NCBI GenBank assembly: GCA_020439995.1
Contig: JAGROY010000065.1
Location: 1-64,000 of the forward strand
Direction: 5' to 3'
Origin: Verrucomicrobiia bacterium
GTDB lineage: Bacteria > Verrucomicrobiota > Verrucomicrobiia > Verrucomicrobiales > DEV007
Length of the DNA stretch: 64,000 nucleotides
A program made the translations under genes and the position numbers. Shown in pieces: positions 1 through 64,000 of the stretch. The notes under the pieces were generated by a model. That model was not told the origin of the DNA. It made no database searches and was given only the letters and a program-made list of their open reading frames with translations. Numbering within the stretch: the stretch's first letter is position 1; each line of letters opens with the position of its first letter.

Positions 1-190
<190 letters not shown>

Positions 191-252
191 TCAGTTAATC
201 AATTCGTAAGTTGTTCGAATGGTTTTGTGAGTATTGGTAGTGAGAATGCTCC

Positions 253-549
253 TTAGGCTTCGATCACACCAAGGATATCACTTTCGTTGATGATGAGGAG
301 TTCCTTCCCGTCCACTTTGACGTCGGTGCCGCCGTACTTCGAGATGAGAACTTTGTCTCCGACTTTCACCTGAAACTCGATGACTTTACCGTCATCGTCT
401 TTGCCGCCAGTGCCGAGCGTGATGATCTCCGCTTCCTGTGGTTTTTCTTTTGCAGTATCAGGGATGATGATACCGCCTGCTGCTACTTCTTCAGCCTCGA
501 GGCGCTTTACGAGCACACGCTGGCCAAGTGGTTTAATGCTGGTTGCCAT
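253..549 (-). CDS. groES: Co-chaperonin GroES
   Basis: The product of 98 residues has the usual length of GroES, the seven-membered lid of the GroEL cage. It starts [16 protein letters not shown], carries the flexible GroEL-binding loop with its [13 protein letters not shown] segment (about residues 25-37), and ends in the usual DILGVIEA. It lies between dnaK and groEL on the same strand. No CIRCE (HrcA) operator could be found immediately upstream, so control may come from the dnaK promoter or from a different heat-shock system. Confidence 0.97.
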
Positions 550-592
550 ACTTTTACTTACTAGGTTATGGATTACTGGTTGGTTGTTGTAA

Positions 593-629
593 GCCAGAGC
601 CGACGGGGGTTATCACCACCGGCTCTGGC
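593..629 (-). terminator. Stem-loop between dnaK and groES
   Basis: A perfect 10-bp inverted repeat, GCCAGAGCCG and CGGCTCTGGC, encloses a 17-base loop in the gap between the end of dnaK and the start of groES. On the minus strand it is not followed by a clear run of T, so it is more likely a weak or partial terminator, or an mRNA-stabilising hairpin that sets dnaK against groES-groEL levels, than a full stop. This role is inferred; only the inverted repeat is visible. Confidence 0.5.
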
Positions 630-651
630 ACTTTGATTCTTAATTTAATGA

Positions 652-2592
652 TTAGTCATTGATGACCTCAGCGTCGACGACTTTGCCCTTTGCCTGCTTC
701 GGCCCTTCGTCACCGTCTGAGCCTTCACTCTGGGCGTCATTCCCTGCCCCGCCAGCTGCTCCGGCGAAGTCCTCAGGATTAATGCCTGCCGCTTGTGCCG
801 CCTGGGCGGCCTGAGCGAACATCTGCTCAAGTTCACCAAGCGCAGACTTAATAGCATCGAGATCGTCTCCCTTCAGAGCTTCCTTCACTTTGTCAATTTG
901 ATCGGTGATAGGCTTCTTCTGCTCGTCAGTAACTTTATCGCCCATTTCGGCGAGCTGCTTCTCCATCTGGTAGACGGTGCTGTCAGCGTGGTTGCGGGTC
1001 TCAACGCCCTCCTTGCGCTTCTCATCTTCCGCAGCGTGCACCTCGGCGTCTTTCTTGGCGCGTTCGATCTCGGCATCTGACAGTCCACTTGAGCCCTCGA
1101 TGGAGATACTCTGCTCTTTGTTCGTGCCTTTGTCCTTGGCCGAGACGTGGAGGATGCCGTTTGCATCAATGTCAAAGGTCACTTCAATTTGAGGAGTGCC
1201 ACGCGGTGCCGCATCGATCCCATCCAGACGGAAATTCCCGAGCAGCTTGTTGTCATTGAACATCTTCCGCTCACCCTGCGAGATACGGATATCGACCGCC
1301 GTCTGGCTATCGGCGTAGGTCGAGAAGATCTGAGACTTTTTGGCCGGGATCGTGGTATTGCGCTCGATCATTGGAGTTGCCACGCCGCCAGCCGTTTCGA
1401 TGGCCAGCGTCAGTGGCGTAACGTCGAGCAATAGCACGTCCTTCACGTCACCCTGAAGCACGCCGCCTTGAATCGCAGCACCGATGGCAACCACTTCGTC
1501 AGGATTCACGCCCTTGTGCGGCTCCTTGCCTGCGAGAGATTTTGCGGTCTCAACGACCTTCGGCATGCGGGTCATACCACCCACCAGAACCAGTTCGTCG
1601 ATATCGCTGGCACTCACGCCGGCTTCCTTCATACAGTCGAGAACCGGCTTTTTAGTGCGCTCAAACAGAGCGTCACACATTTGCTCAAGCTGCGACCGTG
1701 TAAGCGTCTTCTGTATGTGCTTCGGCCCCGTCTGATCCATGGTGATAAACGGCAGATTCATCTCGTAACTCTGTGAGGAAGAGAGCGCAATCTTCGCTTT
1801 CTCAGCCTCTTCCTTGATCCGCTGAAGGGCGTCTGGCTGGATACTGAGATCGATGCCCGTATCGGACTTAAACTCGCCAACGATCCAATCGATGATCTTG
1901 TTATCCCAGTCGTCACCACCGAGCAGCGTATCGCCGTCAGAAGCCATGACCTCGAACACACCATCGCCAATCTCAAGAACCGAGATGTCAAAAGTGCCGC
2001 CACCGAGGTCGTAAACCGCAATTTTCTCGTCACTCTTTTTGTCAAGACCGTATGCCAAAGAAGCAGCGGTCGGCTCGTTGATAATTCGACGCACGGTTAG
2101 ACCAGCAATTTCACCCGCCGCCTTGGTGGCGCTTCGCTGACTGTCGTTAAAGTATGCCGGCACGGTAATGACGGCTTCCGTGATCTTTTCACCCAGCTTG
2201 TTTTCAGCATCAGCCTTCAGCTTACCGAGAATCATGGCAGAAATTTCCTGGGGGCTGAACACTTTGGCCTCACCGCTCACCTGAACTTCGATGTGGGCAT
2301 CGCCATTGGATGCCTTGACGATTTTGTAAGGCATCTTCTTCTCCTCCTCCGACAGCTCGTCGAACTTGCGGCCCATCAGGCGCTTGGCGGAAAAAATGGT
2401 GTTGGACGCATTGGTGATCGCCTGTCGCTTGGCAGCCTGTCCGACCAGGCGTTCGCCAGTCTTCGAGAATGCCACTACGGACGGCGTAGTACGTGCCCCT
2501 TCGGAGTTTTCAAGAACCGTCGGCTCCCCACCCTCCATCACTGCTACGCAAGAGTTGGTGGTTCCGAGGTCAATTCCAAGAATTTTGCTCAT
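652..2592 (-). CDS. dnaK: Molecular chaperone DnaK (Hsp70)
   Basis: This 646-residue protein has the standard DnaK length. It begins [20 protein letters not shown] (the first phosphate-binding motif) and contains [18 protein letters not shown], the second ATP-domain motif [26 protein letters not shown], and the interdomain linker [14 protein letters not shown]-terminal helical lid follows and the protein ends VVDAEVIND. It is an ATP-driven chaperone working with DnaJ and GrpE, neither of which is in the window. I chose the ATG at 2592 because it gives the conserved N-terminus and has an AAAGGAAA-like binding site upstream; the frame stays open a further 27 codons upstream. The order dnaK-groES-groEL suggests one stress regulon. 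Confidence 0.97.
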
Positions 2593-2735
2593 GATGTTGG
2601 TTTCCTTTCTGGTGAAAAATTGCTTGTTAGATTCCCGCCTTCTTGATTGTCCTGCTTGTGTCCACTGCAGCACGTCGGGCTCTCTCTACTCTGAGCACAC
2701 ACCGTGCCAGCACCATCGGACATCAATGTAATCAT

Positions 2736-2764
2736 CTTATAGCGAGTCATATACATCTTCCCAA
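2736..2764 (-). promoter_or_regulatory. Candidate sigma-70-type promoter for dnaK
   Basis: On the minus strand, TTGGGA (2759-2764) and TATAAG (2736-2741) are separated by exactly 17 bases. Transcription from here would give dnaK a leader of roughly 135 bases. The assignment is by eye; the -35 box is only a moderate match. Confidence 0.4.
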
Positions 2765-2798
2765 CAGACAATGAAAAGTGGTAGCAACCAGTGTTGGT

Positions 2799-2827
2799 GC
2801 CATATTGTCATAGCCAATATGAGTCAA
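2799..2827 (-). promoter_or_regulatory. Second candidate dnaK promoter overlapped by a palindrome
   Basis: On the minus strand TTGACT (2822-2827) and TATGGC (2799-2804) are 17 bases apart. A perfect inverted repeat, CATATTG-N7-CAATATG at 2801-2821, covers the spacer and most of the -10 box, which is where a repressor would be expected to bind. The remainder of the 335-base gap 2593-2927 between dnaK and the divergent SIS gene shows no other gene. Confidence 0.35.
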
Positions 2828-2927
2828 AATGACACATTGACACGCTCACACTGAGCCAACCTGTCCCCCTTCCTCTGCACAACAGGACAGACCTACCAAA
2901 TGTCCAAATTCTACTCTACCGTTCCCA

Positions 2928-3713
2928 ATGACTGAACAACTCTCCCCTTCTGCCCAGTACCTTCAGCACTGCTTTGCGATTCATGCACGAGTCGCTGAGC
3001 AATCGGCAACGATCAATGCAGCGGCAGATCTTTTCGCTCAGAGCATTCTTGCTGGCGGCATGGTGCATGTCTTTGGCTCCGGGCACAGCCGCATCATGGT
3101 GGAGGAAATGTGGCCGCGTTACGGATCCTTCCCCGGCTTTAACCCTATCGTGGAGCTTTCCCTCACATTTCACAATCTTGTGGTAGGCGCCAACGGACAG
3201 CGTCAGGCAATGTTCATCGAAAACGTATCAGGCCTGGCGAAACGGATCCTGCGCAACTTCGCCCTCAAGCCAACCGACACCGCGCTCGTCATCTCCTCCA
3301 GTGGCTGCAACATTGTCCCCATCGAGATGGCCGAAGAATTTCAACGGCGCGGTGTTAAAGTTGTCGCCCTGGTGAGCGAACAACATTCCCGACCGAGCAC
3401 TTCCAAACGAGGGGATGGCAGGAAGCTGACAGACTTTGCCGACATCATTCTTGATACCGGTGCACCGCTCGGCGATGCCATGGTCACCATCAACAACCTT
3501 GAGACCAAAGTAGCGCCGGGCTCAACCGTGGGCGGCTGCCTCGTGATTAACTGCCTCAAGGCAGAAGTCGCCGACCGCCTCACCCGCGCCGGCCAACCAC
3601 CAAAGGTACTCACCGCCGGTGCAGTCATCGGCACAGAAAAAGCAACAGCTCTGTTCGAAAGCGCTTACGACGAACACGCCCACCGCATCGCCAATTACTA
3701 CAGGGATCTTTAA
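2928..3713 (+). CDS. SIS-domain protein (UPF0309-like phosphosugar binding)
   Basis: The 261-residue protein carries a sugar-isomerase (SIS) fold. A conserved VFGSGHS loop lies at residues 48-54 and a second phosphate-binding segment, VISSSGCNIVPIEMA, near residue 125. Families of this kind bind phosphorylated sugars and isomerise them or release their amino or ether groups, but the UPF0309 group has no assigned substrate that I can confirm. The gene is divergent from dnaK and is followed after 24 bases by a small membrane protein. It is cytoplasmic, with no signal peptide. Confidence 0.8.
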   Translation: MTEQLSPSAQYLQHCFAIHARVAEQSATINAAADLFAQSILAGGMVHVFGSGHSRIMVEEMWPRYGSFPGFNPIVELSLTFHNLVVGANGQRQAMFIENVSGLAKRILRNFALKPTDTALVISSSGCNIVPIEMAEEFQRRGVKVVALVSEQHSRPSTSKRGDGRKLTDFADIILDTGAPLGDAMVTINNLETKVAPGSTVGGCLVINCLKAEVADRLTRAGQPPKVLTAGAVIGTEKATALFESAYDEHAHRIANYYRDL

Positions 3714-3737
3714 ACTACTAACAAGCATCCAATTCCC

Positions 3738-4187
3738 ATGCACCCAGCCGAAATTGCGATCCGCTACCTCCACTTTGTTTCGATCTTTGTTGTGATTGCA
3801 GCGATCACCTCAGAGCATCTCATGTTGTCCAGAAAGATGAGTAGACTGCAATTGAGGCGGATCAGTCGTCTCGATCTCGTCTATGGAATCGCCGCGATCG
3901 TTGTGCTCATTACGGGCATTCTGCAATGGGTTGCAGTCGGAAAGGATGCCAGCTTCTATACCAAAAACTGGATCTTTCATCTGAAAATTACGACCTTCAT
4001 CGTCGTCGGCCTGATCTCGATTTACCCGACGGTGTTTTTCTCCAAAGGAAGTAAGGGAGGCACTGAGGAAATGGTGGATGTACCCAGGAAAATTATGATG
4101 ACTGTCAGGTTGGAGCTCCTTTTGCTTTTCACCATTCCACTCCTCGCCGTAATAATGGCAAAAGGCATCGGCCTCCGATTCGACTAA
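3738..4187 (+). CDS. DUF2214-like integral membrane protein
   Basis: This 149-residue protein has about four membrane segments (near residues 10-28, 47-67, 83-103 and 125-144). The pattern, with HFVSIFVVIAAITSEHLML at the start and a conserved GILQWVAVGK loop, matches the DUF2214 family of small membrane proteins. The function is unknown. It follows the SIS gene closely on the same strand, so the two may be co-transcribed. Confidence 0.7.
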   Translation: MHPAEIAIRYLHFVSIFVVIAAITSEHLMLSRKMSRLQLRRISRLDLVYGIAAIVVLITGILQWVAVGKDASFYTKNWIFHLKITTFIVVGLISIYPTVFFSKGSKGGTEEMVDVPRKIMMTVRLELLLLFTIPLLAVIMAKGIGLRFD

Positions 4188-4232
4188 GGAAGATTTTTCA
4201 TCGGTTCCGCGTGAAACGAAGGCGAGGCTGAA

Positions 4233-4634
4233 ATGCGAAAAGAGAATCACCGTTTCGAAGCCTTGATGCAGACCGCGATCACAAGGGAAAGAAATCGTGG
4301 CACGGCGGGGCGGAAGCGGGGACGCCAGATCAAATTCGGCGTGGCATTGTGCGCCGCAGTCTTCCTCGGCAGCAGCATACTGTTGGACGGTAGTCCTCTC
4401 CTCTTGCTGTTGGCAGCTTTCAACTATTTCGTCGTTTTTTCGGTGTTCGCTGAATTCGTGAACGTGCCAAAAACCTACTCTCAAGATGCAAGCCCACTAT
4501 TTGAATCCACGAGACCATTCGAAATTATGGAAAAATTTTTGCGAGAGGAACGAGGCGTTCAGCTTGTCTGGGTCGTCGCTATTCCAGTGATCTCGGTTTT
4601 AGGCAGGTTACTATATATCTTGACGTTTACGTAG
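4233..4634 (+). CDS. Small membrane protein, function unknown
   Basis: I do not recognise this 133-residue protein. A basic N-terminal stretch (about residues 1-32) is followed by two closely spaced hydrophobic segments (about 33-75) and a third near residues 107-130. A GAGG sequence sits just before the ATG. It is the third gene in a short plus-strand run after the SIS and DUF2214 genes, with 45 bases between it and the previous gene. Confidence 0.55.
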   Translation: MRKENHRFEALMQTAITRERNRGTAGRKRGRQIKFGVALCAAVFLGSSILLDGSPLLLLLAAFNYFVVFSVFAEFVNVPKTYSQDASPLFESTRPFEIMEKFLREERGVQLVWVVAIPVISVLGRLLYILTFT

Positions 4635-4971
4635 CGCTAATGTCCCAGGCAGGCTGATTCACTTTCGGAGGCATAAGCGACTAAGGCGGGTTCCTCTCAA
4701 TATTCCCCCAACTTCTGGATCGTCAGCAACGAATCCACATACCTGCCAGCAGTGCAGAGTGAGCCTTACCAATCTTATTCACAGAATCATGGTGAGACGG
4801 CTTACAGAAGCAACTCGATTCTCAGGACACGACTCACAGAACCATCCCTTCCTCTACCTGCGCGAACCGATTCTTAAAGGCTTCGCCCGGCAATTCTCGG
4901 CTTCCACCGGGTGCAAAAGTGGCGTAAGGTCGCTCCAACCAGTGAAGGTCCCGCTCCCAAATACGGAAGAA
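4635..4971. other. Gap of about 340 bases with no recognised element
   Basis: The reading frame of the next gene is open back to 4759, but that extra peptide looks nothing like a protein N-terminus and the lipoprotein signal starts at 4972. I see no convincing promoter, hairpin or RNA gene in this stretch. Confidence 0.4.
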
Positions 4972-6885
4972 ATGCTCCTGCGCTTCAGCCTACGTGTGGC
5001 GGTCGCAATCGTGGGCATTTGCCTAATGAGCAGCTGCTGGAAGAGCGAAATCGCTGTAGAAACAGACAAGGAACTGGCCACCCCTGTTATCTCCGCCCCC
5101 GCACCCAGTGGGACTCCGCCGCCACCAGTCGAATCGACCATCACTGAGCGCGACCAGTTGCTGCCCTCCGTGCCGGGAGTGTCACAGAAAGACTTCCAGG
5201 GTCAAATGGCACCCGTCATGGCGAAAATGGATCAGATCAGCCGTGAGTGGAACACGGAAATATTCTCGCTCGCGGTGAACGACAAGCTGGAAGAAATCGC
5301 GTCCTGGATCGAGGATGGTATCATCGACGGAAATGCGCTGGAGTTGATTTCGCTTGAGACCGTCGGTAGCACGCCGCTCCGCTATCAGCCGTTGCAGACG
5401 GTTTTTGAAGACAGTCTCACTCAGATAAACCGATGGGAACCATCCGACACCGATGCCACAGAACTCGTTGTCGGAAGGGAAGCACTTGCCAATCATCTGG
5501 ATGGTTTGATCGCCCCGCTTCGGTCAACCACGGAACGTCACGTGAAGTTCAAAACCTACCGTGTAGAACCCGCGACCGATCGCGTCGCGACCACGGCTCA
5601 GTATCACGCCAGCGGCAAGCAAGGCCGGGGGACGCTTGAGCAGACTGCCACGCTCAAGTTTGAATGGACGGCCGAACGTCAACCGCGCCTTGTCACCTTG
5701 ACAGTGGACAGCTACGAGGAGGTGATTCCCAGTTCGAGCGGCGGCCTGCATTTCGTCGATCGCGGCCCCCAGGCCTTCGCCAGAGAACGATCGTACACCA
5801 GCCAATTCACCGAGGGTGTTGACTTCTGGCGACAGCGGCTGCAGGCCGACTTCGGCATCGACGTCAACGGACTGCAGGGAGTGGCGCTGGGAGATGTGGA
5901 CGGCGACGGACTGGAAGACGTCTATGTTTGCCAGCACGGCGGCCTGCCCAACAAATTGTTCCTGCGCAATGCAGACGGAACCTTGCGCGACATCTCGGCG
6001 GCCTCGGGTACCGACTGGATGGAGCTCACTCGCGCGGCGTTGTTCGTCGATCTAGACAACGATGGCGATCAGGATCTGGCAATGACTCAGGGCTGGTACT
6101 GGGTGCTGATGGAAAACGATGGCAGCGGCAAATTCACCAAGCGAGCCGAAACCCGTGGCAGCGCCTGGTACTACTCGATCGTGGCGGCTGACTACGACAA
6201 TGATGGGAACCTCGACCTCTATATCTGCGGTCGCAACCCCAGCGCCGAACAACGCCAGCTGGAAGGCCTTCTTGGAACACCCATCCCCTTTCACGACGCC
6301 AACAACGGAGGCCCTAACATTCTGCTCAAGAATGAAGGAAGATGGAACTTCTCGGACGTCACCATTAAGTCCGGTATGGACGTGCACAATCGGCGCTACA
6401 GTTATGCGGCTGTGTGGGAAGACTACGACAACGACGGCGATCAGGATCTCTACGTGGCTAACGATTTTGGCCGCAATTGCCTCTACCGCAATGACCGTGG
6501 GAAGTTCAGCGAGATCGCCGCGAAAGCCGGGGTTGAGGACATCTCTGCCGGCATGGGAGTGACATGGGCAGACTTCGATCACGACGGAGACATGGATCTG
6601 CACGTGAGCAATATGTTCTCATCAGCGGGCAACCGCATCGCCTACCAGCGCAATTTCCGAGCTTCCGACGGCGACTCCCGCAGTGCCTATCGGCGCCATG
6701 CGCGGGGCAACAGTCTATTCACCAACAACGGCAAGGGCACGTTTTCCGATGTCAGCACTCAAGCGGGGATCACTCTCGGACGATGGGCATGGGGAGCGCG
6801 GTTCACAGATTTTAACAATGACGGATGGGAGGATCTTTTTGTCGCCAATGGCTTCATTACCACAGAAGACACTGGCGACTTGTGA
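4972..6885 (+). CDS. FG-GAP/VCBS-repeat lipoprotein, N-terminal part up to an in-frame TGA
   Basis: The chosen start gives a lipoprotein signal, with a hydrophobic core followed by LMSSC at about residues 16-20. Residues 300-635 hold at least six calcium-type repeats: DVDGDGLED, DLDNDGDQD, DYDNDGNLD, DYDNDGDQD, DFDHDGDMD and DFNNDGWED. They form the beta-propeller typical of CRTAC1/ASPIC surface proteins. The frame stops at TGA 6883-6885, after residue 637. The frame downstream of that TGA stays open and encodes exactly the ASPIC/UnbV part that should follow this propeller. I therefore read 4972-8985 as one gene of 1337 residues, with residue 638 encoded by TGA. The alternative is a nonsense mutation that split the gene. 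Confidence 0.85.
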   Translation: MLLRFSLRVAVAIVGICLMSSCWKSEIAVETDKELATPVISAPAPSGTPPPPVESTITERDQLLPSVPGVSQKDFQGQMAPVMAKMDQISREWNTEIFSLAVNDKLEEIASWIEDGIIDGNALELISLETVGSTPLRYQPLQTVFEDSLTQINRWEPSDTDATELVVGREALANHLDGLIAPLRSTTERHVKFKTYRVEPATDRVATTAQYHASGKQGRGTLEQTATLKFEWTAERQPRLVTLTVDSYEEVIPSSSGGLHFVDRGPQAFARERSYTSQFTEGVDFWRQRLQADFGIDVNGLQGVALGDVDGDGLEDVYVCQHGGLPNKLFLRNADGTLRDISAASGTDWMELTRAALFVDLDNDGDQDLAMTQGWYWVLMENDGSGKFTKRAETRGSAWYYSIVAADYDNDGNLDLYICGRNPSAEQRQLEGLLGTPIPFHDANNGGPNILLKNEGRWNFSDVTIKSGMDVHNRRYSYAAVWEDYDNDGDQDLYVANDFGRNCLYRNDRGKFSEIAAKAGVEDISAGMGVTWADFDHDGDMDLHVSNMFSSAGNRIAYQRNFRASDGDSRSAYRRHARGNSLFTNNGKGTFSDVSTQAGITLGRWAWGARFTDFNNDGWEDLFVANGFITTEDTGDL

Positions 6886-6926
6886 AGTTTCTACTGGCGC
6901 CAGGTCGTGGCGCAATCACCTGAAAC
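6883..6926 (+). promoter_or_regulatory. In-frame TGA followed by a bacterial SECIS-like hairpin
   Basis: TGA lies at 6883-6885. Seventeen bases later comes an apical loop, GGUCG (6903-6907), closed by a perfect 6-bp stem, GCGCCA (6897-6902) with UGGCGC (6908-6913). A lower stem, GUUUC (6887-6891) with GAAAC (6922-6926), adds 5 bp around an internal loop. From general knowledge, bacterial SECIS elements sit directly behind the UGA, with an apical loop about 16-37 bases away and G in its first positions. The E. coli fdhF element carries AGGUC in its loop at the same distance, and AGGUC is present here too. Translation by SelB and Sec-tRNA is inferred; no sel gene is in the window. Confidence 0.6.
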
Positions 6927-8985
6927 CGCAACACCAGAAGCGAACGAACTGGAGCGCTACCTGCTGAACTGGTCAGCCCTGGGACAGATGATCGATGAAG
7001 GCCGATCCTTCAGTGGCTACGAGCGAAACTGTGCATTCCTGAATGTTGATGGAAAGAGCTTCGCAACGGTATCCGCTTCCAGCGGGCTCGACCTCATGGA
7101 CGACGCGCGCGCAGTTGCTACTTGCGATTGGAACTTTGACGGCAAGCTGGATTTCTGGGTCACCAACCGAACAGCGCCGAAGGTGCGGCTGCTGATGAAT
7201 GAATCGGCACCTGCTCCCGAGACGTCTCACTTTGTTGCGCTGCGCCTCAAGGGGGGAAAAAATATCAATCGCGACGCTATCGGTGCCCGCATTGAAATCT
7301 ACCCGGACACCAGTCGCAAACATTACATCAGAACGCTGCACGCAGGTGACGGATTCATAGCGCAGTCAAGCAGGTGGCTGCACTTTGGCCTCGGATCACT
7401 GGAGTCGATCGATCGGGTAATCGTTCGCTGGCCGGGGGCATCAGCCGAGCCCTTCACCGGAGTCACTCCCGGCGGCTTTTTTGAACTTGAGCAGGGCACT
7501 GGCACTGCGAAGTCCTGGGAACCGCCAGCGTTTGCCCTTCCCGCAGCCAATCCTGCCACCGCGTCTGATTCCCTGGCATCTAGGCCAATCCGCACTTGGC
7601 TTATCGGTCGTGTCCCCTTCCCCAGAGCCGACTACAATGCATGGGATGGTGCCCGCAAACCCTTGCATTCTCTGCGTGGAAAACCGCTCGCGATCAACTT
7701 GTGGTCCACTACCTGTAACCCCTGCCTGGCAGAGCTGCAGGAGTGGAAAGAATCCGCATCCCGCTTCGACGAGGCAGGGGTGCAAGTGCTGACGCTTACC
7801 GTGGATGGACTGGATCCAAGCAATGCAGACGGCTCCGCAGCTGCCGAAAAACTGGCCACCGAACTCCAGCTCCCGTTCCTCGCGGGCAATGCCACCGCCA
7901 AGCTGGTGGAAGCAATGGAAATCGTGCACCGTACCTTTGTCGCACTCAAGAAACCGCTGCCAGTGCCCACCACATTCCTGCTGGACCAACATGGCCGCGT
8001 GGCCGCCATCTACCAGGGTCGCACTGCTGCTGACACGTTGCTACGCGATGTGGCATTGTTAGAACAACCAGTAAAAGTTCAGCGGGACCAGGCGGTGCCA
8101 TTCGCCGGCAGTTGGGCATCGATCCCCTATGAAGCCGACCCGCTGCGGGTAGCACTGAGCTATTCGGCTGCAGGCAAACCTGAGCTGGCCATCGGATACC
8201 TCAAAGATACTCTGGAGGAACCAGAGGTGACACTTGCGGGCGTGCTTTCCGAAGCAGGCCTGAAGAAATTCAAGATCGATGGCCAGGCCATGGTCGGCCA
8301 GATGCACCTCGATGCCGGCGATCCCAAAAGTGCTGCAAGTGCCTACGCAGAGCTACTCACTCTTGCCCCGGAAGCAACAGCAAGTCACCGGGCCATCGGT
8401 GAGAATTTGCTCCAGCGAAACCTCGCCGAACCAGCACTCGCTCACTTGAACCTGGTGCTCAAGTCGACTCCGAACGACGCCAGTCTCCTTTTCAACATCG
8501 CCCTGGCAGAGACCGCAACCAATCAACCGGAAGCCGCGATCAAACACTTCAAGGCAGCCGTTGCACTTGCTCCCGATGACCTGGCCACCCACTTCCAGCT
8601 GGGGAACGCACTGCTGCAACAGAAGGATGTGGAAGGAGCAATCGTCCACTATCGCGAAGCCCTGCGCATCGAGCCCAACTGGCCACTCGCAGCACATCAA
8701 CTTGCATGGCTCCTCGCCACACAGCCGAACGATGCACTGCGCAACGGAGAAGAAGCGCTCGCCCTCGCCGAAGCCGTTTGCCAGCGGGATGGCGGCGGCA
8801 ACCCTGTAACACTGCACACCTGGTCCGCAGCACTCGCCGAGCTGGGTCGCTTCCCGGAGGCACTGCAGATCAGCACCCGCGCCGCCCAGATCGCGGAAGA
8901 CGAACCTCGCTTCGCCAAGTTCCTGGAAAAGATCAATGAAGCACGGGCCCTTTACCGGAAACGCCGCCCCATCCGGTCACGTTAA
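6907..8985 (+). CDS. ASPIC/UnbV, thioredoxin-like and TPR part of the same protein
   Basis: This reading frame is the direct continuation of the 4972 gene past the TGA; the GTG at 6907 is only the first possible restart codon and lacks a ribosome binding site. Counted from that GTG, residues 1-110 finish the repeat region, 120-196 are an ASPIC/UnbV domain, and 225-380 are a thioredoxin-like domain with the CxxC pair C270-N-P-C273. Four or more TPR repeats follow at about 440-650. Proteins with this order are surface or periplasmic in this group of bacteria, with function unproven. If it were translated alone it would lack a signal peptide and so could not reach the envelope, which argues for one read-through product. 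Confidence 0.85.
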   Translation: MAQSPETATPEANELERYLLNWSALGQMIDEGRSFSGYERNCAFLNVDGKSFATVSASSGLDLMDDARAVATCDWNFDGKLDFWVTNRTAPKVRLLMNESAPAPETSHFVALRLKGGKNINRDAIGARIEIYPDTSRKHYIRTLHAGDGFIAQSSRWLHFGLGSLESIDRVIVRWPGASAEPFTGVTPGGFFELEQGTGTAKSWEPPAFALPAANPATASDSLASRPIRTWLIGRVPFPRADYNAWDGARKPLHSLRGKPLAINLWSTTCNPCLAELQEWKESASRFDEAGVQVLTLTVDGLDPSNADGSAAAEKLATELQLPFLAGNATAKLVEAMEIVHRTFVALKKPLPVPTTFLLDQHGRVAAIYQGRTAADTLLRDVALLEQPVKVQRDQAVPFAGSWASIPYEADPLRVALSYSAAGKPELAIGYLKDTLEEPEVTLAGVLSEAGLKKFKIDGQAMVGQMHLDAGDPKSAASAYAELLTLAPEATASHRAIGENLLQRNLAEPALAHLNLVLKSTPNDASLLFNIALAETATNQPEAAIKHFKAAVALAPDDLATHFQLGNALLQQKDVEGAIVHYREALRIEPNWPLAAHQLAWLLATQPNDALRNGEEALALAEAVCQRDGGGNPVTLHTWSAALAELGRFPEALQISTRAAQIAEDEPRFAKFLEKINEARALYRKRRPIRSR

Positions 8986-9249
8986 CCTTCGAAAGGCGAA
9001 AGGGAAACCATTTGGATTCGAACTCCCGTTTACTGGGCCAAGACTCAGCTTCGCTACCTGACCTATGAAGTTTCTCCGTTGATACATGGCCTTTCTTTCC
9101 TCTTTTTGACGTTATGGTTAATGAAAGCGTTATCGTCGATCAATCGATCTATATACCGCTCCATCGCTGTTACTCGTTTGAAACGGGAGCAGCAAGATGA
9201 TTCTTTGGGAAATATTATTCCACGTAACCATTCCTCAGAGCCACCCACG

Positions 9250-10320
9250 CTACACCGCTTGATCAATCAGTGCTGATGTCACTCGCAGCGCTGCATTTAC
9301 TGCGCTGAGCGAGGCCGTTTCCTGGCTGGTGTGATAGCCGATAGTCGGGATCTGGAGGGTAGCGCCGTTGACTTCACCGTTGGTCGCAGCGACCACTCGC
9401 CCAAGCTCGGTGCGTCCTAACGACCGTGGCGGCAGGCCTTCGCTCACCCGCGTCGCGTTAAGTTCATCGATAAAGGTGTCTTTGTAAGTGTGAGCAATTT
9501 TGAGGTAATCGCAGATGTCCGAGAGTTCGGTGACCAGGGGTTCTGCAAAAACGGCGTTGGCGTCTCTTCTTCTCAGCACAATGTCCTGGGCGTTGGCAGC
9601 CTCGGCATCCTGATAGGGGCTGGTGTCGAACACGAGCAGCCGCTGGGTCGTCTTCTCATGACGACGCAGCCAGGCAAGAATGTATCGCCAGCTGCGTCCC
9701 GCCTCTTCCTCTGCGGTGAAGAGCACGGTACCCTGAAATCCCCGACGAAACATGTCGACCGCCAGAGTCACCGTTAGCACATTGTCCAACTGGGCAGCGA
9801 TGGAGTTTTCGCGAACATCGAGGTGCTCGAGATAGGCAACGGGAGTGCCCGGTCGCAACGGCTGCAGCGCGGGAATTTCAAAGATCACGTTGTTCCGCTT
9901 CTCGCACCGGTAAGACGATACGATCTCCCCCTGCCCAAGATATCCACCATGCCACGGATCGTATGCCTCCACCCGCGCACCGGCGAATCGACCGCCAATG
10001 GTTCCGGCCATCTGCTCGGAAATTGAATTTCCATCCAGATCGCCCTGAGCGCGAGCTACGAAAGCAGCATACTGGAACTCGCCGGGGCCGCTTGCCACCA
10101 CTCCGTTTCGATCGACGTGAGCAGACACGATGAGCGATTCAGGCCGGTCCCCGAAGGCTTCCAAAAGTCCCTGGTAGCGCCGGACAGACACCCCGTGCAA
10201 CTCAAGTTCCCGCTGCAAAACCCGAAAAAATGGCTCTTCACTGCCCACCACCGATGGCGTGCGCACGAAGGCTGCCAACAGGTCGAGAAATGGCTGAACA
10301 GAAGAAGGGGAAACGGTCAT
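9250..10320 (-). CDS. M42/M20-like metallopeptidase
   Basis: The 356-residue protein resembles the M42 family of zinc or cobalt aminopeptidases. The expected ligand motifs appear in order: AHVDRNG early, AAQLDNVLT in the middle, LFTAEEEAGR, then VFDTSPY, and a late GYHTSQE histidine. M42 enzymes remove N-terminal residues from peptides in the cytoplasm. The ATG at 10320 was chosen over an upstream one at 10362 because the added residues are not conserved-looking. The gene is convergent with the FG-GAP gene (264-base gap with no clear terminator) and divergent from the exosortase gene. Confidence 0.8.
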   Translation of the reverse strand: MTVSPSSVQPFLDLLAAFVRTPSVVGSEEPFFRVLQRELELHGVSVRRYQGLLEAFGDRPESLIVSAHVDRNGVVASGPGEFQYAAFVARAQGDLDGNSISEQMAGTIGGRFAGARVEAYDPWHGGYLGQGEIVSSYRCEKRNNVIFEIPALQPLRPGTPVAYLEHLDVRENSIAAQLDNVLTVTLAVDMFRRGFQGTVLFTAEEEAGRSWRYILAWLRRHEKTTQRLLVFDTSPYQDAEAANAQDIVLRRRDANAVFAEPLVTELSDICDYLKIAHTYKDTFIDELNATRVSEGLPPRSLGRTELGRVVAATNGEVNGATLQIPTIGYHTSQETASLSAVNAALRVTSALIDQAV

Positions 10321-10496
10321 TATTTCAGGGAATGTGCGCCCGGTTGGCGGAATTGGTAGCAAATCCTGTGCTGTCAGCCTGCGCCGACGCGATTGATCTC
10401 GGCGGGGAAGGATCAGCCTTTCTCTATGGTTATTAGAACGTTATGGATCAAACATCGAATTTCACCAGAGTCAGTTCCACTCACTTCATATTTTTC

Positions 10497-10518
10497 CTCA
10501 AAATTACCATAATTTGAG
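10497..10518. promoter_or_regulatory. Near-perfect palindrome upstream of the exosortase gene
   Basis: CTCAAAATTA (10497-10506) and TAATTTGAG (10510-10518) form an inverted repeat around CCA with a single unpaired A. It lies about 20 bases before the GTG start of the exosortase gene in an AT-rich patch, so it could be an operator. No T-run follows, so a terminator is unlikely. Confidence 0.35.
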
Positions 10519-10538
10519 TATTTATGATACATTGACAT

Positions 10539-12188
10539 GTGAGCTCACAAACGATCACAGCATCCACACTGGATCCGGGACAAAGCAGCAACCAAGCAGC
10601 AGCGCAGCTTGGCAGGGAGTGGCGTTTGAAAAACTGGGGCGCGCTTTTGTTTATCGCTGGACTTTGGACGGTGGTGTTGATGCATCTTGCGGTGGATTGG
10701 CGATTCAACCCTGAGTATCGATTCGGCTGGTTCGCTCCCGTCATGATGGCCCTGGTTCTGGCCTCACGTCTGGGCAAAGGGCGACCGCGCCTGACAGCCA
10801 ACCGCGCCCGGATGCCCCGTACCGTGTTCTGGTTTTTCGTTACGGCCCTGGCTGCCTGGCCATTGACTCGCATGGTAGGAATCGCCAACCCCGACTGGCA
10901 CTTGTTTTCCTGGATCACCGTCATCTCGGGACTGATCCTGACGCTGGCCACGCTGCACAGTATGGGTGGGACAAAGATGATGCGCCACTACGGCATCCCG
11001 TTTCTGATGGTAGCGGCCGTTGTGCCGTGGCCGTTTTTCCTGGAGCTGCACTTGATCTCCACGTTGAAAAGCATCAACGCGATGATCGTCACCGAAGTCT
11101 TGCAGCTCAGTGGCATTGCAGCAGTACGTGAGACCGGAGGCATCATCACCATGCCCAATGCTGTGCTGGGAATCGAAGAAGGTTGCACAGGGATTCGTTC
11201 ACTCCACCTGTGCCTAGCAGTCGCGTTGTTCTGGGGCGAGTGGTTCCGACTGCCGCTCAAAGGACGCGCCTCATTAGTAGCGTTTGCATTCTTGGTCGCC
11301 ATTCTTGTGAACGTCGTCCGCACTGTATCGCTGGCGGTCATCGCACACCAGTCTGGCCCCGAAGTGCTCGATCAGTGGCACGATCTCGCAGGCATTTTTG
11401 CCCAGGCCATTGTTGTGGGGATCTGCTGGATGCTCACCGGATGGCTCATCGCAAGGCAGCAGCGGTGGTCGCGAAACCGCTTTCTCAAATCGAGCAATTC
11501 AGAAAGCCGTGAGGCACCCATGCAAGTCGCCTCGGTTCGCCTGAAGGGGATCGTATTCTGTCTCGCCACGGTGTGGATTCTTGGCTGCGAAACGGGCGCA
11601 CGTTTCTGGTTTAATCGACCAACCGGAGATCAGCGTGCATCACAGCCGTGGCGGTGGTCGATTCCTCCATCGATTGACGGGCTGCGGCCGATGCGACTAC
11701 CGCCCCAGTGGCGAGCCCTGCTGGCAGCCGACGGGACATTTGCCGGAACTTGGATCGACAAAAGTAAAAATCGCATTCGCTATCTTTACAGCTTCCACTG
11801 GCAGGAAGGGCGGCCTGCAGCTCTGTTTGCCACACACCATCGTCCGGAAGACTGTCTGCCCGGATCAGGCTTCGAACTGGTTGGTTCGCCCGAACGGGTT
11901 GCCTTTCCGACAAAAAATGGTGCACGCCCGTTTGAACTCAACCGCTATTCGTTTCGATCGTCTGATGGTGTCCCATTAACCGTTTTCCACGGTACTTATG
12001 CCGATGACAAATTCACTGAGAGTCAATCCGGAGGACTGACGCGCCAGCGACGATTCAACCGTGCGATTCACGGCGAAGGCTTCCCTGACACGCGCTTGCT
12101 TGAAATCATCTTCTGGGACACTGATACCAGCGCAGCACAGGCGGAAATGGAGCAGCAGATCAGCTCGATCGTAGTCCTGAGCTCGTAG
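10539..12188 (+). CDS. Exosortase with C-terminal EpsI-like domain
   Basis: The 549-residue protein has an N-terminal multi-pass exosortase domain (about residues 30-310) with the catalytic set of this family: C216 in EEGCTGIR, R261 in VNVVRTVS and H281 in QWHDLAG. After a basic linker, residues 330-549 form an EpsI/DUF3485-type extracytoplasmic domain. Exosortases cleave PEP-CTERM-type sorting tails, often in cells that make exopolysaccharide. The start is a GTG and lacks an obvious binding site. No protein in this window has a PEP-CTERM tail. The gene ends 14 bases from the end of the convergent Mrp operon. Confidence 0.85.
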   Translation: MSSQTITASTLDPGQSSNQAAAQLGREWRLKNWGALLFIAGLWTVVLMHLAVDWRFNPEYRFGWFAPVMMALVLASRLGKGRPRLTANRARMPRTVFWFFVTALAAWPLTRMVGIANPDWHLFSWITVISGLILTLATLHSMGGTKMMRHYGIPFLMVAAVVPWPFFLELHLISTLKSINAMIVTEVLQLSGIAAVRETGGIITMPNAVLGIEEGCTGIRSLHLCLAVALFWGEWFRLPLKGRASLVAFAFLVAILVNVVRTVSLAVIAHQSGPEVLDQWHDLAGIFAQAIVVGICWMLTGWLIARQQRWSRNRFLKSSNSESREAPMQVASVRLKGIVFCLATVWILGCETGARFWFNRPTGDQRASQPWRWSIPPSIDGLRPMRLPPQWRALLAADGTFAGTWIDKSKNRIRYLYSFHWQEGRPAALFATHHRPEDCLPGSGFELVGSPERVAFPTKNGARPFELNRYSFRSSDGVPLTVFHGTYADDKFTESQSGGLTRQRRFNRAIHGEGFPDTRLLEIIFWDTDTSAAQAEMEQQISSIVVLSS

Positions 12189-12202
12189 CCAAACGCGGCC
12201 AT

Positions 12203-14002
12203 TCAAGCAGTACCCCGGAACGAAAACAGGAATAACAAGGCCAGCAGCAACACAGCAAGTAGCGCCGTGATACCAATCGGAAATGTCCCTAGACGGATCT
12301 TATTGTAAAGGGCACCACGCTTTTCCTGCAGCAGATTCTGGTTCATACCGGTGGAAGCCCAGACAGGCACCATCACAAAGACGGCAATCCTCGCAGGAGC
12401 ATCATTGAAAAGACCGTTCAGCGCCGTCGTAATCCCTTTCACGAACAAGCGGTAGGCAAACGCATTGATTCCGTTGAGCGACCAATCGAAGAACTGCAGG
12501 AACCACTTGCCTGCCTTCCGGTAGAAGAAGTCGCTGTCAATAACGATGGTGTCGGTGCGTTTGAGCAGCGGCAGGAACAGAAAGAATGTTAGAGCAGAGA
12601 ACATCAGCAGTTGCATCTGCGTCACCACTTTTTCGAATTTGAACGGATGAAAATCCACCGGGAACGGCAGGATGTTGTAAAGCGGCTGGGGGTAGATGCC
12701 GAGGAAGATGCAAAGGAGGGCAAGGATGCACATCGCGACAATCATCGTGCGGGGAGCTTCCTTTGGCCGCATCCCTTTGTCCTTCGCAAAGAATACGAAG
12801 TAGGGAAACTTAATCCCCGCGTGGAGGAATACTCCGGCCGAGGCAACTTCGAGCGTCAGCCACGCCCAAAAGAGCGAGGGCGAATGATGCGCTTCCGAGA
12901 TGATCATCGTTTTACTTGTGAACCCGCTGGTAAGCGGCACCGCGGAAATTGCAAGGGCACCGATCACTCCCAGTCCCAGACTCCATGGCATCGTTTTGTA
13001 AAGCCCACCAAGATCCGTACACTTACTCTTCCCTACCCGGTAGAGCACCGCGCCAGCCGACATCCACAGCAGGGACTTGTAGATAATATGACAGAACGCA
13101 TGGGCTACCGCGCCATTCAGCGCAAGCTCAGTACCAATGCCCACAGCGCAAACCATGAAACCAACCTGGTTGATGATTGAGTAGGCGAGAATCCGCCGCA
13201 TGTCGTTTTCGAGCAGCGCGTAGATGATGCCGTAGACAGTCATGATGCACCCGACCCAGATCAGGATTTCCCATCCGGGGAAACCGCGGATCATCGTGTA
13301 AACCGCAGTCTTCGTTGTATAAGCGCTGAGGATCAGACCGCCTGTCACCGTCGACTCTGGATAAGCGTCGGAAAGCCAGGCCGAGAAAGGCGGTGCCGCC
13401 GCATTGACGAGGAAGCCGATGAGTATCAGCCAGGTGCCCGCGTGCATCTGATCCGCTGGATTAAAATGGTCAAATGCAATGGAGCCCGACGTGTTCACCG
13501 TAATCACGATACCTGCAAGGAACAGCAGTCCGCCAAAAACATGAACTAGCACATAGCGCAAACCGGCACCGTAACTTTGGCTGGACCTGCGCGCGAGTAT
13601 CAGCATGGTCGAGGCCACGGCCATGATCTCCCAGAACACGTAGAGCGTGATCAGATCTCCCGCAAAAACGGATCCCAAGGCACTACCAATGTAGATCAAT
13701 GCCGAAACATGCTGCTGGCTGTCCTTCAGATAAAACGCGTAAAGGAACGCAGCCGTTGCATTTATTGTAAATATGAATCCAAACGCTTTACTGAGCTTGT
13801 CTGCACGCAGCAATGTCACATCGCCGAACCCTTTCAAAAACTCGATCTGGAAAAATTCTCCAACTGGGAGCATGGCGACTGCGATGAACGCGACTACGGG
13901 GAGAGCAATGACATACACACTCTTCAAGTTCCCTTTAAGAAAAGGCACAAGGAAAGCCCCAACGATGAGGATCAGCCCCGGATGAACTACAAACTCACCC
14001 AT
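12203..14002 (-). CDS. Mrp-type antiporter, third NuoL/M/N-like subunit
   Basis: The 599-residue, multi-helix membrane protein of the proton-pumping subunit family has the signature APPFSAWLSDAYPESTVTG region and the HAFCHIIYKSLLWMSAGAVLY segment. A long C-terminal extension (about residues 460-599) follows the core helices, reminiscent of the lateral part of MrpA/NuoL. It is the last gene of the minus-strand Mrp operon and overlaps the preceding small gene by 8 bases. Subunit D/A identity is uncertain; its role in coupled Na+/H+ exchange is inferred from the operon. Confidence 0.85.
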   Translation of the reverse strand: MGEFVVHPGLILIVGAFLVPFLKGNLKSVYVIALPVVAFIAVAMLPVGEFFQIEFLKGFGDVTLLRADKLSKAFGFIFTINATAAFLYAFYLKDSQQHVSALIYIGSALGSVFAGDLITLYVFWEIMAVASTMLILARRSSQSYGAGLRYVLVHVFGGLLFLAGIVITVNTSGSIAFDHFNPADQMHAGTWLILIGFLVNAAAPPFSAWLSDAYPESTVTGGLILSAYTTKTAVYTMIRGFPGWEILIWVGCIMTVYGIIYALLENDMRRILAYSIINQVGFMVCAVGIGTELALNGAVAHAFCHIIYKSLLWMSAGAVLYRVGKSKCTDLGGLYKTMPWSLGLGVIGALAISAVPLTSGFTSKTMIISEAHHSPSLFWAWLTLEVASAGVFLHAGIKFPYFVFFAKDKGMRPKEAPRTMIVAMCILALLCIFLGIYPQPLYNILPFPVDFHPFKFEKVVTQMQLLMFSALTFFLFLPLLKRTDTIVIDSDFFYRKAGKWFLQFFDWSLNGINAFAYRLFVKGITTALNGLFNDAPARIAVFVMVPVWASTGMNQNLLQEKRGALYNKIRLGTFPIGITALLAVLLLALLFLFSFRGTA

Positions 14003-14321
14003 TGCCTCCCCCCTTTCCGTAAAAATCCGGACTTACTTTCAGAACGTAGCCCAGGAGCTTTGCCACGACGATCATGATGGTGCAGGATACGAAACCGAGA
14101 AGTGCAAACTCCCCCGGAAACGATGTGGCGGCCTCATTGCCATGACCCGGTTCAGCAGTCGGCCTGAATATCCAGTAAACGAGTTCGATCGCCAGCGTCA
14201 GCGCACATACTCCGCCTAGAAACCACCAGAGGCGACGCTTCCCCTGAGCCGTGTAGACCCAGTCGAGCTTGCTCGGATAGTCTTCAGCCACATTCTTTGC
14301 GATTGTTTCAGGTTCGCTCAT
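13995..14321 (-). CDS. Small membrane subunit within the Mrp operon, unassigned
   Basis: The 108-residue protein has two membrane segments (near residues 32-52 and 73-92) and a glycine-rich end. It matches no standard Mrp subunit that I can name, yet it sits between two antiporter-type genes with a 9-base gap upstream and an 8-base overlap downstream, so it is almost certainly translated with them. It may be an accessory or assembly subunit of this version of the complex. Confidence 0.7.
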   Translation of the reverse strand: MSEPETIAKNVAEDYPSKLDWVYTAQGKRRLWWFLGGVCALTLAIELVYWIFRPTAEPGHGNEAATSFPGEFALLGFVSCTIMIVVAKLLGYVLKVSPDFYGKGGGNG

Positions 14322-14330
14322 GAAAATCGA

Positions 14331-15812
14331 TTAGTTGCCCACCCCCGTGATCAGGCTTGCGAGATCCAACAGTATACCGGGAAAAAAGAACAGCAGCACA
14401 GACATGATAGAGGTAATACAGAGGGGCACAACGCACGCCAGCGGTGCCTCTTTGATCCCGGGCTCAAACTGTGATTCCTCGGGCCTGCACAAAAATGCCT
14501 TGTAGACGATGGGCAAAAAATACGCTGCATTTAGAATCGAACTTACTAGAAACACCGCCAGAAGGCCCATGTGCCCTGCCTGCATCGTACCCATTACAAG
14601 ATAGAACTTGCTGATCAACCCGCCTGTCACAGGCAAACCTATCACGCTGAGCGAACCAATGAAAAATGCGCTCATGGTCACCGGCATCACCCGCCCGATC
14701 CCCACCAGCTCGCTTATATATTTCTTGTGAGCCGCAACGTAGATCGCGCCTGCACAGAAAAACAAAGTAATCTTCCCACATGCGTGCATAGCAATGTGAA
14801 GGATGCTTCCGGTCACGCCGAAGGTGCTCAGTAGCGAAACGCCAAGAACAATGTAAGATAATTGCCCGATCGTTGAAAACGCGAGTCGGCGTTTCAAATT
14901 GTCCTGGGTTAAAGCGATGAGCGAAGACACGATTACCGTAAACCCGGCGATCCAGCTGATCACGACAGCCACATCCATTGTCTTCAAAAAGTCCGTCCCG
15001 AAAACTCCGGTGAATACGCGGATGATACAAAATACCCCCACTTTCACCACTGCAACGGCGTGCAACAGTGCAGAGACTGGAGTCGGTGCCACCATGGCAT
15101 TCGGCAACCACGAGTGAAATGGCATCACCCCGGACTTCGCAAAGCCAAACACAAACAGCAGCAACAGAACCAGAGATTCCGTGGGCCCGACTTTCTCTGC
15201 GAGGAAGCCGCCAGTTGAGAAATCCATGTTACCACCACTCTTCCAATAACAATAGATCATGGCGGGAAGCACAAATCCGATGGAAGTGCTCAGCAGGTAA
15301 GTCAGGTAGGTACGACCACCTGTGCGCGCCTCACGATCCTGATGGTGGGTGACGAGTGGGAACGTTGCGAGTGAAAGCATCTCGTAAAAGAGATACATGG
15401 TTAAGAGGTTGGCCGCGAATGCCACACCCAGCGTCGCTGACAAAGATACAGCAAAAAAGGCAAAGAACCGCGTCTGGGATCCTTCGTGGGCACCCCGCAT
15501 GTAACCGATCGCGTAGAGCGATGTCAGGATCCACAACGTTGAGGCCACCAGGGTGAACAACATTCCCAGGCCGTCGACACGAAACTGGAGAGGCACTCCT
15601 TTGACGATCTCGTCGACAAATGTAAACTCAACGATCTTTCCATCCAGTACCCATGGCAACATCAACAGCACAAGGGTCAATTTGGCGAAGCCCGCCGAAA
15701 ACGTAAAGCTCTCGCGAAGGTTCGGGTTTTTGCCAAACGCAACGATGGGAATCACTGCCAGCAGCGAGGCAAGACAGGCAAAGAGCGGAATGGGACTGGT
15801 GATCGTTTCCAT
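14331..15812 (-). CDS. mrpD: Mrp-type antiporter, MrpD/NuoN-like subunit (second copy)
   Basis: The 493-residue, about 14-helix subunit of the monovalent cation/proton antiporter family carries the conserved KSGVMPFHSWLPNAMVAPTP loop and the HAMHACGKITLFF segment with its buried charged residues. The ATG at 15812 is used because it starts a normal hydrophobic N-terminus 4 bases after the previous gene; the open frame extends 30 codons upstream into that gene. It follows an equally sized MrpD-like paralogue, so the operon carries tandem copies. Confidence 0.87.
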   Translation of the reverse strand: METITSPIPLFACLASLLAVIPIVAFGKNPNLRESFTFSAGFAKLTLVLLMLPWVLDGKIVEFTFVDEIVKGVPLQFRVDGLGMLFTLVASTLWILTSLYAIGYMRGAHEGSQTRFFAFFAVSLSATLGVAFAANLLTMYLFYEMLSLATFPLVTHHQDREARTGGRTYLTYLLSTSIGFVLPAMIYCYWKSGGNMDFSTGGFLAEKVGPTESLVLLLLFVFGFAKSGVMPFHSWLPNAMVAPTPVSALLHAVAVVKVGVFCIIRVFTGVFGTDFLKTMDVAVVISWIAGFTVIVSSLIALTQDNLKRRLAFSTIGQLSYIVLGVSLLSTFGVTGSILHIAMHACGKITLFFCAGAIYVAAHKKYISELVGIGRVMPVTMSAFFIGSLSVIGLPVTGGLISKFYLVMGTMQAGHMGLLAVFLVSSILNAAYFLPIVYKAFLCRPEESQFEPGIKEAPLACVVPLCITSIMSVLLFFFPGILLDLASLITGVGN

Positions 15813-15816
15813 CTTT

Positions 15817-17379
15817 CTAGCCTGCAGCGGGGAAGAAGTTGAGGGACTGCAGCGCGGATGCAATCCACTGCACAATCGTGTAGTTAAAAACTCCCAAGAC
15901 AATCAATGTGACTGCACTGATCCAGAGCGGAATTGCCATCGACGAGGGCGTCTTCTCCAGGGTTTCAAGCGGATGCGCATCAGGATCGAAACATGCGGGC
16001 TCTGCTTCGTTCACTTCTTTCGGGAAATACGCCATTTCAAAAATTCTGAAGAAAATCACAGCATTCATCAGACTGGAAAACAGGAGGGCTCCCACATAAT
16101 GCCACTGCCCCGCCTCAATTCCCGCGCCTACCAGATACCACTTGCTGAAGAAACCGCAGGTGGGCGGCAGACCAATCATGGATAACGCACCGATGGTAAA
16201 TGCCGCCATGGTAAGCGGCATCTTTTTGAACAGACCATTCATGCCTTCGATGCGCGACTGCCCGGTGCGGGCGATGATCACACCCACCGCGAGAAACAGG
16301 CACAGCGTCATGAAAGCATCGCTGACGATGTGATATACAGCGCCAGTCATTCCTTTCTCGTTGGCCAGCCAGGCACCACCTACCATGTAGCCGACTTCCG
16401 CGATGATAATGTAAGTGAGCATCTTCTTCAGATCGCGGCGCGACAAAGCCATGACAGACCCAGCCACGATGGCGATTGAAGACAGGGTTACGACGAGATT
16501 GCTCCAGTGGAGGGGCATGCCCGGCGTCGCCCTGAATGAGTAGTCGAGTCCGAACACCGTAACCATCATGCGAATCATGATGTAGATCATGACTTTCGTG
16601 ACCAATGGAGCCATCAGCGCGCCCGTCGTCGTCGGCGAATAGGAATAGGCGTTGGGCAGCCAGGCATGCAGCGGGAAAAATGCCATTTTGATCCATACCC
16701 CCATGAGTATCAGCACCGAGGCGACCCGAATAGACGGCGACTCCGCGAGATCATTGGCAATAATCACCGCATGAATATCCTGCATATTGAGGACACCGGT
16801 TTTGATGTAAAGGTAACCAATCCCCAGCAAATAAAACGACGCCCCGATCGTCCCCATGATCACGTAGTTGAACGCTGACAGAACTGCCCTGCGAGAGCCT
16901 ACAGCAATGAGCGCGTAACTGGTGAGAGATGAGATTTCCAACAGGACGTAGAGATTGAAGGCGTCATTGGTAATCGTCATGCCGGCAAGCCCCGCGACCA
17001 GCAGCAGATAAAGCATGTAGTAATACGGAACGCGATCAGGCGTATCGGCGACCACCCTGGTACGGGAATAAATCGCCACAAGCAGTGACACGGCAGCGAT
17101 CACCAGCAGAACAAGCCCACTAATAGTATCTACTCGATATTCGATTCCGATCGAGATGCCGTCTCCCTCCTGCAGACGCTTCCAACCGCCCAGCAGATAC
17201 ACGAATTCTCCCCGCGCCAACACCGTGCGAAAGGTCTCCACCGTTGCCGCGAGAGAAAGGCTCAGCGCACCCAGGGTAACAGGGAGACACAGAGCCTTGA
17301 ACCGAATCCCCACGAAAGCGATCAGCAGTGCTCCGAATAGCGGAGCCAGAACAATAACTATCGGAGCTTGTTCTCCCAT
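15817..17379 (-). CDS. mrpD: Mrp-type antiporter, MrpD/NuoN-like subunit (first copy)
   Basis: The 520-residue membrane protein starts right at the stop of the mrpC-like gene. It has the family motif KMAFFPLHAWLPNAYSYSPT and the HIVSDAFMTLCLFLAVG segment, both parts of the ion pathway in MrpD and NuoL/M/N. It works with MrpC, as in all Mrp complexes, in the cytoplasmic membrane, swapping cytoplasmic Na+ (or K+) for external H+. A polar loop near residues 465-480 is longer than usual. Confidence 0.88.
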   Translation of the reverse strand: MGEQAPIVIVLAPLFGALLIAFVGIRFKALCLPVTLGALSLSLAATVETFRTVLARGEFVYLLGGWKRLQEGDGISIGIEYRVDTISGLVLLVIAAVSLLVAIYSRTRVVADTPDRVPYYYMLYLLLVAGLAGMTITNDAFNLYVLLEISSLTSYALIAVGSRRAVLSAFNYVIMGTIGASFYLLGIGYLYIKTGVLNMQDIHAVIIANDLAESPSIRVASVLILMGVWIKMAFFPLHAWLPNAYSYSPTTTGALMAPLVTKVMIYIMIRMMVTVFGLDYSFRATPGMPLHWSNLVVTLSSIAIVAGSVMALSRRDLKKMLTYIIIAEVGYMVGGAWLANEKGMTGAVYHIVSDAFMTLCLFLAVGVIIARTGQSRIEGMNGLFKKMPLTMAAFTIGALSMIGLPPTCGFFSKWYLVGAGIEAGQWHYVGALLFSSLMNAVIFFRIFEMAYFPKEVNEAEPACFDPDAHPLETLEKTPSSMAIPLWISAVTLIVLGVFNYTIVQWIASALQSLNFFPAAG

Positions 17380-17795
17380 TAGTCGTTCGGCTCAAGTTTG
17401 ATTTGTGAAAGAATGTCGTCCTCCTCAAGCGTGCCGTAAGCACGATAGATTTTCTGCGACATCGCCAGCGCCAACCCGAGTGTTGCCACACCTACAACAA
17501 TGGCCGTCAGCATCAGGACATGCGGCAGCGGATTGGCGAATTCCGCCACCACCACCGGATCTCCTCCATGAATCTCCCCTGGCATCATATGGTGATCCAG
17601 AATGGGAATATTGGCACCTTCCTTCACACCGATCGACACATAAAACAAAATAATCGCGGTCTGGAAAATCGCCATCCCGATAAGCTTTTTGACTAAGTTA
17701 TTCTTCGCGATCATCGCACGCATGCCGATCATCATCAGGATCACGTAGATCCAGTAGTTGAACTTCGGGATGATGAGTTGTTCGAAGAATTCCAT
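17379..17795 (-). CDS. mrpC: Mrp antiporter subunit C (NuoK-like)
   Basis: The 138-residue protein has three membrane segments and the NuoK/MrpC pattern, including a short intramembrane acidic or polar stretch and DPLPHVLMLTAIVVG-like homology (here NPLPHVLMLTAIVVGVA). It overlaps the next gene by one base and follows the MrpB-like gene by 3 bases. A hydrophilic insert near residues 60-80 (with DHHMMPGEIHGGD) is unusual for the family. Confidence 0.88.
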   Translation of the reverse strand: MEFFEQLIIPKFNYWIYVILMMIGMRAMIAKNNLVKKLIGMAIFQTAIILFYVSIGVKEGANIPILDHHMMPGEIHGGDPVVVAEFANPLPHVLMLTAIVVGVATLGLALAMSQKIYRAYGTLEEDDILSQIKLEPND

Positions 17796-17798
17796 TGA

Positions 17799-18560
17799 TC
17801 AGAGTCCGCCTTTCAAGGTTCCGCGGGTAGCGAGGTTAGCATAAATCGAAAACATGACTGCTGTCACCGTAAAGGCGACACCGGTTTCCACGAAGAGCAT
17901 CGCATGCGAGCGGGCCATGATAGGATCGGTCGGAAGGATGCGGCTGAGCACGTGGTAATCAAGGAAGTTCTCGCCCAGCAGGAGGCACACGAGACCCGTC
18001 CCAGAGTAAATAAGAATTCCCGTCGCTGCCATCAGGAGGATCTTGCGCTCCGACAGAATTTTCATCGCCGCTTCTACACCGTTGGCCAGCGCGATCAGAA
18101 TGTAACTGGCACCGAGCATCACCCCTCCCTGGAATCCTCCGCCCGGGCTGTGATGCCCGTGTGCTAGAACATAGAGTGCAAAGATCTGCAGCACAGGAAT
18201 TACCAGATTGCACGTCTGCGTAACGATCAAATCAGGCTCTTCCGGCAGATTGTTGGCTAGTGCAGGGGGATAGCCACGGCTTCCATTCCCAAAATCACGC
18301 AGTACTGCTATGATTGCAATCCCTGCGACAAAGACCACCACCGTTTCGAACATCGTGTCAAAACCGCGGTAGTCGGCGAGTACAGCAGTGACAATGTTAG
18401 GCACCTCTGTCTCCTTGCGTACTTCCTTGATGTAGTGGGTAGACAACTCGCCACCGTTGGCGGGAGAGTCCAGCGAACCCCAGTCCGGAAAATCCCCGGT
18501 CGCGTACAACAACAGAGCCCCGGTGAACGCCACGGCAAATAATGCAAGTCCCTTCATCAC
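17799..18560 (-). CDS. mrpB: MrpB-like subunit with an N-terminal MbhE-like segment
   Basis: The 253-residue protein looks like two pieces joined. Residues 1-95 resemble the small MbhE piece of archaeal hydrogenase and of the MrpA tail, with YRGFDTMFETVVVFVAGIAII. Residues 105-253 are the MnhB/MrpB domain, with the characteristic HGHHSPGGGFQGG motif. This split-and-join arrangement replaces the C-terminal end of canonical MrpA. It follows the DUF4040 gene directly with no gap. Confidence 0.85.
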   Translation of the reverse strand: MMKGLALFAVAFTGALLLYATGDFPDWGSLDSPANGGELSTHYIKEVRKETEVPNIVTAVLADYRGFDTMFETVVVFVAGIAIIAVLRDFGNGSRGYPPALANNLPEEPDLIVTQTCNLVIPVLQIFALYVLAHGHHSPGGGFQGGVMLGASYILIALANGVEAAMKILSERKILLMAATGILIYSGTGLVCLLLGENFLDYHVLSRILPTDPIMARSHAMLFVETGVAFTVTAVMFSIYANLATRGTLKGGL

Positions 18561-18806
18561 CTAATCCTTTGACCTCCTCGCAGTCTGGTAAACAGTTGCC
18601 ACCATAATCACCGTGCTCACCCCAGCGCCGACAGCAGCCTCAGTGAAAGCCACATCGACGGCAGTCATCTCCGCCCACAGCAGACAGATCAGAAAACTGT
18701 AGATGCCGAACACCATCGACGCAGCAAGCAAGTCGCGCACACGTAATGCGATAACTGAAGTCACCACCAGAAACACCAGGAGGATAATATCGAATGCGGG
18801 GATCAT
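18561..18806 (-). CDS. DUF4040 (MbhD-like) small membrane subunit
   Basis: The 81-residue protein has three predicted helices and a pattern of DUF4040, which in many Mrp systems is the piece following the NuoL-like part of MrpA. Here it is a separate gene that overlaps mrpG upstream by 4 bases and abuts the MrpB-like gene downstream. The motif LRVRDLLAASMVFGIYSFL is typical. Confidence 0.83.
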   Translation of the reverse strand: MIPAFDIILLVFLVVTSVIALRVRDLLAASMVFGIYSFLICLLWAEMTAVDVAFTEAAVGAGVSTVIMVATVYQTARRSKD

Positions 18807-19216
18807 TGGCCGGCGCTCTCCTTCCCGTTCTGGTTCTCGTCGGCGTCTTCATCTTCGCAGGTGAAGGGCTCCATGCCATCGTCGTAGCCCGCTTCCATAA
18901 GCGCATGTGTGCTCGTCGGACTGGTCAGCATGATCAGCACAGAAATCGCGGTCACCTTAATCGCAACCAGTAGCTCAATTTTGAAATGCTCGAAAAATTC
19001 CTCCAGCGAGTGCGCTTCCCTAAAAAGGTCATGGAATTGATACAGTGCGATGCCCAAGAGTATCATGATCGTGGATAGTGTGTCCCCCTTTCCTGCCGAA
19101 TGCATGCGCGTGTAAAAGTCCGGGAAGCGCACCAGACCCACCGCCGCCCCTAGAAAGAATACAAGCCCACCGCAAATGAGTGCGCCACTGATAATAGAAA
19201 TGGTAATCTCAAACAT
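18803..19216 (-). CDS. mrpG: Mrp antiporter subunit G
   Basis: The 137-residue protein has the MnhG signature GLVRFPDFYTRMHSAGKGDT between its first two helices and a third helix further on. A charged C-terminal tail rich in Asp and Glu extends past the usual end of the family. It lies 11 bases after mrpF and overlaps the DUF4040 gene. Confidence 0.9.
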   Translation of the reverse strand: MFEITISIISGALICGGLVFFLGAAVGLVRFPDFYTRMHSAGKGDTLSTIMILLGIALYQFHDLFREAHSLEEFFEHFKIELLVAIKVTAISVLIMLTSPTSTHALMEAGYDDGMEPFTCEDEDADENQNGKESAGQ

Positions 19217-19227
19217 ACGAAGGGCGC

Positions 19228-19554
19228 CTAAATCGCCGGGGCTCCAGGTTCGGGTTGAGAATCAGGGTTCAGGTCGTGATGGATCGGCCGGGTACGCTTG
19301 AAATAGCGCGCAGCAGCGAGGGAACCTACGAAATTCAACAAAGCGTAGGCGAGCGCGAAATCGACGAACATGCCTGCCTGATCGAAGAACTGGCCGATAA
19401 CTACCAGCAGCACTGCTGTTTTTGTACCGATCATGTTAATCGCAACGATCCGGTCCAGTGCGGTCGGACCAAGCACCACGCGATACATCACGGGCAGCAT
19501 GAGGACGAACATGAAAAGGCCCGTCGCCACAAGGAACTGGTGAAACAAATTCAA
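19228..19554 (-). CDS. mrpF: Mrp antiporter subunit F
   Basis: The 108-residue, three-helix protein has the MnhF pattern RVVLGPTALDRIVAINMIGT and the FVDFALAYALLNFVGSLA segment. It overlaps mrpE by 4 bases. Together E, F and G form the small-subunit end of the Mrp complex in the cytoplasmic membrane. Confidence 0.9.
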   Translation of the reverse strand: MNLFHQFLVATGLFMFVLMLPVMYRVVLGPTALDRIVAINMIGTKTAVLLVVIGQFFDQAGMFVDFALAYALLNFVGSLAAARYFKRTRPIHHDLNPDSQPEPGAPAI

Positions 19555-20078
19555 CTGTGTCCTCCTTCTGCCACTACCGCCAGGTGATCACCCAATTCCG
19601 GCTCAAAAATCGCAGCGATTCGCGCCTCCATCGCGCCGTCCAGGCCGTCCGCTGCAAGCCTGCTGATCGCGTGGATCACGAATTCATCGCCGATGATCTT
19701 GATCGTTACGGTGCCTGGGGTAAGCGTGATCGACTGAGCGAGCACAAATTTCCCAAACTCTGAACGCAGTCCCGTTCGGAACCGGACGACGCGTGGTCGA
19801 ACCTCCTCCAGTCCGCTCGGGCTGAGTGCCAACTTCAGGATATGCACATTGGCCAAAACAATCTGCCAGAGAAGCCATGAAGCATACCCAATCAGCAGGA
19901 ACGCCTGCCGCCCCCGGCTCCAAACGCTGGCCGCACGGTCTGCAAACAGCATTCCAGAGGACATCCAGGTGACCAGCAGGCACGAAAGCACGCCCAGTGA
20001 GAGATGAAACGGATCAAAAAGCCCCGAGAATATCACCCACGTGAGCAACAGCAGGAAGAATACCAGAACTTGATACAT
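19551..20078 (-). CDS. mrpE: Mrp antiporter subunit E
   Basis: The 175-residue protein has N-terminal hydrophobic helices and the MnhE domain motifs, including KFVLAQSITLTPGTVTI and a C-terminal cytoplasmic part. I chose the ATG at 20078 because the helix begins there; an upstream start at 20153 adds 25 residues without recognisable features. It is the first gene of the minus-strand operon E-F-G-DUF4040-B-C-D-D-small-D. The short gap to ribE, 20079-20206, must hold the operon promoter, but I see no strong boxes. Confidence 0.87.
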   Translation of the reverse strand: MYQVLVFFLLLLTWVIFSGLFDPFHLSLGVLSCLLVTWMSSGMLFADRAASVWSRGRQAFLLIGYASWLLWQIVLANVHILKLALSPSGLEEVRPRVVRFRTGLRSEFGKFVLAQSITLTPGTVTIKIIGDEFVIHAISRLAADGLDGAMEARIAAIFEPELGDHLAVVAEGGHS

Positions 20079-20206
20079 CTTTAAGAGTGCAAATACTAAC
20101 GAGTTTCGGTTGAGGTATTGTGATACGGTCACCAGCCGCCATGGCAAGTACACATCTCAGAAAAATGAAACCTCAGATTGCTTAACGTTTTCAGAATTTC
20201 AACAAT

Positions 20207-20812
20207 ATGTTTACCGGAATCATTGAATCAGTAGCCGCCGTCGGAGACCTTACTGCCACAGCATCGGGCGGACGGCTTACTTTGGAAAACGTCCCCTTTG
20301 TCAGCGAGTTGGAGCTTGGCGAAAGCGTCGCCGTCAATGGCTGCTGCCTGACAGTGACCAACACCACACCGGACGGACGGGTGTCTTTCGATTTGCTGCA
20401 GGAGACGCTTAGAGTCACCAATCTGGGTTCCTTGCGCCCCAACTGCCGGGTGAATCTTGAACGCGCGCTGGCCGTAGGGCAACGCATGAGCGGGCACTAT
20501 GTTCAGGGTCATATCGACTGCGTAAGCAAGATCATTGCCATCGAGCCCGCAGGAAACGACTACCGGCTGGATATCGCGCTGCCCGCTCAGTTCCGCCACC
20601 TCGTTGTCCATCGCGGATCGATCGCCATCAGCGGAATCTCACTCACGATCGCCGAGCTTCGCGATGATTCCTTCACCCTCTGGATCATCCCGCACACCAT
20701 GAAAGTGACGAATCTCGGGGTATCAAAAGCCGACGATCCGGTGAACCTGGAATTCGATGTGCTCGCCAAGTACGTCGATCGGCTTGAGCAAGTTCGCCGC
20801 GACCATCCATGA
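20207..20812 (+). CDS. ribE: Riboflavin synthase, alpha subunit
   Basis: The 201-residue protein begins with the hallmark MFTGIIE and contains two lumazine-binding repeats (about residues 1-95 and 96-190), with GESVAVNGCCLTV in the first and HRGSIAISGISLTI in the second. It converts two molecules of 6,7-dimethyl-8-ribityllumazine into riboflavin and a pyrimidine in the cytoplasm. No FMN riboswitch is visible in the 53-base gap before it. Its stop overlaps the start of the next gene. Confidence 0.95.
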   Translation: MFTGIIESVAAVGDLTATASGGRLTLENVPFVSELELGESVAVNGCCLTVTNTTPDGRVSFDLLQETLRVTNLGSLRPNCRVNLERALAVGQRMSGHYVQGHIDCVSKIIAIEPAGNDYRLDIALPAQFRHLVVHRGSIAISGISLTIAELRDDSFTLWIIPHTMKVTNLGVSKADDPVNLEFDVLAKYVDRLEQVRRDHP

Positions 20813-21294
20813 ACGCTCCTCACCTCATCCGGCCAGCGGTCGCAGCTGACGCACCCGCCATTCACGCTCTGATCTGCGAACTCGCGGACTATGAGAAAAT
20901 GTCGGCAGACGTGGTGTCCACGCCTGAGATGATCAGCGACAGCCTTGCCAGCGGCCACGCAGAAGCACAACTGGCTGAGATCGATGGTGCGCCTGTCGGC
21001 TTCGCGCTCTTTTTCCACAACTACTCCACATTCCTCGGTCGTCCGGGCATTTACTTGGAAGACCTTTACGTCCAGCCCGCCCATCGTGGCTGTGGCATTG
21101 GCAAGTCACTCCTGCTGAGCGTCACTGACATCGCCCGCGAGCGAGGATGCCAGCGCATGGACTGGACCGTGCTCGATTGGAACCAGCCGTCTATCGAGTT
21201 TTACGAAAGTCTCGGCGCAAAGATCCAGCATGAGTGGCTTCTGGTGCGGCTGGATGCAGATGCGCTGGCGCGCCTCGACTGCGCCGGTGCGTGA
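20809..21294 (+). CDS. GNAT-family N-acetyltransferase
   Basis: The 161-residue protein has the acetyl-CoA-binding core YLEDLYVQPAHRGCGIGKSL (about residues 83-102) and the later motif DWNQPSIEFYESLGA. It most resembles the diamine/spermidine acetyltransferase branch of GNAT, but the substrate cannot be read from sequence. It overlaps ribE by 4 bases, so the two are translationally coupled although their functions look unrelated. Confidence 0.9.
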   Translation: MNAPHLIRPAVAADAPAIHALICELADYEKMSADVVSTPEMISDSLASGHAEAQLAEIDGAPVGFALFFHNYSTFLGRPGIYLEDLYVQPAHRGCGIGKSLLLSVTDIARERGCQRMDWTVLDWNQPSIEFYESLGAKIQHEWLLVRLDADALARLDCAGA

Positions 21295-21300
21295 ACTCGC

Positions 21301-22242
21301 TTACCCTTGTGTGACGATCACTGATTCCGATCGCCTGGAATTGTCATCGATCTCATGCACCTTGACCAGAGTGTTCCTCCTGTCGACGATGATCCAGACG
21401 TAGTGATCACCTGGCAGAGCACCGTCTGGGACAGTTATATCTACTGACTGTTCGACGACTCTTCCTGCCTCCACCGGAGGAGCTTCTACTTCGCCCGTTT
21501 CATAACCTCCGGTAATCGTCGAAGTCTGGTTCAACTGAATCCGGGTAACCGTACTGGGAGCGTCCGCATCTCCCGTATTGGCCAGGTTCCAAGTCACGGT
21601 GAACGTTTCTGCCGGCCTGACCGATTCCCTGGAAACTCTGATCGAATCCGCCACCAAATTAGGGAATCCCTTTCTGACGCGGTACCACCCCGCCTTTGCG
21701 AAATTCTCTTTGGGGAAAGTGTAAGAGCTGTCCGCTCCTTCAGCCACGATGGGGCCACCGGGCAAATCGACCCAGTTCCCGCTGATCAATGGATCACTCA
21801 TTTCGATCGCAAATTTCTCGTCTGCTGTGCTTTTCCAGCGGAGCGTGAGGAGCCCGTCACTTGCCAGAGTAACCTCTGTCACCCCAAAAGGCACACTCGC
21901 TTGCCCCTTTTGGATAACAGAAAAAACTCTCACAGCTTCACCGCTGCGAAACTCGATCTGCCCTGTGCGCAAACTGGTTTCAGGATTTGCAGCGACGGTG
22001 TACCAGAAAGCCGCAGAGCCATCATCGTCGTCAGAAACGATCCAGTCGACATCTGCCGTCCACGTCCACACCTCCGTGGCATCGACCACGATCCCAAACC
22101 GCTGCTGAGGATCCGCATCTACTACAGCCTGTTCCGGGATCAATGTTAGATCCGCATCTGCGTTCAGGACAATGCTAGTCAAGAACCCAAAACACAGAAT
22201 TGCCCGAAGGCATCCGGAGGCAGGAACGTTCCGAATCTTCAT
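21301..22242 (-). CDS. Secreted protein with BACON-like and CARDB domains
   Basis: The 313-residue protein has a signal peptide (about residues 1-30). A beta-rich domain resembling BACON/bacterial Ig domains (about 32-115) follows, then a middle segment (125-195) like verrucomicrobial secreted proteins. The last part is a CARDB-type domain (about 200-310) with VADSIRVSRESVRPAETFTV and a final HEIDDNSRRSE. CARDB-like domains act as adhesion or scaffold modules. It follows the sulfatase gene by 15 bases, so it is likely expressed with it. Confidence 0.75.
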   Translation of the reverse strand: MKIRNVPASGCLRAILCFGFLTSIVLNADADLTLIPEQAVVDADPQQRFGIVVDATEVWTWTADVDWIVSDDDDGSAAFWYTVAANPETSLRTGQIEFRSGEAVRVFSVIQKGQASVPFGVTEVTLASDGLLTLRWKSTADEKFAIEMSDPLISGNWVDLPGGPIVAEGADSSYTFPKENFAKAGWYRVRKGFPNLVADSIRVSRESVRPAETFTVTWNLANTGDADAPSTVTRIQLNQTSTITGGYETGEVEAPPVEAGRVVEQSVDITVPDGALPGDHYVWIIVDRRNTLVKVHEIDDNSRRSESVIVTQG

Positions 22243-22257
22243 CGTTGTTGCAGAGTT

Positions 22258-24351
22258 TCAGCGTTGAGTGGTTTTCGAAAACAAAGCAGTAGCGGGAATT
22301 GAGGATCTCGTTCCATTGGCCGTCCAGTCCATGATCATCTCAGGATTCAGATCCTCGGCCGGAATGGTCACAGTAACGGTGACTGGATGAAACCCCGCCT
22401 TCAGCGGCAGGGTTGTCGAGCGCTCTTCTCCGCCATAACCAAAGTCGGCATCGATGAGGATCGCCTGGTGAATTTTCACCACAGACTTACCCGTCGTTCT
22501 CAAGTGAAACGTATACTCACCATCCGATGGCACCTTGAGAAAACCGTGCCAGACGGACGTAGCGCCAACAGGAAGCTTGGTTGCAAGAGTAGCAGATTCA
22601 AGGGACTCGCCCGAGCCACCATCACCAGCAAGCTTTGGCACCCACTGAGTGTTTCCTTTGACACTGCGCCAGCGCAGGCCGGGAACCAGATCCGATTCAG
22701 CCACATCCACCGCGGGCACTGAAAGCCCGTCATAGGGACGCTTGGCACTGGCATCCACCCGACGCAGTTGCAGCACCCGCTTCTTCAACTTCTGGTTCAA
22801 CTGTTCAAACTTAGGACTGGTGCCGGCAAGGTTGTTACGTTCGCCCGGATCAGCATCCACTTCGTAGATCTCAAAGTCCTGCTCTGGATCCGCAATATTC
22901 TGCCGCACACCTTTGTAGCCGTCCAGAAACAACACTTGCGATTGGCCGCGCTTGCTCCCCTGCCGCACGGGTGCGAAGTCGGCATACTTTGGAGTGGCCC
23001 CACCGACTCCGTACTCGATGTATACAGTGGAATCGCCCGGCGTGCCCTTCCCTGTGAGTTGCGGCACCAGTGACACTCCATCTGAAAGAGCCGGAACTGG
23101 CACTCCCGCCACATCGGCGAACGTGGCCATCCAGTCGTGAAATTGCGACGGCCGACGATCTTCAAGTCCAGCAGGAATCGCCGACGGCCACCACGCCTGG
23201 GTGGGCACGCGAATGCCGCCCTCCCACACATCACGCTTTATTCCGTCCATCGGCCCATAGGATTTAAACGACGTTGGCGAATGCTGAGCTCCGGTGATGT
23301 AGCTCTCGTTGTGCGGGCCATTATCGCTACTGAACACCACCAGCGTGTTTTCAGCAATGCCCAGATCACGCAGCAACTGCAGGATGTCGCCCAGCGAATT
23401 ATCAATGCGGCGGACCGACGACGCGAAACGTTTTTCGACATTGCTCCACTCCTGCCCCCCATAGTCAGGGTGAATGTAAGAGTCGACCTCACCCGATGCC
23501 GTGTTGATCATCTTGCCGTCCTCGCCCAGCCATTGCACGCCGCCATTCAAGCCGCCCCCTTCCGGATACGGCCCGGTCGCCAGCTGCAGGGCCCCATGCG
23601 GCGTGTCGTGGGCCAGATACATAAAAAACGGCTGATCCGGCGTGGCAGCGCGGTGGTCGACAATCCACTTCTTGGCGAACGCCGTGAACAAGTCGGTAGT
23701 CAGGCACTTGTCGAGCTTCGCCGACACTTCCGCGTCATTGTGCCAGAGCTCCTTTGGCGTCCGGTGGGCATCACTGTCACCCAGCGGCCAGGAATTGCCC
23801 GGATAGTGTTGATGCCCATCCCGGTGCCTGACATAGCCAAAAAACTCGCTGAACCCACGCTTAGTCGGATAAGCCGGCCAGTTCGCAGGCCCCTCCGCTT
23901 GCGCCGTCGGGGCCCCCTGCAACCCATATTTCCCCACCAGCACGGAGCGGTATCCTGCACCACTGAGTACCGTCGCCAGCGTGTGATTGTCCGCCAGCGC
24001 CTTATCGAACTGATTGTCGCGCACATTCGCATGCCCCTGATGCAATCCACTCAGTAACGAGCTCCGCGATGGCGCGCAAACCGGTGCCGGGCAATAATGC
24101 CGCAACATCCGCACGCCCTCCTGAGCCATCCGATCCAGCTCCGGAGTCCGATGTTTCTTCCCCTCTTTCCCATTCTGAAAATTTGTCCCCAAGTCCCCCC
24201 AGCCCATGTCATCGACAAAGAAGAAAATAATATTCGGCCTGGCAGCGGGCTTCGTGCCTTGAGCCTCACCGTCCACCAGGAGAACGGCACCAAAAAGGGA
24301 GAACAGCAACAGCAACGACAACGAACGGGAGTGATTGGCAAATCGATTCAT
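22258..24351 (-). CDS. Secreted sulfatase with C-terminal PA14-like domain
   Basis: The 697-residue protein has a signal peptide (about residues 1-30), then a type I sulfatase domain starting NIIFFFVDDMGWGDLG. The modification motif CAPSR is at residues 92-96; its Cys should be converted to formylglycine. Downstream are the metal and sulfate sites, with SSDNGPHNES near residue 330. Residues about 590-690 form a PA14-like beta domain. Such enzymes desulfate polysaccharides such as those of algae. The ATG at 24351 follows a G-rich stretch usable as a binding site; the frame is open 12 codons further up. Confidence 0.9.
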   Translation of the reverse strand: MNRFANHSRSLSLLLLFSLFGAVLLVDGEAQGTKPAARPNIIFFFVDDMGWGDLGTNFQNGKEGKKHRTPELDRMAQEGVRMLRHYCPAPVCAPSRSSLLSGLHQGHANVRDNQFDKALADNHTLATVLSGAGYRSVLVGKYGLQGAPTAQAEGPANWPAYPTKRGFSEFFGYVRHRDGHQHYPGNSWPLGDSDAHRTPKELWHNDAEVSAKLDKCLTTDLFTAFAKKWIVDHRAATPDQPFFMYLAHDTPHGALQLATGPYPEGGGLNGGVQWLGEDGKMINTASGEVDSYIHPDYGGQEWSNVEKRFASSVRRIDNSLGDILQLLRDLGIAENTLVVFSSDNGPHNESYITGAQHSPTSFKSYGPMDGIKRDVWEGGIRVPTQAWWPSAIPAGLEDRRPSQFHDWMATFADVAGVPVPALSDGVSLVPQLTGKGTPGDSTVYIEYGVGGATPKYADFAPVRQGSKRGQSQVLFLDGYKGVRQNIADPEQDFEIYEVDADPGERNNLAGTSPKFEQLNQKLKKRVLQLRRVDASAKRPYDGLSVPAVDVAESDLVPGLRWRSVKGNTQWVPKLAGDGGSGESLESATLATKLPVGATSVWHGFLKVPSDGEYTFHLRTTGKSVVKIHQAILIDADFGYGGEERSTTLPLKAGFHPVTVTVTIPAEDLNPEMIMDWTANGTRSSIPATALFSKTTQR

Positions 24352-24470
24352 CGCCCCCCATCCTGAACCTTCCACGCCTGTGGTCAAGATTTACCAGCTG
24401 CCCAGTCAGCCACTGCAGCGAACGGCCAGCAATGGGCCCGCGCGACCTGGAAATATCCAGAAGGATATCT

Positions 24471-24863
24471 CTACCTTCCCGACTCGTCAGCCCACCTCAA
24501 GATCGACCGTCGCCTGACGAGCAACGCCGAATACACGCCGGCAAACCAGATCGAAAAAAGCAATAATAGCGACAACAGGAACCCAGAGCCGCCCTCAAGC
24601 CTGAGGAGCCGATCAGCCACATTTCCACTTCCCGAGACGACCGAAATCCCCGCAAAGAATTTCCCAAGGCCAGGCGAACTCCAGTAATTGGGCAAATACA
24701 GCCCGTGGCAGAAACCAGCACCCAACGCGATCAAGATGACCACCAACGGTGGTTGCACCATCACCACCGTAATAATGGCCACGACACCTGACACTCCAGC
24801 AATCCAGGGCGACGCCCGGACAGAAAACAAAGCATGATTTCGCAAAGAAACCTCGTTGCTCAT
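24471..24863 (-). CDS. Small membrane protein, function unknown
   Basis: The 130-residue protein contains three or four hydrophobic segments (about residues 20-60, then 95-120) and ends in a basic tail. I do not recognise a family. It is on the same strand as and upstream of the sulfatase, with 119 bases between. An alternative start at 24884 adds seven residues. Confidence 0.5.
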   Translation of the reverse strand: MSNEVSLRNHALFSVRASPWIAGVSGVVAIITVVMVQPPLVVILIALGAGFCHGLYLPNYWSSPGLGKFFAGISVVSGSGNVADRLLRLEGGSGFLLSLLLLFSIWFAGVYSALLVRRRSILRWADESGR

Positions 24864-24947
24864 GAGGAGAAAACAGTGACGCAAATCGGAAACATTGTCA
24901 AGATTTTGAGTTATTGTAAGAATTTGATAATCAATAGATTATTAATT

Positions 24948-24961
24948 CGGAAAATATTCCG
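24948..24961. promoter_or_regulatory. Short palindrome in an AT-rich stretch
   Basis: CGGAA-AATA-TTCCG is an inverted repeat in the AT-rich gap between the small membrane protein and the cysteine-rich protein gene. A related half-site, TCCGAATATTG, follows at about 24993. It may be a regulator site. Confidence 0.25.
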
Positions 24962-25000
24962 GACAAACCCACGCTGCTGGTCTTGCAATTTCTCCGAATA

Positions 25001-25030
25001 TTGTTGCATGACATCCATGTCACGTATTAA
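25001..25030 (+). promoter_or_regulatory. Promoter with an operator-like palindrome in its 18-base spacer
   Basis: TTGTTG (25001-25006) and TATTAA (25025-25030) are 18 bases apart. The spacer holds a perfect 6-2-6 palindrome, TGACAT-CC-ATGTCA (25009-25022). A dyad within a long spacer is the architecture of MerR-family activated promoters, which often respond to metals; here the spacer is 18 rather than the usual 19-20 bases. The gene downstream encodes a cysteine-rich secreted protein. Confidence 0.5.
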
Positions 25031-25125
25031 GTTTCATGCTATCCAGGCGGCAAATGCTTCCATCATTGCTGCTTGGATTCATGGTTTAACCACTAATGAA
25101 GACACCGAATCCTAAACTCCATTTC

Positions 25126-25821
25126 ATGATGAAGAAGCTGACCATCACACTACTATCAGGACTGGCTTTTGCTGGTCTGTCTGTCGCCGGAGCCGAAGAG
25201 GCTGCCAAGAAGTGCGAGAAAGAGTGCGCAAAAGAGTGCACGAAACAATGCGAAACGACGAAAGCATCGGACTGCGCTTCGTGCCCCATCACCAAGGCGA
25301 TGGCGGACTTGCCAAAGATGAGCTACATCATCGCAGGTGAGGCAAGCGCCTGCGCCGCGAGCGCATCCGCTGCTGCTGAGGCGGGCAAAGAGGTGAAGTA
25401 CGTCGTAGCGGGTAAGGAGCTCTGCTGTCCGACGGCAGCCAAAGAGGCCCATGTCGATGCCGTCGAAAAGTTCGTGGCTAGTTTTGCGTCGACTCATGCG
25501 TGCAGCGACAGCGGTAAGACCTTCGTTGGCAACAAAGGTTATGAGTGCTCTCAGCACGCCGCCACCATGGCAGCTGCAGCCAAGAAGGCCATGGATGAAG
25601 TGAAAACCGTCTATGTAGTTGCCGGTAAAGAATTCTGCTGTCCCAGCACGGCAAACGAGACAGCAAAGAAGGGGAACGCCAAAGTCACCTACGTGGTCGC
25701 TGATCAGAAAACGGAGTGCGCACAATCCAGCCGCATGAACGTAGCAGTCGCCAAGTACAAGGCCGCCATCCAGACTCTCGCCCAGGCAGAAGCGCCAGCA
25801 GTTGAGGTCTCCAAGTCCTGA
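25126..25821 (+). CDS. Secreted cysteine-rich repeat protein
   Basis: From the ATG at 25126 the product has 231 residues with a signal peptide ending near VAGAEE. A short Cys-rich region (CEKECAKECTKQC, then CASC) follows. At least three repeats built on YVVAGKELCCP-like cores come next (VKYVVAGKELCCPTA, TVYVVAGKEFCCPST, VTYVVADQKTEC) plus a weaker MSYIIAGEASAC and a GYECSQH segment. I do not recognise a family. The paired and clustered cysteines suggest metal or thiol binding in the periplasm or outside the cell, which is an inference. A strong terminator follows it. Confidence 0.8.
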   Translation: MMKKLTITLLSGLAFAGLSVAGAEEAAKKCEKECAKECTKQCETTKASDCASCPITKAMADLPKMSYIIAGEASACAASASAAAEAGKEVKYVVAGKELCCPTAAKEAHVDAVEKFVASFASTHACSDSGKTFVGNKGYECSQHAATMAAAAKKAMDEVKTVYVVAGKEFCCPSTANETAKKGNAKVTYVVADQKTECAQSSRMNVAVAKYKAAIQTLAQAEAPAVEVSKS

Positions 25822-25845
25822 TACAGATATTCGTTTTAACGATTG

Positions 25846-25886
25846 AAGCCCTTCCAAGCTCTGGGCTTGGAAGGGCTTTTCTTTTT
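25846..25886 (+). terminator. Strong rho-independent terminator
   Basis: A perfect 14-bp stem, AAGCCCTTCCAAGC with GCTTGGAAGGGCTT, with a 5-base loop, is followed by TTCTTTTT. It ends the cysteine-rich protein transcript and separates it from the RND operon. Confidence 0.93.
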
Positions 25887-26045
25887 GGCAGCAACGTTCA
25901 CTCTCTGGGAACCCGGCTCCCATCAGTGGCGGGCATATTCGAAATATCGTCGTCCGGCATCCCCATCATATCCGATGGTGAAATCAGACTAAGACGACGA
26001 CTGCCCGGAAATCGATGAAATGAAAGGCGCAGCGAGATAACGCTC

Positions 26046-27431
26046 GTGTTCCTCAAGCATCTTTCCATTGTGGTCAATTCCACCAAATCCCGACTGGCCA
26101 AATCCAGGGCAGAAATCCCTTTGATGTTCGACAGGATTCGACTAGGGAAAACGGAACGGAAGCAACTTATTGCTGTGGCATCTCCTAAATCACAAAAATC
26201 CACATCGGGATCATGGCCAATGGTCGTGGGCGCAGTCCTGACGATTGCCATTGGCCTCGGGGTTGTTTGGATTATCCAGACGGCCAAAGAGGGGAAGGGT
26301 GCGGGCGGCGGTGCGCCCGCCGGGCCAGCACCAGCAACGGTCATCGTCACTCCAGTGCAACGGCTTGCAGCGCAGGAACACTACACCGTCACTGGAGACC
26401 TTCGCGCCGTATCACGGGCGGAAGTGGCAGCACGTGAGGCGGGCGCAGTGGATCAGATTCCGGTGAACGAAGGAGCTAAAGTGAAACAGGGCGATGTTCT
26501 GGTGGAACTCGACCATCGTCGACTCGATGCCGAACGCGCAGAAGCCGATGCTCAAATCGCAGCCTCACGCTCGCTGGTGGTACAACGTGAGGCCGACAGA
26601 AACCGCATGTTGCAGGATCTTGAAATGAAACAGCCGCTGCTTGAGAAGCGGGCCATCTCCAAACGAGAATTGCTCGACGCTGAGCAGGCGTTCGCAGTCG
26701 CCGAAGCCGGCCTCCTTGCCGCCAAGGAATCGCTGATCGAAGCTACGAGTCGCATGGAATTGCTCAATGTCCGCTATCAGGATCTGGACATCGTAGCCCC
26801 CTTTGATGGCCGGGTGACGGTTCGCCACGTTGAGCCGGGCGAATGGCTCACCGCTGGCCAGCCGGTGGTCACGCTGGTTTCGACCGGCACCATTGAAGCA
26901 TGGCTCCAGGTACCGGAGCGCTATGCCGCAGATACTGCCGCGCACGCAGGGAGCATTCAAGTGGAGGTGACCTCTCTTGGGAAAACGGTGCCCTCGATCG
27001 ACGTGCAAGTTGTCGCAGATGTAGACACTGCCACGCGGGTTTTTCCAGTCATCGTTACGCTGGATGCCGATGCAAACAGTCTCGCGCCGGGAATGTCGGT
27101 GCGCGCCAGCATTCCGATCGGCAGCAACGAACCGCGTCTTGCGGTGCCAACGGATGCCATCGTCCAGAGTCGGCTGGGGGAAGCTGTTTTCAAAGTCGGC
27201 GCGGCACCTGCAGGTGGCGGATTACCACCCGCCGTGCGCGTGCCTGTAAAAGTCTTGTTCGAAGCAGACGGTCTCGCATACCTGGATGCACCCGAACTCG
27301 CCGAAAACGATTCGATCGTCGTCGAAGGCAACCAGCGCCTTTTCCCTAACACACCCCTCATCACCTCTCCGCAAGCGCCAGCCAACCGAGCGGCGGGAGG
27401 CAGCGATGGCGCAGCCAGCAGTCAGAGATGA
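26046..27431 (+). CDS. RND efflux periplasmic adaptor (MFP)
   Basis: The 461-residue protein (GTG start; an in-frame ATG at 26124 would give a shorter N-terminus) has one membrane anchor at about residues 58-78. It then carries the two biotinyl-lipoyl-like motifs, AAREAGAVDQIPVNEGAKVK and YQDLDIVAPFDGRVTVRHVE, around an alpha hairpin, followed by beta-barrel and membrane-proximal domains. It joins the inner-membrane pump to the outer-membrane channel. A Gly/Ala/Pro-rich linker follows the anchor. It overlaps the pump gene by 4 bases. Confidence 0.9.
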   Translation: MFLKHLSIVVNSTKSRLAKSRAEIPLMFDRIRLGKTERKQLIAVASPKSQKSTSGSWPMVVGAVLTIAIGLGVVWIIQTAKEGKGAGGGAPAGPAPATVIVTPVQRLAAQEHYTVTGDLRAVSRAEVAAREAGAVDQIPVNEGAKVKQGDVLVELDHRRLDAERAEADAQIAASRSLVVQREADRNRMLQDLEMKQPLLEKRAISKRELLDAEQAFAVAEAGLLAAKESLIEATSRMELLNVRYQDLDIVAPFDGRVTVRHVEPGEWLTAGQPVVTLVSTGTIEAWLQVPERYAADTAAHAGSIQVEVTSLGKTVPSIDVQVVADVDTATRVFPVIVTLDADANSLAPGMSVRASIPIGSNEPRLAVPTDAIVQSRLGEAVFKVGAAPAGGGLPPAVRVPVKVLFEADGLAYLDAPELAENDSIVVEGNQRLFPNTPLITSPQAPANRAAGGSDGAASSQR

Positions 27432-30400
27432 ATCGACTGGTCCAACTTGCCATTCAACAGCCGATCTCAGTGGCTGTAGGGGTCGCCGTTTGCCTGCTGG
27501 GAGGAATCCTGGCACTGACAAAGGTGCCCGTGCAAATGAACCCGGACGTCGATTCTGTGGTGATCGCGGTGACCACACTCTGGGAAAATGCTTCCGCCGA
27601 GGAAATCGAGAGCGACATCGTTGAAGAACAGGAAAAAGTTCTTGGCAGTGTTCCCGGTCTTGCGTCGATCACTTCGAACAGTCAGGCAGGCCAGGGCAAC
27701 ATCCGTCTCGAATTCAAGACGGGCACTGATATTTCAGATGCCATGTCCGAAGTCCTGCAGAAGCTGGATGAAGTCCCCGGCTATCCTGATTCCGTATTGC
27801 AGCCAGTCGTGCTCGACATTGATCCGGAGTCGACCGACTATATCGCCTGGATAGGCCTGGCTTCGACCGATCCGGACTTCGACGGCACGACGCTCTACGA
27901 CTTCATGGAGCGCCGACTCCGCCCACGGTTTGAACGACTACCCGGCATCGCTGAAGTCGGTGTTCGCGCAGCGCGGGCCAGCGAAGTCCAGATCCGCATC
28001 GATCCCATAGCCCTTGCGCAGCGGGGCATCACTTATCAGCAGTTCGTCAGCGCGCTCAGGAGCGCCAATGCCAACTTTTCCGGTGGCCAGCTGCCGGATG
28101 GCAAACGCAACGTCCGTGTGCGGGCTACCGGTCGGTTCGAGGATCCCCAGTCTGTCGAGGAATTGATTATTCGTCGCGATGCTTCCGGCCCGGTGTATCT
28201 GCGCGATCTGGCGGAAGTGGTCGACACTTACAAAGAGTCGAAAAACTGGGCACGCGCACGTGGCCAGACGATGCCGTTTTTCAATTACCAACTCCAGCGC
28301 GGCGCAAACCTGCTGGAAACCATGGACGCCATCAAAGCCGAAGTCGCCGACATGAACGCTCCCGGCGGCATCCTTGAGGAACACGCCCGGGCGCTCGGAA
28401 TCAACGGCACGTTCGAGCTGGTGCAGACCTACGACTCGACAACTTACGTGCGCGACGCCATCGATCTGGTGCAGGGCAACATTATCATTGGAGGCATCCT
28501 TGCTACATTGACGCTGCTGTTCTTCCTTCGATCGCTGCGCACAGTCGGCATCATCGCAGTGGCCATCCCCATTTCGGTGATTGGTGCAATGGTGATACTG
28601 GTTGCGTGCGGGAGGTCGATCAATATCATCTCGCTCGCAGGGATGGCATTTGCCGTTGGCATGGTGGTCGATAATGCAATCGTGGTGATCGAGAACATTT
28701 TCCGCCATCTGGAAATGGGCAAATCTGCGCTGCAGGCATCCATTGATGGCACCAAGGAAGTGGCTGGGGCCGTCGTCGCTGCAACGATGACCACGCTGCT
28801 TGTCTTCATCCCAATTCTGCTGATTCAGGAAACCGCTGGACAATTGTTCAAGGACATTGCCTACGCCATCATTGCCTCAGTGGGCCTGAGCCTGATTGTG
28901 TCCATTACAGTGATTCCGACCGCTGCAGCGCGCGTGTTCAAAAGCAAATCGCCGGGAGATATTGGCACCGAGAACGACGGGCCCAGCCTGTTCGACCGAT
29001 TGTTCGGCAATCCCGTGATGGGCACATTAGTCCGGCCGCTGACTCCGCTCCGCGCTCTGTTCGATCGGCTTCCCGACTATACTGCGGACTTTGTAGGACG
29101 CATTATTGGTCGCAAGAGCCTTCGCACTGGTGTGATCGTGGTTTTCCTGTTTGGCACTTTGATAGGGATCAAGTTGATGCTGCCACCGCTGGATTACCTG
29201 CCACTGGGTAACCGCAATGTCGTCTTTGGAATGCTGATTCCGCCACCTGGCTACAACCTTGATCAACTACTGGAGATGGGACGTCGCATCGAAAACCGCG
29301 TGCGCCCTGCCTGGGAAGTTGCGGGTGATCGCTTTGCCCTGGAAGCAGTTGAGCGCGGCGGCCCTAACACTGGCATCGACAATCGCACCAAAGTCCCCGT
29401 GTTTCCTCCCGTCCCTGGCGGACCGACTGAGGTCTTGCCTCCGCCGATCGATCACTACTTCCTGGTCAGCTTCGATGACCGCATGTTTCAGGTAGCGATT
29501 TCTGAGGACAAGAAGCGCGTAGTGGACGCCATCCCGCTTCTCAACTATGCGGCTTCCGGCACCGCCACACCAGACACCCTGGCGTTCAGCTTCCAGTTTC
29601 CTCTATTCCGCGTGGGCGGCAATACCGGTTCCGCCATCAAGATTGACCTCACTGGCAATGATCTCGATCAGGTCACGGGCGCCGCTGGCGCATTGATCGG
29701 ATCGCTGATCGAGGAATTCGGCCCCTACGCAGTCACTCCAGATCCCCCCAATTTTTCCCTGCCCCTGAACGAACTGCGCATCGTTCCAGATGATGCTCGG
29801 CTGCAGCAGGTCGGGATGACGCGCAGTGATGTGGGACTTGCCGTCCAAGCCAATGGGGACGGCATCCTTCTATTCCGACAATTCGAGCGCAACGGTGAAT
29901 TGAAGGATCTCAAAGTCATCAGTAAGAATGCACTGGGCCACCAACCGCTTGAATCCATCCTTGCAACGCCTATCGCTACGCCGTCCGGTGCCATCGTCGA
30001 TCTGCAAAGCGTAGCGAAGATGGAGCGCGTGCTTGGCCCAAACGAAATCAAACACGTTGACCGACGCCGAGCCGTGACTCTACAGCTTACTCCACCATCT
30101 GGCATGCCACTTGAAAGCGCCATCGATCAGGTCAATACGATGGTTGGAACTCTGCGCAGCAGTGGAGCCATCCCTCCCAGCATCGATATCAATCTCGCCG
30201 GATCAGCGGGAAAACTGAGCGAAATCAAGAATGCACTCCTTGGCGATGGCACCCTTGTCGGCACGGCATCCAGCACGCTTTTCCTCGCGTTTGTCGTCGT
30301 CTATCTCGTCATGGTCGTATTGTTCCAAAGTTGGAGCTACCCACTGGTTATCATGCTCTCGGTGCCGCTCGCCACGTTTGGCGGCTTCCTTGGGCTGGCC

Positions 30401-30844
30401 CTTCTGCATGCATGGAGCGTCAAAGACCGCTACATGCCAGTGCAGAATCTCGACATGCTGACGATTCTTGGCTTTGTCATTCTCGCCGGAGTTGTCGTGA
30501 ATAATGCCATCCTCATCGTCCACCAGGCACTCAATTTCCTGCGTGACAATGCAAAGCACGCAATGTCTCCGAACCTGGCTATCCAGGAATCGGTGCGCAG
30601 TCGGGTGCGCCCGATTTTGATGAGTTCACTGACCTCCGTGGGAGGAATGTTGCCACTGGTTCTGGTGCCAGGATCTGGCTCTGAGCTGTATCGCGGGCTG
30701 GGATCAGTCGTTACTGGAGGATTGTTAGTGTCAACGGTATTTACACTGGTGCTGGTGCCAGCAGTGCTCAGTGCCGTATTCGCCATCGCCGGTGACCCAC
30801 GCGACAAACATCGTGATTCCAAACCCGAGCAAGGCACGGCATGA
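27428..30844 (+). CDS. RND efflux pump, HAE-1 type
   Basis: The 1138-residue protein has 12 membrane helices and two large periplasmic loops, and is somewhat longer than AcrB (about 1050). It carries GMAFAVGMVVDNAIVVIEN near residue 405, with the helix-4 acidic residues of proton transfer, plus VFIPILLIQETAGQLFKDIA and a C-terminal GFVILAGVVVNNAILIVHQ half. Proton-driven pumps like this export drugs, lipids or metals; the substrate is not visible from sequence. It overlaps its adaptor by 4 bases and the outer-membrane factor by 4 bases, so all three are one operon. Confidence 0.93.
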   Translation: MNRLVQLAIQQPISVAVGVAVCLLGGILALTKVPVQMNPDVDSVVIAVTTLWENASAEEIESDIVEEQEKVLGSVPGLASITSNSQAGQGNIRLEFKTGTDISDAMSEVLQKLDEVPGYPDSVLQPVVLDIDPESTDYIAWIGLASTDPDFDGTTLYDFMERRLRPRFERLPGIAEVGVRAARASEVQIRIDPIALAQRGITYQQFVSALRSANANFSGGQLPDGKRNVRVRATGRFEDPQSVEELIIRRDASGPVYLRDLAEVVDTYKESKNWARARGQTMPFFNYQLQRGANLLETMDAIKAEVADMNAPGGILEEHARALGINGTFELVQTYDSTTYVRDAIDLVQGNIIIGGILATLTLLFFLRSLRTVGIIAVAIPISVIGAMVILVACGRSINIISLAGMAFAVGMVVDNAIVVIENIFRHLEMGKSALQASIDGTKEVAGAVVAATMTTLLVFIPILLIQETAGQLFKDIAYAIIASVGLSLIVSITVIPTAAARVFKSKSPGDIGTENDGPSLFDRLFGNPVMGTLVRPLTPLRALFDRLPDYTADFVGRIIGRKSLRTGVIVVFLFGTLIGIKLMLPPLDYLPLGNRNVVFGMLIPPPGYNLDQLLEMGRRIENRVRPAWEVAGDRFALEAVERGGPNTGIDNRTKVPVFPPVPGGPTEVLPPPIDHYFLVSFDDRMFQVAISEDKKRVVDAIPLLNYAASGTATPDTLAFSFQFPLFRVGGNTGSAIKIDLTGNDLDQVTGAAGALIGSLIEEFGPYAVTPDPPNFSLPLNELRIVPDDARLQQVGMTRSDVGLAVQANGDGILLFRQFERNGELKDLKVISKNALGHQPLESILATPIATPSGAIVDLQSVAKMERVLGPNEIKHVDRRRAVTLQLTPPSGMPLESAIDQVNTMVGTLRSSGAIPPSIDINLAGSAGKLSEIKNALLGDGTLVGTASSTLFLAFVVVYLVMVVLFQSWSYPLVIMLSVPLATFGGFLGLALLHAWSVKDRYMPVQNLDMLTILGFVILAGVVVNNAILIVHQALNFLRDNAKHAMSPNLAIQESVRSRVRPILMSSLTSVGGMLPLVLVPGSGSELYRGLGSVVTGGLLVSTVFTLVLVPAVLSAVFAIAGDPRDKHRDSKPEQGTA

Positions 30845-32232
30845 AGCGAGTTGCTGACAAATTTTTGATCCTCTACGCAGCGGGACTCACCGCCTGCGCA
30901 ACCATCGGCCCCGATCACGAAGTCCCTGAGACGGAGAGTCCCGAGCGATTCAAGAACGCCTCATCTGTGGCCAGGGATGCAGATCGTGGCCCGTGGTGGA
31001 AGGCGTTCAAGGATTCGACATTGAACGATTTACTGAATCAGCTCGATGATGCCAGTCCAAACCAGGCCGCTGCACTGGCCCGGCGCGAGCAGGCACGAGC
31101 AGAACTGAAAACGGCAACGGCTAGAGCATGGCCATCGATCAGCGGCACTGGCGATGCCCGCAAGCAACTGGAGTCTGAAAACACCTCGTTCCGCACCAGC
31201 GACACAGCCTACAATCGCTATGAGCTGGCCCTCAATCTCGAATACGAAATCGACCTCTGGGGCCGCGTCCGACGCCAGGTGGAAGCGGCGAGCGCCCGCG
31301 AAAGCGCGGCCGAAGCGGCCTACGAAGATGCCATGCTATCACTGCGTGCAGAACTGGCTCGACATTACTTCTCGCTGCGCTCACTGGATGAAGAGATCGC
31401 CACCTTGAAGCGTGCTGTGCAACTTCGTGAAGAAGGGGTCGACCTCGTTACTGCCCGAGCAGATGCGGGCCAGATCAGCGATGACGATGTTGCCCGAGCC
31501 ACTGCTGAACTTGAGGGGACTCGCGGGGACTTGACGGCACTGGAGCGGGACAGAGATCAATTTGAAAATGCAATCGCTGCCCTGATTGGCAAATCCCCTT
31601 CTACCTTCACACTCGAAGCAACTTCCAAGCGCGGAGCCGTGCCACAGATTCCTGTCGGATTGCCATCAGAATTGCTTGCTCGCCGCGCCGATGTCGCCGA
31701 AAAAGAACGCCTGCTCGCCGCTGCCGCTGCAGAAATCGGGGTGGCAACGGCTGATTTTCTTCCGCGAATCACTCTCACTGGAAGCGGTGGCCTGACCAGT
31801 CTGCGAGCGTCCGACCTCTTCAACCCATCCAGTAAAATGTGGGATATTGGCCCGAAAATCGATGTGCCTATTTTCCGCAAAGGGCTTGCTAAATCGTATA
31901 AGGAAAAGGCTCAGGCAGAATTTGAAGAAGCGCGCGCCACCTATCAACAAACCGTACTGAACGCCTTCCGCGACACTGAAAATGCGATCAACGCTAACCA
32001 ATCAATCGCGAGGGAGTTTACTCAAAGGGAGCGCGCGACCACGGCGGCTGCCCGCGCCTCAGAGCTGTCGATAACCCGGTACGAGAGCGGCCTCATCAGT
32101 TACCTCGAAGTCCTCGATTCCCTGCGCACCCACCTCGCCGATCAACGTCTCGAAACACAAACCCGCGGCGACCATTTCCAGGCTGCGGTTGCTCTGGTGC
32201 AGGCGCTAGGCGGTGGTTGGTCTAAACGTTAG
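30841..32232 (+). CDS. RND outer-membrane efflux lipoprotein (TolC/NodT type)
   Basis: The 463-residue protein starts with a lipoprotein signal ending LTACATIGPDHE, with the lipidated Cys near residue 19. It then shows two coiled-coil barrel halves typical of OmpM/NodT channels, including YELALNLEYEIDLWGRVRRQ and LPSELLARRADVAEKERLLA, a NodT hallmark. It completes the tripartite pump with the two genes upstream. The gap to the convergent VWA gene holds a palindromic repeat (32244-32329). Confidence 0.92.
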   Translation: MKRVADKFLILYAAGLTACATIGPDHEVPETESPERFKNASSVARDADRGPWWKAFKDSTLNDLLNQLDDASPNQAAALARREQARAELKTATARAWPSISGTGDARKQLESENTSFRTSDTAYNRYELALNLEYEIDLWGRVRRQVEAASARESAAEAAYEDAMLSLRAELARHYFSLRSLDEEIATLKRAVQLREEGVDLVTARADAGQISDDDVARATAELEGTRGDLTALERDRDQFENAIAALIGKSPSTFTLEATSKRGAVPQIPVGLPSELLARRADVAEKERLLAAAAAEIGVATADFLPRITLTGSGGLTSLRASDLFNPSSKMWDIGPKIDVPIFRKGLAKSYKEKAQAEFEEARATYQQTVLNAFRDTENAINANQSIAREFTQRERATTAAARASELSITRYESGLISYLEVLDSLRTHLADQRLETQTRGDHFQAAVALVQALGGGWSKR

Positions 32233-32243
32233 AGCGATCTAAT

Positions 32244-32329
32244 CCAGAGTGCTCCGGCTTGACGAAACTTTATCCGGCCACGAAAGCCCAAGCTCTTCGA
32301 AAAAGCGTTGTCGAGCCAGAGTATTCCTG
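32244..32329. repeat. Dispersed palindromic repeat, copy A
   Basis: An 86-base element begins CCAGAGTGCTCCGGCTTGA, and its right end reads GTCGAGCCAGAGTATTCCTG. It fits between two convergent genes. It matches copies C (35740-35823, inverted) and B (43207-43290) at both ends and in its A-rich part. It is the most diverged of the three. Confidence 0.65.
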
Positions 32330-32333
32330 ATTA

Positions 32334-35027
32334 TCAATTTCCTCGCTGCACGATGGCATTGGCGACAAGCTCGGCAAACTCAACCCGCCTGGGATCGCTT
32401 CCCATACTGGCCCTGACCATCGCGATCACCTGGTCTCTGCTCAGGTTTCCGCGGAATGGCGACTGGCGTAGCTGCAATCCGAATGCAGCAACGCTGGCAG
32501 CGAAACGGAAGTCGGAACTGGCCGTTTCGGACGGTCGGGCATTGTCGGTGAAGGGCACCTGGATCAATTCGCTCACGGTTCCTCGTGGGGCCTTGTAGCG
32601 CAGCTTCACGGTGAAGAGTTCGGGGCTGCCGGTGGTTGTTACAGCGCGAGGTTCCTGGGTCACTGGAACAGGCACCTGATACTTCAAGTTGTCGACTTCC
32701 GGCACCGCCAATCCTGGAGGAATGATTTCGTAAAAAGCCGTCACCGTGTGGCCAGCGCCGATATCTCCAGCATCGACGCGATCATCATTGAATGCCTCGG
32801 GAGGAAGCTTGCGGTTTGCGTAGCCGACGAGCCGGTAGGCACCGACGGTAGCCGGATTGAATTCGACCTGGATCTTCACGTCTTTGGCGATCGTGATCAT
32901 GGTGCTGGTGAGATCTTCAACAAGCACACGCCGACCTTCGCTGACGCTGTCGATGTAGTGATACGTGCCATTGCCATCGTTGGTGATGGTTTCGAGCATG
33001 GCATCATTCAGATTGTCGGATCCAAACCCTAACACACTGAGAAAAACCCCGCGCTTTGCCTCCTGCTGCACCATGTCCCGCAAGGCGGTGGTTGAGCTCA
33101 CGCCAATGTTGAAATCGCCATCGGTCGCCAGCAGGATACGGTTCACTCCGCCGTCCGAGAAATTCTCCGATGCCAGGCGGTAGGCCAATTTGATACCGGC
33201 CTCCCCATTGGTGCCACCGGATGACTGCAAGCGATCGACCGCGCTGTGCATCGCCGCCTTGTTTGCCCCACTGGTTGGAGCAAGGGCCACGCCTTCGTGC
33301 CCTGCATAGGTGACGATGGTGATTCGGTCATCGTCCCGCAACTCATCGATGAGCAGGTGCAGACTGCGCTGCACCAGCGGCAATTTCCGCTCCTGGTTCA
33401 TCGATCCTGACACATCTACCAGAAACACGAGATTCAATGCCTGCCGCTTGTCCGCCCGGATTTCCCGGCCCTTCAAGCCCACCCGCACCAGCCGATGCTC
33501 CGGCGTCCAGGGACACGCAGCCGATTCCAGATTCACTGAGAACGGCAGCTCATCGCCCGGTGCTGCGTAGTCGTAGTGGAAGTAGTTGATCATCTCTTCG
33601 ATGCGCACCGCATCCGGCGGTACCGCTTCGCCCGATTGAATCATGCGTCGCACATTGCTGTAGGAAGCGGTGTCGACATCGATCGAGAACGTGGATAGCG
33701 GATCTTTTGCTGGAGTACGAAAGGGATTGTCGACCAGAGCCGGGTAGCGGAGTTGGCTTGCCTTAGATCGAACAGAGACAGCGGCAGCAAGCGCCTGCTC
33801 ATACTTGCGACGGGCTTCGATGTAACTTGTGTAAGCCTTTCGTTCGTCCATTGAATCTCTGAATGATTCGTCGGCATCGAGACTTCGCAGACTGGCTTCT
33901 GCGATCTGCAACCGCGTCTGAAGCGACGCTTTCACACTCGCAGCCGCTCGTTCCAGGCTGCGATTGACTTCGTCCAGTTGAGCTTGCACCGAAAAAGGTT
34001 TAGGTTCGCGGACGCCCAGATCATTGCCATTCCGAGTGAGCATCTCGAACTGCTGCCGGAGTTTCTGCCGCTCTTGATAGAGCAGACCAATTGTCGAATC
34101 CTTCCCATTGATTGCTACCGCTTCGTCGATCAACCGGTCGCCACTGAGCCCAGTCAACGTGTCAATATGAGTTTTGATCGTAGCAATCTCCTGCTCAGCT
34201 TGAAGAGTGGTCATCCGGCTCGCCATCACGATCTTCTTCGATCCTGTTTCCGTCGTGTCTCCCACTTCTGCCCAGGCAGGCATACCCGCTCCGAGGTCAA
34301 CGATTTCAAATTTCTCCATGGCAGCGAGCATCTCTTCGCGGGCAGCAGTCACAGCGGTCGTTTCAACTTGCTGCCTCTGAGTTGCAGATGGAGGAGCAAC
34401 TCGTTTGATGCCGGGCAGCTTTCTAAATTCCTTGGTTTCAGCTAGTCCTTCGCCCCATCCATCCATTGCGTCGACTGCGTCAACGAAATCCGTAGTTGCA
34501 GCCTGATATGATGAATCCTGCTCGCTTTTTGCTTTGGTTGTCACAGGCGAGGGCGGCGATCCATCTTCGTCAGTCGGCAACGAAGTAGCCGTCACTAACG
34601 GTGGTGCCCAGATTTCCGAGACAGGTCTGCTCGCTTTAGCAAACATCGGCACGGCAGCAGCATTCTCTGCGGGTTGCAACTCGCCGCTTTCGGGCTGGTG
34701 CGGGGTCATGTTGATCAAAGCAGAGTTGCTCTGATCAGAGTTGAAGTACCCGCCGGCTGAAATTCCAAATCGGTCTCTCGTTGCGTAGATCGCAACGCCG
34801 ACCATCGCGAGAACCGCCGCGACCCTGCCGACGTTCATCCACCAGGAGCGTTTGCCATTTTTTCGCGACTCAGCAGTCACTTGATCCACCCCATCCAGCT
34901 TCCGCTCCAGTTCACCGAGAAAGGCGATGTCATCCCCTGCCCGATAGCGCCCCAGTTCATCCAGCAATCCGTCCACGCCTCGCTCCGGAGCGGTGCCTTC
35001 ATCAGAAAATCGTTGTTTCGTGTTCAT
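32334..35027 (-). CDS. Membrane-anchored VWA protein, YfbK/DUF3520 type
   Basis: The 897-residue protein has a cytoplasmic N-terminus (about residues 1-60), one membrane helix near 62-84, a long variable and coiled segment to about residue 390, and a YfbK-type N-terminal domain. A von Willebrand A domain follows, with the metal site DVSGSMN near residue 535, and a DUF3520-like C-terminus near 720-890. The start codon comes 1 base after the stop of the ECF sigma factor, with AAAGGAGA inside that gene as binding site, so the two are translationally coupled. The cytoplasmic tail may act as an anti-sigma segment, which is inferred. Confidence 0.87.
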   Translation of the reverse strand: MNTKQRFSDEGTAPERGVDGLLDELGRYRAGDDIAFLGELERKLDGVDQVTAESRKNGKRSWWMNVGRVAAVLAMVGVAIYATRDRFGISAGGYFNSDQSNSALINMTPHQPESGELQPAENAAAVPMFAKASRPVSEIWAPPLVTATSLPTDEDGSPPSPVTTKAKSEQDSSYQAATTDFVDAVDAMDGWGEGLAETKEFRKLPGIKRVAPPSATQRQQVETTAVTAAREEMLAAMEKFEIVDLGAGMPAWAEVGDTTETGSKKIVMASRMTTLQAEQEIATIKTHIDTLTGLSGDRLIDEAVAINGKDSTIGLLYQERQKLRQQFEMLTRNGNDLGVREPKPFSVQAQLDEVNRSLERAAASVKASLQTRLQIAEASLRSLDADESFRDSMDERKAYTSYIEARRKYEQALAAAVSVRSKASQLRYPALVDNPFRTPAKDPLSTFSIDVDTASYSNVRRMIQSGEAVPPDAVRIEEMINYFHYDYAAPGDELPFSVNLESAACPWTPEHRLVRVGLKGREIRADKRQALNLVFLVDVSGSMNQERKLPLVQRSLHLLIDELRDDDRITIVTYAGHEGVALAPTSGANKAAMHSAVDRLQSSGGTNGEAGIKLAYRLASENFSDGGVNRILLATDGDFNIGVSSTTALRDMVQQEAKRGVFLSVLGFGSDNLNDAMLETITNDGNGTYHYIDSVSEGRRVLVEDLTSTMITIAKDVKIQVEFNPATVGAYRLVGYANRKLPPEAFNDDRVDAGDIGAGHTVTAFYEIIPPGLAVPEVDNLKYQVPVPVTQEPRAVTTTGSPELFTVKLRYKAPRGTVSELIQVPFTDNARPSETASSDFRFAASVAAFGLQLRQSPFRGNLSRDQVIAMVRASMGSDPRRVEFAELVANAIVQRGN

Positions 35028-35028
35028 G

Positions 35029-35625
35029 TTAGAGTTCTCCTTTCTCGAGATCGTTGTCTGTCGCCTTGTTGGTGAGGCAGTCCTTGAGCAAGGCGCGGGC
35101 GCGTTGCAGGCGTTTGCGCAGTGAGGCTTCGCTGCTGCCCGTATTTTTTGCTGCATCGGCACCGCTTTGATCCTTCAAATAGAAGGCATCCACCGCTCCC
35201 CGAAGCGTATCAGGCAGTTGCGCCACACATTCCTCCAGCGCCTCAAACACATCTCCTCTGCCACTCTCGCGCAGCGCCTCCCACGCCGCGTGTTCCGCCT
35301 CCAGCCTCTCCAGTTCGCCCTCATCCAGCAGCGTCAGCTTCTTCCTCTTCATCCAGTCCCGCCACTTGTTGCGCACGATGCCACGCATCCATGCCCCAAA
35401 GTCCCGCGAGACTTCGAATCTCCCCAGATTCTGATAGGCTGCAACGAAGGCATCCTGTACGAGATCCCTCGCCAGTTCTCGATCCGCAGTCAGCGCAAAT
35501 CCGTAGGCAAGCAGTTGCCGGTGGTGTTCGCGTACTTTCCCGCTGAAGGCCCGCCGGTCCAAAATCGGCATCGTTTCGGGAACTACTGAGGCCATGGCTT
35601 CAATGGTAGATATTTGCATCTGCAT
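35029..35625 (-). CDS. ECF-type RNA polymerase sigma factor
   Basis: The 198-residue protein has sigma region 2, with ARDLVQDAFVAAYQNLGRFE and DFGAWMRGIVRNKWRDW, and a region 4 helix-turn-helix, with LPDTLRGAVDAFYLKD and SGADAAKNTGSSEASLRKRL. It directs transcription of an extracytoplasmic stress or envelope regulon and probably partners the downstream VWA protein. Upstream starts (35619, 35595) are also possible. Confidence 0.9.
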   Translation of the reverse strand: MQMQISTIEAMASVVPETMPILDRRAFSGKVREHHRQLLAYGFALTADRELARDLVQDAFVAAYQNLGRFEVSRDFGAWMRGIVRNKWRDWMKRKKLTLLDEGELERLEAEHAAWEALRESGRGDVFEALEECVAQLPDTLRGAVDAFYLKDQSGADAAKNTGSSEASLRKRLQRARALLKDCLTNKATDNDLEKGEL

Positions 35626-35739
35626 GTTTGCAATAGTGGTGTTCCACAGCTTCGGGAAACGGTGGTGTCACCAGATATTGGAATGGCGCCGCACATTTGT
35701 GACAAATCAGTGCATTTTTCTCAATCGAAGAGCAATGAA

Positions 35740-35823
35740 CTGGAGCGCGCTGGCTCGACTGCGCATTTTTACCGGACAAACACCGCTTGAACAGAAAAAG
35801 CTCCGTCGAGCCGGAGCACTCCA
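35740..35823. repeat. Dispersed palindromic repeat, copy C
   Basis: The element runs in the opposite direction to copy B and is bounded by CTGGAGCGCGCTGGCTCGA on the left and TCGAGCCGGAGCACTCCA on the right, about 84 bases apart. It lies in the gap between the DUF5009 gene end and the sigma-factor gene. Confidence 0.85.
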
Positions 35824-35843
35824 CATCACCCACTCCACCAAAG

Positions 35844-36965
35844 TCAAAGCCGGAAGAACAACCCACGCTGGTTGCACCAACGGGTGGCGGCCCATGCCAG
35901 CGCGCATCCGCTGATCGTGAACGCCACAGCATACCAAAGCGGCGCATCCCTTGGCCCAAACGCGCTCCATGCATTCATCACCATTAAATGAATCACGTAG
36001 GCGGCAAACGCGTTCTGCCCCAGGTCGGTGAACAGCCCGAGACGGAAACTCTTTAGATCGCTGATTACCACAAAAAACGCCAGCGTCACCAGCGAAAAGC
36101 CCGCCGCAAACGTGAGATACGAGAGACTGCCCGCACGTTGACTCATGGTCCACATGTCGACGATCGCATTGCCAGCCGCATCGGTTGCCGCAGGCCAGAA
36201 CGGAGGCGGTGCAAGAGGCCCACCGACTCCGATGCAGGAAATTCCATAGCCCAAAAGCATGAGCACCGCCCCCCACAGAAAGAGTGGCTGCAAACACTCA
36301 CGCGCACCCTTCATCCGAAATTCATAGGCAGCGGCACCAGCCGCCACGCAGATCGTCCACGTCAGGAATCCGAGCACTCCCCCATCGATCCCCTTGGATT
36401 CTCCATTGTATACCATGTCATACCAGAATGCGTGCGAGAGCGCCAGGTGCAGCAACCCTGACAAAACAGCAAAAAGCACTATCCATCGCAGACGCAACGC
36501 AATCACTGGCAGCACCCAGAGTGAAGTCACACCGATATGGGTCAGTGCCTGAAATGGCTCGCGAAAGAAGCTCTCAGTGAAGAATCCCTTGATCCCGAGT
36601 TCCTGAAGCGATGCCCAGGTTTTGTACTCACCATCGAGCGTATAAAAAACGAATCCGAACACGATCAGCCCCAGACTGCGGCGGACGCCCCGTTGCATCG
36701 CTGCCGAATAACCACTGCGTTCCACCTGCCTCACCATCACCAGTCGCAGAGCCATCCCCACCGCGAACAGAAAATGCGGCATGATCACATCCGCATAACT
36801 GCAATAGGTGTTGTGATGAAGCAAGATCGGCGGGGTCGATTCCTTAAAACGTCCGATGAAATTCACCAGAAACATCCCCGCAACCGTGTAACCTCGAAAC
36901 TGGTCGAGCGATACGATCCGGCCGGATGATGATGTATTGGGACTGGGAGCTACGCCTGCTGACAC
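35844..36965 (-). CDS. DUF5009-type membrane acyltransferase
   Basis: The 373-residue protein has about ten hydrophobic segments and begins with the signature SLDQFRGYTVAGMFLVNF, seen in heparan-alpha-glucosaminide N-acetyltransferase-like proteins. A following PHFLFAVGMALRL segment matches the same family. Related proteins move acetyl groups across the membrane on to sugars. The start is a GTG at 36965. It is upstream of the ECF sigma gene with repeat C in between. A 8-bp hairpin (37014-37036) lies just before it. Confidence 0.82.
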   Translation of the reverse strand: MSAGVAPSPNTSSSGRIVSLDQFRGYTVAGMFLVNFIGRFKESTPPILLHHNTYCSYADVIMPHFLFAVGMALRLVMVRQVERSGYSAAMQRGVRRSLGLIVFGFVFYTLDGEYKTWASLQELGIKGFFTESFFREPFQALTHIGVTSLWVLPVIALRLRWIVLFAVLSGLLHLALSHAFWYDMVYNGESKGIDGGVLGFLTWTICVAAGAAAYEFRMKGARECLQPLFLWGAVLMLLGYGISCIGVGGPLAPPPFWPAATDAAGNAIVDMWTMSQRAGSLSYLTFAAGFSLVTLAFFVVISDLKSFRLGLFTDLGQNAFAAYVIHLMVMNAWSAFGPRDAPLWYAVAFTISGCALAWAATRWCNQRGLFFRL

Positions 36966-37013
36966 GGCACGAGCGAAGCGGAAATTCGCGTAAGTAGCAA
37001 TACCGAATCCTTT

Positions 37014-37036
37014 TTTGGTTTACCGCGCAAACCAAA
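37014..37036. other. Hairpin-forming palindrome before the DUF5009 gene
   Basis: TTTGGTTT-ACCGCGC-AAACCAAA forms an 8-bp stem around a GC-rich loop in the 108-base gap between the metallophosphoesterase and DUF5009 genes. It has no T-run on the minus strand, so I do not call it a terminator. It could be an operator or a hairpin in the leader. Confidence 0.4.
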
Positions 37037-37073
37037 CCGACGCGGGACCTGCTGACCGGCGGGACGCACGGCA

Positions 37074-37991
37074 TCACTTTTCCACAAAATCCCGATTCTC
37101 CTGCTTCCGAAACCCGGTTAGCCGGACCATTCCCCTGCTGGAAACTTCCAGCACTCCGTAAGCACTGTTCGCTTCGCCGCTGCCCTCTACCATGGCCGCG
37201 AGCGTGCAGTACGGGATGCCATTGATCTTGTTCAGTTCATTCTCGTGGCTGTGCCCTTGAAGAACGGCTCTCACATTGCCTGCCGATTCCAGGATTCCCC
37301 GCACTGACGGGCTTTGTTTCACGGCATACGATTCCGTGGGATCAAGGTCGAGCCGCTGATGGGCGAAGACGACCACGGGCAGCTTCATCTCCGCCAGATC
37401 CGTCTTCAGCCAGTCCTGTTCCTGCTGCGGGATATTGGCATCCGTCCAGGCGAAATTGTTTCGTCCGTACGGCTCCATGTCTTTGTTGAAGCAGGCATCA
37501 AGCACGACGAAATGCACACCGCCCACATCAAACGAATAGTACGATTCACGTGCACCAGTGACCGCAAAAAACTCTGGCTTGGTAAGCGTAGCCACACAGT
37601 GATTCCCCAGAACGTAGTGAACAGGAACACCTGCACTTTTGATCACCGCATCGATCTTCTTCAAATAGCCGATCTCCACTTCAACCGTTGGAGCAGCATC
37701 AACGATGTCCCCTAACTCCACCACAAAATCGACTTTCTGTTCCTTGAAAACGGCCACCGCCTCGGCGAGCTTTCCACTCGACTCGCGATAGTGCCGACTT
37801 CCCGCTGGTGCCTTGTCGGCAAAGTGCAAATCGGTGGCGATCCCAATCTTCACCGAGGATTCGCCCGACGCCTTTTCGTCATCTGCGAACAAGGTACCTG
37901 TCATACCCGAAGCGAGGAGGATGCTGCTGCCAATGACAAACTGGCGACGTGTGGCGGTGGTGGTAGGATTGGGCAATTCATCATCATGCAT
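37074..37991 (-). CDS. Tat-exported metallophosphoesterase
   Basis: From the ATG at 37991 the protein has 305 residues. It carries a twin-arginine signal (RRQFVIGSSILLASG) and the metallophosphoesterase motifs GIATDLHFAD, VVELGDIVDA, HYVLGNHC, VFAHQRLD and LQGHSHEN in the usual order. It acts outside the cytoplasm on phosphate esters such as nucleotides or phospholipid head groups; the substrate is unknown. An open frame extends upstream to 38117, but the extra sequence includes the palindrome at 38066-38081. It follows the WD40 gene by about 130 bases. Confidence 0.88.
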   Translation of the reverse strand: MHDDELPNPTTTATRRQFVIGSSILLASGMTGTLFADDEKASGESSVKIGIATDLHFADKAPAGSRHYRESSGKLAEAVAVFKEQKVDFVVELGDIVDAAPTVEVEIGYLKKIDAVIKSAGVPVHYVLGNHCVATLTKPEFFAVTGARESYYSFDVGGVHFVVLDACFNKDMEPYGRNNFAWTDANIPQQEQDWLKTDLAEMKLPVVVFAHQRLDLDPTESYAVKQSPSVRGILESAGNVRAVLQGHSHENELNKINGIPYCTLAAMVEGSGEANSAYGVLEVSSRGMVRLTGFRKQENRDFVEK

Positions 37992-38065
37992 TTTCAGAGT
38001 GTACTGGGATGGTTTCTGCAATGCAACGTTTCGTTCACTGCCAGCACGACGCCAGCAGGACGCCA

Positions 38066-38081
38066 TTGGGCTGAAGCCCAA
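38066..38081. other. Perfect palindrome between the phosphoesterase and WD40 genes
   Basis: TTGGGCT-GA-AGCCCAA is a 16-base palindrome in the short gap between the two genes. No T-run follows on the minus strand. It may be an operator, an mRNA processing hairpin, or one more member of a scattered palindrome set. Confidence 0.45.
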
Positions 38082-38120
38082 ACTACCCTCTAGAAAGTGG
38101 CTCGTGCTTTCGCTCAATCT

Positions 38121-40946
38121 TCACTCCAACACCTCGATCACGACTCGCTGCGAAATCGCACCTCCCGCAGCGCCAGTCTTCAAATGAAACTCCCGGGGCC
38201 CGAGTTCCGCAATTGGCGAAGCCGTGATCTGGAACTCACGTTCGCTCTGCCCCTCAAGCAGCATCAGACCGTTCAGGCCGATATTGTCGACAAACACACC
38301 GTGGGGAAGGTTACGCCCACAGTCGTCACCACCAAATTCGACGAGACCTGTGTGAGCGCCACGCTCTACGCGCACTCGAGCATTGATGGTCTGGCCGCGA
38401 TGAATCGTCAGCACAGGTTCCTCAGCACCATCTTCGCCAAGCACACGCACTTTCACCCCCGGCGCATCTGCAAGTTGCAGATTACCCAGATCTCCCAGTT
38501 CCTTGCTGACCTCGTAACCATCGATCACCGCAGTCGCCGTGACTTTCACATTCTTGTCTGCGGTTTCGTCCGGATCCGCCGCGACCGTATCGTCAGCCAG
38601 CAGAAGTCCAAATGCCTGTATCTGCCCGGCCTGAACGGTGAGAGGAGTGCTGGCGCTGAGACCTGTCGGCAGACCGGAGATATCGATCCTGACAGAGCCA
38701 CCAAACCCTTCGATCCTCTGAATATTCACCGAGAACTCGACGCCACCGCCTTTGGGAATCTTTGCATCCTTCCCGCCAATGCTTGCGGTAAAATCAGGCT
38801 TCTGATCCCGCATGTGCAGCGTGTAGTGGAAACCATCCTCACTTCCAAACCCGCGCCGATCTGAGATCCGCACAAGGTATTTACCACTCTCAGGAACCTC
38901 AAACAGCAGCAGCGAATCACTGCCGAAACGGCGATACGGATCATCGTCATTCTCGTAGTTCAGACGCACGATCGGCAATCCATTCGCCGCCGGTTGCGAA
39001 CCACGAGGGAGCGCCACCACGGTGTAGCACGGTTGCCCAAGCGGATGCGCAAGCGCTGTTGTAGAAAAATACGTCTCGCGACTTCCAGTCCCCGGATAGA
39101 CTCGGAATCCGGAGTCGGGGCCACGCGGATAGTGCCAGAGTTTTACCACTTCGCCATTGCAATACAGGTACTCATCCAGCTCCATCTCGCGCCAGTTGTG
39201 CACGCGAAAGTCATCCGACGTCGACGAGTCTTTACCCCGGAATGTGAGCCACGAGTCACGCGTCGCCTGCAGCACGACCTGCTCCACCGGCCTGCCGTCG
39301 TCGTGCAGGCCTTCGATGAATGAGTCGAGTTGGGATTTGTCGCGGGAGGCATTGACCTCAATGGTCAACTTTTGCCCGGCAACCGCATCAAAGGAGAAAA
39401 CATCGGCATCACCCGCTTTGGAAATCGTGCCCTTCGCTGCTGTCGGGACATCGATCGCATTGGCACCAGCTGGTGAGTCGTTGGGTTCGACTTCAACGAA
39501 TGCCGCTGCGGGCCCAACTCGCTTCGGCACGATCAGCGCGTCATCGCGAGGAGCTGGCCCGCTCCTAAAAGTGAATCCCGATTCCTCGACGATCTCAATT
39601 TCACTCACCTTGCCATCCATTCTTCCGACGATGAATCCAGCAGGACTTTTAACAAGATTGCTGACGATGTCTGATTGAGATTCGTAGGAGCGCACTTCCA
39701 CCAGATCGGGCAGGCTCCAGAGCTTCAAGCTGCGATCCTCCGCGGCTGAAACAAGATACTTTCCAGATAAGACGATGGCGGTAATCGGCGCGTCGTGCGC
39801 AAACGTGGATAGCTCCATCGGATTGAGCTGGGGTTCATCCAACGAAACGAATCGCCACATGTGCAGCCTTTGGTCAGCACCAGCGGAGATCACGTGGTTG
39901 CCGTCCGGCGTGAAAAGGACGGCATTCTGCTCGCCCTGCGGCTGATTGAGCGTATCAAGCCGGACTCCGTCACTGACACGCCAGAGCTTCACGGTCTCGT
40001 CAGCGCTCGCAGACGCCAGAACTTTGCCTGATGGATGCCAGGCAAGGTCGAAAATCGCTCCTTTGTGAACGTCTATCGTGTTCAGCAACTCGCCGTCCGC
40101 CATCCGCCAGATTTTGATAAGTCGATCATATCCGGCAGTCGCCAGCAGTTGTCCATCGGGTGATATTTCCGCATCGTAGAGCACATCGCGATGTCCACCG
40201 AACTCTCGAACTTTCTCACCAGTCTCGATGTCCCAGAGAATCGCCACACCGCGCAGCCCAGTGACGCCAGTGGCGACAACGAATTGCGTTCCCTGCGCAT
40301 TAAAGTGGATGGCATTCACTTTCCCCGGCATGCCTTCGAAGCGTCGGAGAGTCGCTTCATTCACGGTCGAATCAGCAATAGCCTTGCTCTCTGCGAACGT
40401 GGCCACGTTTTCGCAAATCTCGACCACGTCACCAAAAGCCACGGCGACCAAGCCCCCTTTTTTTTCAATTCCCCAGCGAACGAGGACAGAATCGCGATCG
40501 AAAGCAACTGCCGTCACCGGCCGGACAAAATTTGAAGCTGCGGGTGCTCTCGCTGGCACTACGAGTTCCTGCAAGATTGACGTATCGGTGGCTGGCCCGC
40601 GTGCTCCCTCCGCGATCCAGCGCTTCAGGATCGCGAGTTCTTCCGCTGGGAGCTGCGGCTCGTCTTTGGGAGGCATGTTAGGCTTCGCCCGATGTTCCAC
40701 AAGCTGGATGAGAAGGGATTCCGCGCCGTCTCCCGGCTTGATCGGATCACCCTCTTCGCCGCCTCCACGCAGTCCGGCGAAAGTTTCCAGCGAGAAATCG
40801 CCTTCGTAGTCGACATCGTTGTGACAGCCCGCACAGTAGCTGCGAAAAATCGGTGCGACTTCCCTTTGGTAATCGACCGGCGCTGGTTCAGCGAAAAGCG
40901 GCTGCGCCGCCACGCTCAATAGCAATGTTAGGATAAATCTTCGCAT
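38121..40946 (-). CDS. PSCyt1-WD40 secreted protein
   Basis: The 941-residue protein has a signal peptide (residues 1-20). A planctomycete-type cytochrome domain follows (about 25-110), with heme motif SYCAGCH and the typical ending PAEELAILKRWIAEGA. Residues about 180-490 form a WD40 beta-propeller, with at least five repeats such as HPSGKVLASASADETVKLW, and the rest includes Ig-like and pre-peptidase-type domains. The family is typical of PVC bacteria and its role is unproven. It starts 13 bases after the DUF1549 gene, so the two are probably one transcript. Confidence 0.88.
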   Translation of the reverse strand: MRRFILTLLLSVAAQPLFAEPAPVDYQREVAPIFRSYCAGCHNDVDYEGDFSLETFAGLRGGGEEGDPIKPGDGAESLLIQLVEHRAKPNMPPKDEPQLPAEELAILKRWIAEGARGPATDTSILQELVVPARAPAASNFVRPVTAVAFDRDSVLVRWGIEKKGGLVAVAFGDVVEICENVATFAESKAIADSTVNEATLRRFEGMPGKVNAIHFNAQGTQFVVATGVTGLRGVAILWDIETGEKVREFGGHRDVLYDAEISPDGQLLATAGYDRLIKIWRMADGELLNTIDVHKGAIFDLAWHPSGKVLASASADETVKLWRVSDGVRLDTLNQPQGEQNAVLFTPDGNHVISAGADQRLHMWRFVSLDEPQLNPMELSTFAHDAPITAIVLSGKYLVSAAEDRSLKLWSLPDLVEVRSYESQSDIVSNLVKSPAGFIVGRMDGKVSEIEIVEESGFTFRSGPAPRDDALIVPKRVGPAAAFVEVEPNDSPAGANAIDVPTAAKGTISKAGDADVFSFDAVAGQKLTIEVNASRDKSQLDSFIEGLHDDGRPVEQVVLQATRDSWLTFRGKDSSTSDDFRVHNWREMELDEYLYCNGEVVKLWHYPRGPDSGFRVYPGTGSRETYFSTTALAHPLGQPCYTVVALPRGSQPAANGLPIVRLNYENDDDPYRRFGSDSLLLFEVPESGKYLVRISDRRGFGSEDGFHYTLHMRDQKPDFTASIGGKDAKIPKGGGVEFSVNIQRIEGFGGSVRIDISGLPTGLSASTPLTVQAGQIQAFGLLLADDTVAADPDETADKNVKVTATAVIDGYEVSKELGDLGNLQLADAPGVKVRVLGEDGAEEPVLTIHRGQTINARVRVERGAHTGLVEFGGDDCGRNLPHGVFVDNIGLNGLMLLEGQSEREFQITASPIAELGPREFHLKTGAAGGAISQRVVIEVLE

Positions 40947-40959
40947 GCGGGGAGTTCGT

Positions 40960-43149
40960 CTAATGCTGAAAAAGAAATTCGCGACTGGTGAGGAGCGACC
41001 AGAACAAGTCTTCGGCCAGCTCACGGCGCTCGCTTTCCGGAGCATCGGTGAAGAGTTTCTCAAGCCGATTGCGTTCGTCGTCACTCGCTGGCCGCGATAC
41101 GCAGAGGAGGTAAATGCGGTCGATCAACTCCGGCAGCGGTCGATTTTCGGCCAACAGGGCAGCCACCCGTCCATCCTTGGCTGCAAGCTTTTCATTGATC
41201 GTCGATCCATTGGAAAGATGCAGCGACTGCACCAGGCTCGGTTGATTCGAGCGCTCGCACTCGCAAGTGATGTCACGCTGGTTGCGACCGAAGGTACTCA
41301 GAAAATAGGATCGCACAGCGCTGTCCTGCAGTTGCACCGCGCGTGTGCCTGTGGTGTAGGCCTCTGTCTTTTCGGACGAACCATCATTCAATGCGATCTC
41401 GACAAACGAGTCACTGACCTTTGTCACATCGCTGATGGCATCGCTTAGCACTTCGGCCATCAGGCGGCGCGGATAGAAGCGGGCGTAGTAGCGGGACTCG
41501 CCCTCGTTTGATGGAAGTGGTCGCGCGCTCCTCTGGTAAGCGGCGGAATTGGCAACGAGGCGGATGAGTGCGCGCAGGTCAAAGTTCGACTCTTTTAGAA
41601 AGTCGGCCAACTCGGTGAGCAAGCGCTCATTGCTCGGCGGATTGGAGGCACGCAAATCATCGACTGGCTCGACCAATCCGACGCCCATGAAATGTGCCCA
41701 CACCCGATTGGTAATCGCTTTAGCAAAGTATGGATTCTCTGGATCGGTGAGCCACTGCGCAAGCACCTGCCGACGCTCCGTAGGATCATCTCCATCGATT
41801 GCTGGAGCATCGAGCGGCGCCGGCGGCTGCGGCTTGCCGGTGCGCGGTTGAATCAGGTCGCCCTGATCGAGGACAAAGAGCGTACGTTTTCCATCACCAC
41901 CTCGCGGATCACCACCCCAGCCTTTGGTGCGAACTCGCGCAAAGAGATTCGCGAACGAGTAATACTGATCGTTGGTCCATTTCTCCAGCGGATGATTATG
42001 GCACTTGGCACAGTTAATCGACAGCGAGAGGAACGCCTTGCTGACGTTCTCAGCCATGGTCTCCGGATCCTGATGGACGGCGAAAAAATTCGTTGCGCCC
42101 TGCTCGAGCGAGTCGCCCTTTGCCGTAATCAATTGCCTCGCAAAATCATCCCACGGGGTATTGTTGGCGACGCGTTCGCGAATCCAGCCATAGTAGGCCT
42201 TCACTGCATCCGGTCGCAGCAGGGAACCGCTCACAAGCAGGACGTCGCTCCATTTGTAAGTCCAGAAGTCGACATACTCGGGCATTGCGAGCAGGCGATC
42301 CACTAACGCCGCACGATTGCCATCGAATCCCTGCACCTCATCAGGTGTCGGAAGTCGACCGATGAGATCGATGAACACTCGCCGCACAAATGTTGCGTTG
42401 TCACTGTCTGGCGATGGCTCTAAGTGCAGACGCTGGAGTTGCTCAAGCACTCGATCATCGACGAAGTTGACACGACGGGCATCTGCATAACGCTCGGCTG
42501 GAATCTCAAATGGGTACGGCACGGTGACGCGCGCGGTGACAATCTGGGACGAAAACCACGCGGTGATCGCCCCTTCGCCATGACCAACCACGGTGACCTT
42601 GCCGGACTCATCGACTTCGGCCACGGTTGCATCGGTCGATGTGAATTTTGCCCAGCGAGTGACATCGCGTCGCACGCCGTCGCTGTAGCCCGCAGTGACT
42701 GTAAGTTGAACGGAAGCGCCATTGGCCAGGATCCGTTCGGGCGGAGTGATGGTGAGCTCCTGCAACTTCGGATCGTCAGCACTGGGAGCAGCAGCACCAG
42801 CGGCGATCCATTGGGACAAAATGCGGTATTCCTCGGTATCTACGCCAAAGCGCTTGCCACCTTTGTGCTTCAGCGCTGTCGTCGGCTTAGTAAGCAAGAG
42901 TGATGCACCAGGGTTGCCGAGATCGATTCTTCGGCCCTTCGATTCACGCGTGATGTGCATCCAGTCCGCCTCTGGATTGTAGCCGAACAGCGAAAGCCGG
43001 AAGCCCCCCTTCCCCGCAAGCGCGCCATGGCATCCACCGCCATTACAATTCGCCTTCGACAGCACAGGCAACACGTCCCGTCGGAACGATAGAGGTTCTT
43101 CGGCGATGCAATCCAATGATAACGCGAGCAAGCAAAACGAGATCGCCAC
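40960..43149 (-). CDS. DUF1549/DUF1553 secreted protein
   Basis: The protein has the PSCyt1-like region near its N-terminus with NGGGCHGA, a Big2-like Ig domain, DUF1549 (FVRRVFIDLIGRLPTPDEV) and DUF1553 (NRVWAHFMGVGLVEPVDDLR). A CAKCHNHP segment lies in the middle. These proteins travel with DUF1501 proteins in PVC genomes; proposed functions involve polymer breakdown but are unproven. The best start is a GTG at 43149, giving a short signal peptide and 729 residues. The frame is open to 43383, but the extra codons run through palindromic repeats and look like repeat-derived noise. It lies 13 bases before the WD40 gene. Confidence 0.8.
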   Translation of the reverse strand: MAISFCLLALSLDCIAEEPLSFRRDVLPVLSKANCNGGGCHGALAGKGGFRLSLFGYNPEADWMHITRESKGRRIDLGNPGASLLLTKPTTALKHKGGKRFGVDTEEYRILSQWIAAGAAAPSADDPKLQELTITPPERILANGASVQLTVTAGYSDGVRRDVTRWAKFTSTDATVAEVDESGKVTVVGHGEGAITAWFSSQIVTARVTVPYPFEIPAERYADARRVNFVDDRVLEQLQRLHLEPSPDSDNATFVRRVFIDLIGRLPTPDEVQGFDGNRAALVDRLLAMPEYVDFWTYKWSDVLLVSGSLLRPDAVKAYYGWIRERVANNTPWDDFARQLITAKGDSLEQGATNFFAVHQDPETMAENVSKAFLSLSINCAKCHNHPLEKWTNDQYYSFANLFARVRTKGWGGDPRGGDGKRTLFVLDQGDLIQPRTGKPQPPAPLDAPAIDGDDPTERRQVLAQWLTDPENPYFAKAITNRVWAHFMGVGLVEPVDDLRASNPPSNERLLTELADFLKESNFDLRALIRLVANSAAYQRSARPLPSNEGESRYYARFYPRRLMAEVLSDAISDVTKVSDSFVEIALNDGSSEKTEAYTTGTRAVQLQDSAVRSYFLSTFGRNQRDITCECERSNQPSLVQSLHLSNGSTINEKLAAKDGRVAALLAENRPLPELIDRIYLLCVSRPASDDERNRLEKLFTDAPESERRELAEDLFWSLLTSREFLFQH

Positions 43150-43154
43150 TGAGC

Positions 43155-43335
43155 GTAGAACGAAGTGGCACTCCGTTAGCGAAGCCCGCGCTTTGAAGCC
43201 CCCGATCTGGAGTGCTCCGGCTCGACGGAGCTCTTTCGTCAGAGGGGTGTGAGTCCGGAAAAAAAGCGCTATCGAGCCAGCGCACTCCAGAGCCATTTCC
43301 TCTGGCTCCGCACACGGAGTGCCATTCCGTGCTAC
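43155..43335. repeat. Nested inverted repeat containing palindromic repeat copy B
   Basis: Two 32-base arms, 43155-43186 and 43304-43335, are inverted and match at 26 of 32 positions. Between them lies copy B of the dispersed palindrome. The whole unit separates the DUF1501 gene from the DUF1549 gene and continues into the open frame of the latter, leaving its start unclear. Confidence 0.75.
43207..43290. repeat. Dispersed palindromic repeat, copy B
   Basis: An 84-base element has terminal inverted repeats CTGGAGTGCTCCGGCTCGA and TCGAGCCAGCGCACTCCAG that pair at 17 of 19 positions. It is the best preserved of three copies in the window and has no ORF of its own worth calling. Confidence 0.88.
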
Positions 43336-43369
43336 ATTCGTTAGTCCTGACATCGCGTCCATGTTGCTA

Positions 43370-44758
43370 CTAAAAGAGTTCACTGATGGGCTCAGTGCCG
43401 AGATCGGTCAGGTAGAATGGCCGGCCTGATGGACCATCGAGCGTCGAGTGGTGATCGAATCCGAGGCTCTTGAAAATCGTGGCTACGATGTCGCCCGGGC
43501 CAGCTGGGCGCTCTGCAGGGAAACCACCAATGGGATCGCTTGCGCCCACCACACGTCCACCTTTGACCCCGCCGCCAGCGAAGTAACAGGTGAAGCACTG
43601 GGGCCAGTGATCGCGGCCACCAGCCGGGTTCACTTTCGGCGTACGCCCGAACTCCGAGAGGTTCGCCACTAGAGTATCATCGAGCAATCCGCGATCGGCC
43701 AAGTCTTCTATCAGCGCACTGTAGGCTTGGTCATACATCGGACAGACGATGTCCTTCATCCCGGCGATCGACGTGAATGGCTTCGATCCATGAATGTCCC
43801 AGGTGATCTCATCGAACACGGTGAGGAACGTATTGATCGTCACGAAACGCACGCCATTTTCCACCAATCTACGCGCCAGCAGGCACGACTGCCCGAAGCG
43901 ATTCATGCCGTAGCGTTCGCGCACTTTGTCCGGTTCCTTGGTAAGATCGAACGCCGAGCGCGCCTGCTCGCTGGTCATCATGCGGAATGCGGCATGGAAG
44001 TTCTCGTTCATCAGGCGCGCGTCTTCGCTCGCTTCAAATTCGGCGACCGCACTATCGACGATGTCGCGCATCTTGCGGCGGCGGTCGAGTCGTGTCGCAC
44101 CAATCTGATCCGGCGGCAGCAAATCTGGCACGCGGAAGTCTTTCTTCGAAGGATCGGCCATCAGGGCGAAGGGATCGTAGGCCTTGCCGAGGAAGCCACC
44201 AGCCTGGCCATTGGGCAAATTCCCCCCACCCCGCCCCATCAACTCTGGCAGAACCACAAACGGAGGCAGATCGGATTTGCGCCCCATGAGAAATGCTGCG
44301 ACGGCTCCTGCGTGAGGCGTCTGGATGCCACCGGTAAAGCGGCGCCCAGTCTGCATCATTTGCCATCCCGCATCGTGCACCGCAGCCCCATCGTGATGGC
44401 AGGATCGGACCAGCGAAAACTTGTCCGCTATCTTGGCATGCATCGGCAGCAGCTCGGAAATTTCGAACGCATCTGACTTCGTGCGGATCGGGTTGAAGGG
44501 GCCACGGATCTCCGATGGCGCTTCCGGCTTCATGTCCCACAGGTCGATGTGGCTCGGCCCACCGAGATTGAAGATCATGATGCACGAGCGTTTGTCATTG
44601 CCTGGCTTCGTCAGCCCCGCCGACTCCGCAGCCAGGATTTGCGGCAGCGAAAGCCCAATCGCGGACAACGCACCCACTTGCAGAAAATCCCGCCGCGAGT
44701 GCCCACCCCCACAGAGGTTCGCACGGTCATTCTTTGAAGAAGCGAGGAAGTCGAGCAT
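43370..44758 (-). CDS. DUF1501 Tat-exported protein
   Basis: From the ATG at 44758 the protein has 462 residues, beginning with a twin-arginine signal (SRRDFLQVGALSAIGLSLP) followed by the DUF1501 sulfatase-like fold, with IMIFNLGGPSHIDLWDMKPE and LSEFGRTPKVNPAGGRDHWP. DUF1501 is a fold relative of alkaline phosphatase; no substrate is established. In most genomes DUF1501 follows the DUF1549 gene; here it comes first, separated by a repeat. A start at 44803 gives 15 more residues that do not belong to a Tat signal. Confidence 0.9.
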   Translation of the reverse strand: MLDFLASSKNDRANLCGGGHSRRDFLQVGALSAIGLSLPQILAAESAGLTKPGNDKRSCIMIFNLGGPSHIDLWDMKPEAPSEIRGPFNPIRTKSDAFEISELLPMHAKIADKFSLVRSCHHDGAAVHDAGWQMMQTGRRFTGGIQTPHAGAVAAFLMGRKSDLPPFVVLPELMGRGGGNLPNGQAGGFLGKAYDPFALMADPSKKDFRVPDLLPPDQIGATRLDRRRKMRDIVDSAVAEFEASEDARLMNENFHAAFRMMTSEQARSAFDLTKEPDKVRERYGMNRFGQSCLLARRLVENGVRFVTINTFLTVFDEITWDIHGSKPFTSIAGMKDIVCPMYDQAYSALIEDLADRGLLDDTLVANLSEFGRTPKVNPAGGRDHWPQCFTCYFAGGGVKGGRVVGASDPIGGFPAERPAGPGDIVATIFKSLGFDHHSTLDGPSGRPFYLTDLGTEPISELF

Positions 44759-44940
44759 AGGAGCGAAGCGTAGTTGGGGAGGCCTGTGCGGGTCAAGCAG
44801 CAAGGAGTAAGCGAGTAAGCAGGAACCCCGTTTCTCCCGTCCTTGCCCTCCGCCACGGCAGCAGAGACACTTTGCGAGCTACCAGCCAATTATTGCGCCC
44901 CATCGCCCCGAAGGTCGTGCAACGTGCGCAACCCACCCAA

Positions 44941-44965
44941 AGGTGCCCTGGGAAGCCAGGCACCT
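44941..44965. repeat. Palindrome in the divergent gap before the second sulfatase
   Basis: AGGTGCCCTGG (44941-44951) and CCAGGCACCT (44956-44965) are inverted with one bulged base and a GAAG loop. They lie in the 295-base gap 44759-45053 between the DUF1501 gene and the sulfatase gene. The rest of that gap shows no gene. Confidence 0.5.
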
Positions 44966-45053
44966 CTGTCCTTCAACCCACTTCCATTTCGCAAAGGCGA
45001 TTGACAAGCGTAACCGGATTGCATCGACTCGGGATCACTGCTTTGCTACGCGA

Positions 45054-46400
45054 ATGAATTTACCGATCAGACCCGCCACGATCGTTCGCTCCGTTTTCGC
45101 AGTCGCCACGTTTGCCATCGCGTCCCCTCATTTCACGCCCAGTGCGAGTGGTGATGATAGTCCGCCGAAATACAACGTCATCCTCATCATGGCGGACGAC
45201 TCGGCGGTGGACAATTATGGGTGTTACGGCAGCACGTTTTTCAAAACTCCACGGCTTGATGAGCTGGCACGAACGGGGGCGAAGTTTAACCATTGCTACT
45301 CCGAGCCGGTATGCACCTCCAGCCGGGTGAAGATCATGACGGGGCGAGATGGCATTCGTAACTACGTTAGGTTCGGCACACTGGATAAGGATGAGACGAC
45401 CTTTGGCAATATGATGCAGAAGGCTGGTTACGCCACGACGATCGTCGGCAAGTGGCAGCTGCACGGCGGGGATCGCGGCACACTTGCGCCAGCCTGCGGT
45501 TTCGACAGCTACTGCCTGTGGAACTATCCGGGCACCACCCGATCGCGCTATTGGAACCCAAGCATCCTGTGCGATGGCAAACTACTCAAGACGACTGAGA
45601 ACGACTACGGCCCTGACATTTTTACCAAGCACATCATTGACTTCATCGGCAAAAACAAGGATCGCCCGTTTTTCGCCTATTACCCGATGGTGCTGACGCA
45701 TGCACCGTTCCCTAAAACACCCGACACACAGGCGGATTCCAGTGACCTCATTGAATCGCTGAAGCACTATCGCGACATGAATGCCTATGCGGACAAGTGC
45801 GTGGGCAAGATCGTCGATGCGCTGGATGCCGCAGGACTGCGCGAGCGAACAGTCGTCATTTACACAACCGACAATGGCACGGATCGAGCGTTGACGTATC
45901 CATTTGAAAACGAACAGCGCAAGGGCCAGAAGGCGTTTGCGATGGATGGCGGCTGCCACGCTCCGCTGATCGTGAACTGCCCGGGGACGATTCCTGAAGG
46001 GATCGTCAGTGACGACATGGTCGACTTTTCCGATTTCCTTCCAACCATCGCTGACATCACCAATGCAAAGCTTCCGGACGTCGAGCTGGATGGCCGCAGC
46101 TTCTGGCCACAGTGCAAGGGAGAGAAAGGCGATCCGCGCCAATGGATTTTCCAGTACTACTATCCAAAATTCGTGCCTGCTGCCGAAAAGCACGGGCAGG
46201 GCGTCAACAAGCGCGAGATCATCTGGGCGCAAAATCAGACGTTCAAATTGTATCGCGACGGCACTCTCTACGCGGTCGCAGACCGGCAGGAAACGACTGC
46301 GATTCCCTCTGGAAGCTCGCCAGAAAGTGATGCAGCACGGGACTTGTTACAATCTGCCCTGCAGTCGATGCCAGCGGCGGCCGCGAAACTGGCACCTTGA
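45054..46400 (+). CDS. Secreted sulfatase-family enzyme (variant CTSSR motif)
   Basis: The 448-residue protein has a signal peptide (about residues 1-33) and a type I sulfatase domain (NVILIMADDSAVDNYGCYG). The maturation motif is CTSSR at residues 87-91 instead of the usual CxPSR, so the third position carries Ser rather than Pro. Other sites are YTTDNGTD near 275 and the C-terminal substrate part. It should cut sulfate or related groups from polysaccharides outside the cell. The start at 45054 gives a clean signal; the frame is open back to 44943. Confidence 0.87.
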   Translation: MNLPIRPATIVRSVFAVATFAIASPHFTPSASGDDSPPKYNVILIMADDSAVDNYGCYGSTFFKTPRLDELARTGAKFNHCYSEPVCTSSRVKIMTGRDGIRNYVRFGTLDKDETTFGNMMQKAGYATTIVGKWQLHGGDRGTLAPACGFDSYCLWNYPGTTRSRYWNPSILCDGKLLKTTENDYGPDIFTKHIIDFIGKNKDRPFFAYYPMVLTHAPFPKTPDTQADSSDLIESLKHYRDMNAYADKCVGKIVDALDAAGLRERTVVIYTTDNGTDRALTYPFENEQRKGQKAFAMDGGCHAPLIVNCPGTIPEGIVSDDMVDFSDFLPTIADITNAKLPDVELDGRSFWPQCKGEKGDPRQWIFQYYYPKFVPAAEKHGQGVNKREIIWAQNQTFKLYRDGTLYAVADRQETTAIPSGSSPESDAARDLLQSALQSMPAAAAKLAP

Positions 46401-46411
46401 ACGCTCTTCCC

Positions 46412-47443
46412 ATGAAACTCTGCCACCGCGAGGATAATCCCTCCCTTGATGCGAGCTACGCTGTGCTCAGTTGTGCCGCGGAGGAACCGCACCGTCCATT
46501 CGAACGTGTTGCTTTGCTTGCTGCTGCCATCACGGTTATGCTGGCCTTCGTAAACTGGCAATTGCCTAATCAGGCATTTCTCGTAACCCTGGCCCTCGCC
46601 GTTGGTATCGCCTCTACTCTGGGTTCACGACTATTCCGTAGGCAGATGCTCATCGTTAGAGCCCACGATTTCATTCTACTAGATTGCAAATCATATCAAA
46701 GAACAGCTTGGGATGCCATTTCTTCGATCAAGTCGGTCGGACTTGGAATGGAATTGCAAATGAAAGACGGGGAACGTCGCACCATAGAGCTGGACTTCCT
46801 CCAGAGCCACCAATACTTCACTACTGTTTCAAGCGTGATCCGCTTCCATGAAGCATTCACGGTATTGGGGCCGCTGAAGTATCCTGCGGCGACTGCCGGA
46901 TTCTCCCTCTCGACCGCCAACCTCAACCTTCGCCTTGTCGACATTTCCGATCGAGATCAATTTGTCTCCCTGAAATCATCGTCAGTTCTTGCAGCATTCC
47001 AGCTGAACCCCGTCATTTCCCGGGAACTCGCATTGGATGCCTTTGATCAACGGCTTGAATCCATGCACTCAAATTGTGGAACGTGGGAGTTTGCGATCGA
47101 AAAGGACGGCCAGCGGGTGGGTCAAACGGCAATCGCTTTGACTGACTATATCCTTCGCCACGCGACGATGGGCATTGAGCTTCAGCCATCTTTTTGGAAT
47201 CAGGGGATCGGAACTGAGGCGCTGAGTGCATTGATCGAGTTCGCCCGGCAATACACGAATTTCACGAAAATTGAGGCAGCCTGTTTTTCTGAGAATATGG
47301 CATGCAACAAAGCACTGGTGAAAGCTGGCATGCTCCCCACAGGAACGACCGAGGAATTCTGGATAAAAAACGGTTCGTGGATCGCAGGCAATCACTTTGC
47401 CCTGTCTCTGGCTCCAGATGACCTGACAAAATCAGTGGAATGA
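46412..47443 (+). CDS. Membrane protein with C-terminal GNAT domain
   Basis: The 343-residue protein (first ATG at 46412; a TTG at 46397 overlaps the sulfatase stop) has two hydrophobic helices at about residues 35-75. A PH-like beta segment follows (about 80-155), then a RimJ/RimL-type GNAT domain (about 175-335), with MGIELQPSFWNQGIGTEALS as its acetyl-CoA loop. A membrane-anchored acetyltransferase of this layout is not one I recognise. It is immediately downstream of the sulfatase and may be co-transcribed. Confidence 0.75.
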   Translation: MKLCHREDNPSLDASYAVLSCAAEEPHRPFERVALLAAAITVMLAFVNWQLPNQAFLVTLALAVGIASTLGSRLFRRQMLIVRAHDFILLDCKSYQRTAWDAISSIKSVGLGMELQMKDGERRTIELDFLQSHQYFTTVSSVIRFHEAFTVLGPLKYPAATAGFSLSTANLNLRLVDISDRDQFVSLKSSSVLAAFQLNPVISRELALDAFDQRLESMHSNCGTWEFAIEKDGQRVGQTAIALTDYILRHATMGIELQPSFWNQGIGTEALSALIEFARQYTNFTKIEAACFSENMACNKALVKAGMLPTGTTEEFWIKNGSWIAGNHFALSLAPDDLTKSVE

Positions 47444-47482
47444 ACACTAGAATCTATCCGCCCGACGCTATATGATCCGAGT

Positions 47483-50400
47483 ATGGTCGGTGAACCTCAT
47501 TCAGGTGCAGACGCACGCGATCACTCGCGTGGAAACGAAACGCGGTCTCGCCTGAAGACTGCTCTCAAGATCTTTTTCTGGTTCAGCGTCATGTGCCTAG
47601 GGCTGATCAGCCTGGTGGGATTCTATGCATACAAGCGGTTCCAGAACTACCATGCAAACCAGTCACGCTACGAGCAGCAATTCTCGCCGATGCCATCCGA
47701 GCCGGTCGATATCTTCGTTGAATCGGATGAACCAGAAAGCCCCGATTTGCCAAGCATCGACAATGAGATGCCCTCGAACAACGAAGCAGCACCAGCCAGT
47801 GCCGAACTCACCGGTCAGCATGCAACTGCCCGCGCGGCTGCCGGAATTGTCATCAACGAAATCAATTTCCACCCGCAGTCTTCCTGGGACATGCCTGAGG
47901 ATACTCGACAGGAATTTATTGAACTGCACAACGCGGGAAGGTCCGACGTTTCACTCGAAGGTTACAAGCTCAAGAAAGGGGTCAAATTTACCTTCCCTGC
48001 TTTCGACCTGCTAGCGGGCGGCTATGTGGTGATCGCGGCTGATCCTCAAGTTTTCCGCGAGCAACATCCAGACGTCCAGGCGGTGCTGGGCTCGTGGAAA
48101 GGAACCTTAAGCAACAGCGGTGAGGAAATCGAACTCGAAGATGCAGACGGCAAAAAAGTGGACGCCGTGCGCTACAGTGACGGTGGCGACTGGGCGATGC
48201 GTCAACCCGGCTCGGCGAGCCGAGGTAATCAGTATCAATATCAAAGCAACCGGTCAATTTTCAGCTCGGACAACTCGAACCGCTACCGCTCCGGAACGAC
48301 CGGATGGGAATGGAAGAATGATGCCGATGGCGAAGGTTTCTCCCTGGAGCTAAGAAGTGCTGCGGTATCGAATCAAAATGGCCAGAACTGGCACAGCAGC
48401 ACCGAACGCGGAGGAACGCCGGGCAGACAAAACTCCGTCTACTCGCCGGACATCGCTCCAGTCATCAGCGACACCAAACATCGTCCGGTCATCCCGACGC
48501 CATCTGATTCAGTTACCATTTCCGCGACGATCAAGGACGAACTCGACACTGGCATCCGTGCGGAACTTTACTGGCGTGTCAGCGGCGCAGGGTCAGCGTC
48601 CTTTAAGACCGAGACCATGGCAGCAGATGGCAAGCTTTATTCCGCCAGGATTCCCCCACAGCAGGACGGAGCAATCGTCGAGTTTTTTATCCGAACCACT
48701 GACGAGGGCAAACACTCGCGGACATGGCCGGCGGTGACTGACATGGGACAAGCAGCGAATGCGCTCTATCAAGTGGAGGCTCAACCTGACGAGCCCGCGC
48801 CCGGATACGGACTCTACCGTCTGGTGATGACGCAGCAGGACAATCAGAAATTCCAGCGGATGAACCGGCACACGGACGCGGAGGTAAATGCGACGCTGAT
48901 CGCGGATGATGGAGATGGTCCGATCGTCCGCTACAACTGTGGCGTTCGCTATCGCGGCGCTGGCAGCCGTGACCACTACCCGACGCCGATGCGGGTGAAT
49001 CTGCCGAGTGATCAGCCCTGGCATGGCGTCACCAAGATGAATTTGAACAGCAAGTATTCCTGGCTGCAGTTCGCAGGCATGAAGATCTTTGCGGATGCAG
49101 GCGAGCGCGCACCGGACGCAAAACCGGTGACGGTTCGCACCAATGGTCAAGATCTGATGATGCAGGGCGGTCGCAGAAACGGTGGCGACATCAAGAGTTC
49201 CACTGAGACGGACTACGGCTACTACGTGCACCTCGAGCCTCTGGGAGCAGAGTGGGTAAAAAATCACTTCCCGGAAGACGACAAGGGCAACGCCTACAAG
49301 AAAGTACGCCCCGACAATGACTGGGCGTATCGCAGAGGCAGCGCCCGCGCTTATCTTAGCGATGGCTGGAGCAAGTCGTCGAATGCAGCGGCGGCTGACT
49401 GGAGTGATCTGGACAACTTACTACGAGTGATGAACTATGCCCCGCGTGACAACGACTACCTGGAGCAAGTACAACGCGTTGCGGATCTGGGACAATGGTA
49501 TCGCTGGTTCGGCGTGAACGCACTTCTGGCCAATGGCGAGGGTGGCCTGGCCCGGGGAATCGATGATGACTACGGGCTCTATCGCGGCGTTGAAGATCCG
49601 CGATTCAAGATTCTGCCCCACGACATGGACACCATCCTCGCGCGCGGCGACCGCAGTCGCATCCGCGATGCTTACAACACGCTTTTCGATTTTGCCGAAG
49701 ATGGCGATGAGATCGAACCGCTGGAAATTCTTTTTGATCATGAGAAGATCCGCCGCGACTATCTCGTTCAAATCCACGACCTGCTGACGACGACTTTTGC
49801 CCCCGGTCACTTTGATGCACTTGTAGAAAACAATCTGGGCGGCTGGGTTCCAGACGGTGATTTGCGACAGATCTCCACTTGGATGGCTTCGCGCAGAGCC
49901 TTTGCCGCGTCAGAAGTGGAGCACATGCTAGGGCCTAATGCTGCTACGCCACGCCATGCCGAAACTCTCGGATCTCTGGACAGCCCTTCCACCGCTGATC
50001 TCGAACTGAGCGAGGTATTCGCCGCAGGCACCGGTGACGTCGGGGACTTCATTGAGATTCACAATCGCTCAGACGCTGCAGCCGACATCTCGGGTTACCG
50101 CCTTACTGATAACGAAAAGAAGCCAGATAAATATGCCATTCCAGAGGGCACCGTCATTGCTCCGGGCGGCTACCATATTGTCACGGAAAAAGAATGCGGT
50201 TTCGGTCTGGAAGCGAGCGGCGAGTCTGTGCTCCTGTTCGCACGTGAAGGAGACTCCCCGGTTGATTCGATCGCCTTTGGTTTGCAGATTACTGGATATT
50301 CGATCGGTCGGTCTACGGATCAGGGACACTCCTGGACACTGAATCAGCCAACCCCCGGTGCGCCGAATATGGCGCAGTCGCTCGGGGATCCGGCACAATT

Positions 50401-51322
50401 GTGTATCAACGAGTGGCTGGTGCATCCAGATCTTCTGTTCGAAACTGATTTCGTCGAACTCTTCAACAAAAACGCCCTGCCCGTCGCCTTGGGTGGCTTG
50501 CGAATCACTGACGACCCGTTTAACTACCCGGCGCGGTTTGAAACCCCCGCTCTCAGCTTTATCGGTGGGAACTCCTTCACGATGTTCAAAGCGGTGGGCA
50601 GCAGCGAAGCAACGGAAGGCAATGCCCGCGAGCTTCCCATGAAGTTCGCCTATGAGCACGGGTACATCAACATTAGTGGCAGCAATGGTGTCCGCATCGA
50701 TCAGATAAACTATCAGTGCCACCGCCGCGACATCTCCCAGGGCCGCAGCCAGGACGGTGGCGCGAAGTTCGCGTACTTCAAACAGCCGACACCGGGAACG
50801 TCCAACACCGCGCCCCCTCAGGATGCGAATGGTGGCAACGGTTCACTTGCAGAAAGTCTCAGAATCTCCGAGATCATGTTTCACCCGATCGGTGGCTCCG
50901 AGCTTGAGTTTGTCGAACTCACCAACTCTGGAACCAGCACACTCAGCCTGAAAGGTGTCCGTTTTACCCTGGGCATAGATTTTGAATTCAAAGCGGACAC
51001 GGAGCTTGCACCGGGTGCCTGTGCGGTCATTGCTGCCGACGCCATCGCTTTTGCCGCCGAATATGGTGAGGAGATTCCCGTTGCTGGAGAATTCAAAGGC
51101 AAGCTCTCCAACAAAGGCGACACCCTTCAGCTCAAACTCCCGAAGCCATCCGAAACGTTGATCCTGTCGATCGACTACAAGGACAAATGGCAACCGGATG
51201 CCGATGGGTTGGGCAAATCACTCGTGTTAAAAGATGCACGGCTGTCCCGCCAGGCATGCGCAAATGCAGACGCATGGAAAGCCAGCGCTGAAGACCGGGG
51301 CTCACCCGGGCGGCTGGAGTAG
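47483..51322 (+). CDS. Very large lamin-tail/CotH surface protein
   Basis: The 1279-residue protein has one membrane helix near residues 27-48 and a short linker. Its first lamin-tail domain is at about 118-240 (IVINEINFHPQ, EFIELHNAGRSDVSLEGYKL). A CotH-like region occupies about 430-790 (MNLNSKYSWLQFAGM, RTNGQDLMMQGG, ILPHDMDTILARGD). Three more lamin-tail domains follow near 838, 972 and 1125. In other bacteria CotH-like domains act as atypical protein kinases, but activity here is not proven. The gene follows the GNAT gene by 39 bases. Confidence 0.88.
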   Translation: MVGEPHSGADARDHSRGNETRSRLKTALKIFFWFSVMCLGLISLVGFYAYKRFQNYHANQSRYEQQFSPMPSEPVDIFVESDEPESPDLPSIDNEMPSNNEAAPASAELTGQHATARAAAGIVINEINFHPQSSWDMPEDTRQEFIELHNAGRSDVSLEGYKLKKGVKFTFPAFDLLAGGYVVIAADPQVFREQHPDVQAVLGSWKGTLSNSGEEIELEDADGKKVDAVRYSDGGDWAMRQPGSASRGNQYQYQSNRSIFSSDNSNRYRSGTTGWEWKNDADGEGFSLELRSAAVSNQNGQNWHSSTERGGTPGRQNSVYSPDIAPVISDTKHRPVIPTPSDSVTISATIKDELDTGIRAELYWRVSGAGSASFKTETMAADGKLYSARIPPQQDGAIVEFFIRTTDEGKHSRTWPAVTDMGQAANALYQVEAQPDEPAPGYGLYRLVMTQQDNQKFQRMNRHTDAEVNATLIADDGDGPIVRYNCGVRYRGAGSRDHYPTPMRVNLPSDQPWHGVTKMNLNSKYSWLQFAGMKIFADAGERAPDAKPVTVRTNGQDLMMQGGRRNGGDIKSSTETDYGYYVHLEPLGAEWVKNHFPEDDKGNAYKKVRPDNDWAYRRGSARAYLSDGWSKSSNAAAADWSDLDNLLRVMNYAPRDNDYLEQVQRVADLGQWYRWFGVNALLANGEGGLARGIDDDYGLYRGVEDPRFKILPHDMDTILARGDRSRIRDAYNTLFDFAEDGDEIEPLEILFDHEKIRRDYLVQIHDLLTTTFAPGHFDALVENNLGGWVPDGDLRQISTWMASRRAFAASEVEHMLGPNAATPRHAETLGSLDSPSTADLELSEVFAAGTGDVGDFIEIHNRSDAAADISGYRLTDNEKKPDKYAIPEGTVIAPGGYHIVTEKECGFGLEASGESVLLFAREGDSPVDSIAFGLQITGYSIGRSTDQGHSWTLNQPTPGAPNMAQSLGDPAQLCINEWLVHPDLLFETDFVELFNKNALPVALGGLRITDDPFNYPARFETPALSFIGGNSFTMFKAVGSSEATEGNARELPMKFAYEHGYINISGSNGVRIDQINYQCHRRDISQGRSQDGGAKFAYFKQPTPGTSNTAPPQDANGGNGSLAESLRISEIMFHPIGGSELEFVELTNSGTSTLSLKGVRFTLGIDFEFKADTELAPGACAVIAADAIAFAAEYGEEIPVAGEFKGKLSNKGDTLQLKLPKPSETLILSIDYKDKWQPDADGLGKSLVLKDARLSRQACANADAWKASAEDRGSPGRLE

Positions 51323-51371
51323 CTCACATTTTTTCTTGGATTCCAATCCTCACGTGCCACCCTGCACCAAG

Positions 51372-52271
51372 ATGGCTCGGCCCCAAAAAAAATCCACGAC
51401 TACTGAATCCACCGTCCAGCAAGGCGAACTGGGACTAGAGGCGGCAGCCATTGTTGATGGTGACGCCGACATCACTCTTCACTGCGGCGACTGTCTCGAA
51501 GTTTTACAGAAATATGCCGACGACTCATTTGATCTGATCGTCACTTCGCCGCCTTATGCGGACAACCGAGCGAAGACCTACGGAGGAATCAAACCGGACG
51601 CCTATGTGGAATGGTTCCTGCCGAGAGCTGCGGAATTTCAGCGGATTTTGAAGCCGACCGGCACCTTTATTCTGAACATCAAAGAAAAGGTGTCCGCCGG
51701 AGAGCGCCACACCTACGTGTTGGAACTAATTCTCGCACTGCGGAAGCAGGGCTGGCTGTGGACTGAGGAATACATCTGGCACAAGCGTAACTGCCCACCC
51801 GGAAAATGGCCCAATCGATTCCGCGATGCCTGGGAGCGCTGCCTCCAATTCAACATCGACAGGAAATTCGCGATGTACCAGGAGGAGGTGATGGTGCCGA
51901 TGGGCGACTGGGCGGAATCCAGATTAAAAAAACTTCAGGGCAACGATGTCGTTCGGCACGAATCACAAGTGAAGAGCGGCTTCGGAAAGAACATTTCGAA
52001 CTGGGTCGACCGCAAAATGGCCTTTCCATCGAACGTCCTCCACCTGGCGACTGAATGCGGAAATCGCAAGCACAGTGCTGCCTTTCCCAGCTCGCTTCCA
52101 GAGTGGTTTATCAAATTGTTTTCCAAGAAAGGTGACCTTGTGCTCGATCCTTTCTCTGGATCAGGAACGACTGTTAAGATGGCGCGGTCACTTGGACGCC
52201 GTTCAGTGGGAATTGACAAAGAGGAGGACTACATCGTACAAAGTGCGGCCGAGCTTGGAGTAAATCTGTGA
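51372..52271 (+). CDS. DNA methyltransferase, beta-group N4/N6 type
   Basis: The 299-residue protein carries the catalytic motif TSPPY (motif IV) before the AdoMet motif DPFSGSGTT (motif I), the circular order of beta-group enzymes. The SPPY variant is commonly seen in cytosine-N4 and some adenine-N6 enzymes. A target-recognition part lies between. No restriction enzyme lies next to it, so it is either a solitary methylase or a remnant of a system. The start at 51372 has the first well-spaced methionine. Its stop overlaps the next gene. Confidence 0.88.
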   Translation: MARPQKKSTTTESTVQQGELGLEAAAIVDGDADITLHCGDCLEVLQKYADDSFDLIVTSPPYADNRAKTYGGIKPDAYVEWFLPRAAEFQRILKPTGTFILNIKEKVSAGERHTYVLELILALRKQGWLWTEEYIWHKRNCPPGKWPNRFRDAWERCLQFNIDRKFAMYQEEVMVPMGDWAESRLKKLQGNDVVRHESQVKSGFGKNISNWVDRKMAFPSNVLHLATECGNRKHSAAFPSSLPEWFIKLFSKKGDLVLDPFSGSGTTVKMARSLGRRSVGIDKEEDYIVQSAAELGVNL

Positions 52272-55024
52272 TGAAACACGCGGTACTAGTTACATTAGCG
52301 ATTCTCGCAGCAGCCCTGATCTCACATGCGGATGAAAGCTCAACTCTAGCCAAGCCCTCATCCAAGCCCCGAGTCATCATATCGACAGATCTCGGGGGCA
52401 GCGACGCCGATGATACTCAGTCACTGATCCACTACCTGCTCTATGCCGATAGCTTCGATACGGAAGGGATCATTTCTTCGCCTCCCGGACCGGGACGCTC
52501 CAGTTCGATTCACAAAGTTCTCGATCACTACGCATCGGACTGGCAGTGGCTCCGCGCTCACTCCGATTTTCCTCATGCCAGATCCCTGAGAAAGCGGGTG
52601 AAGCAGGGATCCGTTGAACCAGCAGCTGAAAAGGGTTTTGGAGCACCTACTGAAGGATCCGAATGGATCATCCGTTGTGCCCGGGAAGACGATCCCCGTC
52701 CGCTCTGGGTTCTGGTCTGGGGCTGCATCACCGACGTCGCTCAGGCCCTGCACGATGCGCCGGATATTCGCGCAAAGTTGCGTGTGCACTTCATCGGCTC
52801 GTGGAATCTCCGGCAGGATAAGCACGCATTTGCCTACATCGAAAAAGAGCACCCTGAGCTTTTCACGATCCACAACGACACCACATTCCGCGGGTGGTAT
52901 CGCGGCGGGAATCAAGCCGCCGATCTTAGCAACCAGTCCTTTGTTGCGGAACATGTGGCTGAATACGGCGCACTGGGACAGCTGTTCGCCTCCTGTCATG
53001 CCAGCGGAGTTCCCAAGGCCTCGATTAAAATGGGTGATACGCCCACTGTCGCTTATCTTTTGCGAGGCGATCCCGACGCACCCACACTTCCCCACTGGGG
53101 CGGGCGGTTCGTCAAGCTGGCAGGACGGCCGAACTGGTATGTCGACGACCCCTCACCTGAGTTCGCCGAAGCCCCCCACCCTGGAGCACGCACCGTCAAC
53201 CGCTGGCGAACCGATTATCTGCGCGACTGGCAACAGCGAATGACATGGTGCCTACCCATCCCTAAGACAAGATGGACATCTTTTCTGGAACACGACGACA
53301 ACTGGTTCCGCTCCCAAGAGGCAGAGCAGATCGCCGCCAATGTGATCTCACATCAGGCTATATCAGGCGGCTGGGCAAAATCTCTCGGCACATTTCAGTT
53401 TCCGTTTTTTGGCAATGTTAGTGAAATCGATGCCAGCTTTGACAATCAAGCGACTGACGGTGAAATCCGATTTCTGGCAAAAATGGCGCAAATTACTGGC
53501 GACGCAACATACGCCAACAACTGCTTGCAGGGGATCGATTTCATCCTTGCCACCCAGCATCAAAGGTCAGGAGGCTGGCCACAGGAAATCTCGTCAGAGG
53601 AACCTTACGCCGATCAGATCACCTACAACGACGATGCAATGGTCAACATCCTCGAACTACTGAGCGACATTTCCAGTAGTGTCGAGCCGTTCAAAACGAT
53701 CGTGGATGAACCCCGGCGGGCTGCCTGCGAGAAAGCTTTGCAACGGGGCATCCAGTGCGTCTTGCAAACTCAGGTCATTACCAATGGAACGCTTACGCTC
53801 TGGTGCGCACAGCATGACCGCAATACCCTGCTCCCCTGCGCCGCCCGAGCATACGAACACCCGTCACTCAGCGGCCAGGAGAGTGCACGAATTCTCCGCT
53901 TTCTTATGAAAGTGCCCGGCCCAACACCTGATATCATCGCCTCTGTGCACGCGGGATGCCGCTGGTTCCACGACAATCAGATATCCGGGATCCGCAGGAA
54001 ACAGGCACCGAACGGCGACATATCCATGAAACCAGCCCCGGATGCCCGCCCCCTTTGGGCGCGATTCAACGAACTGGGTACCAATCGACCGATCTTCAGC
54101 GATCACGACGGAATCATTCGTTACAAGTTCGAAGAAATCAGCCAGCAGCGCCGGAACAAGTATCGTTGGTATTCAAGTCGCGCGGAAGATGTCCTCACAG
54201 TCTACCAGATGTGGTCGAAGCAATACCCCAACGTCCCCAACCGGTTGATGACATTCGCTGGAGTAGAGCGCCGCTTATACCCAGCCCGACAATCGGACGA
54301 GATCAACCGGGAAGTAGCAGTCCGAAATTACGCATCCGTCGCCAACGTGAGCCAGGCGGCGCGCATCGATTATCCCCCGGTCGGTGCTGACGAACAGAAT
54401 GTTCCACCACCCAGCAGGGTAATCCTCTGCCCTGGCGGTAACTACCAGTATCTGAAACTGAGAAATGCCCACCAACAGGCAGCAGAAATCGCTCGCATGG
54501 GCATTCCGGTAACGATTCTCAAGTACCGGACTCCCGTGTCGCTGGAGGGCACTCACAATGCAGAGGCCCACCCCCTCGAAGACTTGTTTGAACTCATGCG
54601 CCAGCTGCGCCAGGAATCCGGCCCGGCGGTCAAAATCGGAATCATCGGTTCCGATGCTGGCGGACACCTGGCACTCATGGCGGCAACCCATTCTGACAAG
54701 TTCGGAACTGGCCCAGATTTTGTCGGCGCAGCGAATGCCCCATTCCAGGCGCCTCCCGTAGAGTGGATGACTGCTATGCTGGGGCCTGAAAATGGAACCG
54801 ACCCGCTGCTCCAAGATTTCTACTCAGCTGGACTTCACTCGCACGCGGGGGCCTGCCCGATCAGTCTTTCTTATCGGGAAGGCAGCGATTTCCGGCCTGA
54901 CGCAACACAGTGGGCTCAACTCTCTCTACAGCGGAAACTCAAGATTTCGATCGCCGATGATACAGATCCCAGAGAACTTCCGAAGGCATTTTCTGATGCT
55001 GTCAGCGCCGCCGGATCTCTGTAG
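52271..55024 (+). CDS. DUF1593-pectate lyase-dead esterase three-domain fusion
   Basis: The secreted 917-residue protein (signal about 1-22) has DUF1593, a nucleoside-hydrolase-like domain, at about 30-330 (VIISTDLGGSDADDTQSLIH), and a family-10-type pectate lyase at about 350-690 (GGWAKSLGTFQFP, GGWPQ, ITYNDDAMVNILELL). The last part (about 720-917) is an esterase-like alpha/beta hydrolase, RVILCPGGNYQYL. Its nucleophile elbow reads G793-S-D-A-G797, so Asp replaces the Ser, and no C-terminal catalytic His is visible, so it is probably inactive. The whole fits pectin breakdown. Its ATG at 52271 overlaps the methylase stop by one base (a GTG at 52268 is an alternative). Confidence 0.88.
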   Translation: MKHAVLVTLAILAAALISHADESSTLAKPSSKPRVIISTDLGGSDADDTQSLIHYLLYADSFDTEGIISSPPGPGRSSSIHKVLDHYASDWQWLRAHSDFPHARSLRKRVKQGSVEPAAEKGFGAPTEGSEWIIRCAREDDPRPLWVLVWGCITDVAQALHDAPDIRAKLRVHFIGSWNLRQDKHAFAYIEKEHPELFTIHNDTTFRGWYRGGNQAADLSNQSFVAEHVAEYGALGQLFASCHASGVPKASIKMGDTPTVAYLLRGDPDAPTLPHWGGRFVKLAGRPNWYVDDPSPEFAEAPHPGARTVNRWRTDYLRDWQQRMTWCLPIPKTRWTSFLEHDDNWFRSQEAEQIAANVISHQAISGGWAKSLGTFQFPFFGNVSEIDASFDNQATDGEIRFLAKMAQITGDATYANNCLQGIDFILATQHQRSGGWPQEISSEEPYADQITYNDDAMVNILELLSDISSSVEPFKTIVDEPRRAACEKALQRGIQCVLQTQVITNGTLTLWCAQHDRNTLLPCAARAYEHPSLSGQESARILRFLMKVPGPTPDIIASVHAGCRWFHDNQISGIRRKQAPNGDISMKPAPDARPLWARFNELGTNRPIFSDHDGIIRYKFEEISQQRRNKYRWYSSRAEDVLTVYQMWSKQYPNVPNRLMTFAGVERRLYPARQSDEINREVAVRNYASVANVSQAARIDYPPVGADEQNVPPPSRVILCPGGNYQYLKLRNAHQQAAEIARMGIPVTILKYRTPVSLEGTHNAEAHPLEDLFELMRQLRQESGPAVKIGIIGSDAGGHLALMAATHSDKFGTGPDFVGAANAPFQAPPVEWMTAMLGPENGTDPLLQDFYSAGLHSHAGACPISLSYREGSDFRPDATQWAQLSLQRKLKISIADDTDPRELPKAFSDAVSAAGSL

Positions 55025-55025
55025 C

Positions 55026-55058
55026 ACAAAAGAAGCGGCACTCGAATTGAATGCCGCT
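55026..55058 (-). terminator. Terminator of the thrS-infC transcript
   Basis: On the minus strand AGCGGCATTC and GAGTGCCGCT pair (with one wobble) around AATTC, followed by TCTTTTGT. It lies just downstream of infC and between two convergent genes. Confidence 0.7.
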
Positions 55059-55102
55059 CCAAGGTGTAAATGTTAGATGTCTGCTAAATCAGCAGGAAGA
55101 GC

Positions 55103-55780
55103 CTATTCCGCAGCAGTAGCCTCGGTGCCATGCTCACCTTCGTGATGCTCCTCTTCATGGTGCTCGTCGTCATGATCCTCTTCATCTTCCTCAAGCAATT
55201 CCTTACCTTTGTGGTGGTGGAATTTCATGACCCGCTGACTGGGCGGCAACGGTGAGATCATCATACTGATGTTCTTGCCTGCTCGACGCGGCGGCAGATC
55301 GACATGTCCCATAGTCTTGAGATCTTCCTCTACCCGCTTCATCAGCTGGAATCCAAGCTCAGGGTGCGCCTGCTGGCGACCTTTGAACATCAGTTGAACT
55401 CGCAGCTTGCTGCCTTGATCCAGAAACTCCTCGGCACGTGACAACTTAATCTCGTAGTCATGAGTCTCGATGTTAATGCGGAATTTGATCTCCTTGACCT
55501 TCGAGGCTTTCGCCTTCTGGCCCTTCTTCTGTTTCGATTGCTCGTACTTCCACTTTCCGTGGTCGATGATTTTACAAACCGGCGGGTTTGCAGACGCAGC
55601 CACTTCCACAAGGTCCAGGCCCTTGGCTCTCGCCAGCCGCACACCTTCTGCGACGGTCATGACGCCGAGCTGGGCTTCGTTTGTGGAATCAATGACTCGA
55701 ATCTGCGGTGCGCGGATTCGCTCGTTGATGCGGGTGATTTCCCTGCGGGTAAATCTGGGTTTCTTCTTAGGCTTTGAGAT
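55103..55780 (-). CDS. infC: Translation initiation factor IF-3 (ATC start)
   Basis: The protein of 225 residues has the N-terminal domain (IRVIDSTNEAQLGVMTVAEG), the linker, and the C-terminal domain (VKEIKFRINIETHDYEIKLS, FKGRQQAHPELG). IF-3 binds the 30S subunit and checks the start codon. The best binding site, GGAGGT (minus strand, 55785-55790), is 5 bases before an ATC codon at 55780, giving ISKPKKKPRFT; the only nearby canonical choice is a TTG that overlaps the binding site. A rare start, as in the AUU of E. coli infC, is expected for self-control. A His/Asp/Glu-rich tail of about 30 residues follows the usual end. It is downstream of thrS; rpmI and rplT do not follow. Confidence 0.85.
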   Translation of the reverse strand: MSKPKKKPRFTRREITRINERIRAPQIRVIDSTNEAQLGVMTVAEGVRLARAKGLDLVEVAASANPPVCKIIDHGKWKYEQSKQKKGQKAKASKVKEIKFRINIETHDYEIKLSRAEEFLDQGSKLRVQLMFKGRQQAHPELGFQLMKRVEEDLKTMGHVDLPPRRAGKNISMMISPLPPSQRVMKFHHHKGKELLEEDEEDHDDEHHEEEHHEGEHGTEATAAE

Positions 55781-55986
55781 AACTACCTCCAATGGTACTG
55801 GGTTGACTTTCCTTCAATCACTGTGACCGACGCGGTCGCTGGCAAAGAAATGCCAATATTCACCAGCTTGAGTAACGGCACTCGATCGGTGGAGTAGCGA
55901 GGGGCGACAGCACAGTACGAGCCTGACCTGAGGCAGGTTGCAGACGCCTGAATCATTGCGACTGACATGAGTGCGGACGCACCACT

Positions 55987-57873
55987 CTACAAGGCGCGTG
56001 ATTGAATTTCAGCGACGATGTCGCCGAGGAACTGTTCGAGGCCGCAAGAACCCAAGTCTCCGCGCTGGCGGTGACGTATAGAAACTTGCTGGGTTTCTTC
56101 TTCTTTAGCTCCAACAACTAACATGTAGGACACTTTGTCCAGCTGGGCAAGCCTAATCTTCGCCCCAATCTTCTCTCCAGCCATATCGCTGGTGACACGC
56201 ACCCCCGCATCCTTCAATTTGGACTCGATCGCCTTCGCGTAATCATTGTATTTCTCAGAAATCGGTAGAATTCTCGCCTGCTCCGGGGCAAGCCACGTTG
56301 GGAAATGCCCGGCAAAGTGCTCGATCAGCACCCCGAGGAAGCGCTCCATCGATCCGAACGGTGCCCTGTGGATCATCACCGGCCGGTGCGGTTTATTATC
56401 CGCACCAATGTAGGAAAGCTCAAACCTTTCGGGCAAATTGTAGTCGACCTGCACGGTGCCCAACTGCCACTCGCGACCGATCACATCTTTCACGACGAAG
56501 TCGATCTTCGGGCCGTAGAAAGCAGCCTCACCCGGCTCCTCTGTGAACGGCACTCCCAGAGAAGCCGCTGCCTTGCGCAGCGATTCCTCGGCGCGGTCCC
56601 AGTTGGCCGGATCGCCCACATATTTACTGGAATCGGGATCACGGAGACTGACGCGGACGCGGTAGTCCGTCATCCCAAGGGTTCCAAGCACCTTTTTGAC
56701 CAAATCGAGACATCCGAGAACCTCAGCCTCCACCTGGTCTTCAGTGCAGAAAAGGTGGGCATCGTCTTGCGTAAAGCTGCGCACACGCGTCATGCCGCCC
56801 AGCTCTCCACTTTGCTCCCAGCGGTACACCGTCCCAAACTCAGCCAAGCGAACGGGCAGGTCGCGGTACGACCGGTGATCGCTCGCAAAAATCTTGATGT
56901 GATGTGGACAATTCATCGGCTTGAGCAGAAAGCCGTCCACCTCACCGGACCGCAGCCGATTGCTCAGCTCGCCACAGGAACATCCCTCTTCGGCCAGCTT
57001 CTCAAGTTCCGCGCGGTCCACGATGGGCGAAAACTGCGAGTCCTCGTAGTAAGGGAAGTGGCCGGATTTCCGGTAGAGGTCGAGCTTTCCGATGTGCGGA
57101 GTAAACACCTGCGAGTAGCCCTGGCGATCCAGTTCTTCGCTGATGAAATTCTGCAATTCCTGACGAATCGTCGCCCCGTTTGGCAACCAGAGCACGAGTC
57201 CCTGGCCGACTGTCTCATCGAAATGGAACAATTTAAGCTCCTTGCCAAGCTTCCGGTGGTCGCGCTTTTTGGCTTCCTCCACCTTTTCCAGGTGCTCGGC
57301 CAGTTCAGTTTTGTTCTTAAAGCATGTTCCGTAGACGCGCTGCAGCTGGGCATTGTTGGCATCGCCCTTGTAGAATGCAGACGCTACGCTCATCACCTTG
57401 AACCCCTTGCAATTCCCAGTACGGGGCACATGTGGCCCGGCGCACAGGTCCCAGAAGTCGCCGTTTTTGAAAATGGAGATCGCCTCGCCTTCCGGAATGT
57501 CATTGAGCAGATCCACCTTGAACTTGCTATCGACATCGCGCTCAGCAAGCCCGCCAAGCCGCCCGGACTTCGCCAGCGCCAGCGCCTCGTCACGCGACAC
57601 CTCCATTTTTTCAAATGGCTGATTTTCCTTCACGATCTTCGTCATCTCCGCCTCGATTTTCTCGAAATCGTCGGGAGTGATCGAGTGATCAAGCTCAACG
57701 TCGTAGTAGAATCCGAAAACCGCATGATCGATCGGCGGCCCGTAGGCAAACTGCGCATTCGGCCAGATTCGCAGAATCGCGGTCGCCATCACATGCGCGC
57801 AAGAGTGCCGCAAGCGCTCGATGTCGCTCATCTGATTCCGTTCGTCGAGGGTCTTTCTGCCGTTGTCGCTCAT
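55987..57873 (-). CDS. thrS: Threonyl-tRNA synthetase without TGS domain
   Basis: The 628-residue class II enzyme charges tRNA-Thr. It begins directly with the editing domain (RLRHSCAHVMATAI), so the N-terminal TGS domain is missing. The core carries the catalytic zinc motif MNCPHH (most bacteria have MNCPGH), motif 2 FGTVYRWEQSGELGGMTRVR, RAPFGSMERFLG, and the anticodon-binding domain at the C-terminus. It precedes infC, with a 206-base gap (55781-55986) that has no clear element. The MNCPHH form and loss of TGS recall the forms in planctomycetes and plastids. Confidence 0.95.
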   Translation of the reverse strand: MSDNGRKTLDERNQMSDIERLRHSCAHVMATAILRIWPNAQFAYGPPIDHAVFGFYYDVELDHSITPDDFEKIEAEMTKIVKENQPFEKMEVSRDEALALAKSGRLGGLAERDVDSKFKVDLLNDIPEGEAISIFKNGDFWDLCAGPHVPRTGNCKGFKVMSVASAFYKGDANNAQLQRVYGTCFKNKTELAEHLEKVEEAKKRDHRKLGKELKLFHFDETVGQGLVLWLPNGATIRQELQNFISEELDRQGYSQVFTPHIGKLDLYRKSGHFPYYEDSQFSPIVDRAELEKLAEEGCSCGELSNRLRSGEVDGFLLKPMNCPHHIKIFASDHRSYRDLPVRLAEFGTVYRWEQSGELGGMTRVRSFTQDDAHLFCTEDQVEAEVLGCLDLVKKVLGTLGMTDYRVRVSLRDPDSSKYVGDPANWDRAEESLRKAAASLGVPFTEEPGEAAFYGPKIDFVVKDVIGREWQLGTVQVDYNLPERFELSYIGADNKPHRPVMIHRAPFGSMERFLGVLIEHFAGHFPTWLAPEQARILPISEKYNDYAKAIESKLKDAGVRVTSDMAGEKIGAKIRLAQLDKVSYMLVVGAKEEETQQVSIRHRQRGDLGSCGLEQFLGDIVAEIQSRAL

Positions 57874-57961
57874 CTCTAATTGCTAAAATGCGCTAAAGTA
57901 TGGCGATTCGAGCACAGTGCAACGCTGTTTTTGCCGCAGAACTGGCACTCACATGGGCTGG

Positions 57962-59900
57962 CTAACGCGGAGCGCTCAACCCTTTGCTCAGCATTCTTTC
58001 CCAGGGAGTGGTCGGATTTGGGTAGGCTGAATTGAATACTTCAATCGCCTTGGCTTTGTTCCCCGACGCCCTGAGCTTTTCAAGCCCCTCTGCGAACAAA
58101 GTGTCGATCTGATCGCTACTTGGAACGGAATCGAACAGGGAGACGATCTTTTCCGACGTGAGAGAGGAAAGCGTGCACGACTCCAGATAATGTTCGATCA
58201 ATGTTGCACTAGCGATGTCTCGGTAAGTGCTTGCGGGCAGCTGCGCGAGTTCATCGGAGAGCGCTAACTTGCGACTATCGGGAACGAGTTCCCAGCAGTG
58301 AGCCAGTGCTTGTTTGAGGGATCGGATCTGTTCACTTTCAAACAACTCCGCACGTTGCAGAAAGTCGACCATCTTCGCTGCGTCGCCATGCCTGTCGTAC
58401 TGCGGGAGCGTGCCTATACCGAGACCGCTGAGGGCAAACCTGCCCACCAGCGCAGCCTCGTCCGCGGAACCTTTAGCAGCGAGCCTGGCAACATTGTCGA
58501 TTTGGATATCGACCGTGGCACCAGATGTTGCTCCAGCGAGGTCACCGAAATGCTCGATATGGAGGACGGGAGCTGCTCGACCAGTGGTAGAATGCATTCC
58601 TGAACGCATTGTTGATGACACCATCCCTTTCCGCATAGGCGGGCAGGGCAACGATCTCTTCAAGGGCCACTTGCGATTGTTTCTGGCCAAGCTGGCTCAA
58701 TGTGTCAGCCTCCCACCTCACCAGCTCGCTACCGCTCAAGAGTTCTTGAACGGTTTCATGCGCAGGAGCGAATTCTTCCTTTCCCTCGCCCACTGCCGAT
58801 TTGAGAACCCCTGCTTGAAGCGCGCCTGGCAAATCCATATTCAGCAAGTCCGCAATATCGCACCCGTTCCGAGTCACATACTCACCCAGAAATTCCCCGT
58901 AGTCCCCAAGTTGCGACTGGGTAAAAATTGGAAGATCGTTCAAGTTTCGAACGAGCGCCATCCCTGCTTCGTAGGAGTCCGAAAAGCCCGCGCGGAGTGC
59001 CGCGTAGGCAAAGCTTGGATCGGATGTGATCAGCCCCTTGATCCCGTCCCAGCCCTCAGCTTCAAGTATCCTGCCAGCTGCGAATACATTGAAGGCATCT
59101 ACGGCTTCTCGCCCTCCCAGCTGCTCAATCTTAGTTGTCGCAGCTTTCAGATCGGCCTGATCCTCGTAGATGAATTTGAAAACGTCCTCCTGATTCGCAG
59201 GCATCCAGTGCCTGGCCGAATCCGGACCGACTGGCTCAGGGAGCATCCCGGCAAAGACCGCGAGGTTTGCCTCAAAGTCCTTCGGCGAGGCACCGAGAAT
59301 TTCAGCAATCAAGCGATCCTCAGGCGGCAGTTCGCCGTTCGCGATCATGTGCGCTGCGTCTACAGGAAACGCTTTGGCGAAGATCGATTGCGCAAAGGAC
59401 AGCCAGATCTCCTTCATCTCGGAATCAATTTCAGCGACAATGGCAAGCCCACGCACCCCTTCTCGAGGAATAGCACCAGTGATCGCTCCACGAATGAGGC
59501 TGACAGAAACCAGCGAGTTTGCATTTCCCGATTCATTCGCGATCGTCAGGGCATCTTTCAAAGATATCTCTCCACCCAGTTTCTCGGCCACTTCCACTGC
59601 AAGCATGCGGTCGCTGAGTTGCTCAAGCGCATCGGTGAGAAACTTCTTCGGATCGGAGCTCGCTCGCAGCTGCCTGCGGAGAACTTCGATCACGTATTCC
59701 GCGTCTCCCAGTCGCGATGCCAGGTCGTCGACCGTGAGTGTTGACATTGACTGATCCGATGCCCCGCCATGCTCCTCGAGCTGGGGTGTCGCAGGTCTCC
59801 CGTGAGAAGCAGCTGCGAGTCGCGCAGGGATGGGGAGCCAATCCGAACAGGTCAGACCGACAAATATTCCGATGCAGACGGGGGCAATCTGTTTCTTCAT
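57962..59900 (-). pseudogene. Large secreted protein, frameshifted
   Basis: From an ATG at 59900 (signal peptide of about 33 residues) the frame gives a helical-repeat protein that runs to a stop at 58542, 452 residues. The natural continuation lies in another frame, open from about 58690 to its stop at 57962, with ATSGATVDIQIDNVARLAAK and later IASATLIEHYLES. The switch lies around 58560-58600, where the first frame becomes unnatural (FYHWSSSSRPPYR). A single base gain or loss would restore one protein of about 645 residues. It may be a sequencing error, a recent mutation, or programmed. Family unknown. Confidence 0.65.
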
Positions 59901-59953
59901 GGCCTGGATGATGTGTAAACTACGCTTCAGAAATTGGCAAATTGGCGCAATGA

Positions 59954-60091
59954 TCAACGGGGCAAGTCATCGATTCCATCTCCGAGGAGATCGCGAAGAC
60001 TCTCGAATGGATCGCGTGGAGCGGCATTCTCTGCTGCGTTGTTGATCAACGTTTCCATTTCCGCACGCTCTGCAGGCTCCAGATCACTCAT
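59954..60091 (-). CDS. Small acidic protein (45 residues)
   Basis: Forty-five residues, beginning MSDLEPAERAEMETLINN. Its ATG overlaps the end of the 37-residue ORF upstream, in the arrangement ATGAGTGA, so it is probably translated by coupling. It lies 53 bases before the frameshifted secreted gene on the same strand. No family recognised. Confidence 0.5.
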   Translation of the reverse strand: MSDLEPAERAEMETLINNAAENAAPRDPFESLRDLLGDGIDDLPR

Positions 60092-60197
60092 CCACTCCCT
60101 GCTGCCTCGGCGCACGGAGCAGCCCAATCCCAGCACCTGTTCCCAATCCCAGTAGAATCGAAAAAACGAACCCAAGATATCGATACTTCCTCAACAT
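60084..60197 (-). CDS. Small single-span membrane peptide (37 residues)
   Basis: The 37-residue product has a basic start (MLRKYRYLG) and one hydrophobic segment (VFSILLGLGTGAGIGLL), then a charged end. It overlaps the following 45-residue ORF by 8 bases. This looks like a coupled pair upstream of the secreted gene. Confidence 0.45.
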   Translation of the reverse strand: MLRKYRYLGFVFSILLGLGTGAGIGLLRAPRQQGVDE

Positions 60198-60317
60198 GTT
60201 GGAAGTCTACACACTTTTCGCCTCAAGGGAAACGCCATCTTAAAGAATTGAGAAGGCCGAGAAGTGACCTTGATGATTCGGAATCGATTCCGTGATTTCA
60301 AGGTGAAATGATTCCGC

Positions 60318-60856
60318 GCCAGCGGACATCCACCTTGCCCAAGCGGCTCCGGCAATCGCCAGCTGTCGCGTTGCTGGGATCGACCTGCTCGAAGGCCTGT
60401 ATCTCGTTCGTTCGCTCCCACCGTGGACGCTCAACGCGGGTAAGCGATTGGTCAAAAGCACCGAAGTTTTACTGGAGGGACAGCGGAATTCTCCATACCC
60501 TCGCCGGACTACACAATCTGGAACAGGTGCTCAGGCATCCGATCTGCGGCGCTTCCTGGGAGGGCTACTGTATCGAGCAAATCCTGGGGAGGCTCCCCAA
60601 GGGCACGAACACCAGCCATTACCGCACCCACGCAGGCGCGGAGGTGGATCTTGTCATCGAGAAAGCCGACAGCGAAATTCTCGCGGCGGAAATCAAGCGC
60701 ATGCTCTCGCCTAAACTGACTCCCGGCCTCGTTGGAAGCATGGAAACGCTTACAGCAGACCGAGGAGTAATCGTGATTTCAGAAGGAGAATCCTACCCCT
60801 TATCTAAAACGGTCACCGCTACGGGATTGCTGTCTTTTCTCAAAATCATTTCCTAA
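60318..60856 (+). pseudogene. Remains of a DUF4143 ATPase
   Basis: The C-terminal half of a DUF4143 AAA-type ATPase is readable, split between two frames. The first frame gives DLLEGLYLVRSLPPW and GKRLVKST, and the other gives PKFYWRDSGILHTLAG, GASWEGYCIEQIL and THAGAEVDLVIE. The switch is near 60455-60465 (a run of A). The ATPase N-terminus is absent, so the gene is both truncated and frameshifted. Such ATPases are frequent mobile or toxin-related genes that decay often. Confidence 0.75.
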
Positions 60857-61050
60857 TTCCTAAGTAATCTCATTCAACGCACTCGCGACTGCTAAGATTC
60901 GAGTCGAGACGGACGCAGGCATTTACCTTCGACAATTCTTCAGGTGCGCTGAGCCACGACGACAAGGGATCGGCAGCCAGCCGGCGGAAATGCAGTTTCG
61001 CGATGTGTCCCCCGTGAATCCTCGCGTCACGTCCTCGCATACCCCAATCG

Positions 61051-61764
61051 TCAATCTCCCCCGCAGCCGCCACAGCCGCTGCCGCATCCACTCCCGCAGC
61101 TACCGCATCCACCACCTCCGCCTTTCCCACCACCCCAACCGGTGCGAATGATGATGATGATTGCGATCAGCCCCAGGAACACGATTCCACCAAATGCAAT
61201 CAATCCGTTTTTGTGCTCGCCGACGCATCCCGCAAGCGTGATAGCGGTAACGCCAGACAGCGCGGCCCAGCCTGCACGGTGGAGAACCTTTTTCGGAACC
61301 ACCAGATTCGTACCGGTATCGACCCGGCGAAAGTTCCGCGATGTCGAAAACCTCTCCTCCACTTGAGGCCAGATATCGGATGGCGGGGTGACACCAAATT
61401 CGGCTGCATAGCTCGAAAGGGTTTCGCCGTACCACTGACGATATTTTGCCGCCTCTTGATCTCCACCTCGGGTTGGCCCGTGATGAAACGATTTCCCTAA
61501 CACCCCTCCACAAAGGTCGTCCCAGTACGATCGCGTGTAAACCATGTGCAGATGCCATGCCTGATCCACCTCATCCGATGGCGTCACCGGATGTCCAGCG
61601 CACATCCCGAGATAGAGGAAGCGCCGATATTCCTCCACAACTTGCCGGGCAAAAGAGTGGCTCCAGCCATTCTCTCTGGCCAACCGCGAGGAGAAAGGCA
61701 CCGCAACACCGATCTCATCAAACGGGAACTCCTGAAGACGCTGCCACAACACGGGATCTTTCAT
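61051..61764 (-). CDS. Glycine-rich-domain protein with Gly/Cys tail
   Basis: The 237-residue protein has a conserved N-terminal domain with PVTPSDEVDQAWHLHMVYTR and YWDDLCGGVLGKSFHHGPT, seen in glycine-rich-domain/TIGR04222-like membrane proteins. A helix near residues 165-180 (lipid-like TLAGC) and a second one near 190-210 follow. The end is a tail rich in Gly and Cys, with CGSGCGSGCGGCGGD. The function is unknown. It faces away from the DUF1549 gene at 61921. Confidence 0.75.
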   Translation of the reverse strand: MKDPVLWQRLQEFPFDEIGVAVPFSSRLARENGWSHSFARQVVEEYRRFLYLGMCAGHPVTPSDEVDQAWHLHMVYTRSYWDDLCGGVLGKSFHHGPTRGGDQEAAKYRQWYGETLSSYAAEFGVTPPSDIWPQVEERFSTSRNFRRVDTGTNLVVPKKVLHRAGWAALSGVTAITLAGCVGEHKNGLIAFGGIVFLGLIAIIIIIRTGWGGGKGGGGGCGSCGSGCGSGCGGCGGD

Positions 61765-61832
61765 GCCTAGACTTCTAAGCTGCTGTCGGCGAGCGATCCA
61801 GCACATTCCAGCACCGGAAGTTGAGACATCGC

Positions 61833-61859
61833 ACAATGGCCACAATGGCCACAATGGCC
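61833..61859. repeat. Three tandem copies of ACAATGGCC
   Basis: Three exact copies of a 9-base unit lie in the divergent gap between the Gly/Cys protein and the DUF1549 gene. They are followed by an inverse copy TTGTGGCC. They could be a regulator array or simple slippage. Confidence 0.7.
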
Positions 61860-61920
61860 CAATGTCGTTGTGGCCGTTGACTGCTTGTGCGAATGAGCCT
61901 CGAAGTTTACTATTGCGACA

Positions 61921-64000
61921 ATGCGCCGATCCCTCTTCAGACGAGTAATTTTCGGTCTGGCAGTAATGCTACTGCCGGGCTTGGTCACGGTCGGTTCTGG
62001 CGGACTGATCGATGTCGACGGTGACGCCGATGAGAAGCCGCTCAGTTTTGTCAACGATGTACTGCCTGTCTTGAGCAAGGCAGGGTGCAATGGTTCGCAC
62101 TGCCACTCGAAACCAGAGGGACAGAACGGGTTCAAGTTGTCGGTTTTCGCCTATGACCCGGAGTCGGACTACAACGAAATCACTGGGGACAACCGGGGTC
62201 GGCGGATCATGCCAGGCGCTCCGGAGCAGAGCCTGCTGCTGCTCAAGGCGACGGGCGCAGTGCCGCATGAGGGCGGTGAACGATTTGCTTCCAACTCCCC
62301 TGCTCACGCCATGTTACTGCGATGGATCTCAAGCGGAGCGCCATTCCGCGTAGAGGGCGAGCCGGAGCTGGAATCGATTTACGTTTCTCCGGCAGAGATC
62401 GTGGTCGAACCAGAAAGCCACCAGCAACTGACGGTGACAGCCCGCTATTCCGACGAAACCGAAAAGGATGTCACAGCGCTCACCCGGTTCGAAAGCCGTG
62501 CGGATGAATTTGCCACTGTCGATGAGAACGGTGCAGTGAACGTCGGTCAGCGCTCTGGCGATGCCATCGTCATTGCCCAGTTCATGGGCAAGGTGGCGAT
62601 CTCCCGGCTGACGGTTCCGACACGGCATGACTTACCTGAAGATGCCTTCGCGAAACTGCCAGCCACACACTTCATTGACCGTCTCGCCTACGAGCGATTC
62701 CAGCGCCTCGGTCTGATGCCGTCCGATCTCAGCAGCGATGGCGACTTCCTGCGCCGGGCATCACTCGATCTCATCGGCGCACTCCCTACAGTGGAGCAGG
62801 CCCGCGAATTTCTCGCCGACAGCGATCCTGACAAACGCACTAAAGCGATCGACACCTTGCTCGAGCACCCCCGCTGGGCCGATCACTGGGCGGTAAAATG
62901 GGCGGATCTATTGCGCCCGAATCCTGACCGTGCAGGAGTGAAAAGCGTCTACCTGCTCGACCAGTGGATTCGCGAACAGTTCCGGAACAATGTCCCTTTC
63001 GACGAGTTTGCGAAAGCCGTGCTCACTGCGGAAGGCAGCACCCATCGGTTTGGACCAGCAGTAGTATTTCGCGACCGTCGAGAGCCCGCAGATCGCACAA
63101 CATTGTTCAGCCAGGTATTTCTGGGCGTGCGGATGGAATGTGCCAAGTGCCACCATCATCCGAACGAAAAGTGGAGCCAGGACGATTTTTACCAGATGGC
63201 CGCGTTCTTCGGTGAGGTAAAACGGAAGGGCACAGGCATCTCGCCGCCGATCTCTGGTAGCGCTGAGTTTTTCTATCACTCTGCCGGAGGCAAGGTGAAA
63301 CACCCGGTAACAGAAGCGGTGATGAAACCGAAACCGCCCGATGGCCCCTTTGCGAAAATCCCTGAAGGGGACGATCCACGCCAGGCCCTTGCAGACTGGG
63401 TAACGCAACCGGACAATCCGTTCTTTGCTAAAGCAATCGTGAACCGTGTCTGGGGCGAGATGATGGGACGCGGATTTGTTCATCCCGTCGATGACTTCCG
63501 GGCATCGAACCCGGCCAACCACGAAGCAGTGCTGAATGCCCTGGCTACGGACTTTGCCAGTCATGGATACGACCTCAAGCACCTGATGCGCACGATCGCG
63601 ACATCACGCCTGTATCAGCTGAGTTCGACCCCGAACGCTACCAATATTGCGGACACCGGAAATTTTTCGCGATCCTACAAACGACGCCTTCCCGCAGAGG
63701 TTGCGGCAGATGCAGTGGCCCAAGTCACTGGGACGCCCGCACGCTTTGCCGGACTACCCGGAGCGACATCAGCAGTGGAAGTTTGGAACTTCAAAACGCC
63801 CTCGGACATGCTCGATGCCTTTGGCCGCCCGGACTCAAGCAGCGACTGCCCGTGCGAGCGCAACATGAGCACTAGCGTCGTGCAGGCGCTGCACCTCATG
63901 CATTCGGACAAACTTCAGGAGCAATTCAGCGCCAAGGGAAGTCGGCTCACTCGGTTGCTTTCGGATACGTCGTTGCAGAACAACGAGATTATCGATGAAC
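61921..64000 (+). CDS. DUF1549/DUF1553 secreted protein (second copy, 3' end cut)
   Basis: The open frame of 693 codons runs off the window. It has a signal peptide (about 1-20), a cytochrome-like motif AGCNGSHCH near residue 55, a Big2-like Ig segment, DUF1549 (FLRRASLDLIGALPTVEQAR), then KCHHHPNEKWSQDDFYQMA and DUF1553 (NRVWGEMMGRGFVHPVDDFR). It is a paralogue of the gene at 40960. It probably travels with a DUF1501 partner beyond the right edge. Confidence 0.92.
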   Translation, partial: MRRSLFRRVIFGLAVMLLPGLVTVGSGGLIDVDGDADEKPLSFVNDVLPVLSKAGCNGSHCHSKPEGQNGFKLSVFAYDPESDYNEITGDNRGRRIMPGAPEQSLLLLKATGAVPHEGGERFASNSPAHAMLLRWISSGAPFRVEGEPELESIYVSPAEIVVEPESHQQLTVTARYSDETEKDVTALTRFESRADEFATVDENGAVNVGQRSGDAIVIAQFMGKVAISRLTVPTRHDLPEDAFAKLPATHFIDRLAYERFQRLGLMPSDLSSDGDFLRRASLDLIGALPTVEQAREFLADSDPDKRTKAIDTLLEHPRWADHWAVKWADLLRPNPDRAGVKSVYLLDQWIREQFRNNVPFDEFAKAVLTAEGSTHRFGPAVVFRDRREPADRTTLFSQVFLGVRMECAKCHHHPNEKWSQDDFYQMAAFFGEVKRKGTGISPPISGSAEFFYHSAGGKVKHPVTEAVMKPKPPDGPFAKIPEGDDPRQALADWVTQPDNPFFAKAIVNRVWGEMMGRGFVHPVDDFRASNPANHEAVLNALATDFASHGYDLKHLMRTIATSRLYQLSSTPNATNIADTGNFSRSYKRRLPAEVAADAVAQVTGTPARFAGLPGATSAVEVWNFKTPSDMLDAFGRPDSSSDCPCERNMSTSVVQALHLMHSDKLQEQFSAKGSRLTRLLSDTSLQNNEIIDE

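Follow-up and report, generated by a model that had tools for sequence, protein, structure and literature searches.

In E. coli fdhF (formate dehydrogenase H), as at the locus described here, an in-frame UGA is followed by an adjacent 3' hairpin with GGUC in its apical loop. Bacterial selenoproteins have in common the SelA/SelB/SelD/tRNA-Sec machinery and an exchange of selenocysteine (Sec) with Cys among homologues, both of which are also found here. Two protein groups complete the set of closest described systems: CRTAC1/ASPIC-UnbV proteins (9etn), with which the present protein shares an FG-GAP propeller and an UnbV_ASPIC domain, each over the curated cut-off, and the TlpA/ResA thiol-disulfide oxidoreductases, including UGC-type TlpA, with which it shares the fold of the C-terminal domain and a WxxxCxPC motif.

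The gene under study runs from 4972 to 8985 on the forward strand of a 64-kb window (the whole stretch of DNA that was analysed, 64,000 nucleotides) and is complete, encoding 1337 residues when one TGA is read through. This TGA, at 6883-6885 on the same strand, is codon 638 and the sole internal stop of the frame in the readthrough translation. It is flanked by 753 open codons upstream and 699 downstream, the strongest join at any stop in the window. The runner-up, of 370 and 1292 codons, coincides with the ends of two adjacent listed ORFs, and other long TGA joins (at 47441, 38123 and 22260) were rejected, as they resemble neighbouring genes sharing one frame. The initial annotation had placed the TGA inside a single frame and had proposed selenocysteine at residue 638: homologous coding sequence on both sides bears out the former, and the homologue column, a hairpin and the sel machinery support the latter. 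Judged on sequence comparison, the TGA is very probably best read as selenocysteine, and we hold with high confidence that the product would be a selenoprotein with the anatomy described below, the redox cycle being left out of that claim. The N-terminus carries a lipoprotein-like signal, LMSSC, as judged by eye, which agrees, like the length, with the earlier description of a 1337-residue lipoprotein; by a simple pattern, a lipobox follows a hydrophobic stretch in 41 of the 88 homologues with a complete 5' end.

Of 75 genomes from the same GTDB family, 72 contain a match to a 367-residue query. Among the matches listed, about 150 contain exactly one TGA, one of these also with a TAA, and in the alignment the TGAs of the homologues fall in one single column. 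Over the distinct homologues that span 290 residues or more, this column holds TGA in 138, Cys in 6, Asp in 3 and another state in 4, the latter being CRTAC1-like proteins in which the segment is missing or poorly aligned; the position is hence not freely variable. The six Cys homologues present the motif D[YH]C[ST]x[FY]W and are continuous across the Sec site. Three of them are paralogues within the source genome (G000), which itself holds 12 TGA forms beside these 3 Cys forms. In a tree built by a quick method, with some long branches, the Cys homologues are distant relatives set apart by such branches; the column states form four groups and need three changes, which is the minimum. The Asp residues belong to distant homologues (L089, L090 and L079; NYDEIFW, DFDLYFW).

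Around the site, the TGA forms share the nearly invariant motif D-L-U-S-[FV]-[FY]-W-R-x-V. A scan of GTDB contigs with this motif returned at least 108 stretches which, among the matches listed, come mainly from Verrucomicrobiales (including Roseibacillus), Planctomycetota and Acidobacteriota, together with single records labelled Myxococcaceae and Proteobacteria. One contig with a Sec member (L217) is labelled Akkermansia muciniphila isolate AH-2..., a label that may be wrong. Several genomes of this Verrucomicrobiales family hold roughly 9-15 Sec paralogues. There is also a second, distant Sec subfamily (L064-L066, at G000:C369, C96 and C12, and L042, at G027:C198) with the motif DLUSxLWRxVV, of which L042 has the variant DGUTCLWRAVV. 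An error of sequencing or assembly, or a pseudogene, is exceedingly improbable as the source of the TGA: the window does come from a MAG-like assembly (8.83 Mb, 490 contigs, 91.7% complete), but 138 distinct homologues have the TGA at this one column, its recurrence in independently assembled MAGs, single-cell genomes and the complete chromosome OX638355.1 excludes sequencing error in practice, and purifying constraint acts on both sides of the TGA and at synonymous sites.

Downstream of the TGA lies a bSECIS hairpin (6897-6913, forward strand), GCGCCA-GGTCG-TGGCGC, with a stem of 6 bp formed by 6897-6902 and 6908-6913 and a loop, GGTCG, at 6903-6907. The perfect 6-bp hairpin of the initial annotation is therefore present as described; its distance from the TGA had been given as 17 bases, while the stem starts 12 nt 3' of the TGA and the 17th base is the A of AGGTC. 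The same annotation had equated the AGGUC distance with that of E. coli fdhF. Counting from the T of the TGA, with fdhF as control, the match is near and not exact, at base 20 here and base 21 there. It had further drawn a lower 5-bp GUUUC/GAAAC stem, which does pair in this sequence but is kept in just 7 of 132 homologues; we rejected it as a chance pairing, and the SECIS is therefore the short hairpin.

This short hairpin is well conserved. The complete 6-bp stem is found in 114 of the 132 sequences and at least 5 bp in 130, the six pairs forming in 123, 129, 132, 128, 128 and 131 of them (93-100%). Pair 18:28 occurs as GU, AU, GC and CG and has the top corrected mutual information among all pairs of 48 columns, so that the top covarying pair of the region falls within the hairpin; pair 16:30 changes from CG to AU in three sequences. 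In the distant subfamily members L064-L066 the loop GGUC is kept at the same spacing from the UGA, with the hairpin shifted by one base and the stems replaced (GCGCGC/GUGCGC, GCGUAC/GUACGC and GCGCAC/GUGCGC). The six Cys homologues are without the hairpin. A degenerate SECIS pattern, allowing up to three mismatches, was found in 25 of 75 family genomes, against 0 of 75 for the reversed control. The 6-bp hairpin is real, but its folding energy alone is uninformative, unremarkable at z = -1.06, and the proof is comparative, not energetic. RNAalifold with the 132 sequences returned a poor partial structure only and did not recover the hairpin, probably because a near-invariant sequence gives little covariation, and the pairs were therefore counted directly. 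An Rfam scan of the window gave no match.

Selection at the RNA level was assessed in 132 non-redundant TGA forms by comparing codon choice, given the amino acid, with each gene's own usage. A strongly constrained stretch, in which the codons vary much less than that usage, extends from codon -1 to codon +9 relative to the TGA (6880-6912, forward strand); at codons -1, +1 and +5 to +9, z lies between -17 and -58: -29 for Leu-1, -51 for Ser+1, -17 for Arg+5, -24 for both Gln+6 and Val+7, -30 for Val+8 and -58 for Ser/Pro/Ala+9. Beyond about +12, synonymous choice is back to normal, with z near 0. Constraint is also seen 5' of the hairpin (6880-6888), where Leu-1 is TTG in 113 of 132 sequences and Ser+1 is AGY in all 131 sequences with Ser (UUG-UGA-AGY). 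This upstream constraint may reflect a contact with the ribosome or SelB, or a leaky-stop context.

The components needed to decode such a codon are encoded in the source genome, where all four genes named by the initial annotation (selA, selB, selC and selD) score over their curated cut-offs. The tRNA-Sec reaches 62.8 bits against a gathering score of 47, and ARAGORN calls it a tRNA-SeC with anticodon tca (UCA); selB reaches 283.5 bits (curated cut-off 242), selA 483.1 bits (268) and selD 263.4 bits (125). The secondary matches of the genome to RF01852 and selB all stay under cut-off and presumably represent serine tRNAs and other translation GTPases. The open frame around the selD match (G000:C192:27856-28779, L114) counts 757 codons, over double what the selD model spans, and may represent a fusion. 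Across the family, selB is over cut-off in each of the 12 pattern-bearing genomes with a completeness of 86% or more, and the 9 pattern-bearing genomes without selB are each at most 85% complete. The tRNA-Sec is over cut-off in 9 of 10 further gene-carrying genomes, the tenth being a MAG. The SECIS pattern is absent from 50 of the 75 family genomes, many of them selB-positive, and further selenoproteins therefore probably use the machinery in these pattern-free selB genomes. In genus g2 (G001-G034), many genomes have selB over cut-off and (nearly) none of these Sec genes.

Decoding of the UGA without selenium, whether as tryptophan or as some other amino acid, and whether throughout the genome or via a suppressor, would leave the readthrough frame just as open, whichever residue is inserted. 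We consider it extremely unlikely, since many homologous genes terminate in UGA, the alternative residue among homologues is Cys and not Trp, and a conserved hairpin, tRNA-Sec(UCA) and selB are all present.

We then turn to the protein itself, taking the UGA as selenocysteine. An FG-GAP repeat β-propeller occupies approximately 5737-7251 (Pfam FG-GAP_3, 142.7 bits, cut-off 26.9), followed by an UnbV_ASPIC domain at 7276-7470 (PF07593, 51.9 bits, cut-off 23.4), a TlpA/ResA-like thioredoxin domain at 7618-8007 (AhpC-TSA, 45.9 bits, cut-off 26, with Redoxin also over cut-off) and C-terminal TPR repeats at 8305-8907 (Pfam TPR models over cut-off), all on the forward strand. Inside the thioredoxin domain lies a CNPC motif (residues 915-918; 7714-7725, forward strand); the AhpC-TSA score and the fold match to TlpA/ResA bear out the CxxC thioredoxin-like domain that had been read from the translation. 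Of 63 diverse Sec members, every one has FG-GAP and ASPIC, and 59 have AhpC-TSA. Sec638 is conserved in 63/63 and the pair C915 and C918 (CxPC) in 62/63, while further conserved cysteines are C320 (53 members), C687 (49) and C419 (48).

An AlphaFold model of residues 248-1038 (pLDDT 92.5, pTM 0.93) places Sec as the second residue of a helix, 390-401 in the numbering of the modelled piece, which is the first of two helices between propeller strands; the TGA at 6883-6885 thus falls in a helical insert of the propeller. The best solved structural match is murine CRTAC1 (9etn, E 1.1e-26, TM 0.73 by target and 0.52 by query, 15% identity). This anatomy bears on a third alternative, in which the UGA is a real stop that ends a 637-residue propeller piece, and a separately started protein supplies the propeller end, ASPIC, thioredoxin and TPR parts. 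A GTG at 6907 offers a formal possibility of restart, but such a break would split a propeller that the model shows, with high confidence, as a single unit, the Cys homologues are uninterrupted at the site, and directly on either side of the UGA the protein sequence DLUSFYWRQVV is almost invariant. Two separate proteins are accordingly a very unlikely product, if marginally less so than the two alternatives considered above.

Mechanistically, SelB, tRNA-Sec(UCA) and the hairpin just 3' of the UGA would insert selenocysteine at residue 638. The comparative evidence for insertion by this standard bacterial route is very strong, and we regard it as close to certain. The product would be an exported, lipoprotein-like selenoprotein, in which a CRTAC1-like FG-GAP/ASPIC propeller carries between its blades an inserted helix with Sec at the N-terminus; the site of action of the protein would lie outside the cytoplasm. 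Sec, at the start of the helix, would act as the reactive selenolate, and the CxxC domain of the same chain would supply or accept electrons. The protein may be an oxidoreductase of the periplasm or cell surface with Sec as its nucleophile, in which the same-chain CxxC domain reduces or resolves an Se-S or Se-OH intermediate, a proposal to which we give slightly less than an even chance; the main argument for this redox reading is that the CxxC domain is conserved together with the Sec site. The high number of paralogues hints that their propellers recognise differing partners or substrates.

The main rival to the redox reading is a non-thiol role for the inserted Sec, for example the binding of a metal, haem or iron-sulphur partner at the cell surface. 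What makes it so is the lack of a CxxU or UxxC motif around Sec638, together with the Asp, which could also ligate a metal, that occupies the site in some distant homologues; in addition, the fold that carries Sec is a propeller, not a thioredoxin. Against it, a fused thioredoxin-like domain with CxxC is conserved in nearly all Sec members, and Sec sits at a helix N-terminus, a usual place for a redox-active Cys or Sec. Overall we find such a role unlikely, though still a serious competitor to the oxidoreductase.

With regard to the genomic context, 130 loci revealed no fixed operon. The commonest neighbours are large exported proteins (28 of 130 loci, a raw count from single-linkage clustering of repetitive proteins), so that any association with them is tentative. 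Such proteins, e.g. at L129, L223, L181 and L202, sometimes lie less than 100 bases away, and several have PEP-CTERM-like ends. In the window, an exosortase (EpsH) gene with DUF3485 lies at 10539-12188, about 1.5 kb past the Sec gene. A broader speculation, which we rate as improbable, is that of a large, horizontally spread class of β-propeller selenoenzymes, in which the propeller-insert Sec and the same-chain thioredoxin would act on exported cell-surface proteins such as the neighbouring PEP-CTERM/LamG-type ones. If true, free-living Verrucomicrobiota and Planctomycetota would possess a selenium-dependent surface redox system.

Genes for UGA-containing selenoproteins are often split or mis-called by annotation, and a whole multi-gene family, spread over several phyla, appears to have been overlooked here. 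The conserved motif and the SECIS together give annotators an exact pattern with which to correct many genes. The position of Sec in a β-propeller, beside the protein's own thioredoxin domain, predicts a new type of selenoenzyme. The family also hints that exported proteins account for some of the selenium that these Verrucomicrobiota and Planctomycetota require. The presence of Sec and Cys paralogues in one genome makes a direct test of selenium's contribution possible.

The initial annotation knew of no described selenoprotein in the FG-GAP/ASPIC family, and we found none either. The table of a 2026 review, with 119 families and subfamilies of prokaryotic selenoproteins, has no FG-GAP, ASPIC or CRTAC1 entry (PMC13188914), no selenoprotein model of NCBIfam 20 reaches its cut-off on the 1337-residue protein, and full-text literature searches returned nothing relevant on selenoproteins with CRTAC1, FG-GAP, UnbV or Verrucomicrobi. 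The main text of a paper on Planctomycetes selenoproteins leaves ASPIC unmentioned (PMC4807772). The novelty of the family holds against these lists, with one earlier entry, the hypothetical protein GOS_A with 2 TGA sequences (2008; PMC2398784), known by name and counts only. What is already known is the kind, a bacterial selenoprotein; the new elements are the class of the host protein, its fusion to a thioredoxin and how many paralogues there are.

Set against the described systems, the locus departs from each in a defined way. Membership in NCBIfam NF041054 (WAxxUGC) was rejected, as the protein scores 33.3 bits against a cut-off of 300, over the TPR part only, and its CNPC is without Sec; likewise, a Sec inside the thioredoxin motif, as in the WAxxUGC type, was discarded, the motif here being CNPC. 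In contrast to UGC-type TlpA/NF041054, Sec lies here in the propeller, about 280 residues before the thioredoxin motif. Relative to CRTAC1 (9etn), the propeller contains a helical insert with Sec and is followed by a thioredoxin-like domain and TPRs. E. coli fdhF, finally, encodes an unrelated protein, the Sec propeller protein being no Mo/W enzyme; at the RNA level, AGGUC lies here one base closer to the UGA than in fdhF, and the hairpin has no conserved lower stem.
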